Virus record (IMG/VR): IMGVR_UViG_3300043466_000571
Location: 1 to 23,587 of that record
Direction: 5' to 3' (one strand)
Length of the DNA stretch: 23,587 nucleotides
Source: a virus
Shown piece after piece: positions 1 through 23,587 of this stretch (position 1 is the stretch's first letter; the number at the start of each line of letters is the position of its first letter). Made by a program: the position numbers and the translations under genes. The notes beneath the pieces are model-generated. The model was not told where the DNA came from. It was given only the letters and a program-made list of their open reading frames with translations, and did not search any database.

Positions 1-2
1 AT

Positions 3-503
3 CTTCAAGTTGAAGCAATGGCTTCTCATCTTGGTCAGTTTATCCATAAGAATGGTAAACTTACTCAGTTAAGAAAAGATCTACCTAATACTCCTAGTAT
101 TGAGTGGTTTGAAGTAGAACATGGTAAAAAGACTCCGGTTAAAGTTACCAAACACCATATTTCTGGTGTTTTACTAGCTGTTCATGAAGATATTGCTGCT
201 CAACACCGTATGTATGAACAACGTGTAAATTACTTTAAAGCTAAGGTCAAAAACTTAGTAAGTGATGAGAATGCACGTATTCAAAAAGAAAATGCAGATA
301 AGTCTGCAGAATTCTTAGCACTTGAAAAAACTCTTAATGAAGAGTATAAAACTGCTTTGGATGCATACAATGGTGAAAAGATTAGACTTACTCAAGAGTT
401 TAATGCTGATCGTGAAATGGCCATTAAAGGTGCTGCTGCATTGAGAATCAATGTTGACCCTAGATTTCAGCATGTTGTAGACATGTTCTTAACTGCTGAA
501 TAA
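3..503 (+). CDS. Conserved phage protein, coiled-coil, 5'-partial
   Basis: The reading frame is open to the left window edge, with five sense codons before the first ATG at 18, so the true start probably lies upstream. From that ATG there are 161 residues. The N-terminal half carries a short block that includes LGQFIH and GKKTPVKVT. It is followed by a long charged helix (about residues 55-135) rich in K, E, A and N, likely a coiled coil. I recall similar proteins in Bacteroidota phages but know no function. Half of its arginines use CGT rather than AGA, unlike most genes here, which hints at higher expression. A GC-rich hairpin at 514-548 follows the stop codon. Confidence 0.8.
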   Translation, partial: LQVEAMASHLGQFIHKNGKLTQLRKDLPNTPSIEWFEVEHGKKTPVKVTKHHISGVLLAVHEDIAAQHRMYEQRVNYFKAKVKNLVSDENARIQKENADKSAEFLALEKTLNEEYKTALDAYNGEKIRLTQEFNADREMAIKGAAALRINVDPRFQHVVDMFLTAE

Positions 504-513
504 GATATTAGGT

Positions 514-548
514 GAGTAAGAGGTAGGCATAAGCTGATCCTCTTACTC
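514..548 (+). terminator. Probable terminator hairpin after the first gene
   Basis: A perfect 10-bp stem (GAGTAAGAGG with CCTCTTACTC) encloses a 15-nt loop, 11 bases after the stop codon. Only a short T-tract (TTT) follows, so termination may be weak. It could also insulate the RNA element that begins a few bases downstream. Confidence 0.6.
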
Positions 549-553
549 TTTAT

Positions 554-810
554 ACCTAGTGACAGAAATTCTTAACTATAGCAAGTGGTTGATTACCACA
601 TTAAGAAAAAAATGTTTGTTATACATTTAAAACCGCTTCTCTTCGAACTTATAAAACTGAGATAGAACTCATTATCAGACAGGTTACTCCAAAGTGAGAT
701 AACTGGCTGATAACAATGAGACTTAGTATTTGTATTTGTCTTTGTATGAAGAGAAGGTCTTTGATTTTGTATTTGCATTTGATTTTAGCTATATATTTCT
801 GTCACTTGGT
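554..810 (+). ncRNA. Candidate structured RNA, about 257 nt, unknown class
   Basis: This gene-free stretch is closed by a long-range helix pairing 554-569 with 795-810 (15 of 16 positions). Inside it, 577-582 (TATAGC) pairs 788-793, hairpins form at 585-599 (GTGGT/ACCAC) and 610-628 (AAATGT/ACATTT), and a long arm is built from 636-644/748-756 (9 perfect bp), 656-661/722-727, 668-678/707-720 (11 bp with a 3-nt bulge) and 683-689/696-703. The plus strand is favoured because 659 with 724 makes a G-U pair there but an A-C mismatch on the other strand. The helices are nested and mutually compatible. I recognise no known RNA family. The pairing is seen; RNA function is inferred. An inverted-repeat DNA element is the main alternative, but no target-site duplication is visible. 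Confidence 0.6.
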
Positions 811-847
811 GACTAAAAATATTTAATCTGATTAAAAAATCTAAAAG

Positions 848-1177
848 ATGAAAAACTTAAAATTTGTAAAAGAAAACAATCAATGGTATATTGATTTACC
901 TGAGTGGGAAGGTTCTAAAGCAGAACTAGAAATGGTAGCAGGAGCTGATGTTCTATTAGATCATATTGCTAATGAGAAAACAAATGTTAGTATACTTGTT
1001 TCTGAAGATGATCCAGATAATAATGCTATCATTTTATCAAAAACACAGGATTTAGAAAATGGTGCTAATTATAAAGTAGACAACTGTTCTGCTGTAGATA
1101 AGCTATGGTTATGCGATGTAACAAAGTATGTCTACGGCTATATGCCTAAAAATTTATTTGTATATTTCAATAATTAA
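848..1177 (+). CDS. DUF6717-like small protein
   Basis: This is a 109-residue protein that starts at an ATG directly after A-rich sequence. The motifs WYIDLPEW, KAELEMVAGAD and LWLCDVTKYVYGYMP match my memory of the DUF6717 family, which is found widely in phages and Bacteroidota and has no known function. No membrane segment or catalytic motif is visible. It is the first gene after the structured RNA region and probably begins the short accessory unit that runs to 2494. Family assignment is from memory, not from a search. Confidence 0.85.
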   Translation: MKNLKFVKENNQWYIDLPEWEGSKAELEMVAGADVLLDHIANEKTNVSILVSEDDPDNNAIILSKTQDLENGANYKVDNCSAVDKLWLCDVTKYVYGYMPKNLFVYFNN

Positions 1178-1182
1178 ATGCT

Positions 1183-1416
1183 ATGAGAAAGCTAAAACAA
1201 AGAAAAGTTCAACTACAGGATGAGCTCTATGATCTACATTTTTGTGAACCAAGTCCTGAGATGTATAGACAAAGAAGATCTGAAATAGAATATGAAATTG
1301 CATGTATTGAAGAAGCTATAGAGCTTGAAGAGAAGTTTGAACCTATGAGAGTAGGTTTAATTATATTCGCTGCTATTGCAGCTATTACAGTATTGTACGC
1401 TATAATGCTTATGTAG
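1183..1416 (+). CDS. Small coiled-coil protein with C-terminal membrane anchor
   Basis: The protein has 77 residues. Residues 1-52 are highly charged and helical, with RQRRSEIEYEIA typical of a coiled coil. Residues 57-76 form a hydrophobic segment that should span the membrane, so the protein is predicted to be tail-anchored with its coiled coil in the cytoplasm. It starts five bases after the preceding stop codon and ends with TAG only seven bases before the tRNA gene, so both are likely on one transcript. Function is unknown. A minus-strand reading of the same stretch is weaker and overlaps the tRNA. Confidence 0.75.
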   Translation: MRKLKQRKVQLQDELYDLHFCEPSPEMYRQRRSEIEYEIACIEEAIELEEKFEPMRVGLIIFAAIAAITVLYAIMLM

Positions 1417-1423
1417 AATACTT

Positions 1424-1500
1424 GGTCCCATAGCTTAATTGGATAAAGCAACTGCCTTCTAAGCAGTAGAGTACAGGTTCGACTCCTGTTGGGATCACCA
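1424..1500 (+). tRNA. tRNA-Arg (anticodon TCT)
   Basis: This is a full cloverleaf of 77 nt. The acceptor stem GGTCCCA/TGGGATC has 7 pairs including one G-U. The D-arm is GCTT/AAGC. The anticodon stem ACTGC/GCAGT has loop CTTCTAA, giving anticodon TCT. The T-arm ACAGG/CCTGT has loop TTCGACT. The 3' end ACCA is encoded, so no CCA addition is needed. It reads AGA, the dominant arginine codon in this window. It sits between two coding genes with gaps of 7 and 27 nt, so it is probably cut out of a polycistronic transcript. It is not a suppressor tRNA. Confidence 0.97.
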
Positions 1501-1527
1501 TTATTGTTAAACTTAAATTTTAAACTT

Positions 1528-1860
1528 ATGAAATGGTCAGGAAAGCTATTTAAAAGAAAAAAGAAAACTTATGTTAAAGATCAAAAGTTTATGCCTCTTG
1601 TTATTAATGACAAATCAGAGCTAATACATGAGATCTTTGGTATAACAGATGAAAGATCAAAAGAACTTACTATGACTGTATTAGAGTCATATAAGGAGCA
1701 TGATGAACTACATCTGGTTATGATTGATATAATCAGTCAGTGCAAACATGCTAATGAGATAGCATTAGTAGTATTATTATTTGAAAGAGTTATTAGTAAC
1801 CAAAAACAAAAAAATACTGTTAATGAAGTTATGTCAAGATTATTTGGTGATGATGAATGA
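1528..1860 (+). CDS. Hypothetical protein, basic N-terminus
   Basis: The protein has 110 residues from the ATG at 1528. An upstream in-frame TTG at 1489 lies inside the tRNA and is rejected. The N-terminus (MKWSGKLFKRKKK) is strongly basic. The rest looks helical, with a hydrophobic heptad-like stretch near residues 60-90 and an acidic C-terminus (FGDDE). No known domain is recognised. Its last codons overlap the start of the next gene, which suggests translational coupling. Confidence 0.75.
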   Translation: MKWSGKLFKRKKKTYVKDQKFMPLVINDKSELIHEIFGITDERSKELTMTVLESYKEHDELHLVMIDIISQCKHANEIALVVLLFERVISNQKQKNTVNEVMSRLFGDDE

Positions 1861-2071
1861 TACTTATTTAATTACATCTGTCTTGGGATTTGATCTTAAG
1901 AGAGATATTACAACTCCAGAAGGAGAAGTAATTAAAACAGGAGTTAGATCTACCTGTTATAGTTGTGAAGAACCTAGTATTAAGCACAAGATGATTGACA
2001 AGAAGTTTTTTACAAACTTCAATGAGAAATTGTTAGCTAAGATACTAGATTACAGAAAATTAAATGATTAG
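1853..2071 (+). CDS. Hypothetical protein with a CxxC motif
   Basis: This is a 72-residue protein; ATG at 1853 is chosen, with another ATG one codon upstream at 1850. Either start overlaps the preceding stop codon by 8-11 nt. Visible elements are a beta-like N-terminal half with TPEGEVIKTG, a CYSC pair near residues 35-38, and a basic helical C-terminus. A single CxxC is not enough to claim zinc binding. It ends with TAG three bases before the next start. Function is unknown. Confidence 0.7.
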   Translation: MNDTYLITSVLGFDLKRDITTPEGEVIKTGVRSTCYSCEEPSIKHKMIDKKFFTNFNEKLLAKILDYRKLND

Positions 2072-2074
2072 TTT

Positions 2075-2494
2075 ATGCAAATATCAGTAACATATGAAGA
2101 TACAGATGTAGCTAAAGCTTTAATGTCTATTATTAAGCATGAGAATAAAGAAGAATTTGTAAAGCTGTTAACACCTATGGTATGCAGTAGCTCTATAGGA
2201 TGCGAATTGTTCTTTAAACTTATGCTTGGTAATAAAGTACCTTTAGTTATTCCTGAAGGAACTATATGTAAAGCACCGGTAGCAGATCTTGGCTATGGTA
2301 GTAATAAGGATGAGATACTGAAAATGTTTCCAGATCCTGAAGATAAAGCAATGGTAAAAGTAAAACAGTTTAGAGGTTATCATGAATGGGCACCATATCT
2401 TATTGAATATACAAATGTATATCAAGATGGTACTATGAGAAAAGATAGCACTTTTATAAGACCAGATATACTGGAGATAGTAGAGGATCTTTAA
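2075..2494 (+). CDS. Hypothetical protein
   Basis: The protein has 139 residues and starts three bases after the previous stop codon. The first 55 residues look helical (KALMSIIKHENKEEFVKLL). The second half has beta and turn features, with VPLVIPEGTIC and HEWAPYLIEYTN. There is no signal peptide, membrane segment or known catalytic motif. It is the last gene of the unit that contains the tRNA, and a strong hairpin follows at 2529. Function is unknown. Confidence 0.75.
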   Translation: MQISVTYEDTDVAKALMSIIKHENKEEFVKLLTPMVCSSSIGCELFFKLMLGNKVPLVIPEGTICKAPVADLGYGSNKDEILKMFPDPEDKAMVKVKQFRGYHEWAPYLIEYTNVYQDGTMRKDSTFIRPDILEIVEDL

Positions 2495-2528
2495 GAAGTG
2501 TATTCTGTGAATATGCTTTTCCTGATCA

Positions 2529-2567
2529 TAATAATAGGGGAGGATCTATATCTTCCCCTTATTATTA
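2529..2567 (+). terminator. Probable bidirectional terminator hairpin
   Basis: A long stem pairs TAATAATA, GGGG and AGGA (2529-2544) with TCTTCCCC, a one-base bulge and TATTATTA (2551-2567), around a 6-nt loop. The A/T outer arms can supply the U-tract in either direction. There is no separate T-run after the stem. Its position 35 nt after a stop codon supports a terminator role. Confidence 0.6.
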
Positions 2568-2650
2568 GCTATATATTGGCAAAATATAAACTACAGAGCT
2601 TAATTGGTTAAACTTAATATCATACATTTACTAAACGCTATTTGTTTAGA

Positions 2651-2923
2651 ATGTTATATCAGTTACCAAATGGTAAAGTAATTCATATTACACTTGAACA
2701 ATATCTTGATCTTACAGATGAAGACATTCAGTATCTGATGTCTATAGATTACGGAGAACATGTAATCAATCCTTTTTCTGAATCTGCGGTAGTAGAAAAC
2801 ACCAAAGAAAAATATTATGACTTTGATTATCTGGCAACAGATGATGAAGCAGTCAACAACATTATGTCAGATGATGAACCATTTGATGACATAATAGACC
2901 TTACTGGGCCCTTGGACATGTAA
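2651..2923 (+). CDS. Small acidic hypothetical protein
   Basis: The protein has 90 residues from the ATG at 2651; an in-frame TTG at 2642 is a less likely start. The N-terminus reads MLYQLPNGKVIHITLEQYL, followed by a helix (LTDEDIQYLM). The C-terminal third is very acidic (DDEAVNN, DDEPFDDIIDL). I recall similar small proteins in Bacteroidota phages, with no known function. A 6-bp hairpin (CTAAAC/GTTTAG, 2631-2649) ends one base before the start codon and could hide the ribosome site. Confidence 0.7.
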   Translation: MLYQLPNGKVIHITLEQYLDLTDEDIQYLMSIDYGEHVINPFSESAVVENTKEKYYDFDYLATDDEAVNNIMSDDEPFDDIIDLTGPLDM

Positions 2924-2947
2924 TTCTGATTTGCAATAAAGAATTAC
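2920..2947 (+). other. Hairpin overlapping the stop codon
   Basis: An 8-bp perfect stem (GTAATTCT with AGAATTAC) with a 12-nt loop begins one base before the stop codon at 2921. No T-run follows, so it may be a weak terminator or a stabiliser of the 3' end. The 94-nt leader that follows (2948-3041) is AT-rich, has TTTA repeats near 3005-3020, and shows no other obvious element. Confidence 0.4.
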
Positions 2948-3041
2948 CAACTTATCATTTAGCGTGAGTGACTAAAGATATAGTAAAACATCTACTCAAA
3001 ATTTCTATTTATTTATTTATTAACTTTTAAAAACTGAGATT

Positions 3042-3521
3042 ATGAACTCAAAAGTAACTGTATTGGCTGATGACACAACTGGATCTGTTATCACTGTATC
3101 TGAAAATAATTCAGACTATGGATTTGTAAGAGTACAACAAATTAAAACTTTCATTGATGATAATGGATTCTTACGCAGAAAGCCAATTTCAGCTTTAATT
3201 CCTGGTACTGTATCAGAATTACAAGAAGCTGGATTTTTTGCCGGTCAACAACTTGATGGTAAAATTTTAATTGAAGAATCACTTGAACCATTTAATTCTA
3301 AGGCTCCACAAAGAGATCTTAAAATTGCTGGTGATACAGGTGTAGTTTGTACACTTGGTGGTTTACCAATCTATCGTAGAACTAAATTCAGCTTTGCTAA
3401 CAATGCTGAAGATATGCTAATTAAGCATGATAATGTAGAAGAATTACGTGCTGCTTATTCAGCTCAAAATTCTAAGTCTAATGCTATTCAGCCTAATGCT
3501 GATTTCTCTATTGGAGGATAG
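3042..3521 (+). CDS. Conserved hypothetical protein, likely highly expressed
   Basis: The protein has 159 residues and is transcribed alone between a long AT-rich leader and a textbook terminator. It looks mostly beta-stranded (SVITVSENNSDYGFVRV, GVVCTLGGLPIYRRTKF), with a flexible, Asn/Gln/Ser-rich C-terminus. Several arginines use CGT or CGC, unlike most genes here, and the leader is A/T-rich right up to the start, both typical of strongly expressed Bacteroidota genes. A nucleic-acid-binding or small structural protein is possible, but I see no motif that decides this. Confidence 0.85.
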   Translation: MNSKVTVLADDTTGSVITVSENNSDYGFVRVQQIKTFIDDNGFLRRKPISALIPGTVSELQEAGFFAGQQLDGKILIEESLEPFNSKAPQRDLKIAGDTGVVCTLGGLPIYRRTKFSFANNAEDMLIKHDNVEELRAAYSAQNSKSNAIQPNADFSIGG

Positions 3522-3539
3522 TATTTTAGTAGTTAACAG

Positions 3540-3567
3540 AGAGGAGGAGAAATCCTCCTCTTTTTTT
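3540..3567 (+). terminator. Strong intrinsic terminator
   Basis: A perfect 9-bp stem AGAGGAGGA/TCCTCCTCT with a GAAA tetraloop is followed by a run of seven T (3561-3567). It lies 18 nt after the stop codon of the 3042-3521 gene. Confidence 0.95.
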
Positions 3568-3592
3568 CTTAATGATTAAATGTATATGAAAA

Positions 3593-4066
3593 ATGGAAAA
3601 GCTTAAACAGAACGTAAAAGATTATCAGCTAAATGCTGGTAAAACATACATGCAGTATGAAACTGATAAATATAGTCAGTATCAAAACTATCTTTATAAA
3701 AGAGCACTGTATGGATTAGATGCATTGAGCCAAGAAGAATTGGCAACAATGTGTAGCAAAAAGAGACAAAGAATAATTAATGTTTATAGAAGATCTCAAG
3801 TTGTACTTAATAAGTTTAAACAACAAGTGACTATACAATATAGTAACTTTATCTTCAAGACTTTGTTTCCAAATGCACCTATTACTGATTTCTTACTGTC
3901 TGATACTCAGACAGATGATAAGGTAAAAAATACTCTAACTTTTAAAGATTTAAATATATCTAAAGACCAGATTATCAGTATATTTATAGCTGAAGGTGTG
4001 TTACCTAAAAACTTCTTAAGTTTAACACATGATCCTAACCAGTTGCCAAGACTGAAAGGAAAATAA
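3593..4066 (+). CDS. Conserved hypothetical protein
   Basis: The protein has 157 residues and is framed by strong terminators on both sides, so it is its own unit. It is tyrosine-, lysine- and glutamine-rich at the N-terminus, with a basic middle part (SKKRQRIINVYRRSQVVLNKFKQQ) that should form a long positively charged helix and could bind nucleic acid. The C-terminal part looks globular (ISIFIAEGVLPKNFLSL). I recall relatives in Bacteroidota phages without assigned function. Confidence 0.8.
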   Translation: MEKLKQNVKDYQLNAGKTYMQYETDKYSQYQNYLYKRALYGLDALSQEELATMCSKKRQRIINVYRRSQVVLNKFKQQVTIQYSNFIFKTLFPNAPITDFLLSDTQTDDKVKNTLTFKDLNISKDQIISIFIAEGVLPKNFLSLTHDPNQLPRLKGK

Positions 4067-4075
4067 GATTATAAT

Positions 4076-4110
4076 AGTCAGGATAGAGTAACATCTGTCC
4101 TGACTTTTTT
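4076..4110 (+). terminator. Strong intrinsic terminator
   Basis: A 10-bp stem pairs 4076-4085 (AGTCAGGATA) with 4096-4105 (TGTCCTGACT, one G-U pair), followed by TTTTTT. It ends the 3593-4066 unit. The long unit to 13981 starts downstream. Confidence 0.92.
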
Positions 4111-4127
4111 AACTAAAAAGATTTGAT

Positions 4128-4307
4128 ATGGAAAAAGAAACACTTGAAGAAGCTGCCAGAAATTGGTATAGTAATACAAAACTTTTTGATAAAGGTGAAT
4201 TAAATGCTTTCATAGCAGGTGTTAAATGGATGCAGGAACAAATGGAAAAACTAAAAGACTTTGACACATGGAAAGAATGGAAAAACAAAACCTTTAAATC
4301 AGAATAG
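4128..4307 (+). CDS. Short helical protein (59 aa)
   Basis: This small gene starts at ATG 4128, 18 nt after a terminator, and ends with TAG. The protein begins MEKETLEEAARNWY and carries the pattern FIAGVKWMQEQM. I recognise this pattern, Phe-Ile-x-Gly-x-Lys-Trp followed by a helix, as recurrent in very small proteins of Bacteroidota phages and gut or aquatic metagenomes. Function is unknown. Its last codons lie in the first copy of the 24-nt direct repeat, and its stop is only one base from the next start codon. Confidence 0.8.
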   Translation: MEKETLEEAARNWYSNTKLFDKGELNAFIAGVKWMQEQMEKLKDFDTWKEWKNKTFKSE

Positions 4308-4312
4308 AATGG
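4289..4312 (+). repeat. 24-nt direct repeat, copy 1
   Basis: This copy is identical to 4513-4536, 224 bp downstream. It begins AACCTTTAAATCAG and ends AGAATGG. It contains the stop codon of the upstream gene and the start codon of the next. Confidence 0.9.
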
Positions 4313-4521
4313 GAAAATATTATATACCTATAGTATGGCAATCATACAAAAGAATAGAAGTAGAAGCAGAAGATTTACATAGTGCTATTTATCAAGCATT
4401 AAAACAATTTTTGTCTGAACCTGATGATAATTACATCTGCGACAGTTTTGAAATTGATTCTATAATAGAAGAAGAAACTGGAGAGGAATATAATCTTGAT
4501 GATATATTAAATAACCTTTAA
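4309..4521 (+). CDS. Small acidic hypothetical protein between direct repeats
   Basis: The protein has 70 residues from the ATG at 4309; an upstream in-frame TTG at 4261 lies inside the preceding gene and is rejected. It starts GKYYIPIVWQSYKRIEVEA, a beta-hairpin-like region. This is followed by a helix (DLHSAIYQALKQFL) and a very acidic C-terminal half. The gene is bounded almost exactly by two copies of a 24-nt repeat, so it may be a cassette that can be gained or lost by recombination. Function is unknown. Confidence 0.75.
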   Translation: MGKYYIPIVWQSYKRIEVEAEDLHSAIYQALKQFLSEPDDNYICDSFEIDSIIEEETGEEYNLDDILNNL

Positions 4522-4536
4522 ATCAGAATAGAATGG
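4513..4536 (+). repeat. 24-nt direct repeat, copy 2
   Basis: This copy is identical to 4289-4312. It contains the stop codon of the 4309 gene and the start codon of the zinc-finger-like gene. It is read in a different frame from copy 1 relative to the upstream gene, so protein conservation does not explain the identity. Confidence 0.9.
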
Positions 4537-4715
4537 AATGTATTAAATGTGGTTCTAAAGCTACCAAAAGATATAGTCCAGATCTGGACATTCATGGTAT
4601 AGCAATGTGTGAAGAGCATGAAGATGAAGTAATGCTTGATTTGCTTGTTACACAGTTTGATCCTAAAGGTTGGGAAAAGTTTGAAAAAAAATATTCTAGA
4701 GATGAGAAAAATTAA
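4533..4715 (+). CDS. Small zinc-finger-like protein (60 aa)
   Basis: The protein has 60 residues. C3 and C6 (CIKC) with C26 and H29 (CEEH) form a likely C2CH zinc-binding site, resembling small treble-clef or zinc-ribbon proteins. The remainder is an acidic helix followed by a lysine-rich tail. The start codon lies inside repeat copy 2, and the 3' end overlaps the next gene by 14 nt. No partner is known. Confidence 0.75.
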   Translation: MECIKCGSKATKRYSPDLDIHGIAMCEEHEDEVMLDLLVTQFDPKGWEKFEKKYSRDEKN

Positions 4716-5082
4716 GAGTTTATTACTTCTTTGTTTATTTCTAATAGTAAGCACTATTTCATATGCACAAGTGTATATGGAAACATTTGCTGTATCTATT
4801 GGAGATTGGAGTGAAGTAAAAGATGACTGGATCTGGGAACCAATGATGTACCAAGAAATAACATTTGTTTTAGATGGTAACACTATTAATGTGAATGACC
4901 AAGCTGAATCATCTTATTATACTTATGAACAGTTATCTAATGAATTAGAGTTAACTGTTTGGAGAGCATATGATGAGCAAAGTAGATCATGCATAATTGG
5001 TATGGGTAAATCTAAAAGTGAGCCTATGACTATTTATATCATGTATGATAATACTATCTACAAATACTATTTTAAAGAATGA
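4702..5082 (+). CDS. Secreted or periplasmic small protein with signal peptide
   Basis: The protein has 126 residues from the ATG at 4702. This start is chosen because it gives a textbook signal peptide: basic MRKIK, a hydrophobic core (residues 7-17), and a cleavage site after SYA with Gln next, as is common in Bacteroidota exported proteins. An in-frame earlier ATG at 4636 would bury that signal inside the previous gene. The mature part (about 104 residues) looks beta-rich and acidic, with one Cys. There is no lipobox at the cleavage site. It may act in the periplasm or outer membrane, for example in superinfection exclusion; that role is only inference. Confidence 0.75.
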   Translation: MRKIKSLLLLCLFLIVSTISYAQVYMETFAVSIGDWSEVKDDWIWEPMMYQEITFVLDGNTINVNDQAESSYYTYEQLSNELELTVWRAYDEQSRSCIIGMGKSKSEPMTIYIMYDNTIYKYYFKE

Positions 5083-5486
5083 AGTTAAAGACTTGTGACA
5101 TATGTGGTGAAGAAAAACCAATATGGAAGAGTAGTGGAACCGGGGGATTAATGTATTGTAAATACTGCTGGAGTTGCCACAAAAGCAAAGATAATGATAC
5201 ACAGAAACCAACACAGTCTGTTATCCCCCGTGTTTCTGCTAAAAGAGCAAAGAAAGATGCTGAGTATAGCAAGTTAAGACAAAGATATCTTACAGAAAAT
5301 CCATTATGTATGATAAAAGTAGCAGGATGTGCTCATGGTGCTACTGATGTGCATCATACATATAATGGTGCTAACAGAGATACATTCTATTTAGTACAAA
5401 GCACTTGGCTTGCTGCATGTAGAAACTGCCATGATTGGGTTCATATGAATAGCAAAGATGCTAGAGAATTAGGTTATTTAAAATGA
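5079..5486 (+). CDS. Zinc-ribbon HNH-type protein
   Basis: The protein has 135 residues and starts in an ATGA overlap with the previous stop codon. The N-terminal zinc ribbon has C6xxC9 and C27xxC30. The C-terminal part, from about residue 63, has ENPLC, C84, VHH (92-93), then CRNCHDWVH with C114, C117, H118 and H122. This fits an HNH/treble-clef nuclease fold of a type I recall in many Bacteroidota phages. A role in DNA processing or recombination (NinG-like in context) is plausible. It directly precedes the SF2 helicase gene, so the two may act together. Cleavage activity is not proven by the sequence. Confidence 0.82.
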   Translation: MKLKTCDICGEEKPIWKSSGTGGLMYCKYCWSCHKSKDNDTQKPTQSVIPRVSAKRAKKDAEYSKLRQRYLTENPLCMIKVAGCAHGATDVHHTYNGANRDTFYLVQSTWLAACRNCHDWVHMNSKDARELGYLK

Positions 5487-5492
5487 TTGTTT

Positions 5493-6584
5493 ATGACTAA
5501 AGATGAAGTTCAGTTAGAAGCATTAGCTATAACTGACGGTAAACAAAGATGTAGTGTAGTATTAGGTACCGGAGTTGGTAAGACTCTTGTAGGTCTGAAT
5601 CATATAGACAGGAATACTACACCTCTTATGAGAGTACTAATTGTGGCTCCAAAGAAAGCAATCTTCCAGTCTTGGATAGATGATGCTAAAAAGTTTGAGA
5701 AAAACTATTTATTAGATAGAATGGTATTTACTACTTATCTGAGTCTGAATAAACATAATCCTAATGACTATAACGCAGTTTATTTGGATGAAGCACATAG
5801 TTTATTAGACAGTCACCGGGGGTTTTTGCAGTTATACAAAGGTAAAATACTTGGTTTAACGGGTACTCCTCCAAAGAGAAATGACTCAGAAAAAGGTAAA
5901 TTAGTAAATGAATTCTGTCCTGTAGTATATACTTTCAAAGCTGATGATGCTATAGAAAGTAAAATACTGAATGATTACCAGATTGTAGTTCATGAACTGA
6001 ACTTATCTACAGAAAAAGATTATCTAGTAGATATGAGAGGTAAGAAGTTTATGACTAGTGAAGAACAGAATTATATTTATTGGTCAAAAAGGCTGGATGT
6101 TGGCTCTGGAAATGTGCATATGTTGAGAATCATGAGAATGAAAGCTTTAATGGAGTATCCTAGTAAGGAAAAATATGCTAAGCTTTTGTTTGATGATATA
6201 GATACTAAGTGTATTCTATTTGCTAATACTCAAGCTCAGGCAGATAAGTTATGTGACTATAGTTATCATAGTAATAATCCTGATTCAGAAGAAAACCTGC
6301 AAATGTTTAAAAATGGTGAGATTACTAAACTTTCTACTGTGCTCCAGTTAAATGAAGGTGTTAACATACCTAATCTTAGACAAGGTATTATCATGCATGC
6401 ATATGGTAATGAAAGAAAGTCAAGTCAAAGAATTGGTAGATTGCTCCGGTTAAATCCAGATGAGAAAGCTATTGTACATATCTTATGCTATATAGGTACT
6501 GTAGATGAAAAATGGGTAAAAGATTCTTTGGAAGACTTTGATCAGACAAAGATAATTTGGAGAAATTTTAATATCTCTGTGTAA
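5493..6584 (+). CDS. SF2 DEAH-box DNA helicase
   Basis: The protein has 363 residues from ATG 5493 (an in-frame TTG two codons earlier is possible). Motif I is GTGVGKT (25-31), motif Ia lies near VLIVAPKKA, motif II is DEAH (99-102) and motif III is LTGTP (122-126). The C-terminal helicase half ends with motif VI QRIGRLLRL. It is a minimal two-RecA-domain enzyme of the UvsW/type III restriction-helicase group, with no nuclease or accessory domain. It probably remodels branched DNA or R-loops during phage replication, powered by ATP. It follows the HNH gene by six bases. Confidence 0.93.
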   Translation: MTKDEVQLEALAITDGKQRCSVVLGTGVGKTLVGLNHIDRNTTPLMRVLIVAPKKAIFQSWIDDAKKFEKNYLLDRMVFTTYLSLNKHNPNDYNAVYLDEAHSLLDSHRGFLQLYKGKILGLTGTPPKRNDSEKGKLVNEFCPVVYTFKADDAIESKILNDYQIVVHELNLSTEKDYLVDMRGKKFMTSEEQNYIYWSKRLDVGSGNVHMLRIMRMKALMEYPSKEKYAKLLFDDIDTKCILFANTQAQADKLCDYSYHSNNPDSEENLQMFKNGEITKLSTVLQLNEGVNIPNLRQGIIMHAYGNERKSSQRIGRLLRLNPDEKAIVHILCYIGTVDEKWVKDSLEDFDQTKIIWRNFNISV

Positions 6585-6601
6585 TTAACTATATTGTATA
6601 T

Positions 6602-6856
6602 ATGGAAGATAACAAAACACATAGCTTAGTTTTGTACAATGATGATGTACATGACTTCCAATATATTATGGCTTGTTTAGTTAGATTTTGTAGTCATACA
6701 CCGCATCAAGCAGAACAGTGTGCAATTATAGCTCATAATAAAGGGAAATGTGCAGTAAAGTCTGGCACCTTTAATACTATTTTTGAATTACAACAGGATT
6801 TTTCTGAATTAGAAGTAAAAACAGAAATAGAAATATATGAAAGTAGTATGCATTAA
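6602..6856 (+). CDS. clpS: ClpS-like Clp protease adaptor
   Basis: The protein has 84 residues. The ClpS core is clear: VLYNDDVHDF, then HTPHQAEQCAIIAHNKGKCAVKSG. The N-degron pocket residues of ClpS are present (N13, D14, D15 and H45, matching E. coli N34, D35, D36 and H66). In bacteria ClpS binds proteins with bulky hydrophobic N-terminal residues and hands them to ClpA or ClpC for degradation by ClpP. Here only about six residues precede the core, against more than 20 in E. coli, and the in-frame upstream sequence to the nearest stop holds no usual start codon. The delivery extension therefore seems absent, and the protein might bind without delivering. Its 3' end overlaps the next gene by 20 nt. 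Confidence 0.93.
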   Translation: MEDNKTHSLVLYNDDVHDFQYIMACLVRFCSHTPHQAEQCAIIAHNKGKCAVKSGTFNTIFELQQDFSELEVKTEIEIYESSMH

Positions 6857-7100
6857 TGACTCAAATAGACCAGTTAAGATATCAGAGTTTGAATGGATTA
6901 AAAAGGGTGAGCAATATACTGTAGTAGAAGTTGCTCAAATGGGTTTACAAGCTGGTAAACTTGGTTACAAATTAAAAGAGGTAAGTCTTTCTAAAAAATC
7001 ATTTCCATATGAGTATTATGATGCTCATAGATTTGCAATTTTTACTAACGCTCCTGCTATGGCAGAGAAAGTTGAAGAAGCAGATCTAATGGAAGTTTAA
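6837..7100 (+). CDS. Conserved small phage protein
   Basis: The protein has 87 residues and starts inside the end of clpS. It looks beta-rich: KVVCINDSNRP, then WIKKGEQYTVVEV, GKLGYKLKEVSL and a C-terminal YEYYDAHRFAIF. This resembles small SH3-like proteins I recall from Bacteroidota phages. No function is known. The tight overlap with clpS suggests coupled translation, so the two may be made in equal amounts. Confidence 0.8.
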   Translation: MKVVCINDSNRPVKISEFEWIKKGEQYTVVEVAQMGLQAGKLGYKLKEVSLSKKSFPYEYYDAHRFAIFTNAPAMAEKVEEADLMEV

Positions 7101-7116
7101 ACTAAAATAATTTATT

Positions 7117-7332
7117 ATGAAATCAATAAGAGAATGGATGCCTTTTGCCATCTGGCTGTTAATTATTGTAGGTTGGTTTATGAATATTTATAAACTGACC
7201 AGATATGATTTTGATACACCTTTAAAAGCTGAGGCAACAAGAATTGTAGGTGCGGTAGTGTTTCCTTTAGGAGCAGTGATGGGTTACTTAGACATAGAAG
7301 ATGACAATGTACACACAGAAAACATTAGATAA
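7117..7332 (+). CDS. Small two-pass membrane protein
   Basis: The protein has 71 residues with two hydrophobic segments (about 9-24 and 43-58) separated by a short polar loop, and an acidic C-terminus. It is likely an inner-membrane protein. No signal-peptide cleavage site is visible. It overlaps the next gene by 32 nt. It could be a small host-modifying or lysis-related protein, but nothing decides this. Confidence 0.7.
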   Translation: MKSIREWMPFAIWLLIIVGWFMNIYKLTRYDFDTPLKAEATRIVGAVVFPLGAVMGYLDIEDDNVHTENIR

Positions 7333-7660
7333 CATCTATAGTAAATTATCTGTTGCTAAAATTTATAAGATAAGAGCCTGTATAAAAGCTGGACATACAA
7401 TTGCAGATATTGTTAACACATTTAAAATATCCCAACAATATGCATCTGTATTGTTTTTAGAATTTACTGTAACTGAGAAAAGGCACATATCTGCACTTGG
7501 ACACAAGGATGAATCTTATTATGAAGGTGATCCTCCAACAGAATTACCTACTTATAGTGTAAAAGATTTGGAAGGACAAGAGTTACTAATTTTAAAATGG
7601 TTTGAAGATGGGACATATGAAGGCCCTTTACATGGAGATAATGGAGAAGTACAACCATGA
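7301..7660 (+). CDS. Hypothetical protein with helix-turn-helix-like N-terminus
   Basis: The protein has 119 residues from ATG 7301 (a second ATG lies two codons on). Residues 20-50 (KIRACIKAGHTIADIVNTF, then KISQQYASVLF) have the spacing of a helix-turn-helix of the kind found in small regulators and terminase small subunits. The C-terminal half contains acidic and proline-rich stretches (DPPTELPTYSVKDL). DNA binding is plausible but unproven. Confidence 0.7.
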   Translation: MTMYTQKTLDNIYSKLSVAKIYKIRACIKAGHTIADIVNTFKISQQYASVLFLEFTVTEKRHISALGHKDESYYEGDPPTELPTYSVKDLEGQELLILKWFEDGTYEGPLHGDNGEVQP

Positions 7661-7787
7661 GGTTCCAGAAGATTTTAAATTATCAGAGTATTTAATTAAA
7701 AAAGAAATGGAAAATGCAGAATGGAAAGAGTATGAGGAAAAGTTTAAAAAATTACAGGATGATAAAAAGACTAAAACTTCTGAGTAA
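7632..7787 (+). CDS. Small charged helical protein
   Basis: The frame is open from an upstream TTG. ATGs at 7608, 7617, 7632 and 7641 are possible starts, and 7632 or 7641 are preferred because they shorten the overlap with the previous gene. The protein of about 48-51 residues is almost entirely charged and helical (EMENAEWKEYEEKFKKLQDDKK). Function is unknown, and its reality rests mainly on its place in a tightly packed operon. Confidence 0.55.
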   Translation: MEIMEKYNHEVPEDFKLSEYLIKKEMENAEWKEYEEKFKKLQDDKKTKTSE

Positions 7788-7864
7788 AAGATTAATTTTA
7801 GATATTAATCTAAAGAGATCTTATACAAGATTTAAGGGTTATAAAAAATCTAATACTGTAAACA

Positions 7865-7981
7865 ATGAAGAAGGAGATTAAAAATGGTTTATGGAACTTC
7901 TATTGGTTCATTATTAATTCCTTAGCTATAATTGGACTTTTAGGTTTGCTAAGGTATTTGATTTATGGTACATTTTTTTAA
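7865..7981 (+). CDS. Tiny single-pass membrane protein (38 aa)
   Basis: A short gene starts at ATG 7865, a few bases after a purine-rich stretch, and encodes MKKEIKNGLWNFYWF followed by a hydrophobic segment (INSLAIIGLLGLLRYLIYG). It has one predicted membrane span with a basic N-terminus. It overlaps the next membrane-protein gene by 17 nt. The 77-nt gap before it holds two competing hairpins (7790-7810 and 7797-7814) and nothing else I can identify. Confidence 0.55.
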   Translation: MKKEIKNGLWNFYWFIINSLAIIGLLGLLRYLIYGTFF

Positions 7982-8162
7982 ATATCTGATTGTTTGGATA
8001 AGTCAAAACTTGGCTATACCATTCTGGATGGTAGGTCATGTGCATCTATCTGTAAATGTGTATGAGGATATACACGAGATAATTGCATCTTTTGGGATGA
8101 ACATTATTGTAGCTATAGGATTTTGGATTAGTTACAAAGAAGACAAACAAAGAGATAAATAA
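7965..8162 (+). CDS. Small two-pass membrane protein
   Basis: The protein has 65 residues with hydrophobic segments near 6-24 and 43-56 and a strongly charged C-terminus (SYKEDKQRDK), which should stay in the cytoplasm. Two histidines and an acidic patch lie between the spans. It overlaps the tiny membrane-protein gene just upstream. A holin-like or superinfection-related role is possible, but no lysis genes lie next to it, so function stays open. Confidence 0.65.
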   Translation: MVHFFKYLIVWISQNLAIPFWMVGHVHLSVNVYEDIHEIIASFGMNIIVAIGFWISYKEDKQRDK

Positions 8163-8169
8163 TAAGATT

Positions 8170-8562
8170 ATGATTGTAGTAAAAGATAAAAAGCTAAAGA
8201 ATCTGGTTGAAGAAATTTGTAATGAACATCACAACTCTTCTGTACAGCAAGATAGTAACATAGGGTACTTGTGGTACATGTATGTAAATGGATCTAAGCA
8301 AGGTGCATTTAAGCCATTTATGTTTTTAGCAGAGCTTAATCTTCTTGTAGCTACAGGTTATGTAACTGAAGATGAAAAGCAAAACATGCTTGGTATGATG
8401 CTTAGTCAAGATGAAGATAACTTTAATCTTATGGCATATAGTATCTTACATTTTAGAAATCAAAGAATAAAGGATAAAGGTTTGTATAAATCAGATAATG
8501 AAAAATATAGTAATATAGATTATTTGACTCATATATTTAATCCTGAACTGTTCTTAAAATAA
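8170..8562 (+). CDS. Hypothetical protein
   Basis: The protein has 130 residues, starting eight bases after the previous stop codon. It looks helical and globular, with no membrane segment, signal or known motif. Features include NEHHNSSVQQDSNIGYLWYMYVNG at the N-terminal side (seen as two shorter runs, NEHHNSS and GYLWYMYVNG) and an FMFLAELNLLVATGYV core. It belongs to the long unit leading to the replication genes. Function is unknown. Confidence 0.75.
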   Translation: MIVVKDKKLKNLVEEICNEHHNSSVQQDSNIGYLWYMYVNGSKQGAFKPFMFLAELNLLVATGYVTEDEKQNMLGMMLSQDEDNFNLMAYSILHFRNQRIKDKGLYKSDNEKYSNIDYLTHIFNPELFLK

Positions 8563-8570
8563 ACACTTAT

Positions 8571-8822
8571 ATGACAGAAGAAGATTTAATTAATCTTGGT
8601 TTTCAAAAGGTAGATGTACCGGATTCTGAAAGTCAGAATGGTTATGACTATTACTATTATAAGTTGCAACTAATGGATGATTTGGTATTAGTGTCTAGTG
8701 ACAGTGATACTGTAAGAAAGAATACTTGGGAAGTCAAAAACTTTGACTGGCTTGGTGCTAGAATAAGAGACCGGCAAAGTGTTGAAATGTTAAAACAATT
8801 AACAGGAAAATGGTTACGGTAA
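8571..8822 (+). CDS. Small conserved phage protein
   Basis: The protein has 83 residues. It begins MTEEDLINLGFQKVDV and continues with YDYYYYKLQLMDDLVLVSS, then a helical end (QSVEMLKQLTGKWL). I recall this layout (acidic start, LGF, aromatic YYY strand, C-terminal helix) from many small Bacteroidota phage proteins of unknown function. It overlaps the following gene by 13 nt. Confidence 0.78.
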   Translation: MTEEDLINLGFQKVDVPDSESQNGYDYYYYKLQLMDDLVLVSSDSDTVRKNTWEVKNFDWLGARIRDRQSVEMLKQLTGKWLR

Positions 8823-9184
8823 AGTTAGTTAAGAAAAATGGTAAGCTGGGTTATATAGATAACAAAGCTAAACTTAAGTATGAGATCTTTATTGATAAGA
8901 TTAAAGATGGTCAGATCATAGATATGTACTTAGATATTGCTGACGCTGATCATAGTCTTGCACAACTTGCAAAAGTACATGCTTGTATTAGAGCATTGGC
9001 TAAAGAATCTGGATACACATTTGAGGAGATGAAAACTCTTGTAAAGAAACATTCCGGACTATGTTATATAGTAGATGGTATGGAAGAATGCAAGTCTTTT
9101 AAAGACTGTAGCAAAGATGAATTAGTATTAGCTATTGAAGCTTGTATAGAAATTGGTAGAGAGTTAAATGTTAACCTTGAGTAG
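8810..9184 (+). CDS. Possible NinB-like recombination protein
   Basis: The protein has 124 residues. After a basic N-terminus, residues 45-124 carry HSLAQLAKVHACIRALAKESGYTFEEM in separate short helices, then KSFKDCSKDELVLAIEA. The Ser/Asp-rich piece followed by an acidic helix recalls the NinB (phage lambda Orf) single-strand-binding recombination mediators seen in Bacteroidota phages. The match is weak and from memory. Its 3' end overlaps the 3' end of the minus-strand gene by 14 nt. Confidence 0.72.
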   Translation: MVTVKLVKKNGKLGYIDNKAKLKYEIFIDKIKDGQIIDMYLDIADADHSLAQLAKVHACIRALAKESGYTFEEMKTLVKKHSGLCYIVDGMEECKSFKDCSKDELVLAIEACIEIGRELNVNLE

Positions 9185-9485
9185 GTTCTACATAACCTTC
9201 ATCTCCAGGTTCTAGTACTTCTTTTTCATCAAATTTATTTTCAGTAGTAGTTTGTTGTTCTACTTGAGCTAGAAATAATGCTACTGTAAAGAAAGCTCTT
9301 TGAAGCTCATCTAAATCTTTATACTCTTTAGATAAAGTTTCTTTTAGATAAGCATCAGGATCTGAGTTTTTACCCATATGAGTAAATAAATAGAAAGAAG
9401 TAGCTTTCATCATCAGATAATAACTCTTATTAACTGGTACATTGATGATTGCATCATCTTTCATTTCTTTTACTTTGACTGCCAT
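9171..9485 (-). CDS. Conserved hypothetical protein on the opposite strand
   Basis: This is the only gene on the minus strand in the window. The 104-residue protein has a natural composition: MAVKVKEMKDDAIINV, a hydrophobic middle (SYYLMMKATSFYLF), a helix (DLDELQRAFFTVALFLAQ) and an acidic tail (VLEPGDEGYVEP) that I recall from other Bacteroidota phage proteins. The plus strand has no long competing frame here. Its 3' end runs 14 nt into the 3' end of the 8810 gene, and its start faces the UDG gene. Function is unknown. Confidence 0.85.
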   Translation of the reverse strand: MAVKVKEMKDDAIINVPVNKSYYLMMKATSFYLFTHMGKNSDPDAYLKETLSKEYKDLDELQRAFFTVALFLAQVEQQTTTENKFDEKEVLEPGDEGYVEPTQG

Positions 9486-9502
9486 AACAACTTATTTAAA
9501 AA

Positions 9503-9510
9503 CAAATATA
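9503..9510 (-). promoter_or_regulatory. Possible Bacteroidota -7 promoter element
   Basis: On the minus strand this reads TATATTTG, a match to the Bacteroidota sigma factor -7 consensus TAnnTTTG, 17 nt ahead of the minus-strand start codon. No TTTG is seen at the expected -33 position, so support is weak. Confidence 0.3.
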
Positions 9511-10220
9511 TGAAACAAAATTTTGACGTTGAGGAAATTAAACAAAAAATGTTTGAAAAACTAAAACCAAGTGGTTGGGATAGAATTTTTAAATCTTTTA
9601 TATTTAGTTCTGATTTTGAAAGCATACTTAATAGTTTATGGAACCTTAGTAGTTCAGGTAAAAGATTTACACCACCACTTAAAGATATATTTAGAGCATT
9701 TGAAGAATGTCCGTTAGATTCACTTAAAGTAGTTGTTGTAGGTCAAGATCCTTACCCACAGTTTGGAGTTGCTGATGGTATTGCATTTAGTTGTAGTAAA
9801 ACAAATCAATTACAACCAAGTCTTAGATTTATTTTAAAAGAAGTAGATAAAACAGTATATACTAACAGTAAAGTCAGTGAAAATCTTGATCTTGCTAGAT
9901 GGTCAAATCAAGGTATACTGATGTTAAACACTGCTTTAACTACTGAAGTAAATAAAATTGGTCAACACTATTCTATTTGGAAAACATTTTTAGCATATTT
10001 GTTTGATTATTTATCCAATCATGTCAACGGACTAGTTTATGTTTACATGGGTAAACAAGCTAAAGAGTGGTCGGACTTGATAAATGATAATAACTACAAG
10101 TTTTTTGTTTCTCATCCTGCAAGTGCAGCTTATAACGGATCAGTCTGGGATAGTAAAAATGTATTTGTAGAGGTAAATGAGTTACTTAAAAAGAATTATA
10201 ATCAAGAAATTATTTGGTAA
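9510..10220 (+). CDS. ung: Uracil-DNA glycosylase, family 1
   Basis: The protein has 236 residues, the usual length for the family. It removes uracil from DNA by cutting the glycosidic bond. The water-activating motif is GQDPYP (78-83, catalytic D80), followed by FGVADGIAFS. The uracil-recognition strand is LMLNTALTTE (N140), and the leucine-loop region is HPASAAYNG (H202). The usual GQDPYH has Pro instead of His, and the last loop is shorter than in E. coli Ung. It overlaps the next start codon by one base (TAATG) and opens the replication-gene cluster, so it may protect new phage DNA from uracil. Confidence 0.95.
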   Translation: MKQNFDVEEIKQKMFEKLKPSGWDRIFKSFIFSSDFESILNSLWNLSSSGKRFTPPLKDIFRAFEECPLDSLKVVVVGQDPYPQFGVADGIAFSCSKTNQLQPSLRFILKEVDKTVYTNSKVSENLDLARWSNQGILMLNTALTTEVNKIGQHYSIWKTFLAYLFDYLSNHVNGLVYVYMGKQAKEWSDLINDNNYKFFVSHPASAAYNGSVWDSKNVFVEVNELLKKNYNQEIIW

Positions 10221-10807
10221 TGACAGAAATATTCAAAAGGTTCTCAGATGAGAACATAACTCCGAATGCTTATTATGTTTTAAACTGTATAAGAGAGAAA
10301 ATTGTACCTAATAATTTTATAAATTCTAGTCTAGAATGCAAGAAATTGCAAGTAGATAATTGGTTAACTGAAGATTTGCGTTTAACAAGCAAAAGTCTTA
10401 TATTTATTGAAGAAATCAACGGTTACTTTAAGAAAAGTAAGAAAAAATCTTCTAAAGTTTTAATGGGTGATGACTTTCTAAGAAAGATAGAAGAATATGT
10501 CAATGTTTTTCCAAACAAAAGACTACCTTCTGGTAAATATGCAAAGACAACACCAAAGAATTTAGAAGCTGCTTTTAGATGGTTTTTTGAAAGTTATGAT
10601 TATGAATGGGATACAATATTAAAAGCTACTGAAAAATATGTTGAAGAATATGAAGTTAGAAATTTTGAATATATGAGAACAGCACAATATTTTCTGAGAA
10701 AGCAAAACAATGATAAAAGCTTTGAGTCTGATTTAGCAAATTACTGTGAGATTATCACATCAAGTCCTGAAGATCATCAGGTACATTTTAAGGAAAGAAT
10801 TGTATGA
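10220..10807 (+). CDS. Replication-cluster protein, possible helicase loader
   Basis: The protein has 195 residues from the ATG at 10220 that shares its A with the UDG stop codon; an earlier in-frame TTG is less likely. Residues 10-35 (ITPNAYYVLNCIREKI) look like the first helices of a winged-helix domain. The C-terminal half holds a helical block with EAAFRWFFESYDYEWDTIL and MRTAQYFLRKQ. I recall this protein next to DnaB-type helicases in Bacteroidota phages. A role as DNA-binding adaptor or helicase loader is inferred from position only. Confidence 0.8.
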   Translation: MTEIFKRFSDENITPNAYYVLNCIREKIVPNNFINSSLECKKLQVDNWLTEDLRLTSKSLIFIEEINGYFKKSKKKSSKVLMGDDFLRKIEEYVNVFPNKRLPSGKYAKTTPKNLEAAFRWFFESYDYEWDTILKATEKYVEEYEVRNFEYMRTAQYFLRKQNNDKSFESDLANYCEIITSSPEDHQVHFKERIV

Positions 10808-10986
10808 TAAGAGTAAAATTACTCTTTCTTGCTATAATTGGCAGTCTCCTTGGATATTACATAATTAATTCATTTATCATAAGCATGTCTATATGGCAAT
10901 TCTTATTGATTGAAATAATTATTTCAATATTTCATGAACTGTACAATATTGGTAAAGAAAGTTTTAATCACATAAACCCAGAATAA
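10804..10986 (+). CDS. Small membrane protein (60 aa)
   Basis: The protein has 60 residues and starts in an ATGA overlap with the preceding stop codon. A hydrophobic segment covers about residues 5-24 and a second about 31-45, both rich in Ile and Leu. The C-terminus is polar. It lies directly in front of the DnaB-like helicase gene, with one base between stop and next start region. A membrane tether for replication is a tempting idea but unsupported. Confidence 0.65.
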   Translation: MIRVKLLFLAIIGSLLGYYIINSFIISMSIWQFLLIEIIISIFHELYNIGKESFNHINPE

Positions 10987-10987
10987 A

Positions 10988-11983
10988 ATGGCAGAATTAT
11001 TTAATGGAGCAAGACCTTTACTACCGGTAAGTGAAAGAGATGCTTTAAAGAAAGGTCTCTTAAAGATGAAAGCAAAAAGAAGCGGTGAGCTAAAAGTGCT
11101 CAGAAGTGCTTGGCCAAAATTTAATGATGCCTTTTGTGATGGATTAGAATGGAGAACTATCACTGTAGTAGGTGCTAGACCAGGAACTGGTAAAACTTTA
11201 TTCATGGAACAGTTAATAAGTGATGTTATTGCACTTAACACTGATCAAGAATATAGAATACTTAAGTTTCAAATGGAAATGGTTGATGAAACCAGTGGAA
11301 TTAGAAAATTTAGTCTGATTACAGGAGCTGATTACAACACATTAATGAGTAAGAACCAATTGGTGGACAAAAAGTTGTTTCAAAAATGTGTAGAGTACTA
11401 TGATAAAACACAAAATACCGATTTTGTGGATGTAATTTATGATGCATGTACAATAGATGAGATGTGTGCTACAATCCATTATCATATGGAGAAACACAAA
11501 AAAAATGGTAAGTATACAAACATGCTAATTACAATAGATCACTCTGCATTATTTAGAATTGGTAAAGGACAGAAAGATAAGTTTGATATGTTAGGTCAAT
11601 TAGGTGAAGCACTCACTTATATGAAGAAACATTATCCAGTTGCTTTTCTTGTGCTAAGTCAATTGAATAGAAACATAGATGCTCCAGATAGATCTAGAGA
11701 TGGTGAGTACGGTAATTATGTGTTAGATTCTGATATATATGGTTCTGATGCTTTATTACAGCATGCTGATGTTGTTATGGGTATAAACAAACCTTCTATA
11801 AGAAAGATTAGACATTACGGTCCTGAGAAATTTATTATTCATGATGAAGACATTTTAGTATTTCACTTTTTGAAATCTAGAAATGGAACAACAAGAATAA
11901 GTTTTTTTAAACTAGATCGTGACACTATGAGAATTATAGAAATTGATCCACCAGCACAAGCAGGCGCAAAAATTAAAATTTAA
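10988..11983 (+). CDS. DnaB-type replicative helicase, ATPase domain only
   Basis: The protein has 331 residues. Walker A is GARPGTGKT (62-70). The catalytic Glu lies in FQMEM (E97), Walker B ends in IDHS (D184), and motif H3 is LVLSQLNR (222-228). The C-terminal block holds IYGSDALLQHADVV, as in DnaB proteins. Compared with bacterial DnaB (about 470 residues), the N-terminal primase-binding domain is replaced by about 50 residues. It should unwind DNA 5'-3' as a hexameric ring, in company with the primase at 14034. Confidence 0.92.
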   Translation: MAELFNGARPLLPVSERDALKKGLLKMKAKRSGELKVLRSAWPKFNDAFCDGLEWRTITVVGARPGTGKTLFMEQLISDVIALNTDQEYRILKFQMEMVDETSGIRKFSLITGADYNTLMSKNQLVDKKLFQKCVEYYDKTQNTDFVDVIYDACTIDEMCATIHYHMEKHKKNGKYTNMLITIDHSALFRIGKGQKDKFDMLGQLGEALTYMKKHYPVAFLVLSQLNRNIDAPDRSRDGEYGNYVLDSDIYGSDALLQHADVVMGINKPSIRKIRHYGPEKFIIHDEDILVFHFLKSRNGTTRISFFKLDRDTMRIIEIDPPAQAGAKIKI

Positions 11984-11986
11984 CAT

Positions 11987-12562
11987 ATGAGTAGAAAAGA
12001 AAAAGAAAAAGATTTCTTTGTGCAGCACATAGAAACCTTTAAAAAACTAGGAATTGCTGATCCAACATTTATGATTAAAACTGCATTTTTTCAAAAGGGT
12101 AAGTTTGGTAGACAAACATTATTCTTTGAGAGAGAACTTGCTAAAGGTGAAGACCTTTATATAGAGTTCTATGATAATGTAGATGTTAATGGTAGAAAGG
12201 ATATAGTTCCTATGAATGAAGAGAGACAGTTATTTAAGTACAAGTACAATCCTTATTTTAAAGAGGAGTATGAAACTAAAGAAAGCTTTACAGCTACAGG
12301 TGAACCGTATTTATCTTATACAGTTCCTGTAAGTGAACTAACAGCTGTAATGTCTGATGGTAGTGAGATTACTTATAATTTGTATGAAAAAAGAAAGACT
12401 GAAGCTCCAAAAGTTCAAAATAAGTTATCTGTATTTCCAGATTTTGAAGAAGAGTTTGCTCCTAAGAAAGAAGAGCCATCTTTAGAAAGTTATCCAGAGT
12501 CAACTGCTGAGATTCTTAGAAGAATTGCAGCAGATTTTGAAAAACTAGCACAAAAATTATGA
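11987..12562 (+). CDS. Conserved replication-cluster protein, unknown
   Basis: The protein has 191 residues and lies between the helicase and the Sak4 ATPase. The N-terminal 130 residues look globular and mixed alpha/beta (FFQKGKFGRQTLFFER, then YIEFYDNVDVNG). A linker rich in Pro, Glu and Lys is followed by a C-terminal helix (ILRRIAADFEKLAQKL). Its stop codon overlaps the next start codon as ATGA. I know no function; its constant place in such clusters suggests a replication accessory. Confidence 0.8.
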   Translation: MSRKEKEKDFFVQHIETFKKLGIADPTFMIKTAFFQKGKFGRQTLFFERELAKGEDLYIEFYDNVDVNGRKDIVPMNEERQLFKYKYNPYFKEEYETKESFTATGEPYLSYTVPVSELTAVMSDGSEITYNLYEKRKTEAPKVQNKLSVFPDFEEEFAPKKEEPSLESYPESTAEILRRIAADFEKLAQKL

Positions 12563-13281
12563 GTATAGTACTTCCAACTAAGAAAGTCAAAGCTGAGAGA
12601 CAGAATCCTAAGAGAATTGTAATTTATTCTAAGCCAAAGACCGGTAAAACAACTGCGTATGCTGGTTTAGATAGTAATTTAATTCTTGATCTTGAAAATG
12701 GTAGTGACTATGTAGATGCATTAAAAGTTAAAATTAGCAATCTACAAGAGTTACTAGACACTGGTAAAGCTATCAAAGAAGCTGGTAAACCTTATAAGTT
12801 TATTACTGTAGATACTGTAACTGTATTAGAGGAAATGATACAACCTCTTGCAATTAAATTGTACAGACAGACTCCAATGGGTAAGAACTATGATGGAGAT
12901 AATGTAACTACATTACCTAATGGTGCTGGATATTTATATATTAGGCAAGCATTTTTTCAAGTTTTAGATTTTATTGATACATTAGCGCCCACTATTATTT
13001 TATCTGGTCATATTAAAGACAAACAGGTAGATGATAAAGGAGAGCTTGTAATGTCTGCAAACATTGATTTGACAGGTAAAATTAAATCTCTAATCTGTGC
13101 AAATGCTGATGCTATTGGTTATATGTACCGGAAAGGTAACAAGACCATTTTGTCTTTTAAGACTAATGAAGAAGTTACTTGTGGCGCAAGACCTGAGCAC
13201 TTACGTAATGAAGAAATAGTAGTTACAGAAATGAATGAAAAAGGTGAATTAGATTTTCACTGGGATAAAGTTTTTATATAA
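12559..13281 (+). CDS. Sak4-like RecA-family ATPase
   Basis: The protein has 240 residues. Walker A is SKPKTGKTT (24-32), followed by LILDLENGSDY, and Walker B is FITVDTVT (D85). ILSGHIKDK follows in the position of a later RecA-core motif. This matches the short AAA_24/Sak4-type ATPases of phages, which promote single-strand annealing or strand exchange together with a phage SSB. The next gene is an SSB-like protein, which fits that pairing. Confidence 0.9.
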   Translation: MSIVLPTKKVKAERQNPKRIVIYSKPKTGKTTAYAGLDSNLILDLENGSDYVDALKVKISNLQELLDTGKAIKEAGKPYKFITVDTVTVLEEMIQPLAIKLYRQTPMGKNYDGDNVTTLPNGAGYLYIRQAFFQVLDFIDTLAPTIILSGHIKDKQVDDKGELVMSANIDLTGKIKSLICANADAIGYMYRKGNKTILSFKTNEEVTCGARPEHLRNEEIVVTEMNEKGELDFHWDKVFI

Positions 13282-13300
13282 CAATTAAATAAAAAGTAAA

Positions 13301-13981
13301 ATGGGTTTAAGTACAACAGATTTGGGCACAGGTGGCTCAGGATTAGCAAAAACAATTGCACCAGGTAATCATTTATTGAAACTGAATGGTATTCAGCTTG
13401 AAGAGTATCAGTTTATACCAGGTGCTGTACATTTAATAATGAATGTAGAAACAGAGCCAATAGAAGGTTTTGAAGGTTTCCTGATTGATAAAGACAATCC
13501 TGAAGCTGGACATTATGCTGGTCAAATTGGTAGAGTAAAAGCATCTCAATATGCATTTGCAGATGGTGAAACCAAATCTGGAATTAAAATTCAAAGAGAT
13601 AGATCTATTATGATTTTCTTACAAAATCTTTGTAAGTCTCTTGGTATTAATAGTTGGTTTCTTGAGCAAGATAATGTTCATGATACAGTAGAAGAGCTAG
13701 TAGCAGCATTTAATAAAACAGCACCGTTTAAAGATAAGTATATTAACTTTTGTGTTGCTGGTAAAGAATATGTAGGTAAAACAGGCTATACTAACTATGA
13801 CATGTATTTACCTAAAGCTGATAAAGGTAGATATGCATATGGAGAAGATGAAGATAAAGTAGTTGTTTATGTAGAAGCTACACATCTTAAAAAAGCTGAA
13901 GTCAAAGAAGTTAAGAACTTTGGAGATGAGGATGATTTTTCAGGATCTTCTAAAGCAAGCTCTGATTTCTCACTAGACTAA
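13301..13981 (+). CDS. SSB-like single-stranded-DNA-binding protein
   Basis: The protein has 226 residues, beta-rich in the first two thirds (GNHLLKLNGIQLEEYQF, YVGKTGYTNYDMYLP). The C-terminus is acidic and flexible and ends in DFSLD, like the protein-docking tails of SSBs. It lies directly after the Sak4-like ATPase and in front of a strong terminator. I recall this family as the SSB of crAss-like phages. The OB fold is not provable from sequence alone. Confidence 0.8.
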   Translation: MGLSTTDLGTGGSGLAKTIAPGNHLLKLNGIQLEEYQFIPGAVHLIMNVETEPIEGFEGFLIDKDNPEAGHYAGQIGRVKASQYAFADGETKSGIKIQRDRSIMIFLQNLCKSLGINSWFLEQDNVHDTVEELVAAFNKTAPFKDKYINFCVAGKEYVGKTGYTNYDMYLPKADKGRYAYGEDEDKVVVYVEATHLKKAEVKEVKNFGDEDDFSGSSKASSDFSLD

Positions 13982-13986
13982 TTTAG

Positions 13987-14021
13987 TTAAGGGGGAGTCA
14001 GAAGTTCCCCCTTAATTTTTT
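13987..14021 (+). terminator. Strong intrinsic terminator
   Basis: A perfect 10-bp stem TTAAGGGGGA/TCCCCCTTAA with a 9-nt loop is followed by six T. It lies five bases after the SSB-like stop codon and ends the long 4128-13981 unit. Confidence 0.93.
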
Positions 14022-14033
14022 AATTTAGTCAAT

Positions 14034-15014
14034 ATGATTTCTACTAAAATATTTGTAGGAGATGTTTTTGATGTTCCTACAAGCTGGATTTTTGAATACT
14101 ATCTAAATCTAAATGAAAAACTTACAGGTCAGAATGTAAAAATTTTATCTGTCTTTAATAGGAAAGATAAAGTTCCTTCAATGATAGTTTACTGTGAGTC
14201 TGCTAATAGATATAAGTTTAAAGATTTTTCTTCTGGTATCCAAGGAGATGGTATTGAATTGGTTAAGAACTTGTTTAATCTTACAAGCAGAAACGATGCT
14301 GCAACAAGAATAATTTATGATTATGAGGAATATTTAGCTAATAATACAAGCTTTAAGTCTCCTGAAATAGTACAGCATGATAAGTTTAAAGTTGTAGATT
14401 ATGAAATAAGACACTGGAACAACTTAGATCAAAGATATTGGATGCGATATGCTATCGGATCTAAAACACTTGAAGATTATAATGTTGCTCCTCTTAGCCA
14501 TTTTACTATGGAAAAGAAAGAAGTAAATGATAAACTTATTTCATTTAAATTTCAAAAGCCATATGTTTATGGTTATTTTAGAGAAGATGGTTCTTTGTAT
14601 AAGATCTATATGCCTATGGTGTCTGATAAGAAGTTTATCAAAATCCAAAACTATACACAAGGTTTAGATCAATTAAGTTATGATAAGAAGTATTTATTGA
14701 TTGTATCTTCATTAAAAGATCTGATGGCTTTTATTAAACTTGGTATTTCTAATATAGAATGTATTGCTCCTGACAGTGAGAATACTATGTTGGGTGAATC
14801 TATAATGAGTAAACTTAAAAGTAAATATTCTAAGATTATTGTTTTATTTGACAATGATGAGCCAGGAATAAAAGCAGCAGAAAGATATAAGACAAAGTAT
14901 GGAATAAATAATATTATTCTTGATATGTCTAAAGATCTTTCAGATTCTGTAAAAGATCACGGTGTTGAAACTGTAAGAGATAAGTTATTTCCATTACTAA
15001 AACAAGTATTATGA
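14034..15014 (+). CDS. DnaG-type primase with Toprim domain
   Basis: The protein has 326 residues. The N-terminal part keeps the KFKDFSSG and GDGIELVKNLFNL pattern that follows the zinc finger of DnaG-type phage primases, but the zinc cysteines are missing. The Toprim domain (about 218-300) has LLIVSSLKDLMAF with Ser where the usual Glu stands (S225), and LFDNDEPG with D273 and D275. It should make RNA primers for the polymerase at 22540. It starts 12 bases after a terminator and overlaps the next gene by 4 nt (ATGA). Confidence 0.88.
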   Translation: MISTKIFVGDVFDVPTSWIFEYYLNLNEKLTGQNVKILSVFNRKDKVPSMIVYCESANRYKFKDFSSGIQGDGIELVKNLFNLTSRNDAATRIIYDYEEYLANNTSFKSPEIVQHDKFKVVDYEIRHWNNLDQRYWMRYAIGSKTLEDYNVAPLSHFTMEKKEVNDKLISFKFQKPYVYGYFREDGSLYKIYMPMVSDKKFIKIQNYTQGLDQLSYDKKYLLIVSSLKDLMAFIKLGISNIECIAPDSENTMLGESIMSKLKSKYSKIIVLFDNDEPGIKAAERYKTKYGINNIILDMSKDLSDSVKDHGVETVRDKLFPLLKQVL

Positions 15015-15436
15015 GTTGGGTATATCAAGGAAAGGTGTTCAATGAACTAGACATTCCAGAAGGAGCCGTAGGTTTTATTTATATAATGAGTGCTATCATA
15101 GATGGTAAGTCTGTAATGTATGTTGGCAAGAAGAATTTCTTTGCCAATGTAAAAAAGCCTCTAGGTAAAAAAGCTTTGGCTATGACTACTGATAAAAGAC
15201 TTAAGAAGTATAGGAGAGAACTAAAACCTGACTTTATGAAATACTATAGTAGTAACAAAAGTCTTAAAGATGCTCACAAAGCAGGAACTCCTATTAAGAG
15301 GGAGATACTCCGCATATGTTACTCTGCTATGGAGTTAACATATCAGGAAACAAAGTACCAATTTGTATATGAGGTGCTTGAGAAACAAGAATTCCTAAAT
15401 GGAAATATTTTAGGTAGGTTTTACAAATTCAAATAG
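15011..15436 (+). CDS. GIY-YIG-type endonuclease
   Basis: The protein has 141 residues. GFIYI (21-25) and YVGKK (37-41) form the GIY and YIG motifs, basic residues follow, and E113 in the YQETKYQ helix is the likely metal-binding acid. The KYYSSNKSLKDA block recalls the T4 Seg-like phage nucleases. It starts in an ATGA overlap with the primase stop codon. It may be a free-standing homing-type nuclease or a DNA-repair nuclease; no intron is seen nearby. Confidence 0.85.
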   Translation: MSWVYQGKVFNELDIPEGAVGFIYIMSAIIDGKSVMYVGKKNFFANVKKPLGKKALAMTTDKRLKKYRRELKPDFMKYYSSNKSLKDAHKAGTPIKREILRICYSAMELTYQETKYQFVYEVLEKQEFLNGNILGRFYKFK

Positions 15437-15438
15437 TT

Positions 15439-15846
15439 ATGACAGAAATAGAAATGACAGGCCTCTTATTTAAGTTGGCTGATATGGGTATTACAGGTAT
15501 TAAAGTACATTATGAAGGTTCAGGAGATAGTGGTTGTATAGACGATATAGGTTATACAACTGAACCATGTGAAACTCCAGATGATGTAGATGAAAAAGTA
15601 GAAACTGGTTGGGGTTCAGAGTATAATCTTGCAGATCTTGATAATGAAGCTTATAAAGCAATTGAATCATTTGCAGAAGACAAACTTCTACAAGATATAG
15701 AAGATTGGTATAACAATGAAGGTGGATTTGGAGATATCTGTATATGCGTACCATCTGGTAAATACACAATTGATAACCATGTTAGATATTATCAAACAGA
15801 AGATTATCAGCATGAAGGAAGTTTAATAGAAAAATCTGCAGATTAA
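15439..15846 (+). CDS. DUF6878-like acidic protein
   Basis: The protein has 135 residues and is very acidic. YEGSGDSGCIDDI near residue 25 and WYNNEGGFGDICI near residue 90 match my memory of the DUF6878 family, common in phages and bacterial mobile DNA, of unknown role. It overlaps the next start codon by one base (TAATG). The two neighbours DUF6878 and DUF6915 may be a functional pair. Confidence 0.8.
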   Translation: MTEIEMTGLLFKLADMGITGIKVHYEGSGDSGCIDDIGYTTEPCETPDDVDEKVETGWGSEYNLADLDNEAYKAIESFAEDKLLQDIEDWYNNEGGFGDICICVPSGKYTIDNHVRYYQTEDYQHEGSLIEKSAD

Positions 15847-16193
15847 TGGCACATCCTTATGATCATGCTAGATCATCAGTTAAAAAATTTGGTGGTATAC
15901 CAACTGATTATATAGAAATCCATGAGTGGTTTGATGCTACAAAAGCTTGGATTGGTCATAGTAAGCATAGAATGTTCCGGCACCATAGTGAAGGAATATT
16001 TGAATGTGAAAAACTGTTTGGTGTAAGCTTTACAAATTCTGATGGTAAAAAAGTATATACAAGATATGTTGGTGAACAGCATGTTAAGGAAGATTGCTTT
16101 GGATATATTCCTAGTGCAAAAGAATGGGTTGAGGCTATTGAATCTGGCAAACCTAAAGAATGGATGATTAAAACTTTAAAAATTGAAGACTGA
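15846..16193 (+). CDS. DUF6915-like protein
   Basis: The protein has 115 residues. MAHPYDHARSSVKKFGG, HEWFDATKAWIGHSKHRMF split by the conserved RHHSEGIFECE block, FTNSDGK and GEQHVKEDCFGYIPS are hallmarks I recall of DUF6915. Several conserved histidines (H29-region, H49-50, the His of EQHVKED) and acids could bind a metal, which suggests an enzyme, but no activity is known to me. It shares one base with each neighbour's start or stop. Confidence 0.85.
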   Translation: MAHPYDHARSSVKKFGGIPTDYIEIHEWFDATKAWIGHSKHRMFRHHSEGIFECEKLFGVSFTNSDGKKVYTRYVGEQHVKEDCFGYIPSAKEWVEAIESGKPKEWMIKTLKIED

Positions 16194-16585
16194 TGATTTT
16201 TAATAAAGAAGAGACAAAAAACCTTTTACAAATGTTAAAGGCTGGTGAAGATAATGCACACATAGCATTTCAGTCACTAGAGAATTCTGATTTGAGTAAT
16301 TATTTTGGTGAGCTTTTGGTATTATATAAACATTCAAAACTTGGTAAACTTTATTGGGAAGAAGGTTCTCCTAAATGCTGGGAGATATTGAAAAATCATG
16401 TTGATACATCTTCTACATCTTTAACAAGTGGTAAATGTTTATCTATATTAACAGAAATGAAATGCTCTAAAGTTTCTATAGAGCTATTTCTGGAAAACTT
16501 TGTGGTAGATATGGTTAACACATTAGAACAAATTGGATATCCTACAAATAAATTTGAAATTAATATTAGTTTAAAAGATGAGTAG
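16193..16585 (+). CDS. Hypothetical protein, possible DUF
   Basis: The protein has 130 residues and starts in a TGATG overlap with the previous gene. It appears fully helical (NLLQMLKAGEDNAHIAFQSL, WEILKNHVD, LFLENFVVDMVNTLEQIG), with a few cysteines that are not arranged in metal-binding pairs. The repeated helical build would suit a small protein-binding adaptor. Its stop codon lies inside the start of the metallopeptidase/VWA gene, so the two are likely co-translated. Confidence 0.75.
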   Translation: MIFNKEETKNLLQMLKAGEDNAHIAFQSLENSDLSNYFGELLVLYKHSKLGKLYWEEGSPKCWEILKNHVDTSSTSLTSGKCLSILTEMKCSKVSIELFLENFVVDMVNTLEQIGYPTNKFEINISLKDE

Positions 16586-17756
16586 ACAAGATAGTTTGAG
16601 TAAAGCAAGCAAAGATCTTATGCTCAAAGAACCTTATTATGGTATATTTCTTATCATGTTAAATAAGGTTTGGAATAATAGAGTTCCAACTGCTGGAGTA
16701 AGTAAGAATGGTATTAATTACCAGCTGACTATTAATGAAGATTTTTGGTCTGGTCTTTCTGAATTACAAATGTTGGGACTTCTTAAGCATGAGTTATTGC
16801 ATATTGCTTTTGGTCACTTAACTACATATTTTAAGTTTAGTGATAAAAGACTTGCTAATGTAGCAATGGACATGGAGATTAATCAGTATATTGAAGCATC
16901 TTGGTTACCGGAAGGTGGTATTAATATAGATGATTATGCTGAGTTAAATCTTGAAAGAAAAGCTGGCTCTAGATATTATTATGACCAGTTAAAACAACTT
17001 CAAGATAAAAAGAACAAAGATGGTACTTGTGGAAATGAACCTATGGATCAATTGCTAGATAACATTGAATCTGGTAATATTCCTGATCATAGTACATGGG
17101 ATGAGTTTGAAAATCTTACTGAAGCTGAGCAAAAGCTAATTGAGAAACAACTCCAAAAACTACTATCTGATGCTAAAGAACAAACTCTTAAAAAACGTGG
17201 TAATGTTCCTGGAGAAATAGAAGGAGTTATTGTTGTAGAAGAGATTGTTGCACCTAAATTTGATTGGAGAGGTTTCATTAGAAGGTTTACTGGTGTTAGT
17301 ACAAAAGTATTTACCAAGAAGATCAGAAGGAAAGAGAACCGTAGATTTAGTGACAATCCAGGTCTGAAAGTAAAAATGAGACAACACATGTTGTTAGCCA
17401 TAGATACGTCAGGTTCAGTAAGTGATGATGAGCTCCGTGAGTTTATGTCTGAAATCTATCATATCTACAAATGTGGGGTTGATATTACTGTAATACAATG
17501 TGATACCATGATCAAATCAATTGAACCTTATACAGGTAAATTTGAAATGGCAGTGCAAGGTAGAGGTGGGACTGAATTTGATCCTGTTCTAGAATATTTT
17601 AATGCAAACCTAAAGAAATATACAAGTCTGGTGTATTTTACTGACGGTGAGTGTTGGACACATGTAAGACCAAAAGGAAATGTTCTTTGGGTTTTGTCTG
17701 AAAGATCAAGTATGAATGATAGTCTTCCCGGTAAAGTAATCAAATTAGAGTTATGA
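16578..17756 (+). CDS. Metallopeptidase/VWA protein (DUF2201-type)
   Basis: The protein has 392 residues. The N-terminal part has HELLHIAFGH (71-80), a zinc-peptidase HExxH motif, followed by VAMDMEINQ (likely third ligand near D98). A charged linker leads to a VWA-like domain with the metal-adhesion motif DTSGSVS (D276, S278, S280), T332 in GGTEF and D356 in FTDGE. Such proteins pair with MoxR-type AAA+ ATPases, as here with the gene at 17938. Their usual job is ATP-driven remodelling or maturation of a client; in a phage the client is unknown. It overlaps its neighbours at both ends. Confidence 0.92.
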   Translation: MSRQDSLSKASKDLMLKEPYYGIFLIMLNKVWNNRVPTAGVSKNGINYQLTINEDFWSGLSELQMLGLLKHELLHIAFGHLTTYFKFSDKRLANVAMDMEINQYIEASWLPEGGINIDDYAELNLERKAGSRYYYDQLKQLQDKKNKDGTCGNEPMDQLLDNIESGNIPDHSTWDEFENLTEAEQKLIEKQLQKLLSDAKEQTLKKRGNVPGEIEGVIVVEEIVAPKFDWRGFIRRFTGVSTKVFTKKIRRKENRRFSDNPGLKVKMRQHMLLAIDTSGSVSDDELREFMSEIYHIYKCGVDITVIQCDTMIKSIEPYTGKFEMAVQGRGGTEFDPVLEYFNANLKKYTSLVYFTDGECWTHVRPKGNVLWVLSERSSMNDSLPGKVIKLEL

Positions 17757-17941
17757 CGTTTACAGTAGAATATTTAGTAGAGTTTGTTACTCAAAAAGTA
17801 AAAGAACATCCTGAATTAAAAGAAGAGATAATGGATTTTTATTCATTATGTCTCAGTGAGATAGAGGATGGAGGAGCTGAATACCATGAAGTTGGTATGT
17901 GTATAAATGATATAGAAGAATTAATAGAACAAGGAATATGA
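17753..17941 (+). CDS. Small acidic protein between VWA and AAA+ genes
   Basis: The protein has 62 residues, is very acidic and helical (VEYLVEFVTQKVKEHPELKEE, then IEDGGAEYHEVGMCINDIEELI). Both its start and its stop codon overlap the neighbours as ATGA, so the three genes are translated as a coupled set. It may be a third part of the MoxR-VWA machine, for example a regulator or adaptor; I know no family for it. Confidence 0.78.
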   Translation: MTFTVEYLVEFVTQKVKEHPELKEEIMDFYSLCLSEIEDGGAEYHEVGMCINDIEELIEQGI

Positions 17942-19107
17942 GCCAAGTACAATTGAATGTTGATGAGTTAAAGAATTTTATTAAGCACATGGTTAAGAAT
18001 AACCAGCATATCCAGTCTGAAGGTAAAGTACCTGTGGCTATTAATATTGAGGGTGATGCAGGGCTTGGTAAAACTTCTGCTATTATGCAGTTAGGTAAAG
18101 AATTGCAAATGGATATTGTAAAGCTGAATTTATCTCAGCTTGAAGAATTAGGTGACTTGGTTGGGTTTCCTGTAAAAGAATTTCAGATTCAGAATGCAGA
18201 AGGTAAAACTACATGGATTAATGAGTCTCAGATATCTGCAGCTAGTGCAAAAGGTTATAAGGTTGTTGGAAAGAGAATGTCACATGCTGCTCCTGAATGG
18301 ATTCAGGGTAAAGGAGAGGGTGGTTTCTTAATTCTAGATGACTATACCAGAGCTGATGCAAGATTTATGCAAGCTACTATGGAAATTCTAGATAGACAAG
18401 AATATGTTTCTTGGAAACTACCAAAGAACTGGCATGTTATCTTGACTACAAATCCAGACAATGGAGATTATAATGTAACTTCTCTAGATGTTGCTCAGAA
18501 GACTAGGTTTATTTCTGTAGAGTTAAAGTATGATTCTGATGTATGGGCTAAGTGGGCTGAGAAATCACATATAGATGGTAGATGTATTAACTTTATGTTG
18601 ATGCATCCAGAATTGGTAACTCAAAGAGTTAATCCAAGATCTATTACTACATTCTTTAATGCTATTAGTTCTATAGAAAAGTTTGAGGATGATCTACCGT
18701 TAATTCAAATGATTGGTGAGGGTTCTGTTGGTGTAGACTTTAGTTCAATGTTTACTATGTTTATTAACAATAAGTTGGATAGAATCATTAGTCCTGCAGA
18801 TATTCTAACTAAAGATGAGCAGTATGTAATGAACTCTCTTACTAATGCAGTAGGTAAAGATGATGATTTCCGTGCTGATATATCTAGTGTAATTGCAACC
18901 AGAGTCATAAATTATTCTTTGACTTTGGCTGACAAAGGTTTAGTAGCTAAGCCTATTGTAGATAGAATTGCTAAACTAACTACAGACTGTGAAGCTTTTA
19001 CTAATGACTTGAGATATTATATGATCAAAGAGATAGTCAATGGTAATAAGGTTAAGTTTGGTCAGCTCATGATGAATCAAAACGTGGTGAAGATGGCTGT
19101 AAAGTAA
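17938..19107 (+). CDS. MoxR-like AAA+ ATPase
   Basis: The protein has 389 residues. Walker A is GDAGLGKTS (39-47), Walker B is FLILDDYTRAD (130-140, with Asp in the usual DE position), sensor 1 is LTTNPD (N172), and KTRFISVEL (R190) fits the arginine-finger region. NLSQLEELGDLVGFP matches the substrate-loop side of MoxR/CbbQ-type ATPases. With the VWA/metallopeptidase at 16578 it should form a chaperone-like complex. It is the last gene before two hairpins and a terminator. Confidence 0.93.
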   Translation: MSQVQLNVDELKNFIKHMVKNNQHIQSEGKVPVAINIEGDAGLGKTSAIMQLGKELQMDIVKLNLSQLEELGDLVGFPVKEFQIQNAEGKTTWINESQISAASAKGYKVVGKRMSHAAPEWIQGKGEGGFLILDDYTRADARFMQATMEILDRQEYVSWKLPKNWHVILTTNPDNGDYNVTSLDVAQKTRFISVELKYDSDVWAKWAEKSHIDGRCINFMLMHPELVTQRVNPRSITTFFNAISSIEKFEDDLPLIQMIGEGSVGVDFSSMFTMFINNKLDRIISPADILTKDEQYVMNSLTNAVGKDDDFRADISSVIATRVINYSLTLADKGLVAKPIVDRIAKLTTDCEAFTNDLRYYMIKEIVNGNKVKFGQLMMNQNVVKMAVK

Positions 19108-19114
19108 TTGAAAC

Positions 19115-19136
19115 ATAAAAGGTTTTCCCCTTTTAT
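19115..19136 (+). terminator. Weak hairpin after the AAA+ gene
   Basis: ATAAAAGG pairs CCTTTTAT around a 6-nt loop, eight bases after the stop codon. No T-run follows, so this is at best a partial stop; the clear terminator is 25 nt further on. Confidence 0.4.
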
Positions 19137-19159
19137 AATACATTAAATTAATTTAATCA

Positions 19160-19193
19160 AAGTAGGGTGCACATAGTACCCTACTTATTTTTT
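19160..19193 (+). terminator. Strong intrinsic terminator
   Basis: A perfect 9-bp stem AAGTAGGGT/ACCCTACTT with a 9-nt loop is followed by A and six T. It ends the 14034-19107 unit only six bases before the next start codon. Confidence 0.92.
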
Positions 19194-19199
19194 GTTTAT

Positions 19200-20498
19200 A
19201 TGGAACATTACATAAAAATTGAAATTGAACATGTTTGGAGTGGTACTACTGTTACTGATGTAGATATTGAGATTAACTTCACTAATGCATTATCTAATAA
19301 TGACTATTTTAATATTGACACAAGTGGATATACTCCTAAAGCAGGAGATAAAATTTATTTCATGCCTGGAGTAAATGTACCAAGAGTAAAACTAAAAGAT
19401 CTTATCTTAAAAGATGGTATTAAGGTAGTTAGGAATCCGGATGAGGCAAATATTATTATTAGTGCCACTGATACCATACCTAAAATATCTTCAAGGTTTT
19501 GGAGCCTTCCTTTACCTGTAAGCATTTTAAAGTTTTATGTAGAGAAAATGAATGATTTATTGGATCATAAATATATAGAAGATATTACTTCAGCTTTAGA
19601 GTTCTATACAAAAGATACCGTTCTCTGTGATTGGGCTACTTTAAGAAATATATCTGACAGTGATCTTCCTATGTATCAAGATCTTATTAAGTTACCTGAA
19701 TATGATACTTTATCTGCACTAAGTGAATATTATTTCTATAAAATAGATGAAGACTATAAAGAATTATATGATAAAGTAAAAAATACTAAGCATATACATG
19801 AGACTTGTTTATTAGAAATTCTTAATGGCCCAGATGCTGTGGTAATTGATGCAGAGATGTATGAGCAATTAAAGCAGATGCTTGCAAGTTCTGATAATGA
19901 TAACCATGTATTAGCTATGGAGATCATGGCTAATTGTAAGTACAAAGAGAGTATTTTACATTTGGAAATGTTATTCTTTTTGTATGCAGATACTATGTAT
20001 AGTAAATCAAGTAGAAACCATGTCAACTTTAAGTCTTTACTTAGTTATTTAGAGAAGACAAATAGTATGCATACTAAGATTGATGATATTGTAAAGTCTT
20101 TAAAAGCAAAGAATGTGCTTGATAAAGATAAAATTGATGTTTTACTTAAAGAGCTAGGTCATTTTATCACATCTGAAATAGAAAGCAGATACAAACTGTT
20201 TAAGGTTAAACAACTCACATTGCATGAAGATATACTAGAAAAACTAGGAGGCTACTACGCATATGATTCTGTTGTATTAAATGAGCCTGAGAATATTTTA
20301 CCAGAAGCTCCAGTAGAAGAAAATGTTATTATTGAAGATATAGAATCTTTAATAACCACTGAAGAGGTTGATGAACCTGAGATAGAGTTAATAGAGTTAG
20401 AATCTAAGGAAGATTTAGAGCCTGTTAAAGAACAAGTATTATCAAATAACAATCAAATAACTAATACAAATGACACAGATGGTTTTGAATGGTTCTGA
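19200..20498 (+). CDS. Large conserved protein with acidic C-terminal tail
   Basis: The protein has 432 residues from ATG 19200; an in-frame GTG at 19167 lies in the terminator stem and is rejected. Residues 1-100 look beta-rich and globular. A central helical block contains CLLEILNGPDAVVIDAEMYE, HVLAMEIMANCKY and NHVNFKSLLSYLE. About 70 C-terminal residues are very acidic and flexible and end in DGFEWF, a tail like those of SSB proteins (acids, then aromatic end). I recall this family from Bacteroidota phages; a replication role is inferred from the exonuclease next to it. Confidence 0.85.
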   Translation: MEHYIKIEIEHVWSGTTVTDVDIEINFTNALSNNDYFNIDTSGYTPKAGDKIYFMPGVNVPRVKLKDLILKDGIKVVRNPDEANIIISATDTIPKISSRFWSLPLPVSILKFYVEKMNDLLDHKYIEDITSALEFYTKDTVLCDWATLRNISDSDLPMYQDLIKLPEYDTLSALSEYYFYKIDEDYKELYDKVKNTKHIHETCLLEILNGPDAVVIDAEMYEQLKQMLASSDNDNHVLAMEIMANCKYKESILHLEMLFFLYADTMYSKSSRNHVNFKSLLSYLEKTNSMHTKIDDIVKSLKAKNVLDKDKIDVLLKELGHFITSEIESRYKLFKVKQLTLHEDILEKLGGYYAYDSVVLNEPENILPEAPVEENVIIEDIESLITTEEVDEPEIELIELESKEDLEPVKEQVLSNNNQITNTNDTDGFEWF

Positions 20499-21489
20499 TG
20501 AACTAGAAAAATTTTATCAAAAGAAGTTTTATTTTAGCTACAGTGGCTTAAATAAATTACTTTACTCTCCAGCAATATTTTATAATCATTATGTGCTCAA
20601 CCAAAGAGAGGATAGTACAGACCCGCACCTTGTAGGAGGTCGGGTTCTGCACTGCCTTTTATTTGAGCCTGAGAAATATGATGATCAGTTTATGTCTTTA
20701 CCTGGGAAGCTTCCAACAGATAGCCAAAGAAAAATTATTGACAATATCTTTAGAATACATTTAGGATATGGAAATAATTCTTTACTTTTGGAAGACTACT
20801 CAACAGATATACTCACACAGCTACTTACAGCAAACCTTTATCAGTCCCTTAAAACAGATGCTCAGAGATTAGAAAAGATTCTGACAGATGAAAACAAAGA
20901 GTATTTTGAATTTCTCAAACAAAGTTTAGATAAAACTGTAGTAGATCAACCTACTTTGGATGGCTGCAAAGCAAGTGTTGAAATACTAAAGAGTAATAAA
21001 GAAGTAAGAGCTTTATTAGGTCTAGACAAGCTTGAGGAAGATGATCACATTGAGATACATAATGAGTTGCACATTAAAATAGATCATGATCAATTACCGT
21101 TTGGTTTTCACGGAGTCTTAGATAATGTAGTCCTTGATAATGAAGCAAAAGTTATATTTATTAATGACTTAAAGACTACTGGTAAATCTATACAAGACTT
21201 TCCTGATGCGGTTGAGTACTATAAGTATTGGATACAAGGTGTAATCTATCTTATACTCGCAACAGATAAATTCTTAAAAGATAAGCCAGACAGAGATACT
21301 TGGCAAATTCAAGTAACTTTTATTGTAATTGACAAATACAATTTAGTTTACCCGTTCCAAGTATCTGCGGAAACTATGTTAGAATGGAGAAAGAATTTCA
21401 AAAATGTTATTCAGATGGCTAAGTGGCATTATGATAACAAGAGATATGACTTACCATTTGACCTAGCAGTTGGTAATGTAAAATTGTAA
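20470..21489 (+). CDS. PD-(D/E)XK exonuclease (RecB/RecE-type)
   Basis: The protein has 339 residues; the start overlaps the previous gene by 29 nt (ATG at 20479 is an alternative). The RecB-nuclease motifs are present: GRVLHCLLFEP (H61), GVLDNVV (D218), INDLKTT (D233 and K235) and YWIQGVIY (Q256, Y260). Such phage enzymes digest double-stranded DNA from the end to make single strands for recombination by the Sak4 or annealing system, which lies at 12559. It fits a recombination-dependent replication scheme. Confidence 0.9.
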   Translation: MTQMVLNGSDELEKFYQKKFYFSYSGLNKLLYSPAIFYNHYVLNQREDSTDPHLVGGRVLHCLLFEPEKYDDQFMSLPGKLPTDSQRKIIDNIFRIHLGYGNNSLLLEDYSTDILTQLLTANLYQSLKTDAQRLEKILTDENKEYFEFLKQSLDKTVVDQPTLDGCKASVEILKSNKEVRALLGLDKLEEDDHIEIHNELHIKIDHDQLPFGFHGVLDNVVLDNEAKVIFINDLKTTGKSIQDFPDAVEYYKYWIQGVIYLILATDKFLKDKPDRDTWQIQVTFIVIDKYNLVYPFQVSAETMLEWRKNFKNVIQMAKWHYDNKRYDLPFDLAVGNVKL

Positions 21490-21494
21490 ATTTT

Positions 21495-22067
21495 ATGGCT
21501 TTAAATTCTGTTTATAAGAAATATTTTCAAAAGTCCAAGGTGTTTATCTATCCGCTTCTTGGAATAAAAAGAGGTAGCAGTGTGGTTCCAACAGAAACTT
21601 ACTTAAGTTGGAATGAATCTTATGCTCCCGAGGATATGAAACTAGTGTGTGTATATCAGAGCCGTACAGATGCAGAGTATATTCAGTTTGAGAAAAATGT
21701 TTTACTAAAACATACTAGACTGAATGACTACATCAAAATAAATGATAACACAACAGTTGCAATTTTTGACTTTTCTGATTTAGGAAATGATTGGTTCTAT
21801 TTTATAGAGGGTAAATACAGCAAAATCAGTCTGAATTTAAAGCACGATGTACTAAACTTTTTTGATAAATATAGTGGAAACTATGCTTATATGCATAGCT
21901 ATTTATTCCCAGAAAAGCATTTTGAAAATTATGCTGAGCTACTGAATGTAGAAGTTGAAATGTTAAAAGAAGTTGGAGAACTCTGTAATAAACCAGATTT
22001 AGATAAAGAATGTCTAATAATGGCAGTTGCAGATTTGGAAAACATAGAAACTAAATTAAATTTGTAA
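21495..22067 (+). CDS. Conserved hypothetical protein in the replication region
   Basis: The protein has 190 residues, five bases after the exonuclease stop codon. It looks mixed alpha/beta (KVFIYPLLGIKRGSSVVP, VAIFDFSDLGNDWFYFIEG) with a helical, acidic C-terminal third. I recall it among crAss-like phage replication-region genes, with no function. Close packing with the exonuclease and the next gene suggests one operon. Confidence 0.8.
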   Translation: MALNSVYKKYFQKSKVFIYPLLGIKRGSSVVPTETYLSWNESYAPEDMKLVCVYQSRTDAEYIQFEKNVLLKHTRLNDYIKINDNTTVAIFDFSDLGNDWFYFIEGKYSKISLNLKHDVLNFFDKYSGNYAYMHSYLFPEKHFENYAELLNVEVEMLKEVGELCNKPDLDKECLIMAVADLENIETKLNL

Positions 22068-22080
22068 AAAAAATCAACAC

Positions 22081-22446
22081 ATGGAAAAATCAATGCTTCT
22101 TGTACAAGCAACTTGGCAAGACAAACAAACATTTAGACTTGTACCAATCAGTGAATCATGTCCTTATGTAGAATGTATTTTTGATCCAGATACAAAAGTA
22201 TTTGTATTGATATCAAAGATTAAGAAAACAACTCTTCATATGCTGCCTAAACTTGATGAGTATGGGCAACCTGTTACAGGAGCTAAAGGTATGAAGCAAG
22301 AGAGACACAAGCTTGAAGTGTTTCAGGAATTCTATATTGAGGATAAAGCAGCTACTGAGGATATAATAAAGAGATTTGCAGACAACGCAAAAACCTTTGA
22401 TTATGCATCTTTTATAGATTCTGAGTCAGCTAAAACATCTAAGTAA
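22081..22446 (+). CDS. Conserved hypothetical protein
   Basis: The protein has 121 residues. It starts with a beta-rich part (MLLVQATWQDKQTFRLVPI, YVECIFDPDTKVFVLISK). A charged, flexible loop (GQPVTGAKGMKQERHK) and a helical end follow. The loop pattern with Gly and Lys recalls DNA-contacting proteins but is not diagnostic. It is the last gene before a strong terminator. Function is unknown. Confidence 0.8.
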   Translation: MEKSMLLVQATWQDKQTFRLVPISESCPYVECIFDPDTKVFVLISKIKKTTLHMLPKLDEYGQPVTGAKGMKQERHKLEVFQEFYIEDKAATEDIIKRFADNAKTFDYASFIDSESAKTSK

Positions 22447-22466
22447 GTAATTACTTTCAAAAAATT

Positions 22467-22500
22467 TCCTAGGGTACTATGTATACCCTAGGATTTTTTT
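22467..22500 (+). terminator. Strong intrinsic terminator
   Basis: A perfect 10-bp stem TCCTAGGGTA/TACCCTAGGA with a 7-nt loop is followed by seven T. It closes the 19200-22446 unit; the polymerase gene starts 40 nt on. Confidence 0.95.
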
Positions 22501-22539
22501 ATAAACTAAATGGGGGGACAGCTTAACTGAACATATCTT

Positions 22540-23587
22540 ATGAGGACACATTGGGTAATGGATTATGAAACCTTAAATAACTGCTTTGTGGCAGTGTTTG
22601 AGGATATCAAAACTGAGCACAGAGAAATATTTGTATGTCATGAATCAAGAAATGATATTGTAGAACTTGTAGAATTCTTATTAAGAAATAAGAGTCTGGA
22701 AGAATGGCATGTTAGTTTTAATGGTTTAGCATTTGACAGTCAGATTACTGAGCATATCTTAAAGAATGCTGATCAGTTAATAGAACAGAATGGTCATACT
22801 ATTGCTAGATTTCTTTATGGTAAAGCACAGAGTGTTATACAAAGAACTAATGATGGTGAGTTTGCAGAGTTTAGTCCTAGAGATCTAAGCATTCGGCAGA
22901 TTGATGTATTTAAACTAAACCACTGGGATAATAATGCTAAGAGATCTAGTTTAAAATGGATTCAGTATACTATGGATTGGAAGAACATAATAGATATGCC
23001 AATTCATCATACCACAAAAGTTGATGCAAGTCTTATTGATTCTATAATTAATTACTGTATTAATGATGTTAGGTCTACTAAACAGATCATGCATCTAAGT
23101 AAAAGTCAGATTGAGTTAAGAAGAAATCTTACTCAGGAGTATAACATAGATTTGTTTAGCGCTTCTGAGCCTAGAATATCTAAAGAGTTATTCCTGCATT
23201 TCTTAAGCAAACAGACTGGTATAAAGAAGTGGGAACTTAGACAAATGAGAACTCACAGAAATAGGATTGTAGTTAAAGATATTATACTACCTTATATAGA
23301 ATTCAAAACAGCTACCTTTCAAAGGTTACTGCAAAAGTTTCAGGATGTTGTTATTTTTCCAAGTGAAACAAAAGGTGGTTTTAAATATTCTATACAGTAT
23401 AAAAATGTCAAAACTGACTATGGTCTTGGTGGTATTCACGGTGCAAGAGCTACTAGAATATATAACTCAGATGAAGATATGGTTATCATGTCTTCAGATG
23501 TTGTAAGTTTCTATCCTAATCTTGCTATTAGAAATAAATGGGCACCAGGTCATTTACCACAAGAAGAATTCTGTGCTTTGTATGAAT
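22540..23587 (+). CDS. Family B DNA polymerase, N-terminal part (3' end outside window)
   Basis: The frame starts at ATG 22540 and runs to the right edge (349 residues seen). The 3'-5' proofreading exonuclease motifs are complete: Exo I MDYETL (D8, E10), Exo II FNGLAFD (N61, D66) and Exo III YCIND (Y172, D176). The polymerase motif A appears as SDVVSFYPNL (D320), the DxxSLYP motif of family B. GLGGIHGA precedes it, as I recall from crAss-like polymerases. It should copy the phage genome together with the DnaB-type helicase and Toprim primase. The palm catalytic second half lies beyond the window. Confidence 0.93.
   Translation, partial: MRTHWVMDYETLNNCFVAVFEDIKTEHREIFVCHESRNDIVELVEFLLRNKSLEEWHVSFNGLAFDSQITEHILKNADQLIEQNGHTIARFLYGKAQSVIQRTNDGEFAEFSPRDLSIRQIDVFKLNHWDNNAKRSSLKWIQYTMDWKNIIDMPIHHTTKVDASLIDSIINYCINDVRSTKQIMHLSKSQIELRRNLTQEYNIDLFSASEPRISKELFLHFLSKQTGIKKWELRQMRTHRNRIVVKDIILPYIEFKTATFQRLLQKFQDVVIFPSETKGGFKYSIQYKNVKTDYGLGGIHGARATRIYNSDEDMVIMSSDVVSFYPNLAIRNKWAPGHLPQEEFCALYE

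Follow-up and report, generated by a model that had tools for sequence, protein, structure and literature searches.

The window, that is, the whole stretch of viral DNA analyzed here (23,587 nucleotides), opens with the truncated gene A (Table 1). This gene stops at position 503 and the next one starts at 848, which leaves 344 nt (504-847) without any gene on the plus strand, as had been stated in the preliminary description of this DNA. A minus-strand open reading frame of 61 amino acids (593-778) lies within the gap. It is not conserved, the longest minus-strand frame starting with ATG ranging from 1 to 46 amino acids in 18 homologues. The only Rfam match in the window is a tRNA-Arg at position 1424.

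To judge from its sequence, the plus strand of the gap codes for a structured and discrete RNA of some 309 nt (approximately 508-816). The folding energy of the region 540-830 is -72.2 kcal/mol, against -51.9 +/- 4.6 kcal/mol for shuffled sequences (z = -4.4), and none of the 200 shuffles folded as well. The plus-strand assignment made initially is borne out by a covariance model trained on 18 sequences of the P4-P5 arm, which scores 143 bits on the plus strand of the window whereas the reverse-strand scores in relatives do not exceed about 21 bits. The RNA occurs as a single copy per contig in the 16 long contigs checked. It had been presented at first as an undescribed multi-helix structured RNA, and this is supported on both counts: the helices covary in many homologues, as detailed below, and no Rfam family corresponds to it. 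Indeed, Rfam 15 returned no match for 480-870 at E values up to 10, nothing reached the gathering scores over the RNA in the window or in the loci of 30 relatives, and literature searches retrieved no report of it.

Several elements of the architecture proposed at the outset can be recognized in the final model, with some revisions. The extent originally given, 554-810, is correct for the body of the molecule (P1, P4 and the inner arm), and its two ends had to be moved outwards in order to include the P0 hairpin and the terminal helix P00. The closing helix, announced with 15 of 16 base pairs, exists as P1 with 14 of 15 pairs and one U-U mismatch. The 9-bp perfect segment corresponds to P4, and both the inner arm (P5) and the small hairpin P2 are present. 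A 6-bp second helix of the AUAGC/GCUAU type, on the other hand, is seen only in some members and is not counted as conserved.

Table 1. Position of gene A and of the elements of the structured RNA in the window
Feature	Position	Strand	Remarks
Gene A	3-503	+	Truncated at the 5' end by the window edge; 166 C-terminal residues of a ~303-aa protein
Whole structured RNA, ~309 nt	~508-816	+	Terminal helix, P0, P1, P4 and P5 kept in homologues
P00 terminal helix, 5' strand (UUAG)	508-511	+	Pairs with 813-816
P00 terminal helix, 3' strand (CUAA)	813-816	+	Pairs with 508-511
P0 hairpin	514-548	+	514-523/539-548, internal loop, tip 526-528/533-535, 4-nt loop
P1 closing helix, 5' strand	553-567	+	Strand-swap; re-found in relatives outside the model
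P1 closing helix, 3' strand	797-811	+	Strand-swap; re-found in relatives outside the model
P2 small hairpin, variable 5' internal region	585-599	+	~78% of cells paired
P4, 5' strand (CUUCUCUUC)	636-644	+	Strand-swap, double changes
P4, 3' strand (GAAGAGAAG)	748-756	+	Strand-swap, double changes
P4x, 5' strand (ACUGAG)	656-661	+	Pairs with 722-727
P5 arm	668-720	+	668-672/716-720, 673-678/707-712
P5 arm (continued)	668-720	+	680-682/703-705, 684-686/700-702, 687-689/696-698; bulged G683
R1, first UUGNNN array, 25 nt	720-744	+	Near-invariant G/U positions
R2, second UUGNNN array, 33 nt	756-788	+	Followed at 789 by the conserved CUAYA

The conservation of these helices was evaluated by exchanging their strands between phages. 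If the two strands of a helix evolved independently, such a swap should not lower the pairing. The proportion of paired positions falls from 94% to 64% in P1, from 99% to 76% in P4 and from 83% to 60% in P0, with 0/20,000 permutations as good in each case, and the 5' and 3' strands are therefore not evolving independently. The terminal helix P00, which appears in relatives as AUAUG/CAUAU, UUGAG/CUCAA, CUAAG/CUUAG or AAAAG/CUUUU, follows the same trend (20/20,000 permutations as good). In addition, P1 is absent from the covariance model and was nevertheless re-found in the blind set, with a median score of 25.5 for native strands against 16 for crossed ones. The helices are retained in homologues through compensatory changes: in the 18 sequences, both sides are changed at 7 of the 9 pairs of P4, and 5 of the 10 pairs of the P5 main helix also show double changes. 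Over the arm alignment of these 18 sequences, 99.0% of the cells pair, compared with 90.6% after shuffling and 33-55% when the partners are slid, and 13 pairs are altered on both sides. P4x is paired in 98% of the cells, and its nearly invariant sequence makes it weak evidence of covariation. The alignment was anchored on hand-chosen motifs. Against a tree-simulated null, only two pairs pass over all column pairs, 521-541 in P0 and 676-709 in P5, and about 8 of 70 pass when the test is confined to the structure; the first of these numbers is low because the null is inflated by the relatedness of the main group, and reliance was consequently placed on the strand-swap and blind tests. The per-pair covariation statistics are modest and the helix-level ones are strong.

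The remaining parts of the molecule are less uniform. The region between P1 and P4 is variable and contains small hairpins, among which P2 shows no significant covarying pair and is lineage-specific. P0 and P1 are joined by a linker of the UUUA type, and the bulged G of P5 is conserved. The tip of P0 carries a recurrent internal-loop motif, UAAGC-ACAA-GCYGAU, which may be a contact site for a protein or for a tertiary interaction. In five members (L054, L072, L101, L113 and L190), the P5 loop contains an additional conserved insertion that is common to them (CUGAAA...ACCACUAGACAG).

The RNA also carries a pair of UUGNNN arrays with a period of 6 nt, observed in every member. Among 28 diverse members, the G of the hexamer and the U's that precede it are invariant or nearly so, while the other positions vary. 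The length of R2 up to CUAYA is exactly 33 nt in all 57 members of the first set and in all 52 members of the blind set with a locatable end; outside this last count, R2 of L186 looks one base longer. Both arrays are located on the 3' side of the internal loops of the rod, and in many members a portion of R1 is base-paired to the 5' strand, which leaves only some of the UUG units free. When CAANNN arrays were sought in the window as antisense targets, only the complement of the RNA itself and one weak site (9763-9783, minus strand, one mismatch) were detected.

The distribution of the RNA was explored in IMG/VR, where 93 distinct cores were collected. When the C-terminal portion of gene A served as the query, 40 contigs were retrieved, and the element was found in all those with enough downstream DNA. 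Reciprocally, the conserved RNA repeat retrieved 71 contigs in which gene A, at 44-100% identity, lies upstream wherever the upstream DNA suffices; the sole exception (L051) is a contig that ends there. An alignment search with gene A added relatives at 49-60% identity, one of them on a 364.7-kb contig, and the RNA was present in 17 of the 17 divergent relatives inspected. A final search with the most divergent protein A yielded 76 relatives: the RNA lies downstream in 71 (E values from 2e-7 to 2e-30), and the five remaining contigs stop inside gene A or soon after it. The pair also occurs on very large contigs (L227, 434 kb; L254, 430 kb; L189 and L202, 365 kb; L207, 328 kb). No match was obtained in a phage collection, either by nucleotide search or by TBLASTN with gene A, hence no isolate is found there. 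In bacterial genomes, the array pattern was seen in 10 contigs, all attributed to chance as they contained neither gene A nor a confident match to the model, and gene A was not found in the genome contigs.

The window belongs to an environmental phage genome recorded in IMG/VR, and its DnaB helicase is closest to those of crAss-like gut phages. The terminase of a relative, on a contig of 142.5 kb, is closest to those of crAss-like phages and of phages of Bacteroides, Flavobacterium, Cellulophaga and Azobacteroides, which makes a Bacteroidota host likely. On the strength of the contigs compared, the RNA fold is conserved across many large crAss-like phages, always beside gene A.

On this same 142.5-kb contig, the structural genes are oriented leftward and those of an early/replication cassette rightward; about 5-6 kb into the latter cassette comes gene A, followed by the RNA. 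The RNA usually starts a few nt after the gene A stop codon, with one to three small genes interposed in some phages and a gap of up to about 0.8 kb. What comes next varies: over 64 loci, the proteins encoded downstream form 30 clusters. Arrays of tRNA genes adjoin gene A and the RNA in many large relatives, with dense arrays of many tRNAs within about 2-5 kb in L049, L062, L236, L215 and L190. Other elements were also met. In L179, a group I intron (4268-4455) and a GOLLD RNA (5522-5936, 306 bits) are located downstream of the structured RNA. The phage contig L243 matches the permuted tmRNA model of Rfam at 56-208 (53.7 bits for a gathering score of 47). In the early region of L119 (4390-6691), a nicotinamide phosphoribosyltransferase adjoins a cytidyltransferase/Nudix protein, likely an NAD salvage pair.

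The protein encoded by gene A, of about 303 amino acids, belongs to no Pfam family and no PHROG family. Its predicted model has a mean pLDDT of 84 and gave no confident match to solved structures and no recognizable RNA-binding fold; in a viral library, the only Foldseek match was an uncultured phage protein that is 45% identical to protein A. A prefoldin-like assignment (two helix-hairpin-helix units) was discarded, with a Z score of only about 4.7 among many equal rows.

The terminal helix, the single copy, the varied downstream genes and the small genes that can separate it from gene A all argue that the RNA is a discrete unit. In the reading that we favor, and to which we give an even chance, this unit would be the trans-acting scaffold of an RNA-protein particle, with a multi-site protein, most probably protein A, bound to its arrays. 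The comparisons show that the terminal helix joins the two ends of the RNA and opens onto a junction from which the P0 hairpin and the long rod made up of P1, P4 and P5 extend. Gene A and the RNA would be co-transcribed within the rightward cassette, the terminal helices allowing the RNA to be cut out or stabilized. The UUG units would then be read, at one per 6 nt, by a protein having several RNA-binding sites that are equivalent, and the best candidate is the product of the always-adjacent gene A, with which the RNA co-occurs strictly. A fuller version of this proposal is put forward more tentatively, with a confidence somewhat short of even: a phage ribonucleoprotein machine in which a multi-subunit protein A of new fold would read the UUGNNN arrays of a 310-nt scaffold, and which crAss-like phages of about 100 kb to 434 kb would have retained like a core function. 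By analogy with what was proposed for other large phage RNAs, the vicinity of tRNA arrays suggests that the RNA might be part of the translation and RNA-handling equipment of the phage. Against the scaffold stand the lack of a recognizable RNA-binding fold and of a confident match in the model of protein A, the pairing of part of R1 and the modest per-pair statistics. The strict synteny with gene A could also reflect a shared regulation or an essential neighborhood rather than binding.

Four other ways of accounting for the RNA, and one for its arrays, have to be weighed against the scaffold. A regulatory RNA acting on the host, one of the two roles suggested in the preliminary description, is retained among these rivals. 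The first is an ornate particle made of RNA only, self-assembling in the manner of GOLLD or ROOL, protein A being merely a conserved neighbor. The genomic setting is the same, since GOLLD and ROOL are found in phage genomes near tRNA islands (PMC12286853), and L179 contains a GOLLD as well. With a size that is half or less of theirs, no Rfam match and a strict link to a single protein that is not a described feature of either, this analogy looks unlikely. A second possibility, which we judge rather improbable, is a decoy whose UUGNNN arrays would titrate an RNA-binding protein of the host, for instance of the RRM type, and thereby redirect the control of host mRNAs. Arrays of a single motif at a fixed pitch do resemble a multi-site protein sponge, and Bacteroidota possess RRM-type proteins of global action, with a preference for single-stranded RNA (PMC11697453). 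The latter study, however, gives no UUG motif for RbpB, and a decoy alone would require neither a fixed length of 33 nt, nor a constant rod, nor a strict link with gene A.

Third comes a cis-acting element, such as a leader, an antitermination site or a 3'-UTR processing signal for the rightward operon, which the location about 6 kb into the cassette and a few nt past gene A would accommodate. The preliminary description had envisaged a processed leader of the following genes. This proposal is not supported: the downstream genes differ from phage to phage and may even be tRNA genes, hence the RNA is not the leader of one gene, and the conserved downstream family expected of a riboswitch or cis-leader is missing. 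In at least one jumbo relative (L189), moreover, a terminator-like hairpin identified by eye stands between the RNA and the following sequence, a simple terminator scan giving only one candidate in 67 loci. Considering also the small genes that may part the RNA from gene A, and closed ends and a long conserved rod that exceed the needs of a simple cis signal, a cis role of any kind is quite improbable.

A 6S-like promoter mimic, in which the R2 loop with its CUAUAUA would imitate an open Bacteroidota promoter and capture the host RNA polymerase, is very improbable: the long rod, its large internal loops and the fixed spacing of UUUG and UAUAUA in R2 are evocative, but the pattern TTTG-N19-21-TAnnTTTG (Bacteroidota promoter consensus) was found in 0 of 93 cores, R1 has no such element and Rfam gave no 6S match. 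Finally, that R1 and R2 encode alternating Val/Asp-Phe peptides is scarcely credible and was rejected, because the open frames and beta-strand-like pattern of both arrays in some members are offset by the lack of an in-frame ATG upstream of R2 (0 of 19 members checked), a 1-nt variation of the R1-R2 distance that breaks the frame, and a middle codon position as variable as the third.

Phages have few large structured non-coding RNAs, and most of these lack an explanation. In the present case, the strictly linked protein, the simplicity of the repeated motif and the number of natural variants make the mechanism directly testable. The RNA can also serve as a marker of a broad crAss-like lineage that includes environmental and jumbo phages, and it offers a lead to the role of the tRNA-rich region in such phages.

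Among known systems, two comparisons can be drawn besides GOLLD and ROOL. The first, to be taken as a lead only, is TRAP, a ring protein that reads GAG/UAG repeats, (G/U)AG at a pitch of about 5 nt. The arrays described here similarly present a short, evenly spaced motif in many copies, suggesting a multi-site reader, with UUG at a 6-nt pitch instead and no TRAP homologue seen. The OLE ribonucleoprotein is comparable only in that a large structured RNA works with proteins: OLE belongs to Gram-positive extremophiles and does not match this RNA, and the Pfam and PHROGs searches show no relationship between protein A and the partner proteins of OLE. GOLLD and ROOL are nearest in setting, the RNA being likewise phage-encoded and close to tRNA islands in L049, L062, L190, L236, L215 and others, but membership fails in both cases. 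GOLLD (RF02032) is also a large structured phage RNA of poorly understood function near tRNA genes. It often exceeds 800 nt, compared with about 310 nt here, does not match this RNA, and is separate from it in L179 (model match at 4036-4165); the UUGNNN arrays and the strict protein neighbor further set the two apart. ROOL, equally without assigned function, is about twice as long and has a different plan, and Rfam gave no match. In a broad sense, the RNA next to gene A can be placed with the other large phage RNAs whose function is unknown.
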